This document shows, piece by piece, positions 1 to 64,000 of a DNA stretch of 64,000 nucleotides. The notes below the pieces were generated by a model. The model made no database searches, was not told the origin of the DNA, and saw only the letters and a list, made by a program, of their open reading frames with translations. Source of the stretch: Adlercreutzia sp. ZJ141 (GTDB taxonomy: Bacteria; Actinomycetota; Coriobacteriia; Coriobacteriales; Eggerthellaceae); the NCBI RefSeq assembly GCF_011038965.1, contig NZ_JAAKEB010000001.1, positions 186,001-250,000 on the forward strand, given 5' to 3'. The position numbers and the translations under genes were made by a program. Each line of letters begins with the position of its first letter. Position 1 is the stretch's first letter.

Positions 1-68
1 GCAGGCAGGGTGGGCACGGGAAAGCGGAACGCGAAGAAAACGAGGCGGCCAACGAAACCGTTGCGTGA
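1..68 (+). CDS. Possible 3' end of an upstream gene, partial
   Basis: The window opens before the first complete gene. One frame ends at a TGA at 66-68 with an acidic, Ala/Glu-rich tail (ending ...NEAANETVA) and good local codon use. A second frame reads on to a TGA at 112-114 and ends with three near-identical codon triplets (Ala-Glu-Thr, Ala-Glu-Thr, Val-Glu-Thr). Only one can be real and the sequence does not decide it. By position this would be the ATP-binding subunit of the ABC transporter whose two permeases follow, but no ATPase motif lies inside the window, so the identity is a guess from context. Confidence 0.3.
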   Translation, partial: RQGGHGKAEREENEAANETVA

Positions 69-146
69 GGCAAAAGCTGCGGAAACCGCAGAAACCGTGG
101 AAACCGCAAAATGAACCGAGGAAAGAATCGAGGAAGGGAGTAGGCT

Positions 147-908
147 ATGGCAACGAAAGCGCTCGCAACATTTCGCGCGGAAACCCTCAAAGGCCACCGA
201 GGCGCCGCGCGCAAAATAGCGGTTCTCACGCCGCTGCCGTTTTGCTTGTTGGGCATGATGGCAGGTGGCGCGTTCGGTGGAGGTGCTGTTGGTTCGTTTT
301 CCACCTACGGATGGAACTGGTGGTACTCGCTCATGCTGCCGGTCGCATGCGCGCTCATAACGGCATCGATTGCGAGCATTGATGCACGTCAGAAGCTGAA
401 ACCCGTGCTGGGGTTGCCAGTGCAGCTTGCACGTGTGTGGTGCGCGAAAGTCGCATATGCGCTCGTACTTGTGGCGGGTGTAAACACAGTGGTGTATGTT
501 GCTTCCGTTGCGACAACGCTTCTGGGTGCCAGTGCGCCATCATTACTTGAAGGGCTTGCGACTGTTGCTATTCTCACCATTGCATCGGCTTGGATGGTGC
601 CGGTAGGGTTGGCGCTTACCATGCGGTTTGGCACGCTTGCGGGTATCGCTGTGCCCGCTCTCCTGCAAATTGGCGTAGGAATCAGCATGTGGACAGGAGA
701 ATTGTGGTTTTTGTTCCCACCGGCAACGTTACTTTGCGCGGTTGCTCCGTTTGTTGGTGTGGAGCCATCGGGTATACCGCTTGCCGCTGGCGATGCGCTG
801 GGTGTGTTCGGTTGGCAAGCGGTAGCGGGCATCGCCGTGGCCGCGTTGTTCTTTGTCGTGCTGTCGGTTGCTGGTGCGAAGTGGTTCGAAGGAAGGGGGG
901 CGGCATGA
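147..908 (+). CDS. ABC-2 type permease, lantibiotic-immunity (MutE/EpiE-like) family
   Basis: Membrane subunit of 253 residues with about six hydrophobic segments and the general plan of the first permease of lantibiotic self-protection or antimicrobial-peptide export transporters (MutE/EpiE/CprB type). A ribosome binding site (GAGGAAGG) lies about 8 bases before the ATG. Its stop overlaps the start of the next permease (ATGA at 905-908), so the two are translationally coupled and probably form a heterodimer with an ATPase encoded just upstream. A two-component system follows, the usual arrangement for peptide-sensing detoxification modules. No bacteriocin precursor gene is visible, so resistance rather than production is the likelier role. 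The family call rests on topology, length and context. Confidence 0.75.
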   Translation: MATKALATFRAETLKGHRGAARKIAVLTPLPFCLLGMMAGGAFGGGAVGSFSTYGWNWWYSLMLPVACALITASIASIDARQKLKPVLGLPVQLARVWCAKVAYALVLVAGVNTVVYVASVATTLLGASAPSLLEGLATVAILTIASAWMVPVGLALTMRFGTLAGIAVPALLQIGVGISMWTGELWFLFPPATLLCAVAPFVGVEPSGIPLAAGDALGVFGWQAVAGIAVAALFFVVLSVAGAKWFEGRGAA

Positions 909-1717
909 TGGCATTTATTCGTGCTTTGCGATCAGAGGCTGTAAAGTTACGACGCTCGTCATTAGTGGCGCTTCATGTGGTGCTTGCAGTAATACTCGGC
1001 GGGTGTGCTGGGGCATACTTCGCGGTAAGCGCGTGGGATACCCTGCTTGGCACCGATGCGTTTTTCCAGCTGCTCGGCGCTGGTGCACCGTTGCTCGCAG
1101 GGTTGGCATGCGGGCTTTCGGCGGATGCCGAACACGAAGCGGGCAGGTTTGCAAACGTGCTGGGCGTACCCTGCCGGCGCGCGGCTCTTGCTGCGAAAGT
1201 GACTTCGCTTTTGATGCTGGGGTTCGGTGCGGCGCTTATCGCGATGACGCTGTTTCTCTGCATTGTTGCGGCTGCCGGTTGTGCGACGCCTTCGGTTGGC
1301 GCATGTGTGATGGCTGCGCTGGGTATTGTGGTAGGAAGTGCTGCTCTTTATGTTGTGTTGTTCTGGGTTGCGATGCGATTCGGGCGCAATGCCAGCATCG
1401 CCGTAGGTGCACTTGGTTTCATCGCAGCTACGGCACTCCTCGGAGGACTGGCGAACGGCCTGGTAACGGGCACGTTGAGCGGCCAGTTTGCGGTGGGTAT
1501 CGCGGCGCTTATTCCCTTTGCATGGCCTTCGCGCCTTTCGTCGCTTGCCATTGAGCTTTCCATAGCGCCTTCACTTGCGGGTGATGCGGCACTTGGCGCG
1601 TTGTGGGCGGCGCTGAACGTTGTCGGCGTGGCTTGCGCCGTGGGTACTGTATTTGTTTTCGCATGCTATTTCTGTGGTGCGAACCGCTTCGAAGGACGAC
1701 GTGGCGGTGGGGAATGA
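905..1717 (+). CDS. ABC-2 type permease, lantibiotic-immunity (MutG/EpiG-like) family
   Basis: Second permease subunit of 270 residues with about six membrane segments. It starts at the ATG that overlaps the stop of the preceding permease. The N-terminal stretch (RALRSEAVKLRRSSLVALH) is typical of the cytoplasmic leader of MutG/EpiG-type permeases, and the C-terminus ends in a short basic tail resembling that of the first permease (KWFEGR versus NRFEGR). This suggests the two arose by duplication. The reading frame is open further upstream, but there it overlaps the first permease and is not credible. It likely acts with its neighbour and an ATPase to expel or exclude cationic antimicrobial peptides. 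The substrate is unknown. Confidence 0.75.
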   Translation: MMAFIRALRSEAVKLRRSSLVALHVVLAVILGGCAGAYFAVSAWDTLLGTDAFFQLLGAGAPLLAGLACGLSADAEHEAGRFANVLGVPCRRAALAAKVTSLLMLGFGAALIAMTLFLCIVAAAGCATPSVGACVMAALGIVVGSAALYVVLFWVAMRFGRNASIAVGALGFIAATALLGGLANGLVTGTLSGQFAVGIAALIPFAWPSRLSSLAIELSIAPSLAGDAALGALWAALNVVGVACAVGTVFVFACYFCGANRFEGRRGGGE

Positions 1718-1901
1718 AGTGAGGGCTGCAGGCGCCGAGTGGTTTGACACAGATGAGCCTACAGCTGAGAAGGGCCATACTGTCTTGGCGGCAAGTATAC
1801 TAACAAGCATACAGGGAAGCGTCGGGGTGGCTTATCGGGCAGAAATGGCCTGCCCCCAGAAAGCGTGATTGGACGAAAGAACCGGCAAGGAGGTGTGATG
1901 C

Positions 1902-2564
1902 GTGGCGAACGTACTGGTGATTGACGACGAGCCCGCTATCGTTGACGTGCTTGATTGCGTGCTCAAATGCGACGGGCATACGGTGCGTGGCGTTACCGAC
2001 CCGACGTCGGTGGAAACGCTTGACCTCGCGCGCTTCGATCTGGTGCTCTGCGACGTGATGATGCCCGGCATGGATGGGTTTGAGCTGGTAAGCCGCATTC
2101 GCAGTCGAGTTGATTGTCCTATTCTTTTCCTCACTGCTAAAGTGGAGGAAGCCGATGCGGTGGTGGGTTATGGCCTTGGCGCCGACGACTATATCCGAAA
2201 ACCCTGTGGTGCCGCCGAGTTGCGTGCGAAGGTGGCAGCTCATGTGCGCCGAGAGCATCGCCAACGTCACGCGTCGCTCGATTTCGGTCGCGTGCGGGTT
2301 GACCTTGCGGCTCGGGAAGTGTTGGTGGATGGAGCAGCCGTGCACCTCACTCCAACCGAATATGCCATCTGTGAGCATATGGCGCGTCACCGTGGTCAGG
2401 TGTTCTCCAAGGAGTTGCTGCTCGAGCAGGCGTGCGGATGGGACAGCGCGGCCGGTAGTGAAACCATCACCGCGCACGTGCGCAATATCCGTATGAAATT
2501 CAAGGAACGTGGCGTGAACCCGGTGGCAACGGTGTGGGGAGTGGGCTACAAATGGGAGCTGTAG
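1902..2564 (+). CDS. OmpR-family response regulator
   Basis: This 220-residue regulator has an N-terminal receiver domain with the acidic pair in VIDDEP, the phospho-acceptor Asp51 in LCDVMMPG and a Lys in the RKP motif. A C-terminal OmpR/PhoB winged-helix DNA-binding domain runs from about residue 125 to 220. A strong ribosome binding site (AAGGAGG at 1887-1893) selects the GTG at 1902. A nearby ATG at 1898 is out of frame. The histidine kinase gene overlaps its 3' end. Placement directly after the permease pair suggests it controls that transporter, as in the Nis, Spa and Cpr systems. The 184 bases between the permease and this gene are the natural place for its operator. Confidence 0.9.
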   Translation: MANVLVIDDEPAIVDVLDCVLKCDGHTVRGVTDPTSVETLDLARFDLVLCDVMMPGMDGFELVSRIRSRVDCPILFLTAKVEEADAVVGYGLGADDYIRKPCGAAELRAKVAAHVRREHRQRHASLDFGRVRVDLAAREVLVDGAAVHLTPTEYAICEHMARHRGQVFSKELLLEQACGWDSAAGSETITAHVRNIRMKFKERGVNPVATVWGVGYKWEL

Positions 2565-4144
2565 CACACGGAGAAAGGCAAGCTGCTCATTCGATGCGGC
2601 ACGGCATGCCATTGGCGCTTGTTATCGTGCGGTATTTCGCCTACGTGCTTGCGGCGGCGGTGGTGCTTCTGGTAGTTGCGTTTGGAGCGTTCGCCATCAT
2701 GAATGGCAGTGGGCTCGTGTATACAGCGAATTACGCTGAGAATAACGTCGAAGCTACGGTGGCAGCGCTTGAGGCCGGTCAGCTTGATCCTGCGGAAACC
2801 CCTGCGTGTTATCGATGGGCGGTGTTCGACAAACAAGGCTCATTCGTGGCGTCTGACCTATCCGATGACGGCGTGCGTGAGCTTCGTTCGGCGCTCGAAC
2901 GTGCGGGTGTGTTCGAGCGTGAAGCGACGACCATACGCCTTGACGGTAACGCGAGCCGCTGCACGTTTGCGACGTTACCCGATGGTTCTCTTTGTGTGTT
3001 GCAGTACGATTTTCTGCCCGATTTTGCATCTCGTTCACTGCGCGATGCGTTGCCAAACCCGCAGAACCTGATCATCGCTGCGTATTGCGCGCTGTTCGCG
3101 TTGTCAGTGGTACTTGTGGCCATGCGGGCATCGCGGGTGATCTCGCGCAAGATGCGCCCGCTCGTTCAGGTAGCTGAACGTATCGAGCATCAAGAGCTCG
3201 ATTTCTCCGTGACACCTGCCTCTGTGCGCGAGGTGAACGACGTGCTGGTGGCTATGGATCGCATGCGCGCGGCACTGAGCGAGTCGCTGAAGGCTCAGTG
3301 GGCCGCCGACGAGGCACAACGCCGACAGGTGGCGGCACTTGCGCACGATGTGAAAACACCGCTTTCCATCGCTCGCTGGAACGCCGATCTGCTTGCCGAG
3401 AGCAATCTCGATGCCAGTCAGCGGGCATGTGTGGAAGGTGTGCGTTTGGGGGTGGAGCGCATGGAAAGCTATGTACGAACGATGCTGGAGGTGTCGCGCA
3501 GCACGGCAAACGTTTCATCACGAACAAGTTACCCTGTGCAGAGCGCTGTTGACGTTGGGGCGTTTGTGCAGGTTATCGAACGTGAAGCTCGTGTGTTGTG
3601 CGATACACGCGGGGTGGCGCTCGATTTTACCTGTTTGATCGACGGCGGGTTGAAGACGACAGCATATTCTTATCGTGGGGTACCTTCTGTAAGCAACGCA
3701 ACGCGAAGTGACGGGGAAGGGGAAGATCTCGTGCGGGCTGTTATGAACTTAGTGGGAAACGCGGTTGAGCATGCGCCAACGCATACAACAGTTCATGTGA
3801 GCATAAGCGCTACTGAGCCCGCTATTGTCGCAGGTTCGCTTACCGAAAACGAACAAACTGATGTCGTTGATTCGGTTATTACGTCTGCCGTTGCCACAGG
3901 TTTGCTTACCATTGTTGTAGAGGACGAAGGCCCGGGCTTCTCGCGTGATGCACTCGCGCATGCTACCGAGCGTTTCTTCACCGAGTGGTCCGATCGCAAC
4001 CACGCAAGTGGCCATTACGGTTTAGGGTTGTCCATTGCAAGCGACATCATACGTGCGCATGGTGGGAAACTCACACTCGAAAACGCTCCATTGGGAGGCG
4101 CGCGTTGTACCATGGAAGTTCCGGTATGTACGCGCTACGAATAA
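2552..4144 (+). CDS. Sensor histidine kinase
   Basis: Membrane-bound kinase of about 530 residues. It has TM1 near residues 19-48, an extracytoplasmic sensor domain, TM2 near 171-192, a HAMP-like segment, a HisKA dimerisation domain with His265 (ALAHDVKTPLS), and a HATPase domain. That domain shows an N-box (NLVGNAVEHA), a G1 box (DEGPGF) and a G2 box (GLGLSIA). The start at 2552 overlaps the regulator's stop by 13 bases; an ATG at 2594 is an alternative. Two spacers in the ATPase region, around residues 365-390 and 415-440, look poorly conserved. It presumably senses an envelope-active compound and phosphorylates the regulator encoded just upstream. Confidence 0.88.
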   Translation: MGAVAHGERQAAHSMRHGMPLALVIVRYFAYVLAAAVVLLVVAFGAFAIMNGSGLVYTANYAENNVEATVAALEAGQLDPAETPACYRWAVFDKQGSFVASDLSDDGVRELRSALERAGVFEREATTIRLDGNASRCTFATLPDGSLCVLQYDFLPDFASRSLRDALPNPQNLIIAAYCALFALSVVLVAMRASRVISRKMRPLVQVAERIEHQELDFSVTPASVREVNDVLVAMDRMRAALSESLKAQWAADEAQRRQVAALAHDVKTPLSIARWNADLLAESNLDASQRACVEGVRLGVERMESYVRTMLEVSRSTANVSSRTSYPVQSAVDVGAFVQVIEREARVLCDTRGVALDFTCLIDGGLKTTAYSYRGVPSVSNATRSDGEGEDLVRAVMNLVGNAVEHAPTHTTVHVSISATEPAIVAGSLTENEQTDVVDSVITSAVATGLLTIVVEDEGPGFSRDALAHATERFFTEWSDRNHASGHYGLGLSIASDIIRAHGGKLTLENAPLGGARCTMEVPVCTRYE

Positions 4145-4251
4145 AGTGACGCCTGTGGCGTGAAAGAGCAAGCGGAAGGGGAGGACTGAGAAGAGGGGCT
4201 ACCAAGGGGATAGTAAGAACTATCAGGAACCACCTGCGACGGGACGAAATG

Positions 4252-4326
4252 TGGTGGGCCCGGCCGGATTCGAACCGACAACCAAAGGATTATGAGTCCC
4301 CTGCTCCACCGTTGAGCTACAGGCCC
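4252..4326 (-). tRNA. tRNA with CAU anticodon, probably tRNA-Ile2 (lysidine-modified)
   Basis: A full cloverleaf folds on the minus strand, with a 7-bp acceptor stem, a D arm, an anticodon stem with loop CTCATAA, a TTCGAAT T-loop and an encoded CCA. Pair 1-72 is G-C, so it is not an initiator. The acceptor stem has C4-G69 and C5-G68. These pairs are known determinants for TilS, which turns CAU into an AUA-reading isoleucine tRNA, and elongator tRNA-Met usually lacks them. Isoleucine is therefore favoured over elongator methionine, but the two cannot be fully separated by eye. Confidence 0.9.
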
Positions 4327-4412
4327 GCGCTCGCGCTGCTCTATTTTAGCGAACCGCCGTGAAAACGCCAGAAGGAATCGCAATTTTTTCGAAAATTCCC
4401 CCTTGCGCTTAA

Positions 4413-4440
4413 GGGGGGAATGCTTATAATACAGTCTTGC
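4413..4440 (+). promoter_or_regulatory. Promoter of tRNA-Asn
   Basis: TTGCGC at 4413-4418 and a perfect TATAAT at 4435-4440 are separated by 16 bases, and the tRNA starts 18 bases downstream. An inverted repeat of about 10 bases (ATTCCCCCTT / AAGGGGGGAAT) overlaps the -35 and spacer. Confidence 0.7.
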
Positions 4441-4458
4441 GCGATTGAGGCGCGATAT

Positions 4459-4533
4459 TCCTCGGTAGCTCAACGGCAGAGCATCCGGCTGTTAACCGGA
4501 GGGTTGTAGGTTCGAAACCTACCCGAGGAGCCA
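4459..4533 (+). tRNA. tRNA-Asn (GTT)
   Basis: This is a complete cloverleaf. The acceptor stem is TCCTCGG with CCGAGGA, the anticodon stem is TCCGG/CCGGA around loop CTGTTAA (anticodon GTT), the T-loop is TTCGAAA, and the CCA is encoded. A strong promoter precedes it and an intrinsic terminator follows within 11 bases, so it is a single-gene transcription unit. Confidence 0.97.
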
Positions 4534-4543
4534 GACATGATAA

Positions 4544-4568
4544 GGCTCGTCCGCGGACGAGCCTTTTT
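4544..4568 (+). terminator. Intrinsic terminator of tRNA-Asn
   Basis: A perfect 9-bp stem (GGCTCGTCC / GGACGAGCC, loop GC) is followed at once by five T residues. It separates the tRNA from prfA. Confidence 0.9.
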
Positions 4569-4593
4569 GCTGCGATATGAAGGTGGGAAGCGA

Positions 4594-5664
4594 ATGCGCG
4601 AGAAGCTCGAGAAGATCATCAAAGCCTACGAGGACCTTCAAATGAAGATGGGTGACCCTGCGGTGCTCGCCGATCAGAAGGAGTACAACCGCCTAGCTAA
4701 GGAATACGCCAATCAAGGCCCGTTGGCGGCGAAGGCGCGCGAGTACGTGCAGGCTTCCGACGATTTATCGGCCGCCAAGGAAATGCTTGACGATGCCGAT
4801 ATGAAGGAGTTTGCGCAAGAGGAAATCGCCTCCATCGAAGAGCGGCTTCCCCAGCTGGAAGAGGATATCAAGTTCATGCTCATACCGTCCGATCCGGCTG
4901 ACGAGAAGGACATCATCGTGGAAATCCGCGCGGCTGCCGGCGGCGACGAGGCAGCCATCTTTGCGGGCGATCTGTACAAGATGTACATGCGTTTCGCAAC
5001 TGAACAGGGCTGGAAGACCGAAACCATGGATGTGTCGGCATCCGAAGCTGGTGGTTACAAGGAAATCCAGTTCAAGGTGAAGGGCGATCACGTGTACTCG
5101 GTCATGAAGTTTGAAAGTGGCGTGCATCGCGTGCAGCGCGTTCCCAAAACCGAAAGCCAGGGCCGCATTCACACCTCCACCGCAACCGTTGCAGTGCTGC
5201 CCGAAGCCGATGAGGTTGAAGTGGAAATTAACGAGAACGACCTGCGTATTGATGTGTATCGAGCCGGGGGCCCCGGTGGTCAGTGTGTGAACACCACTGA
5301 CTCTGCAGTGCGTATCACGCATATTCCTTCCGGCTTAGTGGTGCAGTCGCAAGACCAGAAGAGCCAGCTACAGAACAAGATTGCGGCAATGAGCGTGCTG
5401 CGTGCGCGCCTGTACGAGAAGATGCTCGCCGAGCAGCAAGCCGCCGAAGGTGCCGAGCGCCTGGCGCAGATTGGATCGGGCGACCGCGCCGAGAAGATTC
5501 GCACCTACAATGGCCCGCAGGACCGCGTGACCGACCATCGCATTGGCTACAACGGCACGTATAACGGGGTGCTTTTGGGAGCGGGCGGCGCGGGCTTATC
5601 CGAGCTGATCACGGCGTTGCAGGCAGCCGATCGTGCGCGGAAGTTGGAACAGGCCGTTGACTAA
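4594..5664 (+). CDS. prfA: Peptide chain release factor 1
   Basis: RF1 of 356 residues that recognises UAA and UAG and triggers peptidyl-tRNA hydrolysis. The catalytic GGQ motif lies in [16 protein letters not shown]. The codon-recognition loop contains P-K-T ([10 protein letters not shown]), which fits the PxT tripeptide of RF1 and not the SPF of RF2. The ATG at 4594 follows a GGTGGGAAG ribosome binding site; upstream in-frame codons run into the tRNA terminator and are not used. The gene for its methyltransferase, prmC, overlaps the 3' end, the usual prfA-prmC pairing. Confidence 0.97.
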
Positions 5665-6745
5665 CGACGTGTGGACCGTCCGTGCTGCCCTCGACTGGAC
5701 GGTTGGCTATCTGGGGCGCAAGGGCGACGAAAACCCGCGGTTGTCGGCCGAGTGGCTCGTCTGCGAAGCGTGTAACATGAGTCGCGTTGAACTGTACGTG
5801 AACTTCGATCGGCCGCTTTCCCCTGACGAACGCGCGGTACTGCGCGGTTTTGTGTCGCGCCGTGGCGCGGGTGAGCCTTTGCAGTACATAACGGGGGAAG
5901 TGGCATTTCGCTACATTACGCTTGCGGTCGAACCAGGCGTGCTTATTCCCCGGCCTGAAACCGAGGTGCTTGTAAGCGTGGCACTTGCCATGCTGCCGCC
6001 CGAGCCGCGCCGACGTGCTGTCGACTCAACGATGACCCCCGATGAAACGGCTGCAATGCTGGTGGCAGCTGCTGCAAAGTTGCAGGGTGAAGTTGCGGCT
6101 GACTCGCAGGGGCTTGGTGTGGTGACGAGTGTTGACAGTGTGTCACTGTCAGATAGTGTGTCTCTATCCGGCAGTGCGTCCTTGGACGCGGCGAATGCAG
6201 CGCACGCAGCGGACCGAGTCGTACCGCTGCTGGTAGCCGATATTTGCACAGGTTCAGGCTGTATTGCTTGCTCGCTTGCGCACGAGCGCTCCGATGTGCA
6301 CGTTATTGCGACCGATATCGCCCCTGAAGCTGTGTCGCTTGCGACGCGTAATGCTTCGCGGCTTGATCTACAGGATCGTGTGGGCATCATCGCGTGTGAT
6401 CTGGGCGAAGGCGTCGACGTTGATCTTGCGGGATCGTTTGACCTTGTTGTGTCGAACCCGCCGTATGTTCCCACGAACGTGCTACGCGATATTCCCCGTG
6501 AGGTTTCTGATTTCGAGCCGGCGCTTGCACTTGATGGAGGTACCGATGGCTTGTATGTGTTTCGTCGGCTGGCGGCGTGGTGTATGATTGCGCTTAAACC
6601 GGGTGGCGCGTTTGCGTTTGAGCTGCATGAAACCTGCCTAGACGCTGCACGGGATTATGCGTACGACCTGGGGTTTGAACACCTTGCGATAGATGTCGAC
6701 CTGGCGGGCCGTCCGCGCGTTCTATCAGGCAGAAAGCCCGCGTAG
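5657..6745 (+). CDS. prmC: Release factor glutamine methyltransferase with a Ser-rich insertion
   Basis: The product methylates the glutamine of the GGQ motif of RF1/RF2 using S-adenosylmethionine. It has an N-terminal helical domain, a SAM-binding motif I ([10 protein letters not shown]) and the catalytic NPPY at about residue 267. The start is uncertain: TTG 5657 overlaps the prfA stop and has GGAACAGG upstream, and GTG 5669 is the alternative. An extra segment of roughly 75 residues (about 112-187) separates the two domains. It contains three tandem 18-base units (6134-6187) encoding D/G-S-V/A-S-L-x repeats. The core motifs on both sides are intact, so the insert is probably a tolerated linker. 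Confidence 0.93.
6134..6187 (+). repeat. Three tandem 18-base units inside prmC
   Basis: Units at 6134-6151, 6152-6169 and 6170-6187 share the pattern GAYAGTGTGTC. Each keeps the reading frame and encodes a Ser-rich hexapeptide. The first unit also contains a small inverted repeat (GACAGTG / CACTGTC). Confidence 0.8.
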
Positions 6746-6765
6746 TGCCAAGTGGGAAAGCATTC

Positions 6766-6813
6766 GGGGGATACGATGATTAATTTCGCCACCCCTGCGC
6801 AAGGTTAGACGGC
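6766..6813. repeat. Relic of the MITE-like repeat family
   Basis: TGATTAATTTCGCC differs at one base from the left arm of the element at 43239-43396. The nearby GCGCAAGGTTAGACGGC differs at two bases from that element's right arm. The two segments lie in the same order and orientation but only a few bases apart, so this looks like an internally deleted copy. It sits between prmC and the phosphorylase gene. Confidence 0.5.
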
Positions 6814-6885
6814 ACGAGCCAGCATTTTTGAGAGTACGGTTTCGGCACATACCAGCACAGTGGCAACGTGAGGAAGGTTCACATT

Positions 6886-7722
6886 ATGAACTCTGTGGAA
6901 AATGTCTTACAAACTCACCTCGAAGCGTCGTTGAACGTGCTGCAAAAGCGGCTCGACGGTCGTACCCCGCGTATCGGCATTATCCTCGGGTCGGGCTTGA
7001 ACCCGTTTGCCGACAGCATTGCCGATGCAGTGCGTATTCCGTTTGCCGAGGTACCACACATGAAAGTTTCCACTGCCAATGGCCATGTGGGCCAGTTCGT
7101 GTGTGGTAACGTTGCCGGCACGTGCGTACTCGCCATGCAGGGCAGGCTGCACGGTTACGAGGGTGTGAGTTCGCAGGATGTGGCGTATCCGGTGTGGCTT
7201 ATGGAAAAGCTCGGGGTAGGCATACTCATCACCACAAACGCCGCCGGTGCGCTGAACTCGGCATATCATGTGGGCGACTTCTGCATCATGTCCGACCAGA
7301 TCAACTTCACGGGACGAAATCCCATAGCGGACGCAGACCCAGCGCGCATGGCCGATCGGTTCGTGTCTATGCTTGATGCGTTTGACCCCAGCCTGCGCGC
7401 CATTGCACACCGCGTGGCGAATGCGCATGGTATCCGCGTACAGGAGGGCGTGTACGTGGGTCTGCTTGGACCGAGTTTTGAAACGCCGGCGGAAATACGT
7501 ATGCTGCAGGCGTGGGGCGGCGACACGGTTGCCATGAGCGTGTGCGAGGAAGTTATCGCCGCGCGACATGTGTGCATGCGTGTGTTGGGTATCTCGCTTG
7601 TGTCGAATATGGGCTGCGGTATTGATGGTGCTAACCCATCTGATTTAGGAGTCATTGACGTAGCTGCCACGCGTGCCGACGATTTCAGTCGCTTGATCTG
7701 CGGTATCGTGGAGCAGCTGTAA
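6886..7722 (+). CDS. Purine nucleoside phosphorylase, trimeric (type II) family
   Basis: The 278-residue enzyme splits purine nucleosides with phosphate to give the free base and ribose-1-phosphate. Visible motifs are the N-terminal phosphate-binding segment IGIILGSGLNPFAD, the ANGHVGQFV/QGRLHGYEG region and NAAGALN. A strongly conserved stretch follows (GPSFETPAEIRML...AMSVCEEVIAARH), where the usual VGMS reads VAMS. GAGGAAGG about 8 bases upstream selects the ATG at 6886. The gene stands alone between prmC and the hexapeptide-repeat gene and probably serves purine salvage. Confidence 0.9.
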   Translation: MNSVENVLQTHLEASLNVLQKRLDGRTPRIGIILGSGLNPFADSIADAVRIPFAEVPHMKVSTANGHVGQFVCGNVAGTCVLAMQGRLHGYEGVSSQDVAYPVWLMEKLGVGILITTNAAGALNSAYHVGDFCIMSDQINFTGRNPIADADPARMADRFVSMLDAFDPSLRAIAHRVANAHGIRVQEGVYVGLLGPSFETPAEIRMLQAWGGDTVAMSVCEEVIAARHVCMRVLGISLVSNMGCGIDGANPSDLGVIDVAATRADDFSRLICGIVEQL

Positions 7723-7772
7723 GCGTTCGAGTACTGCGTACGGGCGGCTACGAGCAAGGAAAGAGGACATCT

Positions 7773-8315
7773 ATGAATGGGCGCGGCGTGCGTGTACACG
7801 AAACGGCATCCATTGCGAACACCGCCGTCATCATTGGCGATGTGTCGGTGGGAAAGGATGCGTCGGTACTGCCTGGTGCCACGTTGCGTGGTGATTCAGG
7901 GAGTCGTGTTGTCGTAGGCGAACGGACAAACGTACAGGAAGGGGCGTGTCTTCACGTGAGTGAAGGGCACGACACGATAGTGGGCCAAGGTGTGACGATC
8001 GGCCACGGTGCCATCGTGCACGGTTGTACGGTTGGAGACAACACGCTTATTGGTATGGGCGCCATCATCTTAGACGGAGCACGCGTAGGCGCAAACTGCA
8101 TCGTAGGGGCAGGTTCTCTTGTGACCGGCGGGAAGGTGATTCCCGATGGCATGTTGGCGTTAGGCAGTCCCGCAAAGCCAGTTCGCCAGCTAACGTCTGA
8201 CGAAGTGGAGACAAACCGTCGCAATGCCGATGAGTACGTGCACATCGGTCGCGAGCTCGCCGAAGCCGGTCATGCTGTTCTCGCTTCGCCTAAGTGTGCT
8301 GATTGCGCGAATTGA
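7773..8315 (+). CDS. Gamma-carbonic anhydrase-like hexapeptide-repeat protein
   Basis: The product has 180 residues and a left-handed beta-helix of isoleucine/valine-rich hexapeptide repeats (residues about 10-140) followed by an alpha-helical tail. The three zinc-ligand histidines of the YrdA/CaiE/gamma-CA family are present (one in ACLHVSEG, two in TIGHGAIVHGC). The family includes true carbonic anhydrases and many proteins with no proven activity. AAAGAGG precedes the ATG. The GCCGTC/GACGGC hairpin at 8317-8339 may mark the transcript end, though it lacks a T run. Confidence 0.85.
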   Translation: MNGRGVRVHETASIANTAVIIGDVSVGKDASVLPGATLRGDSGSRVVVGERTNVQEGACLHVSEGHDTIVGQGVTIGHGAIVHGCTVGDNTLIGMGAIILDGARVGANCIVGAGSLVTGGKVIPDGMLALGSPAKPVRQLTSDEVETNRRNADEYVHIGRELAEAGHAVLASPKCADCAN

Positions 8316-8410
8316 TGCCGTCTGGCGAAACCCGACGGCGGCACGCAATTTGCAAGAGTATACTTATCGCTCAACAAGTTCATACATGAAATGCGTTGAA
8401 GAGGAAGAGT

Positions 8411-8639
8411 AGGGAACAATCCCATTCACAGAGAGCCACCGGATGGTGAAAGGTGGCAGTGGGACGGTCCGAACGCCCCCTCCGAGCAGTTCAGGGTGAA
8501 CACCACGTGCCGATGTGGACGATCTCCGCAGATGGCACATGGTAAGTAAGCTGAACCGGTGACTCCGTTATCCGTCACGCCCGCAAGGGGTGGTAAGTCG
8601 ATCGAGGTCCTGGTGCAGCGCATCGGGATTTTTTGTTTT
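8411..8639 (+). promoter_or_regulatory. T-box riboswitch with terminator, upstream of ilvD
   Basis: The leader carries T-box landmarks in order. They are AGAGAGCC with a CCACC/GGTGG stem and GGTGAAA loop (about 8430-8457), a CGAAC...CGAG segment (about 8467-8485), AGTAAGCTGAACCGG in the linker (about 8544-8559), and the T-box AAGGGGTGGTAAGTCG (8585-8600). A terminator hairpin follows, CCTGGTGC/GCATCGGG with loop AGC (8609-8627), then six T residues. UGGU in the T-box would pair with the ACCA end of a tRNA with A73. The specifier codon could not be assigned safely. Uncharged tRNA is expected to favour read-through into ilvD-ilvB-ilvN. Confidence 0.82.
8609..8634 (+). terminator. T-box terminator hairpin
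   Basis: An 8-bp stem with a three-base loop (8609-8627) is followed by A and TTTTTT. It lies 81 bases before the ilvD start and directly after the T-box motif. Confidence 0.85.
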
Positions 8640-8714
8640 CGGCGAGCGCTCGAGTGTTGGTGTGGCGCGAGAGTGTCGGAGGCATGGACACGAGCAGGGA
8701 AGGAAGGCAAGCTT

Positions 8715-10388
8715 ATGGAGCTGAAAAGCGACTCCGTCAGATGCGGCGTAGCCCGCGCACCGCATCGCAGCCTGTTGAAGGCAGACGGCGTAACTGATGA
8801 GGAGATGAAGCGACCGCTCATTGCTGTATTCAACTCAAGAAACGACATTATCCCCGGTCACAACAACCTGGACAAGATAGCAGATGCGGTGAAAGCTGGC
8901 ATTTATATGGCTGGCGGCGTCCCATTCGAGGTATCAACCATTGGCGTGTGCGACGGCATTGCTATGAACCATTTGGGTATGCACTACTCGCTCGTGTCGC
9001 GCGAAACTATCGCCGACTCTTTCGAGATTATCATGAACGGTCATGCCTTCGATGCGGCCGTATGTATTCCCAACTGCGACAAGATTGTGCCAGGCATGGT
9101 ACTTGGCGCTTTGCGCGTGAACGTTCCCACTGTCTTCGTGTCGGGCGGGCCTATGCTCGCTGGCAAGCAGAAGGGGGGATGCGGCCCCACCACCGACCTG
9201 AACACGCTGTTCGACGGCGCGGCGGCGGTGATGAATGGCACCATGACCGAAGAAGAACTCGCTTATTTCGAAAACACCGCGTGCCCCACGTGCGGCAGTT
9301 GCTCGGGCCTGTTCACGGCGAACTCCATGAACTGCTTGTGTGAAGCATTAGGTATTGCGCTTCCAGGAAACGGCACCATTCCTGCCGTGTATTCCGAGCG
9401 CATTCGCCTGGCTAAGCACGCTGGCATGAAGGTGATGGAGCTTCTCGAGAAAAACGTGCGCATCCGTGACATCGTGTCTGCGGCCGCTATTCACAACGCC
9501 ATGGAATGCGACATGGCCTTTGGCGGCTCCACAAACACCGTGCTGCACCTCACGGCAATCGCACAAGAGGCGGGGCATCCCATCACTATGGACGACTGGG
9601 ACGCTGCAAGCGCTCGTACGCCTCACTTGTTGAAGCTGCAGCCGTCTGGCCCGCGCCCGCTCTCCGACTTGTACGAGGTAGGAGGTGTGCCGGTAGTCAT
9701 GCATGAACTGGCCGAACTTGGTTTGCTCGACGAAAGTGCGCTTACGTGCATGGGTCCTTTGCCCGAATACCTAGAAGCGTGCTGTCCGCCGGCCGACGGT
9801 GAGGTGTGCCGCACGCATGACAACCCGCTTTCGCCGCAAGGTGCCTTGCGCGTGCTGCACGGCAACATTGCACCTGACGGTGCTATCGTGAAGAAGAGCG
9901 CGGTGGCGCCAGAGATGATGAAGCACACGGGCCCTGCCAAGTGCTTCGATTCTGAAGAGGCAGCGTGCGATGCCATCAACTCCGGCAAGATTGTCGCTGG
10001 CGACGTGGTAGTTATTCGCTACGAAGGTCCTAAGGGCGGGCCGGGAATGCGCGAGATGCTCACGCCTACGAGCTCTATCTGCGGCATGGGTCTTTCGTCA
10101 AGCGTGGCACTTATTACCGACGGGCGTTTCTCCGGCGCCACAAAGGGTCCGGCCGTTGGACACGTGAGTCCTGAAGCTGCAGCCGGTGGCCCCATTGCAC
10201 TCATCCAAGACGGCGACTTGGTAACTGTCGATATTGAGGGTGGAGCACTCACGCTCAATATCAGCGACGAAGAACTCGAAGCCCGTTGTGCCGCGTGGAC
10301 GGCACCCGAACCGAAGCACAATCATGGCGTGCTCGCCAAGTACGCGCGCATGGTCACTTCAGCAGATAAGGGGGCGTATTGCTCGTGA
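8715..10388 (+). CDS. ilvD: Dihydroxy-acid dehydratase
   Basis: The Fe-S enzyme converts 2,3-dihydroxyisovalerate and dihydroxymethylvalerate into the 2-keto acids that precede valine and isoleucine. At 557 residues it is of normal length. Cluster and active-site motifs are present: NCDKIVPGM, the cysteine-containing [28 protein letters not shown], and [12 protein letters not shown] near the C-terminus. GGAAGG before the ATG at 8715 fixes the start; the open frame further upstream runs through the T-box and is not translated. The stop overlaps the ilvB start. Confidence 0.97.
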
Positions 10389-12403
10389 GCAAGAAGAATC
10401 AAACTGTCGCCGCCGATGCGTGTCTCATAGGCACGCCACGGGGGTTGGGCAGCAAAACCGACAAGCAGGGTACGCGCATGACCGGCGCGCAGGCCATCAT
10501 AGCATCGCTTGAAGCTGAGGGTGTCGACCTCGTGTTCGGTTATCCTGGCGGTCAGGCTATCAAAATCTATGACGCGCTGTACGACAGCACGCAGATCACG
10601 CACGTGCTTGCACGCCACGAGCAAGGCGCGGTGCACGAGGCCGACGGTTACGCGCGTGCCACGGGTAACGTGGGCGTGGTGCTGGTCACGTCCGGTCCTG
10701 GTGCTACCAACACGGTTACCGGTATTGCCACCGCTTACATGGACAGCGTGCCGTTGGTGGTGGTGACCGGTCAGGTTCCCCGCGGTGCTATTGGTACCGA
10801 CTCCTTCCAGGAATCCGACATTGTGGGCATCACCATGCCCATCGTGAAGCACAGCTACTTGCTGCAAAACGTCGAGGACATTCCCCGCACGTTCCGCGAG
10901 GCGTTCCATATCGCCAGTACAGGGCGTCCTGGTCCGGTGCTTATCGACGTGCCGAGCGACCTAAACAGCGAGATGATCACCTTCGAGTATCCCGACGAGG
11001 TGAACCTGCCATCGTACAAGCCGAATTACCGTGGCAACGCCAAGCAGATTCGTGCAGCGGTAAATGCCATCCGTGAAGCACACAAGCCTATTCTGTATGC
11101 CGGCGGTGGCGCCATCACCTCCGGTGCGTCGGCTGAGCTTATTGAGCTTGCCGAACGCATGCAGATTCCTGTGGTCACGACGCTTATCGGCAAAGGCGTG
11201 TTTCCGGCCAGCCATCCGCTGAACATGGGAGCAGTCGGCATGCACGGTTCGAAGTACTCGAATTTGGCCATGACCGAAAGTGACCTGATCATCGCTGCAG
11301 GTGCGCGCTTCTCGGATCGCGTGACGGGCAAGCTCTCCGAGTTTGCGCCGCATGCTAAGGTGGTGCATATCGATATTGATCCGGCAGAGATCGGTAAGGT
11401 GCGCGAAGCACAGGTGCCTATCGTGGGTGATTTGAAGGGTGTGCTCGCGGGTATCAACGCTGCGCTTGCGAAGGAAGGGGCAACTCCCAACGATGAGGAA
11501 TGGATCGCGCAATTAAGCGAATGGCGTGAGCGCTTCCCATACTATCATCCGAGCATTGATGAGTCGGAGGGTGGCATCGTTCCAGAAATCGTCATGCAAC
11601 AGCTTTCCGCCAAGCTCGATCCCGCGGGAAGTGTTGTGGTTACCGAGGTGGGCCAGCACCAGATGTGGGCACATCAGTACATCGACCGTGAGTTGCCGCG
11701 CACGTTTGTGTCGAGCGGTGGCGCGGGAACCATGGGGTTCGGCTTCCCGGCTGCCATTGGTGCGGCCATCGGGTGCCCCGGCAAGCAAGTGGTGTGCATT
11801 GCTGGTGACGGGTCGTTCCAGATGAACAGCCAGGAAATGGCCACTGCCGCCATCAACGGCGTGCCGGTGAAGGTGCTAATTTTGGACAACCGTTGCCTTG
11901 GTATGGTGCATCAGTGGCAAAAACTCTTCTATGAGGGACGCTATTCATCCACCGAACTTGCTGCGAACCCCGATTTCGTGAAGCTTGCCGATGCGTACAG
12001 CTGGCGTGCCGAGCGTGTAAGTGCTCCAGAAGAGGTTGACGAAGCGCTCGATCGCATGCTTGCTGCGGACGGTCCGTACCTGCTTGACGTGGCTATTTCG
12101 CGCGATCAAAACGTGTATCCCATGGTTGCTCCGGGCAAGGCGCTTGACGACGTGATGGGTGCCATTGACGTTGCGGTGGGCGCGGTTCGCACGGAAATGC
12201 CAGCAAGTGCGCAACCTTCACCCGAGGCATCACCTTGCGCTCGCGTGGACGCGCAGTTCGGCGGACGTTGGAACAGCGACCCGAGTGATACGAAGCCTCG
12301 TATGTCAGCAAGCCAAGCTGCTATCGATCTAGCGCCGAGCACGTTGGGCTCAAAGCCGGATGCATCGCTTGTCGATGCGTCCGATGCGAAGGAAGGGGAG
12401 TAG
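10385..12403 (+). CDS. ilvB: Acetolactate synthase, large subunit, with C-terminal tail
   Basis: Thiamine diphosphate enzyme that makes 2-acetolactate or 2-aceto-2-hydroxybutyrate from pyruvate. The N-terminal domain has the catalytic glutamate segment ([15 protein letters not shown]), the middle domain binds FAD, and the C-terminal domain has the [15 protein letters not shown] cofactor motif. The GTG start at 10385 overlaps the ilvD stop (GTGA), with AAGGGGG upstream; an ATG at 10478 would trim the non-conserved leader. About 78 residues after the normal end (from residue ~595) form a Ser/Ala/Asp/Pro-rich low-complexity tail. ilvN follows after 2 bases. Confidence 0.95.
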
Positions 12404-12405
12404 TC

Positions 12406-12888
12406 ATGAAGCACATTCTCTCTGTTCTAGTTGAGAACAAGCCAGGCGTGCTGTCGCGCGTGACCGGTCTGGTGTCGCGCCGCGGGTTCAACATCGAGTC
12501 GCTGTCTGTTGGCCCAACGGAAGATCCCACCATGTCGCGCGTGACCGCCATCGTGAACGCCGACGACGTAGGTTATGAGCAGATTACTAAGCAGCTGCAC
12601 AAGCTCATCAGCGTGTACAAGATTAACGACCTCACCGACGAGCGGGCGATCGAGCGCGAGCTGGCGCTGTTCAAGGTGAACGCCGCACCTGAGCGCCGCA
12701 GCGAGATCATCGAGATCTCGAATATCTTCCGCGCTAATATCGTGGATGTGGGTCGCGGGTCGCTGACTATCGAGGCAACCGGCGACGAGGACAAGCTGAA
12801 GGGTTTGGAGGACTTGCTGCGTGCGTACGGCATCAAAGAGATCGTGCGCACCGGTAAGATCGCTATGAGCCGCAATGCGAAGGAATAG
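12406..12888 (+). CDS. ilvN: Acetolactate synthase, small regulatory subunit
   Basis: This 160-residue subunit has an N-terminal ACT domain (ILSVLVENKPGVLSRVTGL, then RGFNIESLSVG) and the usual C-terminal half beginning near KVNAAPERRSEI. It binds the large subunit, raises its activity and confers valine feedback control in characterised homologues. It starts two bases after the ilvB stop, with a GAAGGGGAG ribosome binding site inside ilvB, so synthesis is coupled. The next gene, ilvC, is 96 bases away. Confidence 0.96.
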   Translation: MKHILSVLVENKPGVLSRVTGLVSRRGFNIESLSVGPTEDPTMSRVTAIVNADDVGYEQITKQLHKLISVYKINDLTDERAIERELALFKVNAAPERRSEIIEISNIFRANIVDVGRGSLTIEATGDEDKLKGLEDLLRAYGIKEIVRTGKIAMSRNAKE

Positions 12889-12984
12889 CGCAACACCGCC
12901 GCGCGCAGACAAAGGAATGGCAGGTAGGTCACTATCTGTTACTATAAGGGAACGAACAGCTGACACGAAAGGAACGAGATAATC

Positions 12985-13980
12985 ATGGCTGTTACTATCT
13001 ACTACGAAGAGGATTGTAATCCGCAGATCATCCAAAACAAGAAGATCGCCGTTATCGGCTATGGCTCCCAGGGTCATGCTCATGCGCTGAACCTGAAGGA
13101 CTCGGGTTGCGACGTGCGCGTTGGTTTGCGCGAGGGTTCCAAATCGGCCGCTGCTGCTGAGGAAGCGGGCCTGAAGGTGATGTCTACGGCCGACGCCGCC
13201 AAGGAAGCCGATCTTATCATGATCCTCGTTCCCGACGAGCTGCAGGCACAGGTGTACGAAGAGTCCATTGCTCCCAACCTGAACCCGGGCGACACGCTGG
13301 CCTTCGCTCACGGCTTCAACATTCACTTCGGCTACATCAAGGCACCCGAGGACGTGAACGTCATCATGTGCGCCCCGAAGGGTCCGGGTCACATTGTGCG
13401 CCGTCAGTACACCGAAGGCTCTGGTGTGCCTGATCTCGCGTGCGTGGCACAGGACGCCACGGGTGATGCGTGGGATATCGCCATGTCGTACTGCTGGGGC
13501 GTGGGCGGTGCCCGTTCTGGCATCATCAAGGCCACGTTTGCACAGGAGACTGAAGAAGACCTGTTCGGCGAGCAGGCCGTGCTTTGCGGCGGTTTGGTTG
13601 AGCTGGTGAAGGCAGGATTTGAGACGCTGGTGGACGCAGGATACCCGCCTGAGCTTGCCTACTTCGAGTGCTACCATGAAATGAAGATGATCGTTGACCT
13701 TATGTATGAGAGCGGCATCCACTTCATGAATTACTCCATTTCCAATACTGCCGAGTACGGCGAGTACTACGCTGGCCCGAAGGTTATCAACGAGCAGAGC
13801 CGCGAAGCCATGAAGCTCATCCTTGAGCGCATCCAGAACGGCGAGTTTGCGCGTGAGTTTGTTGCCGACTGCAAGAACGACCACAAATGGCTCGTTGAGC
13901 AGCGCGAAGCCATCAACGACCACCTCATCGAGCAGACCGGCGAGAAGATTCGCTCGATGTTCAGCTGGATCAAAAAATAG
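12985..13980 (+). CDS. ilvC: Ketol-acid reductoisomerase (class I)
   Basis: The 331-residue enzyme carries out the Mg-dependent isomerisation and NAD(P)H reduction of acetolactate. The N-terminal Rossmann fold has [13 protein letters not shown], and the metal-binding helical domain has the [13 protein letters not shown] and [13 protein letters not shown] segments. AAAGGAACGAG precedes the ATG. It follows ilvN after 96 bases with no clear terminator between them. Since panBCD lies elsewhere in the window without panE, this enzyme may also reduce ketopantoate, a known side activity of IlvC in other bacteria. Confidence 0.97.
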
Positions 13981-14038
13981 GTTCGCTTTCGGACGTAGGC
14001 ACTTTTGTGTGCTTGCGTGAATTTGCGTGAACGAAAAA

Positions 14039-14063
14039 GGAAAGCCGCCTTGTGCGGCTTTCC
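14039..14063 (+). terminator. Hairpin after ilvC, probable terminator
   Basis: A perfect 10-bp stem (GGAAAGCCGC / GCGGCTTTCC, loop CTTGT) lies 58 bases after the ilvC stop. The plus-strand 3' side has no T run beyond TTTCC, while A5 precedes it. On the minus strand it would be a textbook terminator. It most likely ends the ilv transcript on the plus strand with lower efficiency. Confidence 0.6.
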
Positions 14064-14092
14064 TACTAGATGGGGAAAGGAATGGTTGCGTC

Positions 14093-14467
14093 ATGCTGCT
14101 GAATTGTCTGCTCGTAGGCGCTGGTGGGTTTGTGGGTTCGATTGCTCGCTACCTGCTTGGGCTTCTGTCGGTAACCGACACCGCTGCGGGTTCTTTTCCT
14201 GTTGCGACGTTTGGTGTCAACGTTGCGGGCGCCTTCCTCATCGGTTTTGTAATGGCGCTGTTCACTAAAGGAACGGGTATGAGTCCGCAGCTGCTGCTGT
14301 TTTTGAAGGTGGGCATGTGTGGCGGTTTCACTACGTTCTCAACGTTTAGCTTAGAGTCGTTGTCGCTTATCGAGAGTGGGCATGTGGGCATGGCTGCGGT
14401 ATACATGGCCGCTAGTGTGGCTGCATGTCTTGTTTCCGTTGCGCTTGGCTCGTGGGTAGCGCGCTAA
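14093..14467 (+). CDS. crcB: Fluoride exporter Fluc/CrcB
   Basis: This small membrane protein of 124 residues has four membrane segments. Characteristic motifs are GGFVGSIARYLLG at the N-terminus, FGVNVAGAFLIGF, and the Phe-box region GFTTFSTFSLE that lines the fluoride pore. The functional unit is a dual-topology dimer that lets fluoride leave the cytoplasm. The ATG at 14093 is chosen because the conserved N-terminus starts there; upstream in-frame codons cross the terminator hairpin. I saw no fluoride riboswitch in front of it. It stands between ilvC and serA without functional connection to either. Confidence 0.93.
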   Translation: MLLNCLLVGAGGFVGSIARYLLGLLSVTDTAAGSFPVATFGVNVAGAFLIGFVMALFTKGTGMSPQLLLFLKVGMCGGFTTFSTFSLESLSLIESGHVGMAAVYMAASVAACLVSVALGSWVAR

Positions 14468-14653
14468 GGAAACGCTGTGTCGTCATATACTCTGCACCCT
14501 CTGTGCACCCTTTCGTGCTTGAACGACCGGTTGCGTGAAATTTCGCTGCCGTGCGACGCTGCTGTGCGGTTTCGCCCTATCATAGGGGCATTATGCTTCG
14601 TGCGGTGCCGCGCGCCGCACTCAACCGATTCCGAAGCAAAGGTGGTTGCCGCT

Positions 14654-16234
14654 ATGACGAAGAAGATTCTCGTTGCCGATCGCATGGCCGATGAGGGGAT
14701 TGAGGTTCTGCGAAACGCTGGATACGAGGTTGACGTAAAACTCGATATGACCCCTGACGAGCTTGTCGCTACGATTCCGCCCTATGATGCGCTCATCGTG
14801 CGCTCGGCCACGCCGGTCACGCGCGAAGCAATTGAAGCAGCTCAGAACCTGAAAATCATTGGGCGGGCGGGCGTGACGGTCGACCGCATCGACGTTGAGG
14901 CTGCAACCGAGCATGACATCATCGTGTGTAATGCGCCCACGAGCAATATCGTGTCGGCCGCCGAACACACCATGGCACTCATGCTGGCCTGCGCTCATAA
15001 CCTCGCACAGGCTAACGCCAGCATGCACGCTCATAAGTGGGAACAAACCGGTTTCATGGGGGTAGAGCTCTACGGCAAGACGCTTGCTATCTACGGGCTG
15101 GGTCGCGTGGGTGGCTTGGTTGCTGAGCGTGCGAAGGCCTTCGGCATGAAGATCGTCGGGCATGACCCGTTCTGTAGCCGCGAGCGTGCCGAGGCGCTTG
15201 GCGTTGAACTGCGTGAAACCGTGCTTGAGGCACTTGCCGATGCCGACTTTATTACCGTGCACGTGCCGCGCACCAGAAATACTGTCGGCATGTTTGGTCC
15301 GAACGAGTTCGCTGCCATGAAAGACGGTGTCATCTTGCTGAATGCTGCAAGTGGCGGTATTTTCGATACCGAGTCGATGGCCGATTTCATCGCTGCGGGC
15401 AAGATTAGTGCGGTAGGCGTGGACATGCACGATCAGGAGCCGTGTTTTGACTCGCCGCTGCACGAGTTTCCTAACGCCATTCTTACGCCGCGTTTGGCGT
15501 CGGCAAGTATCGAAGCGCAGCGTCGTGCCGGCACGCAGATAGCCGAGTATGTGATGGCGGGTCTTGAAGGGTCGCTTGTGGTTACCGCAGTAAACGCGGC
15601 ACCTCTGTCGGCTGAGGTAATTGGGTTGGTTGGCCCGTACGTGAACGCCTGCGAGATGATGGGTCGTATCATCGCTCAAATCAAGGGCGGCATTCCCCGC
15701 AACATTCATGTGACCACGGCAGGTCTTATCTCAGAAAGCGATCCCACTGCACTGGTGGCTGGTGCCTTGAACGGTATTCTGTCGTATCGTCGTGCGGGTA
15801 CGGTGTCGGTCATTAACGCGGCGTCAGTGGCGCAACGTCACGGCATCAAGGTGTCGACGTCGACTATGGTTGACGCCGGTGAGTATGCCTCAACGGTGAG
15901 TATTTCTGCGGCGGGGGTGGAGGCTGGTACCACGTTGTACGGATCGTCGCAAGCGCCACGCATCGTGTCACTGCTTGGGTATAAGATCGACATTATCCCT
16001 GGTAAAAACATGCTTGTGTTTGAGTACCTGGATGCGCCGGGTCGTATTGGTGTTATTGGAACCGTGCTTGGAGAAGCGGGTGTGAATATTACTACTATGC
16101 AGATCGGCACGAAGGTAGACCAAGACACTGCGCTCGTGGTTATGAACGTGGAAGGCGATGTGCCTGATGAAGTGCTTGAGCGCCTCCGTGCGGCGATTGA
16201 TGACCTGAAGAGCCTTATGCATATTAAGCTGTAA
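14654..16234 (+). CDS. serA: D-3-phosphoglycerate dehydrogenase (long form with ACT domain)
   Basis: The 526-residue enzyme catalyses the first step of serine synthesis. It has a substrate domain, a Rossmann NAD domain (IYGLGRVGGLVAERAKAFGM), an intervening domain from about 315 and a C-terminal ACT domain from about 450, the type I form known from actinobacteria. The catalytic His lies in GVDMHDQEPCFDSPL, where the usual nearby VFxxEP pattern is altered. The ATG at 14654 is preceded by AAAGGTGG; about 60 upstream in-frame codons lack conservation. The 186-base leader has a CCTATCATAGG palindrome (about 14577-14587) of unknown meaning. Confidence 0.94.
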   Translation: MTKKILVADRMADEGIEVLRNAGYEVDVKLDMTPDELVATIPPYDALIVRSATPVTREAIEAAQNLKIIGRAGVTVDRIDVEAATEHDIIVCNAPTSNIVSAAEHTMALMLACAHNLAQANASMHAHKWEQTGFMGVELYGKTLAIYGLGRVGGLVAERAKAFGMKIVGHDPFCSRERAEALGVELRETVLEALADADFITVHVPRTRNTVGMFGPNEFAAMKDGVILLNAASGGIFDTESMADFIAAGKISAVGVDMHDQEPCFDSPLHEFPNAILTPRLASASIEAQRRAGTQIAEYVMAGLEGSLVVTAVNAAPLSAEVIGLVGPYVNACEMMGRIIAQIKGGIPRNIHVTTAGLISESDPTALVAGALNGILSYRRAGTVSVINAASVAQRHGIKVSTSTMVDAGEYASTVSISAAGVEAGTTLYGSSQAPRIVSLLGYKIDIIPGKNMLVFEYLDAPGRIGVIGTVLGEAGVNITTMQIGTKVDQDTALVVMNVEGDVPDEVLERLRAAIDDLKSLMHIKL

Positions 16235-16252
16235 AACTGTATATAACTGTGG

Positions 16253-16258
16253 TATTAT
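16253..16258 (+). promoter_or_regulatory. Possible -10 element of leuA
   Basis: TATTAT lies 55 bases before the leuA ATG in an AT-rich stretch after serA. The matching -35 position reads only TGTAAA, so support is weak. Confidence 0.3.
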
Positions 16259-16312
16259 GGCCCGAATTTGATTGAACCGAATCGAGGCGACAGGGAAGGA
16301 AAGGTGAGCCAT

Positions 16313-17851
16313 ATGACTCGAAAAATTAACATTTTCGACACCACATTGCGCGATGGCGAGCAGTCGCCAGGAGCGTCGATGAACACCGAGGAAAAGCTGG
16401 TTGTCGCGCGTCAGCTGCTGCGTTTGAACGTGGATGTCATCGAGGCTGGCTTTCCCATATCGAGTCCTGGCGATTTTGAAAGCGTGCGTCGCATCGCTGA
16501 ACTTGCAGGTGACGACGCTACGGTCGCTGGTCTCACCCGTGCGGTACACAAGGACATTGATGTGGCTGCCGACGCGCTGAAATATGCCAAGCGTCCTCGT
16601 ATTCACACCGGCATCGGCGTGTCGCCCTCACACTTACATGACAAGCTTCGTATCACCGAAGAGCAGTGCATCGAACGCGCCGTTGACGCAGTGAAGTACG
16701 CTAAGGGTTATGTGGAGGACGTACAGTTCTACGCTGAAGACGCGGGTCGTTCTGACTACGACTTTCTCGTAAAGGTTATCCAGGCAGTCGTTGACGCAGG
16801 CGCCACAGTGGTAAACATTCCCGACACTACGGGTTACTCGCTGCCCGAGGAATTCGGTGCCCGCATCGCGTACCTTATGGAGAACGTGCGCGGCATCGAA
16901 AATGTTACGGTGTCGGTGCACTGCCATAACGACCTTGGTATGGCCACCGCACTTGCCATGGCGGGTGTGAAAAACGGCGCTACGCAGGTGGAATGCACCA
17001 TCAACGGTTTGGGTGAGCGTGCAGGCAATACCGCCATGGAAGAAGTGGTCATGGCCATTCGCATGCATGAGGCCGAGCTTGATGCGCATACCGACATCAA
17101 CACGCGTGAGTTCATTAAGGCAAGCCGTCTGGTGAGTTCTATTACGGGCATGAACGTGCAGCCCAATAAGGCCATTGTGGGCGCGAACGCGTTCGCTCAT
17201 TCTTCAGGCATCCATCAAGATGGCGTGCTTAAGAAGCGCGATACCTACGAGATTATCGATCCGGCCGATGTGGGCGCGGGGACAAGCCAGATTGTACTCA
17301 CGGCACGTAGTGGGCATGCAGCGCTGAAACATCGCTTGGAAGAGCTTGGTTATGAGCTTGAAGGTGAGCAGCTCGATCAGGTGTATGAGGCGTTCTTGAA
17401 CCTCGCCGACAAGAAGAAAGAAGTTTACGACGAGGATCTGGAAAGCTTGGTACAGGAGCGCGACCGCGTTGAGCAAAGTTCGGCATACACGCTGGTAGGC
17501 GTGCAGACGAGCTGTGGTACCGACATGATTCCTACGGCAACGGTAACGCTGCGTAACGCTGCCGACCAGACAGTGACTGCGTGCGACTTCGGCACCGGTC
17601 CGGTAGATGCAATGTATAAGGCGGTAAATAAGATCGTCCAGGTGGAGAACGACCTCACCGAGTTCAGCGTGCAATCGGTTACCCGTGGCATTGACGCGCT
17701 GGGTGAAGTAACCATTCGCGTGATGGCACCCGATGGAGAGGTGTATTCGGGTCGCGGCGCTGACAACGACATCACCGTGTCGTCGGCAAAGGCGTACGTG
17801 AACGCATTGAACCGCCTGATCAACGACAAGGCACAAGCGCACGCGAGGTAA
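16313..17851 (+). CDS. leuA: 2-isopropylmalate synthase
   Basis: The 512-residue enzyme condenses 2-ketoisovalerate with acetyl-CoA, the committed step of leucine synthesis. The N-terminal TIM barrel has [16 protein letters not shown], the metal-binding [11 protein letters not shown] and [18 protein letters not shown]. The C-terminal regulatory domain (about 385-505) is the leucine-binding fold. GGAAAGGTG selects the ATG at 16313. leuB, leuC and leuD are not in the window, so the rest of the pathway lies elsewhere. The terminator at 17881 ends the transcript. Confidence 0.95.
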
Positions 17852-17880
17852 CCACGCCGTGTAACTGGCATATGTTTCAC

Positions 17881-17915
17881 AAAGCCCCGGCAAGCAGGTG
17901 TCGCGCCGGGGCTTT
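17881..17915 (+). terminator. Terminator between leuA and murB
   Basis: An 11-bp perfect stem, AAAGCCCCGGC (17881-17891) with GCCGGGGCTTT (17905-17915), has a 13-base loop. It lies 29 bases after the leuA stop. Confidence 0.85.
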
Positions 17916-17945
17916 GTGTGTAGTAATGCAGTAAGGGAGAAGCTC

Positions 17946-18911
17946 ATGTTCGATAAGTACGCGCTTGCGAGTGTCATCAATGATGCCTTGGGCGATAATA
18001 TTGCTATGGTTGACGAACCTCTGTCTGCGCACACTACGTTTCGCATCGGGGGGCCAGCGGCTGTGTACGCGCGTCCGGCTAGCGTTGATGCGGTCGCGCA
18101 AATCGTGCACATCTGCGCGCAGGCGGGCGTAGAACTTCGTTGCATTGGTTGCGGCAGTGACCTGTTGGTCAGCGATGATGGCATCGATTGCGTGGTCATG
18201 GAGATAGCCGACGCTCTGTTAGACGTGCGTGTGGAAGGGTGTCGCATCATCGCGCAGGCGGGTGCCACGAACAAGGTTGTGGCCGATGTGGCGTGCAAAG
18301 CGGGCCTTTCCGGCTATGAGTTTGCCAGCGGTATCCCGGGAACCGTTGGGGGAGCAGCTATTATGAACGCGGGCGCGTACGGTGGCGAGTTCAAGGACGT
18401 GTGTGTGTTGGTTCGCTGTGTCATGCCCGATGGAACACTGCGTGACTATACCCACGACGAGGCGCGATGGGCTTATCGTACGAGTGCGTTTGATGCTGAT
18501 AGTTGCGTGGTCGTGCAGGTTGAACTGGAGTTATGTGAAGCTGATGCGGCCGTGGTGTGTGCGCGCATGAACGATCTTGAAGCACAGCGTGCGAGTAAGC
18601 AGCCGCTTGATGTGCCCAGTGCTGGTAGCACGTTCAAGCGGCCCGTTGGGTACTTCGTTGGCAAGCTTGTGCAGGATGCCGGTCTTGCCGGCTACCGCGT
18701 GGGCGGTGCGCAGGTGTCCGAAAAGCACACCGGCTTTGTGGTGAACGCTGGCGGTGCTACGGCGGCTGATGTGCGCGCGCTTATTGATCACGTGCAGCGC
18801 GTCGTGTACGAGCGCTTTGGCGTACAGCTCGAGCCCGAAGTGCGCATGTGGGGTTTTGACGTGCTCGATGCGCCGGATACGCCGGATACACCAAACGGGC
18901 GCTCGTCGTAG
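17946..18911 (+). CDS. murB: UDP-N-acetylenolpyruvoylglucosamine reductase
   Basis: FAD enzyme of 321 residues that makes UDP-N-acetylmuramate for peptidoglycan. FAD-binding motifs are HTTFRIGGPAAVY and SGIPGTVGGAAIMNAGAYGGE. The WAYRTSAFD and SAGSTFKRP segments, with the catalytic Ser, and the C-terminal Glu (PEVRMWG) are present, as in type II MurB. GTAAGGGAG before the ATG at 17946 fixes the start just after the leuA terminator. The C-terminus ends with a short duplicated DAPDTPDTP tract. A weak hairpin (CTGTTCG/CGAACAG, 18923-18945) follows. Confidence 0.95.
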   Translation: MFDKYALASVINDALGDNIAMVDEPLSAHTTFRIGGPAAVYARPASVDAVAQIVHICAQAGVELRCIGCGSDLLVSDDGIDCVVMEIADALLDVRVEGCRIIAQAGATNKVVADVACKAGLSGYEFASGIPGTVGGAAIMNAGAYGGEFKDVCVLVRCVMPDGTLRDYTHDEARWAYRTSAFDADSCVVVQVELELCEADAAVVCARMNDLEAQRASKQPLDVPSAGSTFKRPVGYFVGKLVQDAGLAGYRVGGAQVSEKHTGFVVNAGGATAADVRALIDHVQRVVYERFGVQLEPEVRMWGFDVLDAPDTPDTPNGRSS

Positions 18912-19017
18912 CGCTTGCAGCTCTGTTCGGTAGTGTTACGAACAGCTATTTCTCGCAGTTTTGGTGGGTGGTTTGGAATTCTTCGAGCATTTCCTGCCCT
19001 TTTTGCGGATTTTATGG

Positions 19018-19102
19018 TATAAACAATCAACCGTGCGCAGCAGCCGCGCGCCATACTTTCGATTCTCGTGAGAAAGTGGGAGTTTTCCCGCTTTCTTTTG
19101 TT
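19018..19102 (+). promoter_or_regulatory. Leader of the rimP-nusA-infB operon: -10 element and terminator-like hairpin
   Basis: TATAAA at 19018-19023 is a plausible -10. About 48 bases later comes an 11-bp stem (19071-19081 with 19086-19096, loop GTTT) with a TTTGTT tail. This is a terminator-like structure inside the presumed leader and 73 bases before the rimP start. It could attenuate the operon, or it could simply end the murB transcript. Confidence 0.5.
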
Positions 19103-19174
19103 ATGAGGGCATGGCTGCGCTAATGGGCGCAATCTGAAAAGATGTGAAACGTACGATGAGGAATGGAGGTGCGT

Positions 19175-19645
19175 ATGCTTACCGCGAAAGAACAGCAGCT
19201 GCTTGATGCGTTGTCGCCGAAGGCGGAGAGCGAACAGGTTGAGATCGTCACCGTTGAAGTCGTTGGAGCGAGTAAGGCGCCCACTATCCGTGTCTTCATC
19301 GACACCGAAGACGGCGTGAGTTTCGACGTGCTGTCGTCGGCGCAAGCGTGGATCAACGACATTATGGACGAACTCGATCCGTTCCCTGGTGCTTACACGC
19401 TTGAAGTGTCATCCCCGGGTATCGATCGTCCGTTGCGCACACGCGAGCATTTCGAACGCTTCGCCGGCGAGAACGTGTCGGTGAAGACCGCAGGCAAAAT
19501 CGAGGGACGTTCGACGTTTTCCGGCAAGCTTTGTGGCATAGACGGCGATGACGTACTCGTTGATGTTGACGGACAGCGCATGCGCGTTCCGTTTAATGCC
19601 ATCAAGCGAGCTCGCATTAAGGGAACTATTAATTTTAATTCGTAA
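19175..19645 (+). CDS. rimP: Ribosome maturation factor RimP
   Basis: This 156-residue factor is needed for late assembly of the 30S subunit. The N-terminal alpha/beta domain has VEIVTVEVVG and TIRVFIDTEDGVSFD. The conserved YTLEVSSPGIDRPL is followed by a C-terminal SH3-like barrel ending FNAIKRARI. GGAGG five bases before the ATG at 19175 decides the start over an ATG at 19163. It is the first gene of a translation/RNA operon with nusA 43 bases downstream. Confidence 0.93.
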   Translation: MLTAKEQQLLDALSPKAESEQVEIVTVEVVGASKAPTIRVFIDTEDGVSFDVLSSAQAWINDIMDELDPFPGAYTLEVSSPGIDRPLRTREHFERFAGENVSVKTAGKIEGRSTFSGKLCGIDGDDVLVDVDGQRMRVPFNAIKRARIKGTINFNS

Positions 19646-19688
19646 CGATACAGTTTCACGAAAGCATACGACGTCGAAAGGAAGCACA

Positions 19689-20915
19689 GTGGCAACTTCT
19701 GAACTAATCGAAGCGCTCCAAGCGTTGGCTCATGAGCGCAAGATTGATGAATTCTACCTCATCGAGCGTCTTGAGCAGTCGTTGGCGAAAAGCTACGAAC
19801 GCATTCTCGATTTGGAATGGGACGCCCGCGTTACCATTGACCGCCAAACAGGGAAGATTTACGTGTACGAGATGATTCCCGTGGGTGAGCCCGACGAGGA
19901 AACTGGCGAGTACGCCGAGTTTGAAGAGCGTGACGTTACGCCGAACGACGTGAGTCGCATTGCCGCCCAAAACGCCAAGGGCGTCATTGCGAGCTTGGTT
20001 CGCGAGGCGGGTCGTCAGTCTATCTACGAGGAATTCTCTGGGCGCGTGGGCGATCTGGTGACCGGCACGGTATTGCAGGGCACATCCGACTTTACCATCA
20101 TCAAGATTCGCGAGGGTGTTGAAGCAGAGTTGCCCCACTACGATGCGAAGCGCGCAACTGATGAGCGCAACGAACGTCCGGCTGGTGAACACTATCGCCA
20201 CAACCAGCGCTTGAAAGTGCTCATCATTGACGTGCGCGACCCTTCCGCTGACACACCACGCATGCGCGGTGACCAGGCACGTCCGGCCATTATTGTATCC
20301 AGGACGCACCCCGACCTCATTCGTCGTCTCTTCGAGATAGAGGTTCCGGAAATCTACGATGGCATGGTGGAAATCAAGTCCATCGCCCGCGAACCCGGCG
20401 CTCGCAGCAAGGTGGCTGTGGCATCACGCGAGGCGAATCTTGATCCGGTGGGTGCGTGCGTTGGTCCTAAGGGCAGTCGTGTGCGCATGGTGGTTGAAGA
20501 GCTGCGCAACGAACGTGTCGATGTTATTCAGTGGAACGAGGATCCGGCCATCTATGTGGCCAACGCCTTGTCGCCTGCCAAGGTGACGCGCGTGATTGTC
20601 GACGAAGAAAGCCACTACGCGACGGTGGTCGTGCCCGACGATCAACTGTCGTTAGCCATCGGCAAGGAAGGTCAGAACGCCCGACTCGCTGCGCGGTTGA
20701 CCGGTTGGCATATCGACATCAAGTCAACGAGCTTTGCCGGTGAGCCTCTGCGTGCGCAGGATAACATGCTCATTGACGAGGACGAGCTTGAAGAGGACGA
20801 GGAAACGTGCGTGTTCGTGAACGACGAGGGCGTGCGCTGCCGCAACCATCGACGCCCGAACAGCAGGTACTGCGGTATTCATGCCTCGCAGGATGAAGTT
20901 GTCGACGAGGCGTAA
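19689..20915 (+). CDS. nusA: Transcription termination/antitermination factor NusA with C-terminal Cys/His motif
   Basis: This 408-residue protein binds RNA polymerase through its N-terminal domain (1-~130). It contacts RNA by an S1 domain (GDLVTGTVLQGTSDF) and two KH domains (GPKGSRVRMVVEEL; GKEGQNARLAARLTGW). A GTG start at 19689 follows GAAAGGAAG. After an acidic linker (DEDELEEDEE) the C-terminus carries C374-x9-C384-x2-H387-x7-C395-x2-H398, a spacing suited to binding one metal ion. The acidic repeat domains of proteobacterial NusA are absent. The motif is not part of standard NusA. Confidence 0.95.
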   Translation: MATSELIEALQALAHERKIDEFYLIERLEQSLAKSYERILDLEWDARVTIDRQTGKIYVYEMIPVGEPDEETGEYAEFEERDVTPNDVSRIAAQNAKGVIASLVREAGRQSIYEEFSGRVGDLVTGTVLQGTSDFTIIKIREGVEAELPHYDAKRATDERNERPAGEHYRHNQRLKVLIIDVRDPSADTPRMRGDQARPAIIVSRTHPDLIRRLFEIEVPEIYDGMVEIKSIAREPGARSKVAVASREANLDPVGACVGPKGSRVRMVVEELRNERVDVIQWNEDPAIYVANALSPAKVTRVIVDEESHYATVVVPDDQLSLAIGKEGQNARLAARLTGWHIDIKSTSFAGEPLRAQDNMLIDEDELEEDEETCVFVNDEGVRCRNHRRPNSRYCGIHASQDEVVDEA

Positions 20916-20928
20916 AGGAAAGACAACC

Positions 20929-21207
20929 ATGGACGTGCAAAAACGGGTGCGCACTTGCATATCTTGCGGAGCGAAGAGCGACAAAACGTTGCTGTATCGC
21001 ATCGTGCGCGCATCCGATGGAAGCACGTCGTTTGATAGCACCGGCCGTGCTGCCGGCAGAGGAGCATATGTGTGCTCGTGGGCGTGCTATGTTGAAGCTG
21101 CTCGGAAGGGTAAGCTCGATAAAGCGCTGAAAACCAAAGTCAGCCAGGAAGATTACGGTCGGATAGGCGCCGAGCTCGCTGCGGTTTGTGGCGACTCGGA
21201 AGCTTAA
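20929..21207 (+). CDS. rnpM: RnpM/YlxR-family RNA-binding protein (DUF448)
   Basis: A 92-residue basic protein with an N-terminal Cys pair (RTCISCGAK) and the family signature GRAAGRGAYVCSWACY. YlxR proteins sit between nusA and infB in most Gram-positive bacteria. The Bacillus homologue binds the RNase P RNA and modulates its activity. The ATG at 20929 has AAAGGAAAG upstream. The next gene begins 14 bases later, so the operon order rimP-nusA-rnpM-infB is conserved here. Confidence 0.9.
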   Translation: MDVQKRVRTCISCGAKSDKTLLYRIVRASDGSTSFDSTGRAAGRGAYVCSWACYVEAARKGKLDKALKTKVSQEDYGRIGAELAAVCGDSEA

Positions 21208-21221
21208 GTGAGGAGTGGTAT

Positions 21222-23984
21222 ATGGCAAGTATGCGCGTACATGAGTTGGCGAAGGAATTCGATATGTCCAGCAAGGACCTGTTAGCCAAACTCCGCGAAA
21301 TGAAAATTCCCGCTAAGAGCCATGCGAGCGTGCTCGCGGATGCCTATGTCGACAAGATCAGGAAGAACCTTGAGCCCGAGATCAGGCAGCGTGCTGGACA
21401 GCTGGCTGACGAAGAGGCCCAAAAACTTGCCGAGCAGCAGGCTGAAGCGGAGCGTCAGAAGGTCGAGGAAGAACGCGCACGCCGCGAAGCGGTGGAAAAG
21501 GAGCGCGCGTTGCGCGAGGCCGAGCGCGCACGCCGTGCGGATTCTACACAGTCAGACGTCGCGGAAGATGCTGACGCTCGCACCGCACCGCATAAGGTGA
21601 TAAGCACCCCCTCGCCGTTCGAGAGCCTGGCCCACCAGATCGAAAGCGAGAAAGAGCGCGTTGCTCGCGAGGCTGCCGAGAAGAAAGCCCGCGAGCGTGC
21701 TGAGCGAGCACGCCGCGAAGTGGCGAAAAAGCAAGCGGTTGAGGCGGCGTTGCGCAATCGTGGCCGCAAGAGTGGTAAGGCTGCTGTATCGCATACCCCT
21801 GCACCGCATCGCCCGTCGGCACCCGCTCCTGCGGCAACGAGGACGAAGAGCAACTTCGATTCGCTGCTTTCCCAGATTGAGGCTGAGCAGCAGCGTATAC
21901 AGGCGCAAAAGCAGCAAGCGCCCTCGCCCGCACCTGAGCAGCGCGCAGGCGGACGCCGAAAAGGGAAGAAGGGGCATGCCGGAAAGCAGTATGTGCCGGA
22001 GCTTGAAACGCCGGTACAGTCACACTCCGAAGATCGCTACGCTCAAATGGCCGTGCAGGCTGAAAAGCTTCAGCGCGACAAGGTGCTCGAAGAGGCTCGT
22101 GCCGCTGTTGCAGCCGCCAGCACGCACGAAGGTGAAGGGCGCCGTAAAAAGCGTAAGCAGAAACGCGAGCAGGAACAGCGCGAACGGCTTGAGCAGCAGG
22201 CTATCGAGAAGGGTCTCGACCCGGCACTCGTACTTGATGACTCCGTGGTGGAGATTCCCCAGGGAGCCACTGTCGCCAAGTTCTCCGAGCTTTTGGGTGT
22301 GCAACCCAACGATGTTATCAAGCGTTTGTTCTTGCTGGGACAGGTGCTCACTCTCACACAGTCGATGAGCGATGACATGGTGGAGCTCATCGCTGACGAC
22401 ATGGGTCGTAAGGTGCGCGTGGTGTCTCCTGAAGAGGAATACGCTGTTGTGTATAACGACAGAGAAGAAGACTTAAAGCCTCGTCCTCCTGTAGTTACCG
22501 TTATGGGACACGTTGATCACGGCAAGACGTCACTGCTCGACGCCATTCGCGACACCGGTGTGGCGCTGGGCGAGGCTGGTGGCATTACTCAGCACATTGG
22601 CGCGTCGGTAGTAAACATTAACGACCGTCAGATTACCTTCATCGATACCCCTGGTCACGAGGCGTTTACCGCCATGCGTGCCCGTGGTGCTCAGGTAACC
22701 GACGTCATCGTGCTCGTGGTGGCGGCTGACGACGGCGTTATGCCCCAAACCATTGAGGCTATCAACCACGCGAAAGCAGCCAACGTTCCAATCGTGGTTG
22801 CGGTGAATAAGATTGATAAGGACGGCGCGAATCCCGACCGCGTGCGCCAGGAACTCACTGAATACGGCGTGATCCCTGAGGAATGGGGCGGTTCGAACAT
22901 GTTCGTGAATGTGTCAGCCAAACGACGCCTACACATTGACGATCTGTTGGAAACAATTCTTTTGCAGGCTGACGTGCTGGAGCTTAAGGCAAATCCTGAC
23001 GCTGAGGCTTCGGGATTTGTTATCGAGGCGAACCTCGACAAGGGTCGCGGTCCGGTTGCAACTGTTCTCGTGCACCGCGGTACGCTGCATCCTGGCGATG
23101 TGGTGGTTGCGGGTATGTCGCATGGCCGTGTGCGCGCGTTGGTTGACCCGCGCGGGGCTCACGTTGACGCCGCTGGTCCGGCCGATCCCGTTGAGATTTT
23201 GGGTTTGAGTTCGGTGCCGGTTGCCGGCGACGAGTTCAGGGTGTTTGCAGATGAGCGCGATGCGAGGAAGCTCGCCGAAGAACGTGCGTTGCGCGCCCGC
23301 TTAGCCGAGCAGGAGCAACGCTCCCACATGAGCTTGGATGACCTGTTCAGTCGCATCGAAGAGGGTAAGCAGACCGACCTTAACCTCATCGTGAAGGCCG
23401 ACGTGCAGGGCTCTATCGAGGCGCTGCGCGATGCATTCGAGAAGATGGATCAGTCCGAGGTGCGCATCAATATCGTTCACTCGGCGGTTGGTGGCATCAC
23501 CGAAACCGACGTCACACTGGCTGCGGCATCTGATGCTATGATCATCGGCTTCAACGTGCGTCCGACCGGCAAGTCGAAGAGCCAGGCCGAGAAGGAGAGG
23601 GTGAGTATTCGCCTGTATCGTGTCATCTATGAGGCTATCGAGGAAATCAACGCCGCGCGTGTGGGATTGTTGTCCCCCGATATTATCGAAGAAGACACCG
23701 GCATCGCCGAGGTGCGCGAGACGTTCAAGGTACCGAAGGTTGGCACCATTGCGGGTTGCTACATTACAGAAGGCGAGATTAGCCGCGACAACAAGGTGCG
23801 TATCGTGCGCGAGGGAACGGTTGTCTTCGAGGGAACCATTGCGAGCTTACGCAGGTTCAAAGACGACGTGAAGTCGGTGAAGCAGGGCTACGAATGCGGC
23901 ATTGGCGTAACCGGTTACCAGGACCTGAAGGTAGGGGATACCATCGAAGGTTACGTGGTGAAGGAAGTCGAGCGCACCGAATAA
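21222..23984 (+). CDS. infB: Translation initiation factor IF-2
   Basis: The 920-residue GTPase places initiator tRNA on the 30S subunit. A short IF2_N module ([19 protein letters not shown]) opens the protein. It is followed by a ~300-residue charged, Ala/Glu/Arg/Lys-rich region with coiled-coil character and a second IF2_N module near residue 350. The G domain starts near 428 with GHVDHGKTS, then [11 protein letters not shown] and NKID. C-terminal beta-barrels include [21 protein letters not shown] before the ATG at 21222 fixes the start. The variable middle resembles other actinobacterial IF2 proteins. Confidence 0.97.
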
Positions 23985-23985
23985 C

Positions 23986-24075
23986 GTTGTTCCGCCGTGC
24001 TAGCGCAACGGCGGAACAACTCGATGCTGCGGGCTTTGAGCATTGTCTGTTCGCGAAGAGAGACGGGCAATGCTC
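23986..24075 (+). repeat. Two strong hairpins between infB and rbfA
   Basis: The first hairpin is a perfect 13-bp stem, 23986-23998 with 24008-24020, starting one base after the infB stop. The second is a 13-bp stem with G-U pairs, 24038-24050 with 24063-24075. Neither is followed by a T run. With the terminator at 24160 they make three consecutive hairpins in a 238-base gap that has no gene. They may stabilise or process the infB mRNA end. Confidence 0.65.
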
Positions 24076-24159
24076 AGTCGCTCAAGCAGTCCTGCTCGCG
24101 TGCCATGTCAACCTCGTCTGACCAGACAGGGCAAACTTGACCGGACGTAACAAACTTGT

Positions 24160-24197
24160 AAGGCTATCGGGCCACATGACCTGATAGCCTTCTTCTG
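24160..24197 (+). terminator. Terminator-like hairpin before rbfA
   Basis: A 12-bp stem, 24160-24171 with 24180-24191 and one G-U pair, is followed by TTCTTCTGT. It lies 32 bases before rbfA and could be a partial terminator within the operon. Confidence 0.65.
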
Positions 24198-24222
24198 TAC
24201 AAAACAAAAAAGGAGGTGCACC

Positions 24223-24606
24223 ATGAAACAGGGTGCTTCTAACCGTAAGGTGAACGAGCAGGCGCGCGAAACCATTGCGAGCATTCTACTGTTCGATATA
24301 TCTGATCCACGCCTTTCGTTGGTTACCATTACTGGGTGTGAAGTCAGCTTCGATCGCAGCGCGTGTAACGTGTTTTATACAGCTGAGCCCGACCAATACG
24401 ATGACGTAGCGGCTGCATTCGAGAAAGCGTCGGGGCGCATCCGTTCGCTTATGGCACACCGGTTGTCGTGGCGCGTTACACCCGTGTTACGCTTTCTTTT
24501 GGACACGAGTATCGATGAAGCCGAACGCATCGCGAACGCACTGGCAAGCGACGCCCAGCGAAACGCTGAGTCGCATGGCACCGATGAGAATTTAGCATCT
24601 TCGTAG
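24223..24606 (+). CDS. rbfA: Ribosome-binding factor A
   Basis: The 127-residue factor associates with the free 30S subunit and helps mature the 5' end of 16S rRNA. It has a KH-like fold with SNRKVNEQARETIASIL at the N-terminus and ISDPRLSLVTITGCEVS. A third conserved segment, RLSWRVTPVLRFLLDTSIDEA, closes the fold. A perfect AAGGAGG lies 7 bases before the ATG. It follows infB after a hairpin-rich gap and is 8 bases from the next gene. Confidence 0.95.
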   Translation: MKQGASNRKVNEQARETIASILLFDISDPRLSLVTITGCEVSFDRSACNVFYTAEPDQYDDVAAAFEKASGRIRSLMAHRLSWRVTPVLRFLLDTSIDEAERIANALASDAQRNAESHGTDENLASS

Positions 24607-24614
24607 GAGGTTTC

Positions 24615-25622
24615 ATGGCATCTGAAACACAACCGGTGTCAACACTTGCAGACATTGCTGCCATGCTTTCAGAAAGCAAGACAGTGGCTATCTGCGGGCA
24701 CGTGAGCCCCGATGGTGACTGTATTGGCTCGCAGTTAGCACTTCAGCTTGCTTTAGAATCGCTTGGTAAGCGCGTAATTGGCTTGCTCGCACAAGATGAG
24801 CCTATCGATGAATCGCTTTCCTTTTTACCAGGAGTCGATCGGCTGATTCCGGCTGCTTGTTACGATGGCGCAGAACTCGACGCCTTTGTGGCGGTTGACG
24901 TACCAACGACCAAGCGTATGGGAGAAGCCGCAACGACTATCATGCGTGCAGCACACCACGCTGCCGTCATTGATCATCATGCTGCTGATGAGTCATTAGT
25001 GGCACTGGCTCACATTGACCCGCAAGCACCTTCGGCATCCACGCTTGTTTGGCAGTTGGTATGTACACTCGGTGCTGAACGTGTTCGCGGGGTTGCTGAG
25101 TGCTGCTATGTCGGGTTGCTTACCGATACCGGCCGCTTCCAGTTCCAAAACACCACACCTATGGCGTTTGCCTGCGCCTCCGAGATGGTTGCAGCAGGGG
25201 CTGATCCCGCCTATATTGCGCGTGAGGTGTATCAGAATCGAAGCTTGGCTTCGCTTGCGCTTGAGGATCGAGTCATCGAGCATCTTAAGTTCTCTGACGA
25301 TGGCGCATGTGTTCTCAGCTGGCTTTCTGCGACGGATTTTGAGCAAACAGGTGCGGTAAAAACTGACGCCGATGCACTTATTGGTACGATCCGAAGCTTG
25401 CGCGGTGTGAGAATTGCCTGCATGCTGCGTGAGCAGGAGGGTGCGGTGCGAGGAAACCTGCGCGCCAAAGACAACACCGATGTGTCGGCCATCGCGCGCC
25501 GCTACGGCGGCGGCGGACATAGGGCGGCAGCTGGTTTCACACTCGAATGCTCGCTTGACCAAGCACGTATAACAGTTATGGAAGATATGCAGGCAGCCTT
25601 GGTCAGTTCCGAGGAAGGCTAA
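24615..25622 (+). CDS. nrnA: Bifunctional oligoribonuclease/pAp phosphatase (DHH family)
   Basis: The 335-residue DHH/DHHA1 phosphoesterase in characterised relatives degrades nanoRNAs and hydrolyses 3'-phosphoadenosine 5'-phosphate. Metal-binding motifs are GHVSPDGDCIGSQLAL, the DVPT segment, DHHAAD, and the C-terminal DHHA1 GGGGHRAAAGF. AGGAGG precedes the ATG, and it sits in the common rbfA-nrnA-truB-ribF order. It contains the residues for activity and is of normal length. Confidence 0.92.
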   Translation: MASETQPVSTLADIAAMLSESKTVAICGHVSPDGDCIGSQLALQLALESLGKRVIGLLAQDEPIDESLSFLPGVDRLIPAACYDGAELDAFVAVDVPTTKRMGEAATTIMRAAHHAAVIDHHAADESLVALAHIDPQAPSASTLVWQLVCTLGAERVRGVAECCYVGLLTDTGRFQFQNTTPMAFACASEMVAAGADPAYIAREVYQNRSLASLALEDRVIEHLKFSDDGACVLSWLSATDFEQTGAVKTDADALIGTIRSLRGVRIACMLREQEGAVRGNLRAKDNTDVSAIARRYGGGGHRAAAGFTLECSLDQARITVMEDMQAALVSSEEG

Positions 25623-25627
25623 AGCCG

Positions 25628-26626
25628 ATGAAGCGTGGGCAATCGGGGCACTGCTTCGTGCTGGGAATCGACAAGCCAAGCGGCATGAGTTCCCATGATG
25701 TGGTGAACGCGTGTCGCAGGGCATTCAGTGAGCGGCGGGTGGGTCATACCGGAACGCTCGATCCTTTGGCAAGTGGCGTGCTTCCCATTTGTGTGGGAGC
25801 AGCAACTCGGCTTGACCAATACCTGACTGGGCATGATAAAACCTATGAGGTTGACATCCGTTTTGGCGTGGGCACTGACACCGATGACGCTGCCGGAAAT
25901 GTAGTGAAGCGAGGCGTGCCCGCACGTGCGCTTTTCGACGAAAACGTCGCCGAAACCTATCTTCATTCAATCGTCGGCCCGCAAAAGCAGCTTCCTCCCG
26001 CGTATTCGGCTATTAAGGTTCAGGGTAAGCGAGCTTACGCCGCCGCGCGGGAAGGGACCATTATCGATTTGGCGCCGCGCGACATAGTCGTACGTGACGC
26101 CCGTCTTATGAGTATAACCGAGGCTCCTGACAGCTTCGATCCGGTGTGGACGGTGTTGTTTTCCGTGTCAAAAGGAACCTATATCCGCTCGCTCGCGCGC
26201 GATGCCGGCATTGCGCTGGGATGTCCGGCGCACGTAGCCGCGCTGCGTAGAATCCGCTGCGGCAACGTAGGGTTGGATGATTGTATGCAGCTTGACGCGC
26301 TGGGATCGGTCGAACCTGTGCTGCTCGATCCCATAAAAATGCTGGGGTTTCGGTTCGTGTTTTGCTCAGAAAACCTGTCAGCTAAAGTGGCGAGTGGTAT
26401 GAGTATGCGATGCGACGCCGTGGAACTATTCGAATATAGCAGGGTTACGACGATGCTCGGGTGTGCGTGCACGTCGGGGGTGGTAGCGTCGTGCGAACCT
26501 TTGCACGATGGCGAGCGTATCTGCATGATAGCGGACAATCGGCTGAAGGCCATCTATCGCTATGATGCCACGCGCCGGGGTTTGCGGCCGGATTGTGTGT
26601 TTCAGGTGGGGGTGCAGCGTGGCTGA
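25628..26626 (+). CDS. truB: tRNA pseudouridine-55 synthase
   Basis: The product makes pseudouridine 55 in the T-loop of tRNAs. The catalytic Asp lies in GHTGTLDPLASGVLPICVG, and the conserved DKPSGMSSHDVV opens the protein. Further motifs are the KTYEVDIRFG segment and SKGTYIRSLARD. At 332 residues it is of normal size with a C-terminal PUA-like part. The stop at 26624-26626 overlaps the GTG start of ribF by 8 bases, so the two are coupled. Confidence 0.95.
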   Translation: MKRGQSGHCFVLGIDKPSGMSSHDVVNACRRAFSERRVGHTGTLDPLASGVLPICVGAATRLDQYLTGHDKTYEVDIRFGVGTDTDDAAGNVVKRGVPARALFDENVAETYLHSIVGPQKQLPPAYSAIKVQGKRAYAAAREGTIIDLAPRDIVVRDARLMSITEAPDSFDPVWTVLFSVSKGTYIRSLARDAGIALGCPAHVAALRRIRCGNVGLDDCMQLDALGSVEPVLLDPIKMLGFRFVFCSENLSAKVASGMSMRCDAVELFEYSRVTTMLGCACTSGVVASCEPLHDGERICMIADNRLKAIYRYDATRRGLRPDCVFQVGVQRG

Positions 26627-27542
26627 CGTGTTGGTAGCCGACGATTCCTTTGACCGGACGGTGTTTAAGGGCGCTTCGTGCGCCTTCGGAGTGTTTGATG
26701 GTGTTCATCGGGGACACCGCTTTCTCATTGATGCAGCTTGTAAGACTGCTTATCAGTCGGGCGGCACCTCTGTCGTGATCACCTTTGATCGCGATCCTGA
26801 TGAGCTATTTCGCCGTGCCTTTCTGAAAAAGCTTATGACAAACAACCAGCGCATCGATATGCTTGCTTCGCTTCCCATTGACTATGTAGTTGTGTTGCCG
26901 TTCACGCCCGAGTTTGCAGCGGAGTCACCGGAAGCCTTCCTGCGAAGCGCGTTTCGCGGCACGCCTCCCGCTTTTCTGCACGTAGGATGCGATTTCCGTT
27001 TCGGAGCAAAGGCGGCGGGCACAGTTGACGATCTGTGTGCCTGGGCAAATGCAGGTGTAACGCACATCTGCCCGCACGACCTTAAAAGTGCCGACGGACT
27101 GCCTATATCGGCTACGCGCATTCGCGGCTTGCTTGCCGAGGGTCGTGTGTTCGAGGCGAACGCCCTGCTTGGCCGACCTTACCTTATGAGCGGTTCGGTA
27201 CTGCACGGGCGAGGCGAAGGTGCCGACATGGGGTTCGCGACGGCGAATTTGTTCGTTGACCCGCTGTTGCAGGCGATTGGTGACGGGGTGTATGCTGCGT
27301 GGGTAACCGTAGGCGGTGTGCGCTACCGCGCGGCTGTGTCGGTGGGTGTTGCCCCTACGTTTGCTCATAGCGCAACGGCGACTTGTGAAGTGCATATTCT
27401 CGATTTTGCTGGCAACCTGTACGGCCACGTTATCGACATTGAGTTTATGGAATGGTTGCGACCCATGATGACGTTTTCCTCTACCGATGCGCTCATTGCC
27501 TGCGTGAAAGGCAACATTGACTGGGTGCGAGCCAACCTGTAG
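26619..27542 (+). CDS. ribF: Bifunctional riboflavin kinase/FAD synthetase
   Basis: The 307-residue enzyme phosphorylates riboflavin to FMN and adenylylates FMN to FAD. The N-terminal nucleotidyl transferase domain shows GVFDGVHRGHRFLI and the FRFGAKAAGTVDDL segment. The ISATRIRGLLAEG motif follows. The C-terminal kinase domain has GRGEGADMGFATANL, where the usual T(G)P-T signature is altered, and the FLxFxxxLY-like ILDFAGNLYG. The GTG at 26619 overlaps truB; GGTGGGGGTG lies upstream. It ends the translation/RNA operon. Confidence 0.93.
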   Translation: MADVLVADDSFDRTVFKGASCAFGVFDGVHRGHRFLIDAACKTAYQSGGTSVVITFDRDPDELFRRAFLKKLMTNNQRIDMLASLPIDYVVVLPFTPEFAAESPEAFLRSAFRGTPPAFLHVGCDFRFGAKAAGTVDDLCAWANAGVTHICPHDLKSADGLPISATRIRGLLAEGRVFEANALLGRPYLMSGSVLHGRGEGADMGFATANLFVDPLLQAIGDGVYAAWVTVGGVRYRAAVSVGVAPTFAHSATATCEVHILDFAGNLYGHVIDIEFMEWLRPMMTFSSTDALIACVKGNIDWVRANL

Positions 27543-27658
27543 CCCCTTTCACCGAGCGTATCTCCGCATGCGTGAATAAGCTAATCTTGATTTGCTCATG
27601 TTTTGCTAGAGTGGTCTTCGTACATTTGTTGGAAGCATTGGAAGAAGGAGGGTGACGA

Positions 27659-29614
27659 GTGGCTACATTGGGGTTTCTCATCTTGTTTCCCCTGTGCGTG
27701 GGCATCGTGCTGTTCGCGGTGCGCGGCGAACAGGCCAGGAAAGCGATTGTGATCGGTTCGTCCGTAATCATCGCCGCCTGCTCGCTGTGGCTCATCGCAA
27801 CGAATTTGGGGAGTTCATGGACCGGTTTCAGGTTCTCTTCGACAGTCGTTGATTACTGCTGCACGGCAATTGGTGTGCTCATTGCGGGTATCATCTTGTA
27901 TTACGGCGTTCGCTACAAGAATGTTCTGGCATGCGTACTCGCCGTCATTCAGGTGGTGGGATCGCTCATCTTCGAGTTTGTATTCGCCCATGGTGTCGAT
28001 GTTGTGTTTGGACTGTACTTCGACTCGCTTTCGCTGATCATGACGTTCATCATTGGCGTCGTGGGCACGGGTATCTGCGTGTATGCTCTTGGCTATATGG
28101 AAGATTTCCAGGCTCACGAACCCGAAGATGCACCTGATCGCAGACCGTTCTTCTTCGGCGTTATGTTTATCTTCCTGTCGGCGATGTACCTCATCGTGTT
28201 CTCTAACAACATGGTGTGGATGTTCACTGGCTGGGAGGTGACCACGCTGTCATCGTTTTTGCTCATTGGCTATACGCGAACCGAAGAAGCTATTGCGAAC
28301 GCTTTTAGGCAAATCATTATGAACCTATTGGGCGGCATTGGTTTTTTGGTTGCGCTGTTCTCCGTGGTGGTGCTGTTCAATACGTTGTCGCTGCAGGAGT
28401 TTATTCGTCTCGGCGGTGCGTATCCGATGCTTGCAGCTCTGCCGTTGGCGGCGCTAGCGTTTGCGGGCATTACCAAGGCGGCACAGATGCCGTTCCATAC
28501 CTGGCTGCTTGGTGCCATGGTTGCTCCTACGCCCACCAGTGCTTTGCTCCATTCGTCAACCATGGTGAAGGCTGCGGTATTCTTGCTGTTGAAGCTCGCT
28601 CCGCTTATGCTCGTGTCTCCTGTTCCGGCGGCCATGACTGTGCTCGTTGGTGGCGTCACCTTCATGATGTGCTCGTTTATGGCTATCTCGCAGAGCAATG
28701 CTAAACGCGTTCTGGCATACTCCACCATCGCGAACCTGGGCCTGATCGTGGCCTGTGCGGGCGTAGGCACGCCTGAAGCGGTGTGGGCTGGCGCATTCTT
28801 GATGGTGTTCCATGCGGTTGCCAAGTCGCTCCTGTTCCTGTGTGTGGGCACGGCTGAGCATCATATCGGCAGCCGCGACATTGAGGACATGGACCTGTTG
28901 TTTGAGCGTATGCCGCGTTTGGCTCGCTTCATGATGCTTGGCATTATGGTCATGTTCGTAGCACCGTTTGGTATGCTGGTGGCGAAATGGGCTACGCTCA
29001 TCTCGTTCGCCGATATGGGGCAGCTTGCACTCATCTTATTGCTCGGGTTTGGGTCGGCTGCAACGTTTATGTTCTGGGCGAAGTGGCTCGGCAAGCTTGC
29101 TGGTGTCGCGCAGCGGGTAGAAAACGTGGAAGGCAGCGTGCATCGTTCAGAATGGTCAGCTATTCTGGTCATGGCAGCACTGTCGGTACTGGCGTGTATC
29201 AATCTGCCCCTACTTTCGCGCTGGCTCGTTGAGCCGTACGTTGTCGGCATCTACGGCATCGCAGGGCAAAGCATCCCGATGGTTGATCTACTCATAGCCG
29301 CCGCACTTACAACCGTTATCGTCATTGTGCTGTTTGCTGGGCTTGGAAAGAGCCGCCGCCGTCAGGTGAGCGTGTATCTTGCAGGCGCTTCGGCCGACAA
29401 TGAAAACCGCATTTTCCGCAACTCGATGTCGGGCGAAACCGAAGCAACGGCTCATAACTGGTATCTGACCGACGTGTTTGGCGAGAAGAGTATGGCGCCT
29501 ATCGGTTCAGTATGCTGCATCATCGTCATGATTCTGGGCGTGGTTGTATCCGCTGCGTTCACGACCAAGGGCTTCGGCCTTCTTTCGGCCGTGCTCTCGC
29601 TCTTTGGTCTGTAA
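27659..29614 (+). CDS. echA: Ech hydrogenase subunit EchA (NuoL-like ion pump)
   Basis: Membrane protein of 651 residues with 14 or more hydrophobic segments, homologous to antiporter-like subunits of complex I. The Proton_antipo_M signature is clear (FTGWEVTTLSSFLLIGYTR; AAQMPFHTWLLGAMVAPTP; LLHSSTMVKAAVFLLLKL), with the conserved lysines and glutamate for ion translocation. A GTG start at 27659 follows GAAGGAGG. It is the first of six genes in exactly the echABCDEF order of Methanosarcina barkeri. It should couple H2 formation to proton or sodium export. Confidence 0.88.
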   Translation: MATLGFLILFPLCVGIVLFAVRGEQARKAIVIGSSVIIAACSLWLIATNLGSSWTGFRFSSTVVDYCCTAIGVLIAGIILYYGVRYKNVLACVLAVIQVVGSLIFEFVFAHGVDVVFGLYFDSLSLIMTFIIGVVGTGICVYALGYMEDFQAHEPEDAPDRRPFFFGVMFIFLSAMYLIVFSNNMVWMFTGWEVTTLSSFLLIGYTRTEEAIANAFRQIIMNLLGGIGFLVALFSVVVLFNTLSLQEFIRLGGAYPMLAALPLAALAFAGITKAAQMPFHTWLLGAMVAPTPTSALLHSSTMVKAAVFLLLKLAPLMLVSPVPAAMTVLVGGVTFMMCSFMAISQSNAKRVLAYSTIANLGLIVACAGVGTPEAVWAGAFLMVFHAVAKSLLFLCVGTAEHHIGSRDIEDMDLLFERMPRLARFMMLGIMVMFVAPFGMLVAKWATLISFADMGQLALILLLGFGSAATFMFWAKWLGKLAGVAQRVENVEGSVHRSEWSAILVMAALSVLACINLPLLSRWLVEPYVVGIYGIAGQSIPMVDLLIAAALTTVIVIVLFAGLGKSRRRQVSVYLAGASADNENRIFRNSMSGETEATAHNWYLTDVFGEKSMAPIGSVCCIIVMILGVVVSAAFTTKGFGLLSAVLSLFGL

Positions 29615-29629
29615 GGGAGGGGTGCAAGC

Positions 29630-30499
29630 ATGAATCTGCTTTTCACTCTCATCGGCATCGTTGCCTTCGCCGTTTTAGCGCCGTGCGTCGGCTGTTTGTT
29701 GGCAGGTCTTGACCGCGTCATCAGTGCACGCATGCAGGGTCGCGTTGGCCCGCCGTTGCTGCAGCCCTACTACGACGTGCGCAAGCTTTTGCAGAAGGAA
29801 GCCGCGTCGGTGAACAAAGTTGAGGACACCTATATCACCTGCGCATTGGTGCTGTCCATCGTTGCCGGCGGCATCTTCTTCTCGGGTGGTAACCTGCTGT
29901 TCAGTATTTTCATCATCACGCTTTCAGGGCTGTTCTTTATCGTGGCTGCGTACTCATCGCGTTCGCCCTATGCCGAGGTTGGTGCCCACCGTGAGACGCT
30001 GCAGGTGATGGCCTACGAGCCCATGATGTTGTTCATGGCTGTAGCGTTCTACCTGGCTTCTGGTACGTTTAATTCAGCAGGTGCTCTGTTCTTCGCTGTT
30101 CCAGCGGTCACCGTACTCTGGCCGGTGTTTCTGGGCTTTATGTTCGTACTCACCATTAAGTTGCGTAAGTCGCCGTTCGATCTGTCGTACTCGCACCATG
30201 CTCATCAGGATCTTGTGAAGGGCATCACTACCGAAATGAGCGGACCAACGCTTGCCAAGGTTGAGATTATGCACTGGTGTGAGAACGTATTGTTCCTCGG
30301 CTGGACGGGGCTGTTCTTCATCTGGGCGAACCCTGCTTCTATCGTACTGGCGATCGTGGTGGTACTTGCTGTGTACTTCCTTGAAATCTGGATCGACAAC
30401 AATTTTGCCCGTGTGAAGTGGCAGTTCCTGCTGCGGTCGGCCTGGATCGTTGCTCTGGTGTGCGGTCTGGTCAACATCGGGTTCCTCATGTATCTGTAA
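29630..30499 (+). CDS. echB: Ech hydrogenase subunit EchB (NuoH-like)
   Basis: This 289-residue membrane protein has about eight segments and resembles NuoH/HycD. Family features are LDRVISARMQGRVGPPLLQPYYD near the N-terminus, taken in two halves, and the acidic loop YSSRSPYAEVGAHRETLQVM. A third conserved segment is RKSPFDLSYSHHAHQDLVKG. It anchors the soluble arm to the membrane and links cluster chemistry with ion movement. It starts 15 bases after echA with GGAGGGG upstream. Confidence 0.9.
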   Translation: MNLLFTLIGIVAFAVLAPCVGCLLAGLDRVISARMQGRVGPPLLQPYYDVRKLLQKEAASVNKVEDTYITCALVLSIVAGGIFFSGGNLLFSIFIITLSGLFFIVAAYSSRSPYAEVGAHRETLQVMAYEPMMLFMAVAFYLASGTFNSAGALFFAVPAVTVLWPVFLGFMFVLTIKLRKSPFDLSYSHHAHQDLVKGITTEMSGPTLAKVEIMHWCENVLFLGWTGLFFIWANPASIVLAIVVVLAVYFLEIWIDNNFARVKWQFLLRSAWIVALVCGLVNIGFLMYL

Positions 30500-30510
30500 A
30501 GGAGATGGTC

Positions 30511-30954
30511 ATGTCTTTTGCATCTAAATCTCCCTGGGTTATCCATTACGACGCTTCGAGCTGCAATGGCTGCGACATCGAGGTGCTGGCTACGCTGTGC
30601 CCCGGCTTTGACGCTGAGCGATTCGGCGTGATAAACACCGGCAATCCCAAGCATGCCGACATCTTTTTGGTGACTGGTTCGGTTAACGAGCGCAATATTA
30701 AGGTGATCCAGGAAATCTACGACCAGATGCTCGAGCCTAAGGTGGTTGTCGCGTGCGGCATCTGCGCGTGCTCGGGCGGCATCTTCCACGATTGTTACAA
30801 CGTACTTGGCGGAGTGGATAAGGCTATTCCGGTTGATGTGTACGCTCCAGGGTGCGCCATTCGCCCGGAAACTATCATCGATGCAGTGGTCGAGGCAGTG
30901 GGTGTTCTCGAAGAGAAGGCTCGTGCTATGAAAGAAAAAGAACAGGGGGAGTAG
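30511..30954 (+). CDS. echC: Ech hydrogenase small subunit EchC (NuoB-like)
   Basis: The 147-residue Fe-S subunit holds the proximal [4Fe-4S] cluster next to the NiFe site. Cysteines appear in SCNGCDIE, in CGICACSGGIF and in APGCAIRPE, matching the N2-type ligands of NuoB and group 4 hydrogenases. AAAGGAG selects the ATG at 30511 over earlier in-frame codons inside echB. It lies 11 bases after echB and 4 bases before echD. Confidence 0.93.
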   Translation: MSFASKSPWVIHYDASSCNGCDIEVLATLCPGFDAERFGVINTGNPKHADIFLVTGSVNERNIKVIQEIYDQMLEPKVVVACGICACSGGIFHDCYNVLGGVDKAIPVDVYAPGCAIRPETIIDAVVEAVGVLEEKARAMKEKEQGE

Positions 30955-30958
30955 CGCT

Positions 30959-31642
30959 ATGGAATACCGTTCCGATTTTTCTCGCTGCACCATCGACGAG
31001 CTGCCTGCGCTCTCCTCGCGCCTTAAGGCTGAGGGTTGGCGGTTCGTGCAGATGCTGTGTGCGAACACCGACGACGGCATCGACATGGTGTACTCGTTCA
31101 TGAAGGATGGTCATCTGGTGAACTATGAGATCAAGGGCGTTACGAAAGGCGATGTGGTTCCCAGCATCACGAATGATTTTATCGCCGCCTTTGTGTTTGA
31201 AAACGAATCGCACGATCTATTCGGTGTCAACATTTCAGACATTGCTATAGACTTCAAAGGCCACTTCTACGATCTTGCCCAAGCCGAGCCTATGACCATC
31301 ATCTCGCCTGCCCAGAAAGCAGCGAAGGAAAAGGCAGCTAAGCTCGCGGCAGCAAAGGCTGCCAAGGAGAAAGCGGCCGCCGCACCACAGGAAGACGATG
31401 CAGCGGCGAAGCAGGCAGAGCTTGAGGCAAAGCTTGCCGCCATGGATCCCGAGAAAGCTGCCAAGGTGCGTGCGGCCATGGAAGCCAAGGCGAAGAAGGA
31501 GGCAGCCGCGCTCGCGCAGGCCAAGGAGAAGGCACTCGAGGAAAAGCTCGCGGGTATGGACCCCGAAAAGGCCGCGAAGGTTCGTGCCGCTATGGCGGCA
31601 AAGGCTGCTCAGGCTGCGAGTGCGAAGAAGGGAGGGGAGTAG
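30959..31642 (+). CDS. echD: Ech hydrogenase subunit EchD (NuoC-like) with Lys/Ala-rich repeat tail
   Basis: Residues 1-~116 are a compact NuoC-like domain with the family stretch FVFENESHDLFGVN. Typical EchD ends about there. This protein continues for about 110 residues of Lys/Ala/Glu-rich, predicted helical sequence. The tail contains two copies of a ~35-residue unit that both include MDPEKAAKVRAAM (162-174 and 200-212). Such tails could form a coiled coil or bind another acidic protein. Codon use in the tail matches the neighbours. echE starts two bases after the stop. Confidence 0.88.
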   Translation: MEYRSDFSRCTIDELPALSSRLKAEGWRFVQMLCANTDDGIDMVYSFMKDGHLVNYEIKGVTKGDVVPSITNDFIAAFVFENESHDLFGVNISDIAIDFKGHFYDLAQAEPMTIISPAQKAAKEKAAKLAAAKAAKEKAAAAPQEDDAAAKQAELEAKLAAMDPEKAAKVRAAMEAKAKKEAAALAQAKEKALEEKLAGMDPEKAAKVRAAMAAKAAQAASAKKGGE

Positions 31643-31643
31643 T

Positions 31644-32732
31644 ATGGGAAAGGCAACCGTTATCCCGTTCGGGCCGCAGCATCCTGTTTTACCCGAACCA
31701 CTCCATCTCGACCTTGTGGTCGAGGACGAGAAGGTTATCGAAGCGATTCCCCAGATCGGCTTCGTTCACCGTGGCTTAGAGAAGCTCGTTGAGACGCGCG
31801 ACTACAACCAGTTCATCTACGTTGCCGAGCGCATCTGTGGCATTTGCGCTTTCGGGCATTCGCTTGGTTACGCCGAAACGGTTGAGTCGCTCATGGGTGT
31901 TGAGGTTCCCGAGCGTGCCGAGTATCTGCGTGGTATTTGGCATGAACTCTCGCGAATTCACTCCCACATTCTTTGGTTGGGGCTTGCGGCTGACGCATTC
32001 GGCTTCGAGAGCTTGTTCATGCATTGCTGGCGTTTGCGCGAACGTGTGTTGTCTATCTTTGAGGCAACCACTGGCGGGCGTGTCATCTTCTCTGTTGTGA
32101 AAGTCGGCGGCGTTACACGCGATATCAGTGCCGACCAGTTCGCCGAGATCAAGATGACGCTTGAGGGTATTAAGGACGAGTACCGTCAGATCGTGAACAC
32201 CTTCATGAAGGACACCTCGGTGAAGAACCGCACGGTTGGCGTTGGATACTTGAGCACCGAAGCAGCTTTGAATGCGAGTATGGTAGGTCCGTTCGCTCGC
32301 GCTTCGAACGTACCATACGACGTTCGCTCGCTTGGTCGAGGTGCCTACGGTAAGCTATCTGACTTCCAGCCCATCGTTGACACGCAGGGCGACTGCTACG
32401 CCCGCGTGAAAGTGCGCGCGAATGAAGTACTGCAGTCGATCGACATCATCGAAGAGCTGATCGCTGGCATTCCTACTGGTGACATTAGTGTTCCGGTGAA
32501 AGGGTCGCCCGCTGCGGGCGCGCAGGCGAGTAATGTGGTAGAGCAGCCGCGTGGCGAGTGTTACTACTTTGCGCGCGGAAACGGCACGAAGTACCTCGAC
32601 CGCATGCGCATGCGCACACCGACCTCTCAGAACCTCGCAGGCATGGTCAAGGCGCTCGAAGGGTGCGAGCTGTCCGACGTCAATATGATCATTCTGACGA
32701 TCGATCCGTGCATTAGCTGCACCGAAAGGTAG
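31644..32732 (+). CDS. echE: Ech hydrogenase large subunit EchE ([NiFe] site)
   Basis: The 362-residue catalytic subunit has both Ni-binding cysteine pairs. The first is C65 and C68 in RICGICAFGH, and the second is C356 and C359 in DPCISCTER. It therefore belongs to true group 4 [NiFe] hydrogenases and not to complex I NuoD, which lacks them. The protein ends three residues after the last cysteine, so no C-terminal peptide needs proteolytic removal. The ATG at 31644 follows GGAGGGGAG inside echD. Maturation genes (hypA-F) are not in the window. Confidence 0.93.
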   Translation: MGKATVIPFGPQHPVLPEPLHLDLVVEDEKVIEAIPQIGFVHRGLEKLVETRDYNQFIYVAERICGICAFGHSLGYAETVESLMGVEVPERAEYLRGIWHELSRIHSHILWLGLAADAFGFESLFMHCWRLRERVLSIFEATTGGRVIFSVVKVGGVTRDISADQFAEIKMTLEGIKDEYRQIVNTFMKDTSVKNRTVGVGYLSTEAALNASMVGPFARASNVPYDVRSLGRGAYGKLSDFQPIVDTQGDCYARVKVRANEVLQSIDIIEELIAGIPTGDISVPVKGSPAAGAQASNVVEQPRGECYYFARGNGTKYLDRMRMRTPTSQNLAGMVKALEGCELSDVNMIILTIDPCISCTER

Positions 32733-32738
32733 ACGACA

Positions 32739-33113
32739 ATGGGTGGATTCAAACTCGGAAAAATGACGTTGGGCTCGCTGTTTAAGAAGCCTGAAACCGT
32801 GATGTACCCGCTCGAGACGAAGCCTGTGCCAAAAGGCTTGAAGGGTTGTGTAGAAAACAATGTGAGCGCATGTATCCTCTGTGGCATTTGCGCGAAGCGC
32901 TGCCCCTGTGGAGCCATCGTGGTGGACAAGAAGGCTCGCACGTGGACGATCGATCGTTTCCGCTGTGTGCAGTGTGGTACGTGTGTGGCAGAGTGCCCGA
33001 AAAGCTGCCTTGAGATGAACCCCACACGTCCGAAGGTGGCCAAGGAAAAAAGCCTTGTTGAGCTGCATGTCCCCGAGCCGATTGCCGAGCCTTTGCAAAA
33101 CCCTAACGGTTAG
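32739..33113 (+). CDS. echF: Ech hydrogenase ferredoxin-like subunit EchF (NuoI-like)
   Basis: The 124-residue polyferredoxin has two [4Fe-4S] motifs, CILCGICAKRCPCGAI and CVQCGTCVAECPKSCLEM. It passes electrons from reduced ferredoxin to the cluster in EchC. It is the last ech gene, starting 6 bases after echE, and a terminator follows at 33214. Confidence 0.93.
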   Translation: MGGFKLGKMTLGSLFKKPETVMYPLETKPVPKGLKGCVENNVSACILCGICAKRCPCGAIVVDKKARTWTIDRFRCVQCGTCVAECPKSCLEMNPTRPKVAKEKSLVELHVPEPIAEPLQNPNG

Positions 33114-33213
33114 GTTACCGTCTTGCGATTTAGCTGTGTCAATCGCGCTGCCACTACACTTACGGGTAAACGGGTGGTGTGAAAACTGATAAAATTTTTC
33201 CCGTATAACAGAT

Positions 33214-33237
33214 CCGGGCGCGAAAGCGCCCGGTTTT
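33214..33237 (+). terminator. Terminator of the ech operon
   Basis: A perfect 8-bp GC stem (CCGGGCGC / GCGCCCGG) with a GAAA tetraloop is followed by TTTT. It lies 100 bases after echF and 26 bases before the next gene. Confidence 0.9.
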
Positions 33238-33262
33238 CAACGAAGCAGGGGAGAAGGCTATC

Positions 33263-33925
33263 ATGCCAAGGCATGTCGATACGGTACTCAATACTGTGTC
33301 AAACAAGGTTCTGACGGTACCGAATGTTATTTCGGCCATCAGACTATGCCTGATCCCTGTGTTTTTTGCAGTGCTGCTGAGTGGGCATGACGTTGCAGCG
33401 GCTATTATCTTTGCTATCGCGGCGGGCACTGACTGTATTGACGGTCAGATCGCTCGGCGTACAAATGCGGTAACGCGCCTAGGCCAGTTGCTTGACCCCG
33501 CGGTCGACCGTTTGCTCATGATCTCCGGAGTACTCGGAGTTTTTTTGGTTGGTCGCTTGCCGCTGTGGATCATTCTCTTCGTGCTGGTGCGCGATCTCTT
33601 CTTACTGGTGGGAAGTTTCTATCTGTTGCGGAGCCGTCATATTCGCATCCCTGTGGTTTTCGCGGGTAAAGCATCAACCACGTTTCTGTTCATCGGGTTT
33701 GCTGGCTTGCTGCTGAATGCTCCGCTTATCTCTGGGTTGGGCTGGGTTTCTTTCGATTGGCTACCAGGGTTTAACGCCGATCCCTGCTCGTGGTCGATCT
33801 GGTTTCTGTATGTTGGGCTGGTACTCAGCGCCGTGACGGCGGTGTACTACGCGTACTCAGCGCTACGCGAACTGCGAGAACACCCTTCTGCTGCACGCAT
33901 GCAACGGGAGTTGGGACATGAGTGA
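33263..33925 (+). CDS. CDP-alcohol phosphatidyltransferase family protein
   Basis: Membrane enzyme of 220 residues with six segments. The full CDP-alcohol motif is present as D-x2-DG-x2-AR-x8-G-x3-D-x3-D in TDCIDGQIARR...GQLLDPAVD. It transfers a phosphatidyl group from CDP-diacylglycerol to an alcohol. Candidates are glycerol-3-phosphate, inositol-phosphate or phosphatidylglycerol (actinobacterial cardiolipin synthase). A second, more typical PgsA lies at 61963-63225, so this copy may have the cardiolipin role; the sequence does not settle it. Its 3' end overlaps the VanW gene by 8 bases. Confidence 0.85.
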   Translation: MPRHVDTVLNTVSNKVLTVPNVISAIRLCLIPVFFAVLLSGHDVAAAIIFAIAAGTDCIDGQIARRTNAVTRLGQLLDPAVDRLLMISGVLGVFLVGRLPLWIILFVLVRDLFLLVGSFYLLRSRHIRIPVVFAGKASTTFLFIGFAGLLLNAPLISGLGWVSFDWLPGFNADPCSWSIWFLYVGLVLSAVTAVYYAYSALRELREHPSAARMQRELGHE

Positions 33926-36344
33926 TACAAAAAAGCCACGCTGGGGTGCACACGCATCACCCACACGGCGAGGCCAAGCGATGCAGGGAACGAATCGAAC
34001 AACCAGGCGCCCACGTGGCGCCTGGTCGCGTCGCACCGAATCCGCTTACAATCCTTCTTCGGAACGTCGTGGTAGTCATAGTGCCGAACACGACTTCCAG
34101 CGCTCTTCGCAGGACGCTTCCACTCGTGTGAGATCTGAGCGTTCGGTGGCCCATACGCACTTTCCGCGTGAACACAGGAACCGCGCAGCCGCGCGCAGGA
34201 AAGCTGAGTACGCACAGCCGACGCGTGGCGTTGCGCTGTGGACGAAGGGTGAGCCACGTGCTACCTCACGAGCGGGGGCTGCGTCTCGTGTTATAGGCGT
34301 TCTCAAAGCGCTTGCTCACGGTATCGTTTCTCTTGTTGCTGTAGCTGCTAAGGCTGCATGTGCGGGAGTGGTTGCCCTTGCACACCGTAGCAAAATTGCA
34401 GCGGTAGTGCTGGTGCTCGTCTGTGCGGTAGCGCTCCTAGGTGCAGGCGATGCGTTTGTTCACCTGGGCCGCGCTTACGGTGGCGTGAGCGTGGGCGGCA
34501 TTGATGTTTCGGGTATGACACAAGATGAGATTGCGTCGATGCTGGATGAAACCTACGCCGATACGGTTTCTCAAGGGCAGGTTTCAATTTACGCGAACGA
34601 CGAGGCACAACAACGTGTGAACGACGCTGCTGCCTCAGCTCAGGATGCAGCACTTGCCGAGCAGCTTGCTGTTGAAGAGGCGCGTGAGAACAAGCAGATA
34701 TGGGAAGCCACATCCAGCTCGCTTTCCGCATCGGTTCCCGCTCATTCGCTGGCTCAGGCGGCGTTGGCGGTCGGCCGCGACGACGGGGGTATCATCGGGC
34801 GTCTTGGTGCGCGCCTGCTCGGCCACGACATTCCCTTTCTGCTTGAGTTTAATGAGGAAGAACTGGAAGGGCTTGCGCTCGATATCGACAAAACCATCGG
34901 CACGCCGCGGGTTGATTTCAACATTGCCGTCGATGATGGCGTAGCCAGTGTTTCGCCAGGCAACGACGGTAACATCATCGACCGCGACGATTTGCGCCAA
35001 CGCCTCACAAATGCGTTTGCTGGGACGAATGGCGGCGAGACATCATTTGTCGCTGAGGTGTCGTATGCTCCCGTGCGTATCGATGAAAAGGAAGCACAGA
35101 AGGCCTGTGATACGGTAAACGCTGCCATCGAGCATGGCGCTACCGTTTTATGTGAGGGAACGATATGGGAGGTTAATCGATCCGATCTGGGAGAATGGGT
35201 GAGTGCGCGGCCGGTTGAGAAACGGGAAGGGCATTGGGAGCTTCTTCCTTGCTTTGACGCCGATGTGGTGAAGCCGGCCATTTTGCAAAATATCGAAATG
35301 GATCAGGAGGGTGGCTCGATCACGGTGTCGTTCTCGACGTCTGAAGATGGTGAGGTCGGCGTCGCAGCGCAAGGCGTGGCAAAAATTCCTCTGGTTGCTC
35401 AAACGGTGAGCGCGATGAACGAAGTTGTGTTCGGTGAGGCATCGCGAGCTGCCGCCGCAGAGGAAGAGGGCGATGTTGCACCGGATGCGGCCTCAATGGT
35501 TTCTGCCGAAGAAGGGCAACCGATCAAGGTTAGCGTAGCGACTGGGGAAATGCCTGGTTCCATGACGTTTGATGAAGCGCTTGATTACGGCATTATCGAG
35601 CTTGTTTCCTCGTATACCACCGAGTACACGTCGGGTGCGGGTACCGAGAACCGCAATCACAACATTCACCTTGCTGCCGATCTGATTAGCGATTCTGTTG
35701 CGAAAGCGGGTGGCACGTGGTCGTTTATCGAAAATGTGGGAGAATGCGACGAAAGTCAGGGCTTTGCCTCAGCAGGTGCTATTGTGGGAGACGAGTATAC
35801 CGACGAAATCGGCGGTGGGGTTTGCCAAGTTGCCACCACCGTGTTCAATGCAGTGTATGAAGCGGGTTATCCGGTGCTCGAACGGCGCAACCATTCGCTT
35901 TACATAGCTAGCTACCAAGCAGGGAGGGATGCTGCTGTTGCTTGGCCTGATCTCGATCTGGTATGGGAGAACGACAGCGATTCTGATGTGCTTCTTCGAG
36001 CATCGTACACCGAAACTTCGATAACCGTATCCTTGTACGGTATTGATCCTGGTTATGAGGTTACATCAGAAGATGGCGTGTGGGAAGAAGGCGAGAAGTA
36101 CATAACCCGCGTGGTCATCAACGATCAGCTTGATCCGAGTACCGTGTTTTTGAAGTCGTCTGGTGCTGACGGAAGCAGCTTCTGGGTAACCCGAACCGTA
36201 ACAAATGCGGCGGGCGAAGTATTGCACGTCGATCGCTTCGATTCGGTATACCAGCCGAAAAACGAGGTGTATGAAGCGGGTTCGCAAGAAGCAGCCCAGA
36301 GTGTGACACTACGTCAGAACGTAATGAGTGAATCTGAGGGGTAG
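33918..36344 (+). CDS. VanW family membrane-anchored protein
   Basis: The 808-residue protein has an Arg-rich, disordered cytoplasmic part (1-~120), one membrane segment (about 159-176), and a large exterior part. The exterior begins with a peptidoglycan-binding-4-type repeat (GVSVGGIDVSGMTQDEIASML) and a second similar unit. A VanW domain lies at about 566-710 (TWSFIENVGE...GGGVCQVATTVFNAVYEAG) followed by a G5-like end. VanW is named after vancomycin operons, but most members are housekeeping wall proteins of unknown action. It precedes a D,D-carboxypeptidase, which supports a wall role. Confidence 0.85.
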   Translation: MSDTKKPRWGAHASPTRRGQAMQGTNRTTRRPRGAWSRRTESAYNPSSERRGSHSAEHDFQRSSQDASTRVRSERSVAHTHFPREHRNRAAARRKAEYAQPTRGVALWTKGEPRATSRAGAASRVIGVLKALAHGIVSLVAVAAKAACAGVVALAHRSKIAAVVLVLVCAVALLGAGDAFVHLGRAYGGVSVGGIDVSGMTQDEIASMLDETYADTVSQGQVSIYANDEAQQRVNDAAASAQDAALAEQLAVEEARENKQIWEATSSSLSASVPAHSLAQAALAVGRDDGGIIGRLGARLLGHDIPFLLEFNEEELEGLALDIDKTIGTPRVDFNIAVDDGVASVSPGNDGNIIDRDDLRQRLTNAFAGTNGGETSFVAEVSYAPVRIDEKEAQKACDTVNAAIEHGATVLCEGTIWEVNRSDLGEWVSARPVEKREGHWELLPCFDADVVKPAILQNIEMDQEGGSITVSFSTSEDGEVGVAAQGVAKIPLVAQTVSAMNEVVFGEASRAAAAEEEGDVAPDAASMVSAEEGQPIKVSVATGEMPGSMTFDEALDYGIIELVSSYTTEYTSGAGTENRNHNIHLAADLISDSVAKAGGTWSFIENVGECDESQGFASAGAIVGDEYTDEIGGGVCQVATTVFNAVYEAGYPVLERRNHSLYIASYQAGRDAAVAWPDLDLVWENDSDSDVLLRASYTETSITVSLYGIDPGYEVTSEDGVWEEGEKYITRVVINDQLDPSTVFLKSSGADGSSFWVTRTVTNAAGEVLHVDRFDSVYQPKNEVYEAGSQEAAQSVTLRQNVMSESEG

Positions 36345-36353
36345 GAACGTCGT

Positions 36354-37763
36354 ATGGCAACGCAAGAAAAGCACAATCGCAACGGTATGAGCTTCTTGGC
36401 GCGCTCACTGTTGTCTGCTGCGCTTGCAATAGCGCTTGTGCTGCCTGCAACAGCGTTCGCCGATGTGCGGAAGGCTGATGTTGTCTGTGGTGAAACCGTT
36501 GAGGCTCGGGGGCTTTCGGTTGCGCAATGTCCGAACATCGATGCAGAATATGCTCTTGTTATGGGTGCTGATGGAACAGTGTACTTCGAGCGCAACGCGA
36601 TTACAGCAACCAAAATCGCCTCAATTACGAAGATTATGACGGCAATTGTTGCCCTTGACGCTGTGGGTAGTGATTCGAACGGTGTTGTGGTTACGGTTAG
36701 TGAGAACGCCGCTACCGTAGGCGAATCGTCGGCTGGTCTGGCGGAAGGCGACACCATGGACTTCGAATCGGCCTTGAAGGCTTTGATGGTCCCCTCAGGA
36801 AACGACGCCGCAGTAGCGCTGGCCGAAAGCCTTGGCGACCGGTGCGCAAGTTCGAACGAATCGCTGTCGGGCTACGACCGATTCGTGCAGGCTATGAACG
36901 ACAAAGCGGCAGCGCTCGGCTGTACCGACACGCTATTCACGAACCCCCATGGCCTGGACTTCGGCGAGTTTGAGGGAGACCTGCATAGCTGCGCGCTCGA
37001 CGTTGCTAAGATTACCCAACATGCAATGACCAACGATTTGTTCCGTAGTATCGTTTCTGGGGGGAGTACTGCGATTACGGTCACGCACGCAGATGGCACG
37101 GTGGGTGAGGTCTTTCTCGAAACCACCGATGAGTTCTTAGAACTCTACGAATACGCATGTGGCGTAAAAACCGGCGTTACCGAGTATGCCGGCCCCTCGT
37201 TCGTTGGTGCGGCGAACAAAGACGGCCGTGAGTTGTACGCTGTTGCTATTGGGTCAAGTTCGGAAGCGCAACGCTTCGTTGATTGTCAACAGCTGTGTGA
37301 ATGGGTGTATGAGCATGAGATCTCTTATCCGCTTGCGACAAGCGACGAAATGATGCGAGCAAACGTGAGCGGTGAACAAGCAGAGGTTCCGGTGGTTGCT
37401 CGGGTGGCTCATCAAGATTGGATTGATCGCACGGTAGCAGCGACGCTTTCCGACCCCGATGCCGCGGTGACGATCTTCGATCTGAACGGAAACGTTAGTC
37501 AGTCGGTAACCTACGACAATCTGACGGGCAACGTGCATGTAGGCGATAAGGTTGGTACGATTACCTTCAAGCAGCGTAACAACGTCATTGCCGAATATGA
37601 TCTCGTTGCGTGTGAGGACGTGTACGCACCGACATTTATTGAGGGTGTTAAAATATGGTGGACGAGGTTGTTTAACGGTTTTACCGGCAAGCCCAAGGTA
37701 GCTGAATCTGTTACGTTGAACGAATTGCCCTACGTTATCGACAAAACTTCGAACACCCAATAG
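36354..37763 (+). CDS. D-alanyl-D-alanine carboxypeptidase (DacF-like PBP)
   Basis: The 469-residue low-molecular-weight penicillin-binding protein has a signal peptide (about 1-37, cleavage after ATAFA). The three active-site motifs are S90-I-T-K93, SGN (VPSGNDAAVAL) and KTG (CGVKTGVTEYAG). It trims the terminal D-Ala from wall pentapeptides. A C-terminal beta-domain (about 340-440) follows the catalytic domain. No clear C-terminal amphipathic anchor is present. It starts 9 bases after the VanW gene and is probably co-transcribed with it. Confidence 0.92.
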   Translation: MATQEKHNRNGMSFLARSLLSAALAIALVLPATAFADVRKADVVCGETVEARGLSVAQCPNIDAEYALVMGADGTVYFERNAITATKIASITKIMTAIVALDAVGSDSNGVVVTVSENAATVGESSAGLAEGDTMDFESALKALMVPSGNDAAVALAESLGDRCASSNESLSGYDRFVQAMNDKAAALGCTDTLFTNPHGLDFGEFEGDLHSCALDVAKITQHAMTNDLFRSIVSGGSTAITVTHADGTVGEVFLETTDEFLELYEYACGVKTGVTEYAGPSFVGAANKDGRELYAVAIGSSSEAQRFVDCQQLCEWVYEHEISYPLATSDEMMRANVSGEQAEVPVVARVAHQDWIDRTVAATLSDPDAAVTIFDLNGNVSQSVTYDNLTGNVHVGDKVGTITFKQRNNVIAEYDLVACEDVYAPTFIEGVKIWWTRLFNGFTGKPKVAESVTLNELPYVIDKTSNTQ

Positions 37764-37783
37764 GGAAGGAAAGCGCGATATCC

Positions 37784-38230
37784 ATGAACGTTCTTTGCCC
37801 GGTATGCAACAACGAATTTGATGCGGCCTTAAACGGTGCGTGTCCGTTTTGCGGGTTCAAGCTCGCCGAGTCGACGCAGCGTTTCGAGCCGATTGTTTTA
37901 ACGGACGTAACGAATACGCGTATGGCGCCGGTGCGCTCATCGGCCTCGCTGCGCGTGGTGCGCGGTCCGCAGACCGGCATCGAGTTTCGCTTGGAAGGGG
38001 ATCGCATTCGGCTCGGTCGCAATCCCCATTGCGAAATCTTTCTGAACGATATGACCGTTTCGCGCGATCATGCCACCATCGAGCATTCTAATTCCGGTTC
38101 TTATGACATCGTTGACAATCATTCCTATAATGGTTTGTGGGTTAACAACGAAAACGTTGATGCCGCCGAGCTGAAATCGGGCGATTTCATTCAAATCGGG
38201 TCGTTCTGCTTGGTCTACCAAGAGGATTAG
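37784..38230 (+). CDS. Zinc-ribbon/FHA domain protein
   Basis: The 148-residue protein has an N-terminal zinc ribbon with C5, C8, C20 and C23 (CPVC...CPFCGF). A forkhead-associated domain covers about 55-145 with RLGRNPHC, TVSRDHATIE and NHSYNGLWVNN. FHA domains bind phosphothreonine peptides made by Ser/Thr kinases such as PknB. No kinase gene is in the window. The position behind two wall genes suggests a signalling link to envelope growth, as known for other actinobacterial FHA proteins. The partner is unknown. Confidence 0.85.
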   Translation: MNVLCPVCNNEFDAALNGACPFCGFKLAESTQRFEPIVLTDVTNTRMAPVRSSASLRVVRGPQTGIEFRLEGDRIRLGRNPHCEIFLNDMTVSRDHATIEHSNSGSYDIVDNHSYNGLWVNNENVDAAELKSGDFIQIGSFCLVYQED

Positions 38231-38318
38231 GCTCTATCAAAAATAATGATGCGCACAGCGTTTTAGTAGGTCATCCTGAGACACTGTGCGCAGTGCTGTG
38301 AACTTAAGGGGGTTTCGT

Positions 38319-40052
38319 ATGATACTCATGTCGGGAAACGAGGCTATCGCTCAAGGGGCATGGGAAGCTGGTGCTACCATTGGCGTCGCGTACCCTGGTA
38401 CGCCCTCAACCGAAACGCTTGAGAATTTTGCGCTGAAAAACGGCGTATACGCCGAGTGGTGTGTAAACGAGAAGGTTGCGGTCGAGGTGGGTGTCGGTGC
38501 GTCCGCAGCTGGTGCTCGCGTACTTGCTACGATGAAGCACGTGGGCGTGAACGTTGCTGCTGACCCGCTGTTTACTGCTGCTTACACGGGTGTGAATGGT
38601 GGTCTGGTGGTGCTTGCTGCCGATGACCCAGGCATGTATTCGTCGCAAAACGAGCAGGACTCGCACTGGTACGCGCGTGCGGCGTGCATTCCCATGTTCG
38701 ATCCTGCTGATTCGGCCGAGGCGCTCGCCTTTACCCGCGATGCGTTCGACGTGTCCGAACGGTTCGACGTGCCGGTGTTCATCCGCTCGACTGTGCGCGT
38801 GTCTCATACGAAGACCCCGGTTGAGATTGGCGAGCGCAACGAATATGTGCGCAAGCCGTATGAATCCAATCCAGCGAAGTACGTCATGATGCCCGCATAT
38901 GCAAAACCCCGTCGTATCGACCAGCTGAAGCGCGTCGCTGACCTGAAAGAATGGGTTGAAACGTGTCAGTACAACGTGCGCTTTGACCGTTCGAACGAGA
39001 TTGGGATTATCTGCGCTGGGGCAACGTATCAGCATGTTGAAGAAGCGCTGGCGGATGCTTCTGTATTCAAATTGGGTGTCACGTGGCCGTTACCCGAACG
39101 TGCCTTGCGCGATTTCGCCAGCTCTGTTGACCGCGTGTATGTGGTGGAGGAAGGCTCGCGCTTCCTTACCGAGTCGGTTTCTGCACTGGGTATTTCGCTT
39201 GCGAGTCCGCTTCATCCCGTGCCAGAAGCTGGCGAGCTTTCTCCGGGCATCATTCGCGCTTCCTTTGGCCGTGAGTTGCCAACGCACCAAGATGCGCCAG
39301 AAAACCTGCCCGGTCGTCCACCGGCGCTATGCGCTGGATGCCCGCACCGTGTCGTATTCAAGGAGCTTTCACGTATGCGTGCCATCGTCACAGGCGATAT
39401 CGGCTGCTACACGCTCGCAGCATTGCCTCCGCTTGCCGCTATGGATACGTGTCTCGATATGGGAGCGTCAGTTTCCATGGCACATGGCTTTGAGCTGGCC
39501 ATGGCGGACAAGGAACACCGCCCGGTTGTTGCGGTTATTGGCGACTCAACATTCGCACATTCCGGATTGTCGTCGCTGATTTCAACGGTGTACAACAAAG
39601 GGTGCGGCACGGTGTGCGTGCTGGATAACCGCACCACAGCGATGACCGGTCGGCAGGGGAACCCCTTCAATGGTGAAACCTTGCAGCACCGTCCTTCGCG
39701 TGAGCTCGATTTGGAAGGCGTGGTACGGGCGATTGGTGTCGAGGACGTGCAGGTGATTGACCCGAACGACATGAGAGCCGTGCGCGGTGCCCTGAAGCGT
39801 GCCACGCAAACCGACGATATCAGTGTTCTTATCTTCCGCTCGCCTTGTATTCTTATCGACCGGGTGCGCAAGCCCGCATACGAAGTGACGGACGCCTGCC
39901 GTGCATGCGGCGTGTGTCCAACGTTGGGCTGCCCTGCCATCTCGACAGACGAGCAGACGGGGGTTGCCAGCATCGATCCGAACCAGTGTATCGGATGCGG
40001 CCAGTGTTCGCAGTACTGTGGTTTTTCCGCTATCCGTCAGACGCAGGCTTAG
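38319..40052 (+). CDS. iorA: Indolepyruvate:ferredoxin oxidoreductase, alpha subunit
   Basis: This 577-residue thiamine diphosphate enzyme subunit decarboxylates indole-, phenyl- and hydroxyphenylpyruvate to the acyl-CoA and reduces ferredoxin. The N-terminal domain has GVAYPGTPSTETLE, and the ThDP domain shows GDIGCYTLAALPPL and IGDSTFAHSGLSSL. The C-terminal ferredoxin part has CRACGVCPTLGC and CIGCGQCSQYC. The ATG at 38319 has AAGGGGG upstream. A 9-bp inverted repeat (TGCGCACAG / CTGTGCGCA) at 38249-38292 lies in its leader. iorB follows after 12 bases. Confidence 0.95.
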   Translation: MILMSGNEAIAQGAWEAGATIGVAYPGTPSTETLENFALKNGVYAEWCVNEKVAVEVGVGASAAGARVLATMKHVGVNVAADPLFTAAYTGVNGGLVVLAADDPGMYSSQNEQDSHWYARAACIPMFDPADSAEALAFTRDAFDVSERFDVPVFIRSTVRVSHTKTPVEIGERNEYVRKPYESNPAKYVMMPAYAKPRRIDQLKRVADLKEWVETCQYNVRFDRSNEIGIICAGATYQHVEEALADASVFKLGVTWPLPERALRDFASSVDRVYVVEEGSRFLTESVSALGISLASPLHPVPEAGELSPGIIRASFGRELPTHQDAPENLPGRPPALCAGCPHRVVFKELSRMRAIVTGDIGCYTLAALPPLAAMDTCLDMGASVSMAHGFELAMADKEHRPVVAVIGDSTFAHSGLSSLISTVYNKGCGTVCVLDNRTTAMTGRQGNPFNGETLQHRPSRELDLEGVVRAIGVEDVQVIDPNDMRAVRGALKRATQTDDISVLIFRSPCILIDRVRKPAYEVTDACRACGVCPTLGCPAISTDEQTGVASIDPNQCIGCGQCSQYCGFSAIRQTQA

Positions 40053-40064
40053 GAGGGATTACTC

Positions 40065-40700
40065 ATGACTCAGGAAGAAATGCAGCAAGCTGCGCCCGAC
40101 GCGATAACCGTGCTACTGTGCGGCGTGGGCGGGCAGGGCACCATCCTCGCCGCCGATCTGCTTGCGAAAGCGGCACTTGAAGCAGGCTATGTCGTGAAGG
40201 TATCCGAAATCCACGGCATGTCGCAGCGTGGCGGCGCGGTGACCACGGTAGTACGCTTTGGGCGTGGTCGTGTGGCGTCGATGGTTGCCGACGCTGGTAC
40301 GGCGGACTGCGTCGTTTCGTTCGAGCGCATGGAAGCGCTGCGTAACCTTGCCTATGTGAAGGAGGGCGGCTACTTGCTGGTGGCCGATGAGCGCATCAAG
40401 CCGCTTCCCGTGGCTGCTGGTCTTGTGAAAGCGCCAACTGATCTTGACAAGCGGTTAGAGGCTACGGAAGCAACTATCATTCCTGCGGGTCAGATAGCTC
40501 GTGCTGCTGGCTCTCCGAAGTCGGCGAATGTAGTGCTGCTCGGAGCGCTCGCCACAAGGCTCGATTTCCCGTTGGATGTGTGGAAAGATGTTATCGCGAA
40601 GCGCGTGCCGCCTAAAACGGTTGAGGCGAATCTGGCAGCCTTCGATGAAGGCTACAACTTTGCTCGTGAAGCTGCTCTTGGCGCGCCTGATCAGGCGTAG
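40065..40700 (+). CDS. iorB: Indolepyruvate:ferredoxin oxidoreductase, beta subunit
   Basis: The 211-residue gamma/beta-type oxidoreductase subunit has GVGGQGTILAADLLAKAAL, the conserved EIHGMSQRGGAVTTVVRFG and the C-terminal KRVPPKTVEANLAAFDEGY. It pairs with IorA to form the CoA-dependent aryl-pyruvate enzyme used in aromatic amino acid fermentation. GGAGGG lies upstream of the ATG. The reduced ferredoxin it forms is the natural electron donor for Ech hydrogenase encoded 5 kb upstream. Confidence 0.95.
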   Translation: MTQEEMQQAAPDAITVLLCGVGGQGTILAADLLAKAALEAGYVVKVSEIHGMSQRGGAVTTVVRFGRGRVASMVADAGTADCVVSFERMEALRNLAYVKEGGYLLVADERIKPLPVAAGLVKAPTDLDKRLEATEATIIPAGQIARAAGSPKSANVVLLGALATRLDFPLDVWKDVIAKRVPPKTVEANLAAFDEGYNFAREAALGAPDQA

Positions 40701-40724
40701 CGAACATGGGAACGCGGCGAAGCG

Positions 40725-41681
40725 ATGAGTGAAGCTGCAATAAGCCAAGAAAAGTGCCGTCCCGTGGTCGGCAGATTCGCTCCGTCGCCCACGGGTCGCA
40801 TGCATGCGGGTAACGTGTATGCGGCACTGATGGCTTGGCTTATCGCTAAGAGTCAAGGTGGTCGTATTGCGCTGCGCATCGAGGATCTCGATGCGCAGCG
40901 TTCGAAGAGTGAATACGTAAGTGCCATCATGCGCGATTTTGAGGCGCTGGGGCTTACGTGGGACACTGGTCCGCTCTACCAAAGCGAGCGTGGCGAGGCA
41001 TACCGCGCGGCGCTTGACGAGCTGAAACAGACGTGCCGCGTGTACCCGTGCTTCTGCTCGCGTGCCGATTTACATGCGGCATCGGCACCGCATCGTGGTG
41101 AAAAGCTCGTGTATGCGGGAACGTGTCGGAATTTGAGTGAGGGGGAGGTTGCTGCGAAACGGCTGCAGAAAGCCCCTGCTGAGCGGATTGAAGTTCCTGC
41201 CATGCACATCGATCTTATTGACGTCATTCAGGGTCCGTATGGGCAGAATCTGGCAACCGAATGCGGCGATTTCTTGGTGCGGCGTGCGGACGGGGCGTTC
41301 GCTTATCAACTGGCTGTTGTGGTTGACGATGCTGAACAGGGCGTAACGTCGGTAGTGCGTGGTGTTGACCTTTTGTGTTCAACACCGCAGCAGATGTTTC
41401 TGCAGCGCTGCCTCGGTATGTCCTCGCCTGTATATGCACACATTCCCCTGCTTGTTGCCGAAGAGGGGAGGCGTCTCTCGAAGCGCGATCGTGATGCGGC
41501 GCTGCCCGAACTCCTCGAGCGTTACCGCACGCCGCAGGGCGTGGTGGGACACATTGCATACGTGGTTGGCTTACAATCAGTCGATGAGCCGGCAACACCC
41601 GAAGAGCTGCTTGAAACGTTTGATCTCAATCGCTTTAAGGGTGGTATTTCTGATTTCATTCAGATAGCGTGGCGCGCGTAA
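40725..41681 (+). CDS. gluQ: Glutamyl-queuosine tRNA(Asp) synthetase
   Basis: The 318-residue paralogue of glutamyl-tRNA synthetase lacks the anticodon-binding domain. It attaches glutamate to the queuosine base of tRNA-Asp. The class I signature reads APSPTGRMHAGNV, the zinc ligands lie near YPCFCSRADLH, and the KMSKS-like motif is LSKRD. The C-terminus stops after the stem-contact region, as in GluQ/YadB. It starts 24 bases after iorB, with which it shares no evident function, and converges on menA. Confidence 0.9.
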   Translation: MSEAAISQEKCRPVVGRFAPSPTGRMHAGNVYAALMAWLIAKSQGGRIALRIEDLDAQRSKSEYVSAIMRDFEALGLTWDTGPLYQSERGEAYRAALDELKQTCRVYPCFCSRADLHAASAPHRGEKLVYAGTCRNLSEGEVAAKRLQKAPAERIEVPAMHIDLIDVIQGPYGQNLATECGDFLVRRADGAFAYQLAVVVDDAEQGVTSVVRGVDLLCSTPQQMFLQRCLGMSSPVYAHIPLLVAEEGRRLSKRDRDAALPELLERYRTPQGVVGHIAYVVGLQSVDEPATPEELLETFDLNRFKGGISDFIQIAWRA

Positions 41682-41689
41682 CAGACGAG

Positions 41690-42622
41690 CTATAGCGAAA
41701 ACGTTAGTGCGTAACCACTTGTCACAATGCATAGCGCGTAGAAGCTACCCAGTACCACGTTCACGCTGCATACTTGTGCCATGGCACCGATGCGTGTGCG
41801 CGGCTCTAAGGGGTTTGCATATAGGGCCTTGAGCAGGGGATATGCCGCCGCAAATAAGAAGGGAAGCACGATAGCTCCACGTGGGAAGAATAAAAAAACG
41901 ATAACCACGATACAGACAAGCCAGGTGATCAGTACGGCGGAATAAAGCTTGCGAGCTTTCGCGCGACCGAGACAGACTGGCATGGTGCGACGCCCTGCAA
42001 GTTGGTCTTTCTCGATGTCACATTGGTTATTGGTGAACATAATGAGTCCGATACCGATGATTTCCGGCACCGTCCACGCGAATACCCAAGGATTAAGCCA
42101 TCCGGTGAGCACCTGGTAACAGGCAAGGGGAATAAGTCCACCCATCACCACGCCGCTGACAAGTTCGCCAATAGGTAGGTATGAAATAGGGGTTTTGCCA
42201 GCGGAATACGCTACTACGAAAAGAGCACCTACAAGCGCGATAAAAAGCGGCATGAATCCAGCATGCACGATGATGACCAAACCCAGCGCAAAGGCGGTTG
42301 CTAGAAACCCGATCGCAAGTATGAGCGCCTCTCGTGGGTTTACGTTGTTATACACGAGCACAGCATCACTCGTTTCAACGTTGTCGTTGGCGGAGTCCGA
42401 TCCTTTTACGTAGTCGTAGTAGTCGTTGAAGGTATTCACCGACGACTGCATGAGCACACAGATGACGAGCAGCAGTATCGCATCGAGCACAGCTAGCTGG
42501 CCAGTGTGTGCAAGTGTCAGCGCGCAAGCAACAAGCACCGGCAATACCGATGCAGGCCAAGTATGCGGTGCTGCTAGTTGCACCGCCATTCGCAGCGAAA
42601 GATGCTGGTTTACATAACACAT
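41690..42622 (-). CDS. menA: 1,4-dihydroxy-2-naphthoate polyprenyltransferase (UbiA family)
   Basis: The 310-residue membrane enzyme has about eight or nine segments and joins a polyprenyl chain to dihydroxynaphthoate in menaquinone synthesis. The first Asp-rich motif is NTFNDYYDYVKGSD. The second is TNNQCDIEKDQLAGRRTMPV, the NNxxDxxxD form of MenA. The start at 42622 (ATG) has no good ribosome binding site; an ATG at 42589 is possible. Conserved sequence begins near WPASVLPVLVA. A menaquinone in an anaerobe suggests anaerobic respiration alongside fermentation. Confidence 0.88.
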   Translation of the reverse strand: MCYVNQHLSLRMAVQLAAPHTWPASVLPVLVACALTLAHTGQLAVLDAILLLVICVLMQSSVNTFNDYYDYVKGSDSANDNVETSDAVLVYNNVNPREALILAIGFLATAFALGLVIIVHAGFMPLFIALVGALFVVAYSAGKTPISYLPIGELVSGVVMGGLIPLACYQVLTGWLNPWVFAWTVPEIIGIGLIMFTNNQCDIEKDQLAGRRTMPVCLGRAKARKLYSAVLITWLVCIVVIVFLFFPRGAIVLPFLFAAAYPLLKALYANPLEPRTRIGAMAQVCSVNVVLGSFYALCIVTSGYALTFSL

Positions 42623-42630
42623 ATTATCAA

Positions 42631-43149
42631 TTAACCCCAGGTGGAATTTGAGGGGCTGGGGGACGCACCTTCTAAGTTGAGGTTTCCTGAGTTCAGCATA
42701 TCCATGATCATCGGCATCATTTGCCAAGCGGCAAATGCGTTCAATGCGAACGACATCGCACAAAACATCGCAGATACCACAGCGGTACGCTTCAAAGCTA
42801 TAGCGAATGTGCCGCCGTCTCCTGGATCGTTGAAATGTGGCTTTAACGTTCGATAACACAAGAATGCGCATACCAAGCCCGCAGTACTGAGCAACATGCC
42901 GCCGAAGAACAGCGAAACAACGGCGCACAGCATGGCAATACTACTTAGACGTCGCGCTTTTTTGAAGCTTGTTTCTTGCGCGCTCGTAAGGTTAATACGC
43001 GGGCCGTTTGGGCTTCCTGTAGGATTACGTTGCTCATTGAGTTTGTTTGGAGCTCCTGTGGGCTCATTTGTCTTGTTTGGACATTCGTTCGAATTGCGTT
43101 CTGGCTCGTTGGGTTGTATTTCGTTTTGCTGATCCACGGTTGTCTCCAT
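42631..43149 (-). CDS. Small membrane protein with Asn/Pro-rich N-terminus, unknown function
   Basis: This 172-residue protein is not recognised. The first ~65 residues are hydrophilic and rich in Asn, Pro, Glu and Thr, probably disordered. Two or three membrane segments follow (about 80-105, 125-150). The pattern resembles DUF4190-type proteins. The start at 43149 is preceded by AAAGGC only 3 bases away; an ATG at 43182 lacks a site. The stop is 8 bases from the menA start on the same strand, so they may be co-transcribed, which does not prove a quinone role. Confidence 0.65.
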   Translation of the reverse strand: METTVDQQNEIQPNEPERNSNECPNKTNEPTGAPNKLNEQRNPTGSPNGPRINLTSAQETSFKKARRLSSIAMLCAVVSLFFGGMLLSTAGLVCAFLCYRTLKPHFNDPGDGGTFAIALKRTAVVSAMFCAMSFALNAFAAWQMMPMIMDMLNSGNLNLEGASPSPSNSTWG

Positions 43150-43238
43150 GCCTTTGCGTGATGACGTACACGGTTGTGCCATAAGTCTGCTGTGAAATAT
43201 GCTGCGTGCACAGCCTGCGAAGCTTACAAAACCTTCTT

Positions 43239-43396
43239 AGGGAAACACTGATTAATTCCGCCAGCCTTGCACTGACGAACCGGTATCTGAGAATTACAGA
43301 CCTCATTTACGCACGTCAGTGCGCGCATTCGGTCTTCAATCCTCAGGTATCCGCCTCGCCAGCGCAAGGCAAGACGGCTTTAATCAGTGTTTCCCT
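43239..43396. mobile_element. MITE-like element with 17-bp terminal inverted repeats
   Basis: AGGGAAACACTGATTAA at 43239-43255 is the exact reverse complement of the sequence at 43380-43396. Imperfect similarity extends further inward on both arms (CCGCCAGCCTTGC versus GCAAGGCAAGACGG on the other strand). The 158-base element carries no gene and sits in the 413-base gap between the small membrane protein and dut. Related arms occur at 58193-58275 and 6766-6813. No clear target-site duplication is visible. No transposase is in the window. Confidence 0.7.
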
Positions 43397-43516
43397 GGAA
43401 CGCTATTTTCTCACACCATGCAACGGAGCGGTCAAGTCTGGAAAAAACGCATATGATATGTTACCCATGAGTTGAAGCCTGCTGTTGTAGGTCATATGCT
43501 CAATACGAATATATGA

Positions 43517-43540
43517 CAAAAACGAACGTACATTCGTATT
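43517..43540 (-). terminator. Possible terminator after dut
   Basis: On the minus strand ACGAA/TTCGT with a 6-base loop is followed by TTTTTG, 23 bases after the dut stop. A wider inverted repeat (CTCAATACGAAT / ATTCGTATTTGAG) surrounds it. Confidence 0.5.
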
Positions 43541-43562
43541 TGAGGTTGAATACGGAAAAGAG

Positions 43563-44039
43563 TTAACGTCCGCTGCTACCGAAACCTCCGATGCCACGCT
43601 CTGTGGTATCGAGTTGATCGGTTTCAGCAAGGCAAACCGCTGGCACCTTGATAATGACCAGCTGTGCGATGCGGTCGCCCGCTTGTGCTGCAAAGGGTTC
43701 AGTTGGATCGAGGTTAACAAGTATAGCTTTGATTTCCCCGCGATAGTTCGAGTCGATGAGACCGGGTGAGTTTACGAGCGAAATACCGTGCTTAGCGGCA
43801 AGGCCGCTTCGGGGTAACACCAGTCCTGCGTATCCGTGTGGTATAGCTAGTGCCATGCCGCACGGTACCGCCATACGTTCAAACGGTGCGAGTTTGAAAT
43901 CGCAGGCGGCGCGCAAATCCATGCCGGCGTCTCCAACGTACGCGAACCGCGGAAGTGGATTGCTCGGTTCGAGCCGCTGGATAGGAATGATAATCGGACT
44001 GTGGTCGTCGTTGTACGACGTATTGCTTTCATATGACAT
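43563..44039 (-). CDS. dut: Deoxyuridine 5'-triphosphate nucleotidohydrolase
   Basis: The 158-residue trimeric dUTPase prevents uracil entry into DNA and supplies dUMP. All five motifs are present in order: GDAGMDLRA, PRSGLAAKHGI, GLIDSNYRGEIKAIL, RIAQLVI and the C-terminal RGIGGFGSSGR. The ATG at 44039 has only a weak GAAAGAA site. The frame is open upstream into nrdR, but conservation starts after residue 20. It lies 22 bases after nrdR, an order suited to nucleotide control. Confidence 0.94.
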   Translation of the reverse strand: MSYESNTSYNDDHSPIIIPIQRLEPSNPLPRFAYVGDAGMDLRAACDFKLAPFERMAVPCGMALAIPHGYAGLVLPRSGLAAKHGISLVNSPGLIDSNYRGEIKAILVNLDPTEPFAAQAGDRIAQLVIIKVPAVCLAETDQLDTTERGIGGFGSSGR

Positions 44040-44061
44040 GGGGCGAATTCTTTCGTACAAA

Positions 44062-44508
44062 TTAACGCAACCGCTCAAGCGCTTCGGCGAATTCGCTCGC
44101 GCTTTGGAAGTCTTGGTACACGCTTGCGAAACGAACGAAGGCAACCTCATCAATGCTGGCTAAACGCTCAAGCGCCATATCGCCAAGTTCTTTCGAAGTC
44201 ACTTCGTACTTTGGCTTGTTGCGCAGTTCAGCTTCGATGTCGGCAACCAATGATGAAAGATCGTCGGGTGAAACCGAACGTTTCGCACAAGCGATGGTGA
44301 GGCCTCGCATGAGCTTTTCGCGGTCATATACTTCAGTTGATCCGTTTGTTTTCATCACCATGACAGGATTGTCTCCCAGTCGTTCGTACGTGGTGAACCG
44401 ATGCCCACATTCAAGGCATTCGCGACGGCGTCGGATGGAAGTTCCATCTTCAGACGGTCGGGAGTCGACGACTTTCGACTCAAGGTTGCCGCAGCTTGGA
44501 CAATACAT
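44062..44508 (-). CDS. nrdR: Ribonucleotide reductase regulator NrdR
   Basis: The 148-residue repressor has an N-terminal zinc ribbon (MYCPSCG...RRRECLECGHRFTTYE) and an ATP-cone domain (VMVMKTNGSTEVYDREKLMRG, in two parts). It senses ATP/dATP and shuts off ribonucleotide reductase genes. GAGGGGA six bases before selects the ATG at 44508 over a GTG at 44514. A 12-bp NrdR-box-like palindrome lies in its promoter, suggesting autoregulation. Confidence 0.95.
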   Translation of the reverse strand: MYCPSCGNLESKVVDSRPSEDGTSIRRRRECLECGHRFTTYERLGDNPVMVMKTNGSTEVYDREKLMRGLTIACAKRSVSPDDLSSLVADIEAELRNKPKYEVTSKELGDMALERLASIDEVAFVRFASVYQDFQSASEFAEALERLR

Positions 44509-44547
44509 GCGCACTCCCCTCTCAGCTGAGTGCGCTTAGGCTACCAT

Positions 44548-44559
44548 ACAATATATTGT
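44548..44559 (-). promoter_or_regulatory. NrdR-box-like palindrome in the nrdR promoter
   Basis: ACAATATATTGT is a perfect palindrome that fits the core of known NrdR boxes. On the minus strand it lies between TTGAAC (a -35 candidate) and TAGCCT (a weak -10), 17 bases apart. Known NrdR sites usually come in pairs; only one copy is seen here. Confidence 0.55.
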
Positions 44560-44586
44560 GGTTCAATGGTTATGGTGTCTTAATGA

Positions 44587-44913
44587 TCACACCAATGCAA
44601 CGAGATACGACACAGCAGTGAACAGTACGGCACTCACCGCGATCTGCTTGCGTGTAAACAGATTAAATGGACACCCTTCGCTGGTTCCGTATGTGAGCTG
44701 ACGTACGAGAGGCACGTTTTCAAGCCTTATGCGATTGCTACACTGTTGAAGCGATGGACAAGGTATCTGGTGACGCAAATCGCCTTCCAAACGTGTGCGT
44801 TGGCAGTGATCGAACGGTATCACGTTGCCTGTGGCTGCGGATGGAGCGACATGGGGTGCGCGAGCGAGTGCTGCCGTGCCGGATACCGCCCACATTGTAT
44901 CTTCTATTCTCAT
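44587..44913 (-). CDS. Small tail-anchored protein, divergent from lexA, probably SOS-induced
   Basis: The 108-residue protein is not recognised. A good ribosome binding site (AAAGGGG) precedes the ATG at 44913. Residues 1-88 are soluble, with cysteines at about 37, 52, 58 and 81. Residues 89-108 form a hydrophobic helix (IAVSAVLFTAVSYLVALV) that ends the protein, giving a tail-anchor topology. Its promoter lies between the two inverted LexA boxes it shares with lexA. The same position in other Gram-positives holds SOS division inhibitors (YneA, DivS, ChiZ), but no LysM domain is visible. The role is inferred from position only. Confidence 0.6.
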   Translation of the reverse strand: MRIEDTMWAVSGTAALARAPHVAPSAATGNVIPFDHCQRTRLEGDLRHQIPCPSLQQCSNRIRLENVPLVRQLTYGTSEGCPFNLFTRKQIAVSAVLFTAVSYLVALV

Positions 44914-44930
44914 TTTCAGCCCCTTTGCTC

Positions 44931-45006
44931 TTGCATAGAACCTTTGTTCGTGTTTATAATAGACCGAACAAAGGTTCACGTCAATAGAATTTGAAACAAA
45001 TGTTCG
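44931..45006 (+). promoter_or_regulatory. lexA operator-promoter with three SOS boxes
   Basis: Three LexA boxes of the Gram-positive type (consensus CGAACATATGTTCG) lie at 44937-44950, 44965-44978 and 44993-45006. Each matches 11 of 14 bases. The first two form a perfect 13-bp inverted repeat flanking TATAAT (44955-44960), with TTGCAT at 44931-44936 as -35. On the minus strand TATAAA (44953-44958) can serve the divergent gene. LexA bound here would silence both genes. Confidence 0.88.
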
Positions 45007-45027
45007 CTTTTCTTAAAGGAGTTGGCT

Positions 45028-45666
45028 ATGGACGAGAAGATCACCAAACGGCAACAAGCCGTACTGGACTGCATCGAGGAATGCATCCGGGAAAAGGGCT
45101 ATGGGCCCACCGTTCGGGAGATCTGCCAATCGCTCGGCCTGTCCTCCCCTTCCACGGTTCACGTACATCTTAAGGCGCTTGAGCAGAAAAACCTTATTAA
45201 GCGCGACCCCTTAAAGTCGCGCTCTATTGCCTTAGCGCATCCGATCGACGCGGCTCCTGCTGCTGTTGCAACCTCGCCTATGGGATTCAGCAAAACTATC
45301 AACGTTCCGCTCGTTGGAAATGTAGCTGCTGGCACACCGATCCTCGCTGAAGAGAACATCACTGAAACCATCACGCTTCCCACCGACATCGTTGGCGATG
45401 CGCCGTCGTTCATGTTGTCAGTGCGCGGCGACTCGATGATTGAGGTGGGCATCAACGATGGAGACTACGTGGTCGTGAAGGAGCAGCCGGTTGCCAACAA
45501 TGGTGACATCGTGGTTGCAATCATCGACGATGGAGCGACTGTCAAAACGTTCTATCGCGAAAAGGATCACGTTCGCTTGCAACCAGAGAATTCCTCCATG
45601 GATCCCATTATCACGAGAGACTGCTCCATTGCAGGAAAAGTTGTAGCCGTGTTCAGACGGTTGTGA
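45028..45666 (+). CDS. lexA: SOS repressor LexA
   Basis: The 212-residue repressor has an N-terminal winged helix (residues 1-~70, with SLGLSSPSTVHVHLKAL). The C-terminal S24 protease domain shows the cleavage bond A101-G102, the nucleophile S136 in RGDSMIE and the base K173. RecA filaments induce self-cleavage on DNA damage. AAAGGAG fixes the ATG at 45028. It converges on hflX, with 10 bases between the stops, and is autoregulated through the boxes upstream. Confidence 0.97.
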   Translation: MDEKITKRQQAVLDCIEECIREKGYGPTVREICQSLGLSSPSTVHVHLKALEQKNLIKRDPLKSRSIALAHPIDAAPAAVATSPMGFSKTINVPLVGNVAAGTPILAEENITETITLPTDIVGDAPSFMLSVRGDSMIEVGINDGDYVVVKEQPVANNGDIVVAIIDDGATVKTFYREKDHVRLQPENSSMDPIITRDCSIAGKVVAVFRRL

Positions 45667-45676
45667 ACAAAGCTAT

Positions 45677-46987
45677 TTACTGGTTACTCTTCGGACAGAA
45701 CGTCGAAACATACGATGTCGGAACAAGCATCGTCAAGTGTGTGCCGTCTGCTTCGTAGTATTCGGAGAGAATGTGACAGCGCTCATGCGCAAGTGACACG
45801 AGATTACCGTTATTGTAGGGAATAACCGTCTCAATGTGAACGTCGCTTGATGCGGCGGCTTGCGCCAGACGGTTAACCAAATCGTCTATGCCTTGTCCCG
45901 TGCTCGCCGAAACAAGCACACTGTCGGGACGCCGTGCGCGCAGCGCTTCTACTTGCGCGCTATCGAGCAAGTCGGTTTTGTTTAGCACCTCAATGCGTGG
46001 AATGTTCTCGGCATGGATTTGCCCCAGCACATCTTGCACTGCTTCAATCTGCGAATCTCGGTCGGGTGACGAAGCGTCGATCACGTGCAGTACCAAATCG
46101 GCACCGGATATCTCGTCAAGCGTCGACTTGAACGCTTCCACGAGTGTGGTCGGAAGCTTTTGGATAAAACCAACCGTGTCGGTTATGGTGATTTCACGGC
46201 CTTGTTCAAGTTCAAACTTGCGTGTGGTGGAATCAAGCGTGGCAAACAGCTGGTCGTAGCTGAGCACGTCAGCGCCGGTTAAACGGTTGAGTAGACTTGA
46301 CTTTCCGGCATTTGTATACCCAGCAAGCGCGACTTTGAACATACCGCTCGCGTATCTGCTCTCGCGTTGTACGTTTCGTACGTTTGCAAGATGGGCAAGC
46401 TCAGCGCGTATGGAAGTGATGCGCTTACGTACCAGTCGGCGGTCTACTTCAAGCTGGCTTTCACCTTCGCCAAATCGTGACCCTACGCCGCCACCCATGC
46501 GGTTCGAGGCTAAATGTGCCCACATGCCGCGCAAACGTGGCAGCAGGTACTGATTCTGTGCGAGCTTGACTTGAAGGCGGCCTTCTTTGCTGGTTGCATG
46601 CAATGCGAATATATCCAAGATCAGTGCCGTACGGTCGATTACTTTCACCGTCTGTCCGACCGCTTTCTCCAGGTTCGACTGCTGTGATGGTGTGAGCTCG
46701 TCATCGAATACCACCAAGTCAGCCTCAAGACTGCGGCATAGTTCGGCAATTTTTTCTGCTTTTCCGGTTCCAACAAACGTACGCGGGTTGGGAGATGTAA
46801 GCTTTTGAGTTGTGGTGGCCACTACGTCGGCACCGGCGGTATCAGCCAACCGTTCGAGCTCAGCGAGTGATGAATCGAGTGACCAGCTCATATTTGGTCG
46901 TTCAACACCAACGAGAACCGCACGTTCGCGGCGTTGTTCGGAAAACAGATGCGGGCCACGCGTAATAACGGGTTCGAATTCAGACAT
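45677..46987 (-). CDS. hflX: Ribosome-associated GTPase HflX
   Basis: The 436-residue GTPase splits stalled or stressed ribosomes in characterised bacteria. The N-terminal HflX domain contains NPRTFVGTGKAEKIAEL, and a coiled linker has GVGSRFGEGESQLEVDRR. The G domain shows AGYTNAGKSSLLN, DTVGFIQKLP and NKTD. AAAGGAG lies 9 bases before the ATG. The 202 bases between it and dapF hold a CTGTGCG/CGCACAG hairpin (47064-47082) and no gene. Confidence 0.95.
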   Translation of the reverse strand: MSEFEPVITRGPHLFSEQRRERAVLVGVERPNMSWSLDSSLAELERLADTAGADVVATTTQKLTSPNPRTFVGTGKAEKIAELCRSLEADLVVFDDELTPSQQSNLEKAVGQTVKVIDRTALILDIFALHATSKEGRLQVKLAQNQYLLPRLRGMWAHLASNRMGGGVGSRFGEGESQLEVDRRLVRKRITSIRAELAHLANVRNVQRESRYASGMFKVALAGYTNAGKSSLLNRLTGADVLSYDQLFATLDSTTRKFELEQGREITITDTVGFIQKLPTTLVEAFKSTLDEISGADLVLHVIDASSPDRDSQIEAVQDVLGQIHAENIPRIEVLNKTDLLDSAQVEALRARRPDSVLVSASTGQGIDDLVNRLAQAAASSDVHIETVIPYNNGNLVSLAHERCHILSEYYEADGTHLTMLVPTSYVSTFCPKSNQ

Positions 46988-47189
46988 AAATGAGCTCCTT
47001 TGCCTACGATGACTGGCACACGCGTTCGCATGTGACCATTATGATGTAACGGAGGGGTATCGCCTGTGCGATGAGCGCACAGAGATGACTAGATCGCGAA
47101 CATCGTTGTCATCACATCAATAGAGCTCCTTTTTGTTTCGTGATCGTATGGATCGACCCATGATAGCATAGCGCACCGACGCCTTCGCT

Positions 47190-48110
47190 CTACAAGCGAA
47201 CCGTACCTGTGAAGCTTTCCTTCGCCGGCCCCGTCATCATAACGTGATTGTTGTTTGCCCAGGTAATGTGCAGCGTACCGCCGCGCAGTATTACGTCGTT
47301 CTCGCACCCGGCTCGTCCGGTTAGGCATGCAGCGACATTCGTGGCGCACGCCCCTGTTCCGCACGCAAGTGTTTCGGCACACCCACGCTCGTATACGCGC
47401 ATGTGGATACCGTCTGCTTCAACGCAAGCAAATTCAACGTTTGTTTTCTCGGGAAACGCAGTGTGGCTTTCGAAGTACGCACCAACCGTATTCACATCAA
47501 ATGTAGCAAGGCGCTTGTCGCCTGGATGAGTGAATAGAGCGTCGGGCAGCGCGTCGAATGAATCGATAAAGCAGATGGTATGCGGGTTGCCCATAGAAAC
47601 ACACGTGAAAGCAAAGTCACCCCATGGGGAGGTTAGAGCTGCTTCGCGTACGTAAGGAACCCCGTGTGGCGTTTGCGCATTTGCGTCTACGGCGACCGGA
47701 ACCTTGCTCGGTTCGAGAATCGGCTCACCCATGTCGACTGTAGCGGTTGTCATCTTCCCTGCTTCGTCGACAGAGAAGCGGATCGGTTTCGGGCCTGCTA
47801 GGGTGTCGGCTACTAATTCGCCTGCAGAAGCATCGACTAAACCACGATCAACCAGGTACTTTGCGAAGCAGCGTACGCCGTTGCCGCACATTTGTGCGAG
47901 CGTTCCGTCGGCGTTGATGTAATGCATGTACGCCGCGCATTCCTCGCGCGCAGACGGGCGCACCATGATGACGCCATCGGCTCCAATGCCAAAGTAGCGA
48001 TCGCATAGGTATGCGACCTGTTCATCGGTGAGCGAAAGTTCATTCGTCAAGTCATCAATGAAGACAAAGTCGTTTCCTAAGCCATTCAGTTTTGCAAAAT
48101 TGATGTTCAT
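47190..48110 (-). CDS. dapF: Diaminopimelate epimerase
   Basis: The 306-residue enzyme converts LL- to meso-diaminopimelate for lysine and peptidoglycan. The two active-site cysteines are in MCGNGVRCFAKYL and ACGTGACATNVAA, and the N-terminus has the typical KLNGLGNDFVFIDD. It starts 11 bases after miaA, so the minus-strand order miaB-miaA-dapF is a tight operon. A meso-DAP wall is implied, which fits the neighbouring wall genes only in a general way. Confidence 0.96.
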   Translation of the reverse strand: MNINFAKLNGLGNDFVFIDDLTNELSLTDEQVAYLCDRYFGIGADGVIMVRPSAREECAAYMHYINADGTLAQMCGNGVRCFAKYLVDRGLVDASAGELVADTLAGPKPIRFSVDEAGKMTTATVDMGEPILEPSKVPVAVDANAQTPHGVPYVREAALTSPWGDFAFTCVSMGNPHTICFIDSFDALPDALFTHPGDKRLATFDVNTVGAYFESHTAFPEKTNVEFACVEADGIHMRVYERGCAETLACGTGACATNVAACLTGRAGCENDVILRGGTLHITWANNNHVMMTGPAKESFTGTVRL

Positions 48111-48121
48111 GTGTGTCCAAT

Positions 48122-49123
48122 CTATCGTGCGAGTTTTCTTGAGTTCTCTGATGATTGATAAGTCGCATCCATGCTAGCAACGATGTGTAACGCCTCTGTT
48201 AACAGGGCGTCGGTGAAACCGTCGTCTGCATTGATCCACCGGATACGCGAATCCTTACGAAACCAGGTGCGCTGTCGCTTCGCATAGCGTCTCGTTGCTG
48301 TTTTGATGCTTATGATTGCTTCTTCAAGCGTGATGCGCCCGTCAAGTGCATCAACGATCTCCTTATAACCAATTGCCTGAGGTGAGGTAATACCATCTCG
48401 AAAACCGTTTTTAAGCAGGCACGTAACTTCTTCCACCAGCCCTCGTTCGACCATGGTATCAACGCGGGCGTCTATGCGTGTGCGTAGTATGTCGGGCGTA
48501 ACTGCAAGCCCAATAAACGTTGCCGGCACCACCTGAGGAATACTTGCCAGTCGCGTTTTCTGCTGCGCATAGGTAAGCCCCTCATCAAGCAGTTCAAACG
48601 CGCGTACCACACGTTTTACGTCGTTGGGAGCAATAATGCGGGCGCTTTCCTCGTCGCGTTCGCAAAGCTGTTCCCAAAGAGCATGAGCCCCGTACTTGCG
48701 GGCGAATTCCATCCAACACTCGCGAGTAGGATTATTCTGCTGTTCACCTTTTGGGAACTCATACCCGTCGATAGTGGCGCGTACGTAAAATCCCGTACCA
48801 CCGCACAGCACAACGCGCTTGCCACGTGAACTGATGTCAACGAAGCGCTCGCGGGCGTAGGTTTGAAAGAGCGCAGCGGAGAATGGCTCTCCGGGGTCAG
48901 CGATATCGAAACCATGGTGCGCAACCACGCGATCGACTTCTGGAATCTTTCCCGTACCAATATCCATGCCACGGTAGATCTGCATCGAGTCAGCACTAAC
49001 CACTTCCCCATCGATATGTTGCGCGATGGCTTGTGCCAGGTCGGTTTTACCCGATGCGGTAGGCCCCACCACGCAGATGACCGGCGTGGTAAGGTTAAGG
49101 ATGTTGATGGAGCTGTCAACCAT
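48122..49123 (-). CDS. miaA: tRNA dimethylallyltransferase
   Basis: The 333-residue enzyme puts a dimethylallyl group on adenosine 37 of tRNAs that read codons starting with U. Motifs are the P-loop VVGPTASGKTDLAQ, SADSMQIYRGMDIGTGK and LCGGTGFYVRA, with the C-terminal RYAKRQRTWFRKD. Its product is the substrate of MiaB, encoded 9 bases upstream. The ATG at 49123 has only a weak ribosome binding site, consistent with translational coupling to miaB. Confidence 0.95.
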   Translation of the reverse strand: MVDSSINILNLTTPVICVVGPTASGKTDLAQAIAQHIDGEVVSADSMQIYRGMDIGTGKIPEVDRVVAHHGFDIADPGEPFSAALFQTYARERFVDISSRGKRVVLCGGTGFYVRATIDGYEFPKGEQQNNPTRECWMEFARKYGAHALWEQLCERDEESARIIAPNDVKRVVRAFELLDEGLTYAQQKTRLASIPQVVPATFIGLAVTPDILRTRIDARVDTMVERGLVEEVTCLLKNGFRDGITSPQAIGYKEIVDALDGRITLEEAIISIKTATRRYAKRQRTWFRKDSRIRWINADDGFTDALLTEALHIVASMDATYQSSENSRKLAR

Positions 49124-49132
49124 AGGAAGCGG

Positions 49133-50494
49133 TTAGCGAACGACCTGGCCGGAGAGATACCAGGTTTTCGCCTGATCAACGCGAACGTTCTGGATTGAAC
49201 CTGCAAGGCTTTCTGCTGAAGTCCCCTGCGGGATGGGAGCGTGTACCGTCTGATTTTTGGGGCTCTTCCCCACGAGCAGTCGTGCATCGCGTCTCGATGC
49301 TCCTTCAACAAGCACGGGTACAGTGCGTCCGGCATCAGCCTGGTTGCGCTCGAACGCTTGGTGTTGCACGAGATCGACCAGGCGGTCAAAGCGATCTTGA
49401 ATGACTTCACGCGGAGTGTCATCGGGTATCGAAGCGGCAGGTGTCCCTTCACGTTTGGAATAGATGAACGTGAATACTTGATGGTATCCAACTTGTTTCA
49501 CCAAGTCGTATGTTTGTTGGAAATCATCTTCCGTTTCTCCAGGAAACCCGACGATGATGTCGGTCGACAGCGCAATGTCAGGTACTGCCTTACGCAGCTT
49601 GCGTACAAGCTCAAGATAATGTGCGGAAGTATAACGGCGGTTCATGGCTTCGAGTATCTTATCGGAACCCGATTGAGCGGGTAGGTGGAGCGCTGGCATA
49701 AGTGAGCGAAGCGTAGCGAACTTCCCGATAACCTCGTCAGTCAGATCCTTTGGGTGACTCGTTGCGAAACGGAGCCGCTCGATTCCTGTCGCGTCGATTG
49801 CATCGAGTACGTCGGCGAATCGTGGTTCTCCGTACAGATCGCGGCCGTAGGAGTTCACGTTTTGCCCCAGCAGCGTGATCTCCTTTACACCGGCGGCGAC
49901 ATAGGAACGTGCCTCGCTAACGATGTCGTCCATCGCACGTGACTTCTCACGGCCACGCACGTACGGCACGATGCAGTACGTGCAGAAGTTGTTGCAGCCG
50001 ATGGTGATGGGCAACCACGCCGCCCAGGCATGCTCGCGGGAAGTCGGCAGTTCGGTTGGGAAGCTGTTCGCCGAATCGAGCACCTCAACATGGTGTCCAC
50101 AATCGGCAATCGCTTCACCCAACAGGCTTGGCAGCGAGGCGAGGTTGTGTGTACCGAACACTACATCGAGATGTGGTAGCTTCTGTATGAGTTTTTCGCC
50201 ATCGCGTTGGCCGATGCAGCCTCCCACGGCAACGATGCGTTTCGTAAGCGGAGATTCTTTTCGCAAGGGCACGTTTTTCAGCGATGCCACCTGGCCGTAT
50301 AGGCGTACATCGGCCGCTTCGCGCACGCAACACGTCATGTAGATGACTATATCAGCTTCAGGGATGGAGTTGACCGGCAGCGAACCTAAGCCTTCGAGCA
50401 TGCCCGAAATGCGCTCGGAATCGTGTTTGTTCATTTGACAGCCGAATGTGACAACATGGAAAGTCGTTCCAAAGAAAGGCGTAGATGTCGTCAT
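49133..50494 (-). CDS. miaB: tRNA-2-methylthio-N6-dimethylallyladenosine synthase
   Basis: The 453-residue radical SAM methylthiotransferase completes ms2i6A37. The N-terminal MTTase domain has VTFGCQMNKHDSERI, TCCVREAA and VAVGGCIGQRDGE with three cluster cysteines. The radical SAM motif is GCNNFCTYCIVPYVRGRE. A TRAM domain closes the protein near 385-450. It is related to RimO at the window's end. spoVS precedes it by 8 bases and miaA follows by 9, so they are co-transcribed. Confidence 0.96.
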   Translation of the reverse strand: MTTSTPFFGTTFHVVTFGCQMNKHDSERISGMLEGLGSLPVNSIPEADIVIYMTCCVREAADVRLYGQVASLKNVPLRKESPLTKRIVAVGGCIGQRDGEKLIQKLPHLDVVFGTHNLASLPSLLGEAIADCGHHVEVLDSANSFPTELPTSREHAWAAWLPITIGCNNFCTYCIVPYVRGREKSRAMDDIVSEARSYVAAGVKEITLLGQNVNSYGRDLYGEPRFADVLDAIDATGIERLRFATSHPKDLTDEVIGKFATLRSLMPALHLPAQSGSDKILEAMNRRYTSAHYLELVRKLRKAVPDIALSTDIIVGFPGETEDDFQQTYDLVKQVGYHQVFTFIYSKREGTPAASIPDDTPREVIQDRFDRLVDLVQHQAFERNQADAGRTVPVLVEGASRRDARLLVGKSPKNQTVHAPIPQGTSAESLAGSIQNVRVDQAKTWYLSGQVVR

Positions 50495-50502
50495 GAGGTA
50501 CC

Positions 50503-50856
50503 TCAGTTCGAAGCAAGGTGGCCATTGTCTGCATACTGCGTACCATGTGTTGTTGCAGTGCCGTGCAGGTAGCGAGGCTCGACCGAAAAGCGAATGGCGG
50601 TGCGATACTCTCCGTCGATAACGATGTCGGCAAACGAGGGAACGCAGGCGATTTCAATGCCGATAGGTGCAAGAAAGCCGCGCGATATAGCGATGGCCTT
50701 CACTGCTTGGTTTACTGCGCCAGCGCCCACCGACTGGATTTCAACACAAGCGCCATCTTTGATCATACCTGCAATGGCACCCGCAACTGATGCAGGGGAT
50801 GACTTTGATGAAACCTTCAAACAGCCGATATCGGCTTTGCGATCATGATCGGACAT
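50503..50856 (-). CDS. SpoVS-family protein
   Basis: The 117-residue protein has the full SpoVS domain (Alba-like fold) at residues ~10-95. It reads LKVSSKSSPASVAGAIAGMI, AVNQAVKAIAISRGFLAP and the VDGE-like IDGEYRTAIRFSVEPR. A short, unconserved tail follows. In Bacillus, SpoVS affects division and coat formation. Here no sporulation genes are nearby, so it must act in vegetative cells, perhaps by binding nucleic acid. It is flanked by RNA genes (rny and miaB) and a GHKL ATPase. Confidence 0.88.
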   Translation of the reverse strand: MSDHDRKADIGCLKVSSKSSPASVAGAIAGMIKDGACVEIQSVGAGAVNQAVKAIAISRGFLAPIGIEIACVPSFADIVIDGEYRTAIRFSVEPRYLHGTATTHGTQYADNGHLASN

Positions 50857-50979
50857 GGAATTCCTTTGGTTTGTGCTTCGTTTAAACTGCGTGTAGGCTC
50901 AAGCGATGGTGTATATGCGCAACGCGCGAGCAATAGACAGCATTCTACCATTTCATAGTGCACAATCAATCGGTTTCGC

Positions 50980-52095
50980 CTAATCAACGGGACGAAACGG
51001 AATGAATACGCGAATGCCGTCTTTTCCAACCGTCACTTGAGGATCGACGTCGGGTTCCAGATAGTAGCGCGCTGCTATGTCGTCGTAGGCTACTCGTACG
51101 GCTTCTTCAAGCATGTGTCGGTCATTGTCGTGGAGTTTGAGCCCCTTGAGCACGTGATCACTCGTATGATTTGAGGCTTTTGTGTTTGACTCCTTGTGTG
51201 ACGTGTGAGTGTCGTGCTTGTTTTGTCGAGTAAGCTCGGCAGCGACGATGCTTGCCAAGTTGGCAGGGGCTGCTATTTCGCCGTTGAGGATGCGCCGTGC
51301 CGATCGAACCGACAGATCGAGCCCGATCGCTTGCGCGTTGGCGGCGAAATGTTCCGGGCTAGCACTTGCCGCTAAACGTTCGCAGAGGGGAAGGCTGCTT
51401 GAGTCTGCGTGGAAGATACGCCTTTCCGCCGACATCGCATGTAAGCCACGTTGGTATAAACACGATGCGATTTCGGTCGACGAACCTGCGAACACAAGAC
51501 ACTGATGATGAGAATCAAGCGCAAATTCGCAGGCGGTGCGCACGATGTTGCGTGGGCCGAGTACTTTCACCGAGGATGCTTCGCGGTGAAACGAAGGAAA
51601 CGTTGACTGGTCGGCCTTCTCCCCCACACGCTGCACGTCAGTTTCAACGAGCAGTGCCGTGCCTAACCCCTTATCCGATGCAAGTACTGAAGCTATTTCG
51701 GCGTTCTCGCGGATGGAGAAAAGAGCCATGCCCCTTCCGTGCACACCCCACGTATCGATATGCATGGTGTCGAGTTTCGAGGTCACCCGAGGTTCGAACA
51801 CTGCATCGTGTAAATGGGGCGGAATGCCGCATCCGTTGTCGATCACGCAGATTCGCCGTCTGGTGCCCTCACGCGATGTTGCGAGATAGATTTCGGTTGC
51901 ATCAGCGTCGCGGGCGTTTCTGAGCATCTCAATGACAATGTCCTCGCTTGATCTGATGTCGTGAACAGCCTGGCGTCGCTCCGCCTCTTCCGACCTGAGA
52001 CGAACAAAGCCATCTCCAAGATCGTCTTCGATCCGGAGATGGCTCGTTGCGCAAACAGCGTCGATGAATTGTTCGAGCGATGCGGAATCAGACAT
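50980..52095 (-). CDS. GHKL-fold ATPase of unknown function
   Basis: The 371-residue protein has an N-terminal Bergerat ATP-binding fold. Its motif I is EMLRNARDADATEIYL with Asn60, motif II is DNGCGIP with Asp86, and motif III is WGVHGRGMALFSI. This arrangement is closest to MutL/Hsp90-like ATPases, not histidine kinases, and no HisKA domain exists. Residues 300-330 are His/Asn/Ser-rich, and the C-terminus is a compact alpha/beta end. It is encoded between rny and spoVS, 13 bases after rny. No function is assigned. Confidence 0.8.
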   Translation of the reverse strand: MSDSASLEQFIDAVCATSHLRIEDDLGDGFVRLRSEEAERRQAVHDIRSSEDIVIEMLRNARDADATEIYLATSREGTRRRICVIDNGCGIPPHLHDAVFEPRVTSKLDTMHIDTWGVHGRGMALFSIRENAEIASVLASDKGLGTALLVETDVQRVGEKADQSTFPSFHREASSVKVLGPRNIVRTACEFALDSHHQCLVFAGSSTEIASCLYQRGLHAMSAERRIFHADSSSLPLCERLAASASPEHFAANAQAIGLDLSVRSARRILNGEIAAPANLASIVAAELTRQNKHDTHTSHKESNTKASNHTSDHVLKGLKLHDNDRHMLEEAVRVAYDDIAARYYLEPDVDPQVTVGKDGIRVFIPFRPVD

Positions 52096-52108
52096 CGTGA
52101 TACGCAGG

Positions 52109-53641
52109 TTATTTGGCGATGCCGATGGCGCGGCTCTCGCGAATGACCACGACCTTCACTTGTCCGGGGTACTGCATCTCGCTTTCAATGCGCTGGGCGA
52201 TGTCGTGTGCAAGCACTGTGGTGGTAGCCTCGTCAACCACATCGGGCTCAACCATCACGCGAACCTCACGTCCCGCCTGGATGGCATATGTGCGCTCGAC
52301 ACCTTTGTAAGAATTCGCGATTTCCTCGAGCTTTTCGAGACGCTTGATGTACGCGTCAAGGGTTTCCTTGCGTGCACCAGGACGAGCGGCAGAAACTGCA
52401 TCAGCGGCCTGAACCAACACTGCGAGTACACTTTGCGGATCGATGTCATTGTGATGTGCTTCGATAGCATGCACGATCTCAGGCTTTTCGCCGAAGCGCC
52501 GTGCAAGGTCGGCGCCAATGACAGCGTGGCTACCCTCGACTTCGTGGTCAACTGCTTTTCCTAAGTCGTGCAGAAGACCGGCACGCTTGGCAGGAATGGG
52601 ATCAAGCCCCAGCTCGGATGCCATTACGCCAGAAAGGTAGGCAACCTCAAGAGAATGATTGAGCACGTTTTGCCCGTATGAGGTGCGGTACAACAAGCGA
52701 CCAAGTGTACGCACGAGCTCGGGGTGCAGGTCGTGAATTCCCGTGTCGAACGTGGCTTGCTCGCCGGCTTCCTGGACGCGCTGATTCACGAACGTTTCGG
52801 CCTTTCCGAACATCTCTTCGATGCGAGCCGGATGGATTCGACCGTCAGCAATGAGGTTTTCCATGGTGACACGGCCGATTTCACGGCGAACCGGATCGAA
52901 ACACGAAATGGTTACGCACTCCGGCGTGTCGTCGATGATGAGATTCGTGCCAGTTAACTGCTCAAATGAGCGAATGTTGCGGCCTTCACGTCCGATAATG
53001 CGGCCCTTCAGGTCGTCCGACGGTATGCTGATGGAAGAAACCGTGGTTTCAGCCGAATGATCGGCGGCTACACGCTGAATAGCAAGACTCAAGATAGAGC
53101 GGGCGCGCTTATCTGATTCGGCTTTCACGCGGGCTTCCGCATCGCGGATGATAGCGGCGGACTCATGAGCAACGTCATCCTTGAGCGAAGATAGTAGCTC
53201 TGCTTTCGCCTCTTCTGAGGTCATGCCAGCCACGCGCTCAAGGTGTTGTCCCACTTCGGCTTCTGCCTGATCGAGCTTGCGAGAACGGCTTTCTAGCTGA
53301 CCTTGTAATGATGAAATCTGATGTTCGCGGGCATCGAGAGTTTCAACTCGCTTGTCAAGTGACTGTTCACGCTGGCTGAGGCGCGATTCAGCGACGCGTA
53401 CTTCCTTCAGGCGTTCTTTACTTTCAGCTTGGGCTTCTTGCTTGAGCTTGAGAGCCTCATCCTTTGCTTCAACAATAGCTTCGCGTTTGAGTGTCTCGGC
53501 TTGCCGCTTCGCCTCGGCAACGACGCTTTCCGCCTCTTGAGCGGCGCGTTTCGTGGATGCGTTGACCAGGTAACGAGCGATTACGAAGCCGAGGGCGATG
53601 CCGATGGCAGCGCCGATGAGCAACCATAGATAACTTGGCAT
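52109..53641 (-). CDS. rny: Ribonuclease Y
   Basis: The 510-residue membrane-anchored endoribonuclease starts mRNA decay in many Gram-positives. It has an N-terminal membrane helix ([20 protein letters not shown]), a long coiled coil (about 30-190), a KH domain ([20 protein letters not shown]) and an HD domain ([10 protein letters not shown]...[10 protein letters not shown]). AAAGGGGGC fixes the ATG at 53641. The frame remains open 50 codons upstream, through the recX terminator, and is not used there. It leads the rny-GHKL-spoVS-miaB-miaA-dapF series. Confidence 0.96.
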
Positions 53642-53696
53642 GTTATGCCCCCTTTCATGTATGGGTTTACTTATCCAATCGAGTTTGCTTTCCATG

Positions 53697-53717
53697 AAAA
53701 AACCCGGGTTAACCGGG
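53697..53717 (-). terminator. Terminator of the recA-recX operon
   Basis: On the minus strand, CCCGG-TTAAC-CCGGG is followed by six T residues. It separates recX from rny. Confidence 0.75.
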
Positions 53718-53878
53718 CATGAGTAAGCGCACGTATGATGAGACGCCTTATACGATTGTATATATAAAGCACCTGCAATAGGCGCGATCACTCAAGCTCC
53801 CCTAATGATAAAGGTTTGGCAAGCATTTGTAAAAAACTCCCTGCGAAAAAACACTCAGGATCTTATGTTCCTGTTGTC

Positions 53879-54520
53879 CTATTGTGTCCCTTGGGTAACT
53901 ATGCTCTGCTCGCTCCATTCGCGGGCAACCACGGCGGATATATGTGAGTCGAAGCCCTTGCGCATGAGAAAGCGATATGCACCTTCACGTTGGTTCTTTG
54001 AACGGGGTGGATGCGCAAGCAACGCAGTGCGAGCACGCTTGAACTCATGACTATCCCCTAAATCGGTTTCCGCGAACGCCTCCACCGTAGCTGGATCGAT
54101 GTCTTCGCTCTCAAGTTCTCGTGCGATGCCTGCGCGGCCCTTTCCCTGAGCAAGACGACTTCGCACGAGTACGTCGGCAAAACGTGTGTCGTCAAGAAGG
54201 CCGCAACGTACTGCACGGTCTACTGCACTATGTGCAACATCAGAGGAAAACCCTTCGTGTTCAAGTTTACGTAGCATGCCTGCAGTGGACTGCTCCCGCC
54301 GCACCGAAACTCGTGTAATTCTACGAAAGGCGTCTTCTTCGGTATACGTGCGCTCTGCCTTTCGGGAGACTTCACTTCGGGTATTGCAGCTCTGACGGTT
54401 GTAGACACCTTTCCCTATGCTATTTGTACGCGTGATGGATGCTTGTTTGTAATGGTTAGAGCCCGATTCCATTGCCGCTATACGAGCGCGCAGCTCTTCG
54501 ATCGTCGCATTGTTCGCCAT
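53879..54520 (-). CDS. recX: Regulatory protein RecX
   Basis: The 213-residue modulator binds RecA filaments and limits their extension. Three-helix RecX repeats occupy about 60-210 (EGFSSDVAHSAVDRAVRCGLLDDTRFAD, in two parts, then GKGRAGIARELESEDIDP). The N-terminal 60 residues are variable. It lies 5 bases after recA on the same strand. The terminator at 53697 ends the pair. The 237-base gap to rny also holds AT-rich sequence suited to the rny promoter. Confidence 0.92.
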   Translation of the reverse strand: MANNATIEELRARIAAMESGSNHYKQASITRTNSIGKGVYNRQSCNTRSEVSRKAERTYTEEDAFRRITRVSVRREQSTAGMLRKLEHEGFSSDVAHSAVDRAVRCGLLDDTRFADVLVRSRLAQGKGRAGIARELESEDIDPATVEAFAETDLGDSHEFKRARTALLAHPPRSKNQREGAYRFLMRKGFDSHISAVVAREWSEQSIVTQGTQ

Positions 54521-54525
54521 ACGCG

Positions 54526-55584
54526 TTACTTCTTACCCTTCGGTTTTGCCGCAGGTGTAAGCGCGTCAGCCTGTGCCGCCTCGCGTGTGATAATGGGCAC
54601 GCCGTAGTATTCGCGAACCTTCACTTCAATTTCGTCGCGTAGATCGGGGTTGTCACGCAGCGTCTGCTTCGCAGCTTCTCGGCCCTGCCCAAGGCGGTCT
54701 TCGCCATAGGTGTACCAGGCGCCACTTTTCTTCACAACACCGCTTTCGGCGGCCATGTCGATGATGCTACCTTCGCGCGAGATGCCCTCACCGAACATGA
54801 GATCGAATTCTGCTTGGCGGAACGGCGGCGCTACCTTATTCTTCACGACTTTAGCGCGCACGCGATTACCAATGCTCTCGCCATCTTTCTTTATGCTGTC
54901 GATGCGTCGGATATCGATGCGCACGCTCGAGAAAAACTTAAGTGCCCGTCCACCCGTGGTGGTTTCGGGATTACCGAACATAACACCAATCTTTTCACGA
55001 AGCTGATTAATGAAAATGCACGTGGTTTTTGATTTCGACAGTGAACCTGCCAGCTTGCGCAGCGCTTGCGACATCAGCCTCGCTTGCAGGCCAACCGTCG
55101 TGTCGCCAATTTCCCCTTCGATTTCAGCACGGGGAACAAGTGCTGCTACCGAGTCGACAACGATAGCATCAATAGCACCGGATCGCACAAGCATGTCACA
55201 GATCTCAAGTGCTTGTTCGCCGGTGTCGGGCTGAGAAATGAGCACTTCATCGATATCGACACCTAAGCGAGCCGCATATACGGGATCGAGCGCGTGCTCG
55301 GCATCAATAAAGGCAACAACTCCTCCGAGCGCCTGCGCCTCGGCGAGGATCTGTAACGCGAGCGTGGTTTTGCCGCTTGATTCAGGCCCGTAGATCTCAA
55401 CGATGCGACCGCGAGGAACGCCACCAATGCCGAGCGCAGCGTCAAGCGGTAGTGCACCGGTGGGTATGGCCTCTACGATTAGATTCTGCCCGTTGTCTCC
55501 GAACTTCATGATCGAACCCTTGCCGAACTTCGATTCGATCTGATCGGTGGTGACTTTTAGCATCTTCGCTTTCTCGTCGTTCAT
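54526..55584 (-). CDS. recA: Recombinase RecA
   Basis: The 352-residue DNA strand-exchange protein is the coprotease that triggers LexA cleavage. The Walker A motif is [13 protein letters not shown], and the L1/L2 loops (e.g. [14 protein letters not shown]) and [10 protein letters not shown] are intact. The C-terminus is Lys/Pro-rich, without the acidic tail of enterobacterial RecA. An SOS box lies 56 bases upstream. It is the first gene of recA-recX. Confidence 0.98.
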
Positions 55585-55639
55585 GCGAGTCCTTCCCCGT
55601 CGCGCTGCGAGCGTTTCCTGTTGATAATCGAATCCTATA

Positions 55640-55653
55640 CGAACATCTGTTTG
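55640..55653 (-). promoter_or_regulatory. SOS box upstream of recA
   Basis: CGAACATCTGTTTG matches 12 of 14 bases of the Gram-positive LexA consensus. On the minus strand it lies between TTGATT and TATAGG, -35 and -10 candidates 15 bases apart. Confidence 0.82.
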
Positions 55654-55739
55654 GAATCAAGCTCTTTCATTGAATTTTGATGCAACGACACGATAACCGA
55701 AATGAACTCGCTGTTTGTAGCGGAAACCTTGCAGGAATC

Positions 55740-56048
55740 TTAGAGGTTCTTGCAAATAACGCTACGAATCACATGCTCGTTTTTGTCAAAACGCATTCGG
55801 ATAACACGGCGAATACTCGCGATGTCCTGATTTGATACACAAACAAGAAAGGAGCCCTTTGAGGCCCCTTCCTGTCGCATCCAGTCACGCTTTGCTTTCG
55901 CGCGGTTGTACTTCGTGTCGCCATGTGTGCCATGCCCGCACGCGAATCCGTTGTAGTGTGGCTTTTTTGCCAGAGTGGCCTCTTCGGCCGATTGCCGCCA
56001 CACCACGTTGCCGCTTCCATGAGCTAACATATTCCGTTTTTTCGACAT
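55740..56048 (-). CDS. Small basic protein of unknown function
   Basis: The 102-residue protein is not recognised. A perfect AAGGAGGTGAGG lies just before the ATG at 56048, so translation is well supported. It is rich in Lys, Arg and His with a KPHYNGFACGHGTHGD segment and KYNRAKAKRDW. Cysteines are at about 51, 73 and 99. The charge suggests nucleic acid or ribosome binding. It stands alone between recA and a divergent TetR gene. No function is proposed. Confidence 0.6.
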   Translation of the reverse strand: MSKKRNMLAHGSGNVVWRQSAEEATLAKKPHYNGFACGHGTHGDTKYNRAKAKRDWMRQEGASKGSFLVCVSNQDIASIRRVIRMRFDKNEHVIRSVICKNL

Positions 56049-56162
56049 ACGCCTCACCTCCTTCAATGCATTGCTGACGTTCTTCCACATCATAGCACAG
56101 ACGTTCTTGAGAGTGTTCTTTCGATTCATTCATACCTGTTATCAGGTTATTTACTGCAAAAA

Positions 56163-56228
56163 ACTAGTAAATACTCGTTACCTGTAGTAGACTAGTAAGG
56201 ACTAGTTATTAACCGTGTAGAAACTAGG
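56163..56228 (+). promoter_or_regulatory. ACTAGT repeats upstream of the TetR gene, probable operator
   Basis: ACTAGT occurs at 56163-56168, 56191-56196 and 56201-56206, and ACTAGG at 56223-56228, all within 70 AT-rich bases before the ATG. Repeated palindromes in this position suit autoregulation by the TetR protein and may also serve the divergent small gene. Confidence 0.55.
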
Positions 56229-56235
56229 ATAAACT

Positions 56236-56865
56236 ATGGTACGACCATCGAACCAGACGCGCAACACGCGCGAGGAAATTCTGAATGCGTCTATGACGTT
56301 GTTTGCATCAAGAGGCTTTAAGGCAACCACCGTAAAGGAAATTGCTGCCACTGTGGGCATTAAGGACGCTTCGTTGTACAACCATTTTCCAGGTAAGCAA
56401 GCTATTTTCGACGCTATTATTGAGCGCGAACTTACACGGATTGAGCATGCGTTTCAAGATTCGAATGCCATGTTCGATATGAGTGACAGCTCAAGCATAT
56501 CCATTGCACACAGCATTGATCAGCTTGAAGATGCTCTTATGAAAAGCTACGAATCCTTTTTCACTGATGCGGGAATGATTGCGCTTCGTAAGATGCTTAC
56601 TGTTAACCAATTTGAAAGCGAGCAAGCAGGAATGCTCTATCGCAGGATCTTTCTCGATCAGCCACTCGCGTTTCAAACGTCTGTCTTTGAGCGTCTCATT
56701 GCGATGCGTGCGTTCGCTCAGGGTAATGCGCGTATCGACGCATATGAATCATATGGACCTGTGTTCGTTATGCTTTCCCAAGGGCTTAGCTGGAAGGAAG
56801 CTCAACCGAAGATCCGTGCCCTTCTTCGGGCGTTCGAGCGCTCACATAATGCGCAAGTCCAATAG
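56236..56865 (+). CDS. TetR/AcrR family transcriptional regulator
   Basis: The 209-residue regulator has an N-terminal HTH (TREEILNASMTLFASRGFKATTVKEIA, in two parts, then DASLYNHFPGKQAIFDAI). A helical ligand-binding domain fills the rest. No efflux or enzyme gene is adjacent in the same operon, so the regulated target is unknown. ACTAGT repeats upstream are the likely binding sites. No convincing ribosome binding site is seen before the ATG at 56236. Confidence 0.88.
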   Translation: MVRPSNQTRNTREEILNASMTLFASRGFKATTVKEIAATVGIKDASLYNHFPGKQAIFDAIIERELTRIEHAFQDSNAMFDMSDSSSISIAHSIDQLEDALMKSYESFFTDAGMIALRKMLTVNQFESEQAGMLYRRIFLDQPLAFQTSVFERLIAMRAFAQGNARIDAYESYGPVFVMLSQGLSWKEAQPKIRALLRAFERSHNAQVQ

Positions 56866-56988
56866 CAACATGCTGTTGCTTTACGTGTCTATGGTATACG
56901 TGTTTCAATGGAATTGTTTGGAAGTATCATGCCTGTCGAGCAAATAACGGTATCTTTAACTGACAACCCACATCAAGCAAGGAGCATC

Positions 56989-57519
56989 ATGAACGAATCT
57001 ATGCAATCTGCAGTAACTAACGCAGCTGTTGACACTTCCCGACCGTTTGACGACGACGAAACCTCGCTGGGAGCATCTATTGCCAAGCATCGAAAGCTTC
57101 GAGGCCTTACCCAGGAAGAGCTGGCGCGGAAGCTTTACGTTACTCGACAGGCGGTGTCGCGCTGGGAAACCGGTGAAACGATGCCCGGCATTGACATGCT
57201 CAAGCTTATTGCCATAACGCTCAATGTGCCCATTGCACATCTGCTTGAAGCACCCGCCAGCGTCGACGGCTACTGCCAAAGCTGTGGCATGGGATTTTTC
57301 GGTCAGCCGGAAAACCATGGCACCAATGCTGATGGAACACCGTCTGCTGACTACTGTACCTGGTGCTACCAGAATGGTGAGTATGAGCGTGAGGAAACCA
57401 TGGACGACCTTATTGAGCGTTGTGCGCCGTATATGATGGAATCGACGCATGTTTCTCATGACGAGGCTGTCTCGATCATGGGAGCCATTCTCCCCAACCT
57501 GAAACGCTGGAAGGATTAG
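56989..57519 (+). CDS. XRE-family regulator with C-terminal zinc-ribbon domain
   Basis: The 176-residue protein has a Cro/CI-type HTH at about 25-80 (HRKLRGLTQEELARKLYVTR then QAVSRWETGETMPGIDML). A zinc-ribbon-2-type domain at ~90-150 has YCQSCGMGFFG and ADYCTWCYQNGEY. The combination is common in Firmicutes and Coriobacteria, with unknown targets. AAGGAG precedes the ATG at 56989. The frame is open from 56908, but no site supports an earlier start. It is 8 bases from nth and likely co-transcribed. Confidence 0.85.
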   Translation: MNESMQSAVTNAAVDTSRPFDDDETSLGASIAKHRKLRGLTQEELARKLYVTRQAVSRWETGETMPGIDMLKLIAITLNVPIAHLLEAPASVDGYCQSCGMGFFGQPENHGTNADGTPSADYCTWCYQNGEYEREETMDDLIERCAPYMMESTHVSHDEAVSIMGAILPNLKRWKD

Positions 57520-57527
57520 GAGCTGCT

Positions 57528-58193
57528 ATGCCGCGGGAGAGCCTGACCACACAGCGTGAGCGTGCCGGCGCTATCGAAGAACGCATGTTTTCGCACTACG
57601 GTGAGGGTGCGTGCTCTCTTGAGCACGAAACCCCTTTTCAGTTGACCGTTGCTGTGGTGTTGTCAGCACAATGCACTGATGCTGCCGTAAACAAGGTGAC
57701 ACCAACGCTGTTTATGCGTTATGGCACCCCAGAACGCATGGCGGCTGCAAGCCCCGCAGATATCGAAGCAATCATTCATTCGCTGGGGTTCTTCCGTACC
57801 AAGTCGAAGAATCTCATCGCGCTCGCACAAACTGTGCTCGCCGAGTTCGGGGGCGAGATTCCCAATGATATCGACAAGCTACAGAAACTTCCAGGCGTTG
57901 GCCGCAAAACCGCCAACGTGGTCATGTGCCAAGCGTTTCGCAACCCGCAAGGCATCGCTGTTGACACACATGTGTTCCGTATTGCCCATCGGCTGCGTTT
58001 CGCCACGCGCAATGACGATACCCCAGCGAAAACTGAGGCAAAGTTGCTGAAAGTCCACCCGCGGCAAACCTGGCTCTACATCAACCACCAATGGGTGCAT
58101 TTCGGGCGTGATTATTGCCGCGCACGCAACCCGAAGTGTGCAGAGTGCTTCATTTCTGACCTTTGCCCGAGCTTCGGCTGTGAAGCGCGTTAA
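57528..58193 (+). CDS. nth: Endonuclease III (DNA glycosylase/AP lyase)
   Basis: The 221-residue base-excision repair enzyme removes oxidised pyrimidines. The helix-hairpin-helix has LPGVGRKTANVVMCQAF with the catalytic Lys, and the Asp lies in AVDTHVFRIAHRL. A [4Fe-4S] cluster loop follows (C-x6-C-x2-C-x5-C in CRARNPKCAECFISDLC). The stop codon lies at the edge of the MITE relic at 58193, so the element abuts the gene's 3' end. It is 8 bases downstream of the zinc-ribbon regulator. Confidence 0.95.
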   Translation: MPRESLTTQRERAGAIEERMFSHYGEGACSLEHETPFQLTVAVVLSAQCTDAAVNKVTPTLFMRYGTPERMAAASPADIEAIIHSLGFFRTKSKNLIALAQTVLAEFGGEIPNDIDKLQKLPGVGRKTANVVMCQAFRNPQGIAVDTHVFRIAHRLRFATRNDDTPAKTEAKLLKVHPRQTWLYINHQWVHFGRDYCRARNPKCAECFISDLCPSFGCEAR

Positions 58194-58275
58194 GGGAACA
58201 GTGGTTTATTCTGCCAGTTCTGGCGTCAGGAACCTTCAAACCCAGAACAAGACAGCCTATGTTTAGTGTTTCCTT
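58193..58275. mobile_element. Shorter, diverged copy of the MITE-like element
   Basis: The left end matches the element at 43239 at about 21 of 26 bases (AGGGAACAGTGG... versus AGGGAAACACTG...). The right end CAAGACAGCC...AGTGTTTCC parallels CAAGACGGC...AGTGTTTCC. TTAA occurs at both edges (58190-58193 and 58274-58277). The 83-base copy fills most of the gap between nth and the diacylglycerol kinase gene. Confidence 0.6.
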
Positions 58276-58305
58276 AAACGGATACGAGAACACCGCTACT
58301 TAAGC

Positions 58306-59409
58306 CTAAGCTTGACGGCCAGTCAACACCGATAGCGCGTGCTTGTGCATACGAATGTCGAATTCCCGTCCGCGTATGCGTTCGCCATCGGCCTGAGCTG
58401 GCAGCTCGCTTTCGAAGCGTACGTGCACGCCACTCGCCTGTGCGAGGTGGATCTGGCGAAACCTTGTATGATGTCCGCCCTTGGCAAGCAACAGAATGCC
58501 TGTGGCAGAAAGCGAGCTCAGTGGTGGTGTCGCTAAACACACATCGAAGAGTCCGTCATCGATGCGGGCACTCGGACACACTTTAAAGCCGCCTCCATAC
58601 GTAGGTCCTATTTGCACGGCGAACAGATGGGTTTCACCAGAAAAACGCTGTGGAGCTGCAACGGATGCGCTATCGTGTACAACTTCTGCAGCATCCATGA
58701 GATCGGTGGCGTTTGCGTGTTCAAGTTCGACATCTACTTCAACGACAGGGTGGTTATTTCGAGCGCTCACATCGTTAGCACTCTCTGTGCCGCTTAATTC
58801 TAGGCTTTCCCATCTATCGGCAGTACCGGTAAAGCCGGTCATATCGGCGCCGAACTGGAAGGGACGTAGGGCTCCAAACAGCTGCGCGATTGCGCTTTCC
58901 AGATACAGAAGCGTACCGGTACGCCCTGTTCGTTGCCGGCGCTCAACCGTATCGAGCGCGATGGCGGCATCCAGCCCAAATGAGAGCGTTTCGGCGAAGT
59001 ATTCTCCGTTCACGCATCCAACATCGGCAGGTGTAATGTTGAATTCAAGGAGCTGTTTGAGGGCGCGGTCGGGTTTTGCTGACATACCAAGTGTTGCCGC
59101 ATAGTCGTTTCCCGACCCGAAGGGAATAAGCCCAAAACGAGGACGATCCGTTTCGTTGCGAGCCATCAGCCCGTTAACCACTTCGTGTACCGTTCCATCA
59201 CCTCCCACAGCGATTACGGTGCGGTATGTTGGATGAAGCGTTCGTACGATATCGATGGCGTGCTGAGCATACTCGGTTGGGAATAAATCACATGCGTCTG
59301 CTCCCATTGCACTACGCAGCTCACACACGATGCGCTGAGCAACGTCTATCCCTGCGCCGCTTCGTGCTGCTGGGTTCGCGATAACGGCAATTCTCGCAAA
59401 CTGATGCAC
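58306..59409 (-). CDS. Diacylglycerol/lipid kinase family protein
   Basis: The 367-residue DAGK-catalytic enzyme shows ANPAARSGAG, the nucleotide-binding AVGGDGTVHEVVNGL and PFGSGNDYAATLG. The C-terminal domain has CPSARIDDGLFDVCL. A GTG start at 59409 follows AAAGGAG. About 70 residues (roughly 200-270) between the two domains look like an acidic, low-complexity insertion compared with usual 300-residue members. It probably phosphorylates diacylglycerol for phosphatidate recycling. Other lipid substrates are possible. Confidence 0.87.
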   Translation of the reverse strand: MHQFARIAVIANPAARSGAGIDVAQRIVCELRSAMGADACDLFPTEYAQHAIDIVRTLHPTYRTVIAVGGDGTVHEVVNGLMARNETDRPRFGLIPFGSGNDYAATLGMSAKPDRALKQLLEFNITPADVGCVNGEYFAETLSFGLDAAIALDTVERRQRTGRTGTLLYLESAIAQLFGALRPFQFGADMTGFTGTADRWESLELSGTESANDVSARNNHPVVEVDVELEHANATDLMDAAEVVHDSASVAAPQRFSGETHLFAVQIGPTYGGGFKVCPSARIDDGLFDVCLATPPLSSLSATGILLLAKGGHHTRFRQIHLAQASGVHVRFESELPAQADGERIRGREFDIRMHKHALSVLTGRQA

Positions 59410-59570
59410 GGTTTCTCCTTTACATGATGGATGGCGGCGTGTACTTGATCGAGCCGCTCTGCGACATAATCGGCTACTTTGTCGCGTTTTGCAAGGGTAA
59501 ACGCAACAGTGTCGTTTCACGTCACCGCTCACCGCTTGTCGGCGTCTTTCCCCCGGTAATATGGGTTTTC

Positions 59571-59599
59571 TTGTTGCTTTTGTCGCGCATCGCTACAAT
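59571..59599 (+). promoter_or_regulatory. Promoter of panBCD
   Basis: TTGTTG at 59571-59576 and TACAAT at 59594-59599 are 17 bases apart, 26 bases before the panB ATG. The rest of the 216-base gap from the kinase gene holds no gene. Confidence 0.6.
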
Positions 59600-59625
59600 G
59601 CAGGCATACAGCGAAAGGGGCATCA

Positions 59626-60456
59626 ATGAAAAAGCAGACCGTAGCCACGTTTCGCGCGGCGAAGCAGGCAGGCACCAAGCTGGCCATGCTTACTGCGTAC
59701 GACTATTCAACCGCAAAATTGGTTGATGAGGCAGGTATTGAAGGCATTTTGGTGGGTGATTCGCTGGGCATGACCATGCTCGGATACGATGACACGCTGC
59801 CCGTAACCATGGACGACATGGTGCATCACACGCGCGCAGTTACGCGCGGTGCCGAGCATGCGCTCGTGGTTGCCGACATGCCGTTCATGTCGTACCATCT
59901 TTCACCCGCTCAAGCGGTGGAAAATGCTGGGCGACTGGTGAAGGAAGGCGGCGCGCAGGCGGTTAAGATTGAAGGAGGCGCACAGTTCGCATCCGAGATA
60001 CAGGCCATCACTCGCGCATCAATTCCCGTGATGGGGCATTTGGGTCTCACACCACAATCTATCAATGCGTTTGGCGGCTTTAAGGTACAGGGTAAGACCA
60101 CGCAGGCTGCACAGCGTCTGGTTGACGACGCCCGCGCAATCGAAGCGGCGGGTGCGTTTTCTATCGTACTCGAGTGTATTCCATCTGAACTTGCGGCTAT
60201 TATCACAGAAGCAGTGGATGTTCCAACTATCGGCATTGGTTCGGGTGCGGGATGCGATGGGCAAATTCTGGTGTATCAGGACATGTTGGGTATGTACGGA
60301 AACATGGCACCGAAATTTGTTCGTCGGTTTGCCGAAGTGGGCGACATGATGAAAACGGCGTTTGCCGACTACCGTACTGCCGTGCAGGATGGGAGCTTTC
60401 CTGCCCCCGAGCATACGTTCGCCGCGCCTTCGGGCACGTTCGACGGCGTGAACTAG
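59626..60456 (+). CDS. panB: 3-methyl-2-oxobutanoate hydroxymethyltransferase
   Basis: The 276-residue enzyme uses methylene-tetrahydrofolate to turn 2-ketoisovalerate into ketopantoate. Motifs are [46 protein letters not shown] and the C-terminal [28 protein letters not shown] precedes the ATG. Its substrate comes from the IlvBN-IlvC-IlvD route at 8.7-14 kb. It is the first gene of panB-panC-panD. Confidence 0.96.
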
Positions 60457-60559
60457 CTGTTCATTACCCAAACCGCTGAAGAGACGCAATTAACAACGAG
60501 CAATACGGGTGCGGACGGGTTCAGCCAAGACTGCATCCGTACATAGAAAAGGATCATTC

Positions 60560-61414
60560 ATGACGCAGATCATCACCACTATAAGCGAAATGCGTGCGCA
60601 GGTGCGCGCTTGGAGAAGCGCTGGCGAATGTGTTGGCCTTGTTCCCACCATGGGCTACCTGCACGAAGGGCATAAAAGCCTCATTGAACGCTCTGTTGCT
60701 GACAACGATCGCACGGTGGTGAGCGTGTTTGTAAATCCCACGCAGTTTGGTCCGAACGAAGACCTCGAAAGCTACCCGCGTGACCTCGACCGCGATGTTG
60801 CGCTCGTTGCGCATGCCGGTGCCGATGTGGTGTTTCATCCCGAACCTGAAGAGATGTACTTCCCTGACCGCTCCACCACCGTACACGTGGAGGGCTTGGG
60901 AAACGAGCTTTGTGGTAAGAGCCGCCCGATTCATTTCGACGGCGTGTGCTTGGTGGTAAGTAAACTCTTAAACATCACCACGCCCGTTCGTGCGTATTTC
61001 GGACAGAAGGACGCCCAACAGCTGCTTATCGTGCGGCGCATGGTGCGCGATTTGAGCATCGGTACAGACATCGTGGGCTGCCCCATTGTGCGCGAAGCTG
61101 ATGGGTTGGCGAAAAGCTCGCGCAACACGTATCTTTCGCCTGCTGAGCGGGCTGCGGCCGTTGTGTTATCCCGTTCGCTTGCGTGTGGCCGCGCGGTAGT
61201 TGAATCTGGCGAGCGTAGTGCTGAGGCCGTGCGTGCGGCCATACGCGCCGAACTGGCAACCGAACCGCTTGCCGAACCTGAATACGTCGAAGTTGTTGAC
61301 ACGAATACGGTAAGTCCCGTCGACGTTATAGCTGGTGAAGTGCTGGTGGCTATTGCGGTACGCATCGGCACCACGCGCCTGATCGACAATTTCTTCTTCG
61401 ATCCAGACGCATAG
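60560..61414 (+). CDS. panC: Pantothenate synthetase
   Basis: The 284-residue ligase joins pantoate and beta-alanine with ATP. It shows VPTMGYLHEGHKSLIERS with the HxGH signature, VSVFVNPTQFGPNEDLESYP, FGQKDAQQLLIVRRMV and the KMSKS-like GLAKSSRNTYLS. The ATG at 60560 has AAAAGGA upstream. It lies 103 bases after panB. Confidence 0.95.
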   Translation: MTQIITTISEMRAQVRAWRSAGECVGLVPTMGYLHEGHKSLIERSVADNDRTVVSVFVNPTQFGPNEDLESYPRDLDRDVALVAHAGADVVFHPEPEEMYFPDRSTTVHVEGLGNELCGKSRPIHFDGVCLVVSKLLNITTPVRAYFGQKDAQQLLIVRRMVRDLSIGTDIVGCPIVREADGLAKSSRNTYLSPAERAAAVVLSRSLACGRAVVESGERSAEAVRAAIRAELATEPLAEPEYVEVVDTNTVSPVDVIAGEVLVAIAVRIGTTRLIDNFFFDPDA

Positions 61415-61525
61415 GCGTTGTCTATCACCTTTGATTGAGATACCGCTTGGTTTATAAACCAGTAACACGTACGTAAGCCCATAGGTGTTTAGAGAACGTT
61501 CGAGAAAGGACCATAAAACCCCATC

Positions 61526-61909
61526 ATGCAGCTGACTATGTTGAAGGGAAAGATCCACCGCGCCATCATACAACAAGCCGACGTGGACTACGTCGGATCT
61601 ATCACTGTTGACCCGGTACTGCTTGATGCGGCTGGCATTCTCGAGTACGAGCGTGTGCAGGTGGTCGATGTGAGTAATGGCGCACGCTTCGAAACCTACA
61701 CCATCGCTGGCGAAGCAGGAAGTGGCATGGTGTGCGTGAATGGCGCTGCGGCGCATCTGGTTACGCCGGGAGACCTTTGTATCATCATGTGCTACTGCCA
61801 AATGACACCTGTTGAGGCACGCGAACATCGCCCACGCGTGGTGTTCGTTGACGATAAGAACGCCATTGCCAAAGTTGCGCGCTACGAGCGTCACGGCGAA
61901 ATTCACTGA
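61526..61909 (+). CDS. panD: Aspartate 1-decarboxylase precursor
   Basis: The 127-residue pyruvoyl enzyme supplies beta-alanine for PanC. Self-cleavage occurs between Gly24 and Ser25 (DYVGSITVD). The core motifs [10 protein letters not shown] and [22 protein letters not shown] are intact. GAAAGGA lies upstream. It ends the pan operon; panE is not present here. The 111 bases between panC and panD contain a 14-bp palindrome (61448-61461). Confidence 0.95.
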
Positions 61910-61929
61910 CTCGCTGGCGTATTCCGAAT

Positions 61930-61963
61930 ATAACGTGACGAAGTGTGATTCTCGTCACGTTAT
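61930..61963. terminator. Bidirectional terminator between panD and pgsA-cinA
   Basis: A perfect 12-bp stem (ATAACGTGACGA / TCGTCACGTTAT, 10-base loop) lies between convergent genes and touches the stop codon of the minus-strand gene. A TACTTTT tract follows on the plus strand. Confidence 0.75.
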
Positions 61964-63225
61964 TACTTTTCGGTAACCTCGCTTGCAAGCGTCTCTAATG
62001 CGGCGCGCACTGTCAATCGTCGCACCTGACTGCGATCGCCTGGTACGAACAGCCGCATCGCTTGTGCTTCGTGTGCATTGGCCCAACCAATCCATACGGT
62101 TCCCACTGGCTTGCTCGGCTCCGCTCCTGTAGGTCCGGCAATTCCTGTTACCGACACCGCAACGTCGCAGCCAAGTGCTTGACGAGCGCCGCGAGCCATA
62201 TCAAGCGCCACTTGTTTGCTTACTGCCCCATCGTCGGCGAGTGTGCGGGAACCGACATGCAGCGCCGCATACTTCACTTCGTTCATATAACTGGCAATGC
62301 CACCACGAACCACCGTTGAGCTGCCGGGCACTGCTGTCAACGCCGCACAGATTCCACCGCCTGTCAGGCTTTCGGCTGTGCCTATGGTCACACCGCGCTT
62401 GGCGGCTGCGGTAATCACGCTGCTCGCCGTTTCAACCAAGGCGCGGTCTTGCGCCAACGCAAGCTCAGCTTCGGTCGCCGCGCGTGTATACGTTTCATCT
62501 TCGGCGCGCGTCGCATCGAGGTTTTGCGCTAGTAGTTCGATTAACGATTCGGACACAGGCTGCGCTGCTGTGTCCGGGTCTGCTGTGGCTCGCTTGCCCG
62601 ACGGCGCAAAGCCCAGCAGTTGCTTCGCCTTCACAAAGTAATCGAGCATGCTCACAATGGTCAGCACTAACGCTACGATCATTACAAGCCAGGCAATAAT
62701 ATAAAGCGGGTTTTGGAGTGGATTGTCGCCGCTTTCAAAAGGTACGCCGTCCATCAAGATAAACAACACAATCGCCACCATCTGGGTGACCGTTTTTGCC
62801 TTTCCATACCAGCTTGCGGCAATCACCGTACCTTGATTCGCCGCGATCATGCGGATACCCGACACGATAAACTCACGCGACATGATGATCAGTGTCACCC
62901 ATGCAGGCAGTACGCCCAGCTCGGTGAGCGACAACAACGCTGCTAGCACGAGTATCTTATCGGCGAGCGGGTCCATAAACTTACCGAAGTTGGTCACTTC
63001 GCCGCGACTGCGGGCTAAATATCCGTCGAGTGCATCGGTAGCTGCGATCAGCACAAACACCGCCGCCGCAACCCAGGGCTTCCACACTTCGCCGCCATCA
63101 AGAAAGGGGAACCAATCGAACCAGGGAGCCAAAAACACTACTACAAACACCGGCACGAAGCAGATGCGCGTAAGCGTCACGATGTTCGCCGGCGTCCAGA
63201 GCCGTTCTTGTGGTTCCTGAGCCAT
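61963..63225 (-). CDS. pgsA-cinA: Fused phosphatidylglycerophosphate synthase / CinA-type nicotinamide-nucleotide amidase
   Basis: One 420-residue reading frame holds two enzymes. Residues 1-~208 are PgsA, a membrane CDP-alcohol phosphotransferase. Its motif TDALDGYLARSRG...GKFMDPLADK spans D64-D88, and SREFIVSG follows near 116. Residues ~262-418 are the CinA C-terminal (PncC) domain with TAESLTGGGICAAL, GGIASYMNEVKYAAL and SVTGIAGPTGAEP. A charged ~50-residue linker joins them. The genes are often adjacent (rimO-pgsA-cinA) but separate. rimO's stop is 2 bases upstream. The fusion would tether the amidase to the membrane. Confidence 0.9.
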   Translation of the reverse strand: MAQEPQERLWTPANIVTLTRICFVPVFVVVFLAPWFDWFPFLDGGEVWKPWVAAAVFVLIAATDALDGYLARSRGEVTNFGKFMDPLADKILVLAALLSLTELGVLPAWVTLIIMSREFIVSGIRMIAANQGTVIAASWYGKAKTVTQMVAIVLFILMDGVPFESGDNPLQNPLYIIAWLVMIVALVLTIVSMLDYFVKAKQLLGFAPSGKRATADPDTAAQPVSESLIELLAQNLDATRAEDETYTRAATEAELALAQDRALVETASSVITAAAKRGVTIGTAESLTGGGICAALTAVPGSSTVVRGGIASYMNEVKYAALHVGSRTLADDGAVSKQVALDMARGARQALGCDVAVSVTGIAGPTGAEPSKPVGTVWIGWANAHEAQAMRLFVPGDRSQVRRLTVRAALETLASEVTEK

Positions 63226-63227
63226 GT

Positions 63228-64000
63228 TTATTCACCTTCCATTTCGTACAGCAGCGTATCGGTGATGGTAACCCGCCGCACGTCGCCGACGTTTCCTTCG
63301 CTCACATACACCACACCGTCGACCTCGGGTGCTTGGCACATGGCACGCCCGAACAGTTGGCCATCCTCTTCAATACCTTCGATCAGCACGTCAAAGGTAC
63401 GCCCAATGCGTGCAGCAATAATCTGGGAGCACACACTGTCGGCAATGTCGCGCACACGTTGGGCACGATCGCGCTTCTCATCTTCATCAATTTGGTCAGC
63501 CAGCGCCGCCGCACGCGTTCCTTCTTCGCGCGAGTACGGGAATACACCCACGTAATCGAAGTAGCCTTCCTCCACAAACGAGCACAAATCCTCGAACTGC
63601 TCATCGGTTTCACCGGGAAATCCGGCAATGAGTGTGGTCCGCAGCACCACATCGGGAAGCATGCAGCGAATCCTATCAACCAACTGCACGAACTCGTGTC
63701 TGTTACCGTGGCGATTCATCGCCTGCAGCAAGTTTTCATCAACGTGTTGCAAGGGAATATCAAGGTAGTTACAGATGTTATCGTGCTTTGCGAATACATG
63801 GAGCAGCTCGTCGGTTATTCCTTCGGGTTGCAGGTACATCACCCGAAACCACATGTGGGCGAACTCATCAGCGAGGCGATCCATCAAACTTGCGAGCGTA
63901 TCGTCGGAACCTAAGTCGGAGCCCCATCGCCCAGTATCCTGCGCGATAAGCACAATCTCTCGTGCGCCGGCAGCTATGCTACGCGACACCTCTTGGCGGA
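63228..64000 (-). CDS. rimO: Ribosomal protein S12 methylthiotransferase, 3' part (partial)
   Basis: The C-terminal ~257 residues of a radical SAM methylthiotransferase are seen; the reading frame runs off the window edge. Conserved parts are EIVLIAQDTGRWGSDL, YLDIPLQHVDENLLQAMNR, TTLIAGFPGETDEQFEDL and a TRAM-like end (about the last 65 residues). LIAQDT and the order with pgsA favour RimO over MiaB, which has its own gene at 49133. RimO modifies Asp of protein S12. The N-terminal cluster domain and radical SAM cysteines lie outside the window. Confidence 0.92.
   Translation of the reverse strand, partial: RQEVSRSIAAGAREIVLIAQDTGRWGSDLGSDDTLASLMDRLADEFAHMWFRVMYLQPEGITDELLHVFAKHDNICNYLDIPLQHVDENLLQAMNRHGNRHEFVQLVDRIRCMLPDVVLRTTLIAGFPGETDEQFEDLCSFVEEGYFDYVGVFPYSREEGTRAAALADQIDEDEKRDRAQRVRDIADSVCSQIIAARIGRTFDVLIEGIEEDGQLFGRAMCQAPEVDGVVYVSEGNVGDVRRVTITDTLLYEMEGE

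Follow-up and report, generated by a model that had tools for sequence, protein, structure and literature searches.

PncC, the C-terminal domain of CinA, lies on a pathway from NMN to NAD, as described in two papers (PMC3680494, PMC9033802). Now and then a CinA domain is found joined to a different domain; such cases were set aside in PMC3855486, and a fusion with COG1058 is discussed in PMC3680494. Active-site residues have been described for OiPncC of Oceanobacillus (E, S, T, G, S, Y, K, S/T, G and R), and inactive CinA lineages are without several of the active-site blocks (PMC3855486).

At the locus analysed here, a PncC domain is preceded in one frame by PgsA, a membrane-lipid enzyme. No description of a PgsA-CinA fusion was found in the open PMC literature, although the combination may be visible in domain databases, and no description of a link between NAD recycling and phospholipid synthesis was found in the literature searched.

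A single frame with two enzyme domains

The fusion gene occupies positions 61963-63225 of the minus strand of the window, that is, of the whole 64,000-nucleotide stretch of DNA that was analysed. It runs for 420 codons (420 aa) from an ATG at 63225 to a stop codon at 61963-61965; direct reading of the frame revealed no internal stops, and the sequence AAGGTGA upstream of the ATG. Immediately upstream, across a gap of 2 nt, lies the part of rimO that falls within the window (3' part, 63228-63998, minus strand), and the two genes probably share a transcript. Beside the fusion gene on the plus strand, three adjacent genes, apparently for pantothenate synthesis, were observed (59626-61909), the last of which is panD (TIGR00223, above cut-off), and the first two of which, judging by sequence, look like panB and panC. 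A perfect 10-bp inverted repeat, AACGTGACGA / TCGTCACGTT (61934-61963, read directly from the sequence), is located between the fusion gene and the convergent panD, and is possibly their shared terminator; it is absent from the output of the consensus terminator scan.

The N-terminal half of the protein (residues 1-204; 62614-63225, minus strand) contains six predicted transmembrane helices and matches the PgsA model TIGR00560 with 158.8 bits against a curated cut-off of 109.1, with the Pfam domain CDP-OH_P_transf covering residues 11-190. The CDP-alcohol phosphatidyltransferase motif DxxDGxxARx8GxxxDxxxD is complete (residues 64-89), and its positions D64, D67, G68, A71, R72, G81, D85 and D89 are all invariant in the alignment of 64 fused proteins. 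Foldseek matched this half to 7drj_A (TMt 0.83, 34% identity in the structural match), and the helices of the model, spanning residues 12-200, reproduce the six-helix membrane fold of 7drj. The N-terminal half is most readily interpreted as the PgsA of this genome, a predicted phosphatidylglycerophosphate synthase, and PgsA is expected to catalyse the committed step to phosphatidylglycerol.

At 33263-33925 on the plus strand lies another gene for a CDP-alcohol phosphatidyltransferase, directly followed by an 808-aa ORF. Its best NCBIfam match is the ClsA-type cardiolipin synthase, with a score below the cut-off (112.6 vs 240), and its score with the PgsA model is likewise below the cut-off (77.1 vs 109.1). 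The product of this gene may share or replace the role of PgsA, so that the fusion protein is not necessarily the sole source of phosphatidylglycerophosphate.

The C-terminal half, from residue 269 (61966-62421, minus strand), is a PncC/CinA C-terminal domain (PF02464, 169 bits; Pfam CinA at residues 266-415), which scores 135.1 bits with TIGR00199, the PncC domain model (cut-off 68.9). The active-site residues of OiPncC correspond to E285, S286, T288, G290, S303, Y313, K318, T360, G361 and R398, all of them present, and N315 is also counted among the PncC-domain residues. The mapped NMN deamidase residues are invariant in the 64 fused proteins, except for T360, whose conservation is 90% or higher, and the protein has every active-site block that the inactive CinA lineages miss. 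Foldseek matches of this half include 5kvk and 2a9s. Models of full-length CinA remain below their cut-offs (TIGR00200, 95.4 vs 243.15; NF001813, 151.3 vs 379) and cover the C-terminal part only, and Pfam detects no MoCF/COG1058 domain (PF00994) in the fusion protein. The initial annotation had proposed an in-frame fusion of a complete PgsA and a complete PncC, and this is confirmed by the curated cut-offs passed, the catalytic residues present and the stop-free frame of 420 aa.

The fusion gene is the only CinA-domain match in the genome. MoCF matches elsewhere in the genome comprise two mutually adjacent frames of 425 and 177 aa, away from PncC, which are expected to be MoeA/MogA-type genes. 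NadE (over cut-off) and NAD-dependent DNA ligase, a source of NMN, are both encoded in the genome; since these occur together with a single CinA-domain gene, NMN released by the ligase can be expected to return to NAD by way of PncC. The C-terminal half would be the only PncC of the genome, a predicted NMN deamidase.

Linker, distribution and evolution of the fusion

Residues 205-268 (62422-62613, minus strand) form the linker, which is disordered at about 201-225 and then predicted to continue as a helix into CinA. A linker of ~50 residues had been suggested initially; a linker is indeed present, but it is slightly longer, with 64 residues separating the domain HMM edges. An AlphaFold model was built with an alignment of the window protein, the fused proteins of the isolates Ellagibacter L032 and Adlercreutzia L033, and separate PgsA and CinA domains. 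In the model (mean pLDDT 89, pTM 0.53) both domains fold well, pLDDT drops to 41-57 at residues 211-230, and a long predicted helix (226-277) enters the CinA domain; because pTM is modest, the model does not define how the two halves are placed relative to each other. In its usual topology PgsA has a cytoplasmic C-terminus. The net positive charge found after the last helix in 46 of the 71 fused proteins weakly backs such a topology, and PncC, following the sixth transmembrane helix, would be situated at the cytoplasmic face of the membrane.

The linkers of relatives vary from 6 to 189 residues, all in frame, and in the fused proteins they have a high content of A, S, G, E, D and P. In close pairs, dN/dS amounts to 0.16-0.93 for the linker, 0-0.18 for PgsA and 0.09-0.25 for CinA, the linker exceeding PgsA in every pair listed and CinA in nearly all. 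These features would fit a translated, loosely constrained tether.

A fusion was called when both domains lay in one open frame at the locus, and loci holding both domains were counted. Whether related genomes hold one long protein or two, a point raised by the initial annotation, is answered by the window's family, in which 48 of the 49 genomes with both domains at the fetched loci carry one long frame. We take this family to be the Eggerthellaceae from its genera Ellagibacter and Adlercreutzia, which contain the best two matches of the named collection (L032 and L033, each isolate with one frame). Apart from G292, whose genome is incomplete and gave a single weak match, all family genomes have a listed PgsA match, and in each of them the open frame is 351 aa or longer. 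The sole family genome with separate genes, G013 (loci L023 and L267), has a TAA after LLGFGTAEDN and an ATG a few bases on; its assembly consists of 310 contigs with 5% contamination, and the separation represents either a re-split or a feature of the draft assembly. A recent, genome-specific fusion was also considered, and rejected because the fusion is family-wide.

The window protein has matches across the whole order. The genes are fused in families f2, f3 and f8, mixed in f5, and separate in f6 and f7; in f10 they are separate in all loci with both domains, and in f4 separate but for two genomes of one genus. The Collinsella/Atopobium-type families have two adjacent genes that are not fused, and the majority of the class's other orders have a full-length MoCF-CinA gene after pgsA, so that some 750-800 nt precede the PncC domain; a short pgsA-PncC gap is found instead in f13, f14 and one f16 of these other orders. 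This arrangement agrees with the earlier statement that the two genes are usually separate neighbours. In another order of the same class, a frame of 1002 codons was observed (L209, genome G344) that combines PgsA, a MoCF-like domain (motif GGLGPTHDD) and PncC. Close to where the MoCF part begins there is a GTG with a Shine-Dalgarno match, so that the frame may yield one protein or more than one. A spread of the fusion through the phylum was rejected: outside the class, in 12 genomes whose PgsA frames are long and in 4 genomes taken for comparison, PgsA lies at or near the end of any long frame that contains it, and CinA, when detected, occupies a different frame. All Bacillota loci with both domains in the named collection are separate.

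On the tree of the two domains, constructed by a quick method and containing many weak branches, the fused or separate state changes at least 11 times, and part of the switching in f5 may be due to draft-genome error. The fusion in G079 and G121 of f4 has a clear separate origin; for the window's family, a single fused clade is compatible with the tree. A plausible path begins with a pgsA-cinA (MoCF-PncC) pair and proceeds through loss of MoCF in the order to repeated loss of the intergenic gap. From the number of state changes it follows that joining is easy; the window's family has nonetheless kept the fusion. The fusion is best read as an old one between two tightly packed genes, with loss of the intergenic stop, suggested previously, as its likely origin.

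Interpretation of the fusion

Taken as a whole explanation, an old, passive PgsA-PncC fusion producing one bifunctional membrane protein is quite probable. The stop and the start between a close-packed pgsA and a short cinA, already without the COG1058/MoCF domain, would have been lost, and the fusion would then have been kept throughout the Eggerthellaceae-type family. The PgsA half would convert CDP-diacylglycerol and glycerol-3-phosphate to phosphatidylglycerophosphate and CMP, and the PncC half, dangling in the cytoplasm by a flexible linker behind the last PgsA helix, would convert NMN to NaMN and NH3, supplying NadD/NadE. Both activities would be largely independent, at a 1:1 ratio presumably fixed by the fused architecture, and the halves would have no substrate coupling. 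The passive fusion is favoured because the reactions share no metabolite, and the length and conservation of the linker give no sign of channelling.

Functional coupling, in which membrane placement or shared PncC-PgsA dimerisation keeps the fusion, seems unlikely. PgsA dimers could, for instance, pre-assemble the PncC dimer, the active site of 2A9S PncC being built from both subunits (PMC3855486), or NAD recycling could be matched to membrane synthesis. The long retention of the fusion in the family despite repeated switching elsewhere, together with at least one clear independent fusion (G079/G121), would suit such a role; however, sister families do well with separate genes, PgsA and PncC have no common substrate or product, and the state changes are frequent, as would be expected for a near-neutral trait. 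Specific coupling, which the initial annotation had entertained, is unsupported because the linker evolves faster than the domains and is weakly constrained, its length not being fixed. A family-wide selected enzyme that recycles NAD at the membrane in step with phospholipid synthesis is somewhat less likely still.

The production of two proteins from the one frame, by internal initiation or by proteolysis of the linker releasing PncC, is rather improbable. An exposed disordered linker could be cleaved, and a few fused genes possess a start codon with a Shine-Dalgarno-like match near CinA; however, the linker encoded in the window lacks ATG codons altogether, and none of its possible start codons has a Shine-Dalgarno match. 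When the 45 residues preceding CinA were searched, an ATG with a Shine-Dalgarno sequence turned up in only 1/71 fused genes vs 39/83 separate genes. This search has limited power, given that a Shine-Dalgarno start for PgsA was found in only 56% of the fused set, but the difference between the two groups is large. The start signal of CinA has been lost in the fused genes. In addition, the scanned region holds no promoter-like site on the minus strand, and an internal promoter was rejected. A single polypeptide is therefore what we would expect in vivo. The check for a hidden stop or start between the domains likewise gave a negative result, neither a concealed stop nor a conserved start within the frame being found, and a sequencing or assembly error concealing both has a negligible probability: small changes suffice for joining, as the TAA and separate ATG of G013 illustrate, but the single frame shared by 48 of the 49 family genomes and by the isolates Ellagibacter L032 and Adlercreutzia L033 excludes both an error and a chance frame.

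Comparison with known enzymes

The PgsA-PncC fusion combines two known enzymes in a new way, without constituting a new kind of system. It means that a housekeeping NAD-salvage enzyme can ride as the tail of a membrane-lipid enzyme across a whole bacterial family, and it offers a natural experiment, with fused and separate sister families and at least 11 switches between them, in which coupling may be distinguished from mere stop-codon loss in a tight operon. It also presents an annotation hazard, as naming only pgsA or only cinA loses half of the protein.

With PgsA (TIGR00560; Staphylococcus aureus PgsA, PDB 7DRJ/7DRK) the fusion shares the full domain, the motif and the fold; ordinary PgsA, however, stops after the last helix (about 180-210 aa), whereas the fusion protein adds ~215 residues. 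The domain, the fold and the listed active-site residues are likewise common to the fusion and to single-domain PncC (E. coli YgaD, A. tumefaciens 2A9S), which is a free soluble domain, while in the fusion a membrane enzyme precedes PncC at the N-terminal side. The two-domain CinA proteins (COG1058/MoCF-PncC; Thermus thermophilus CinA 4CT8, M. tuberculosis CinA) resemble the fusion in the C-terminal position of PncC and in their length of ~420 aa, but their N-terminal partner is the COG1058 pyrophosphatase, whereas the partner in the fusion is PgsA.
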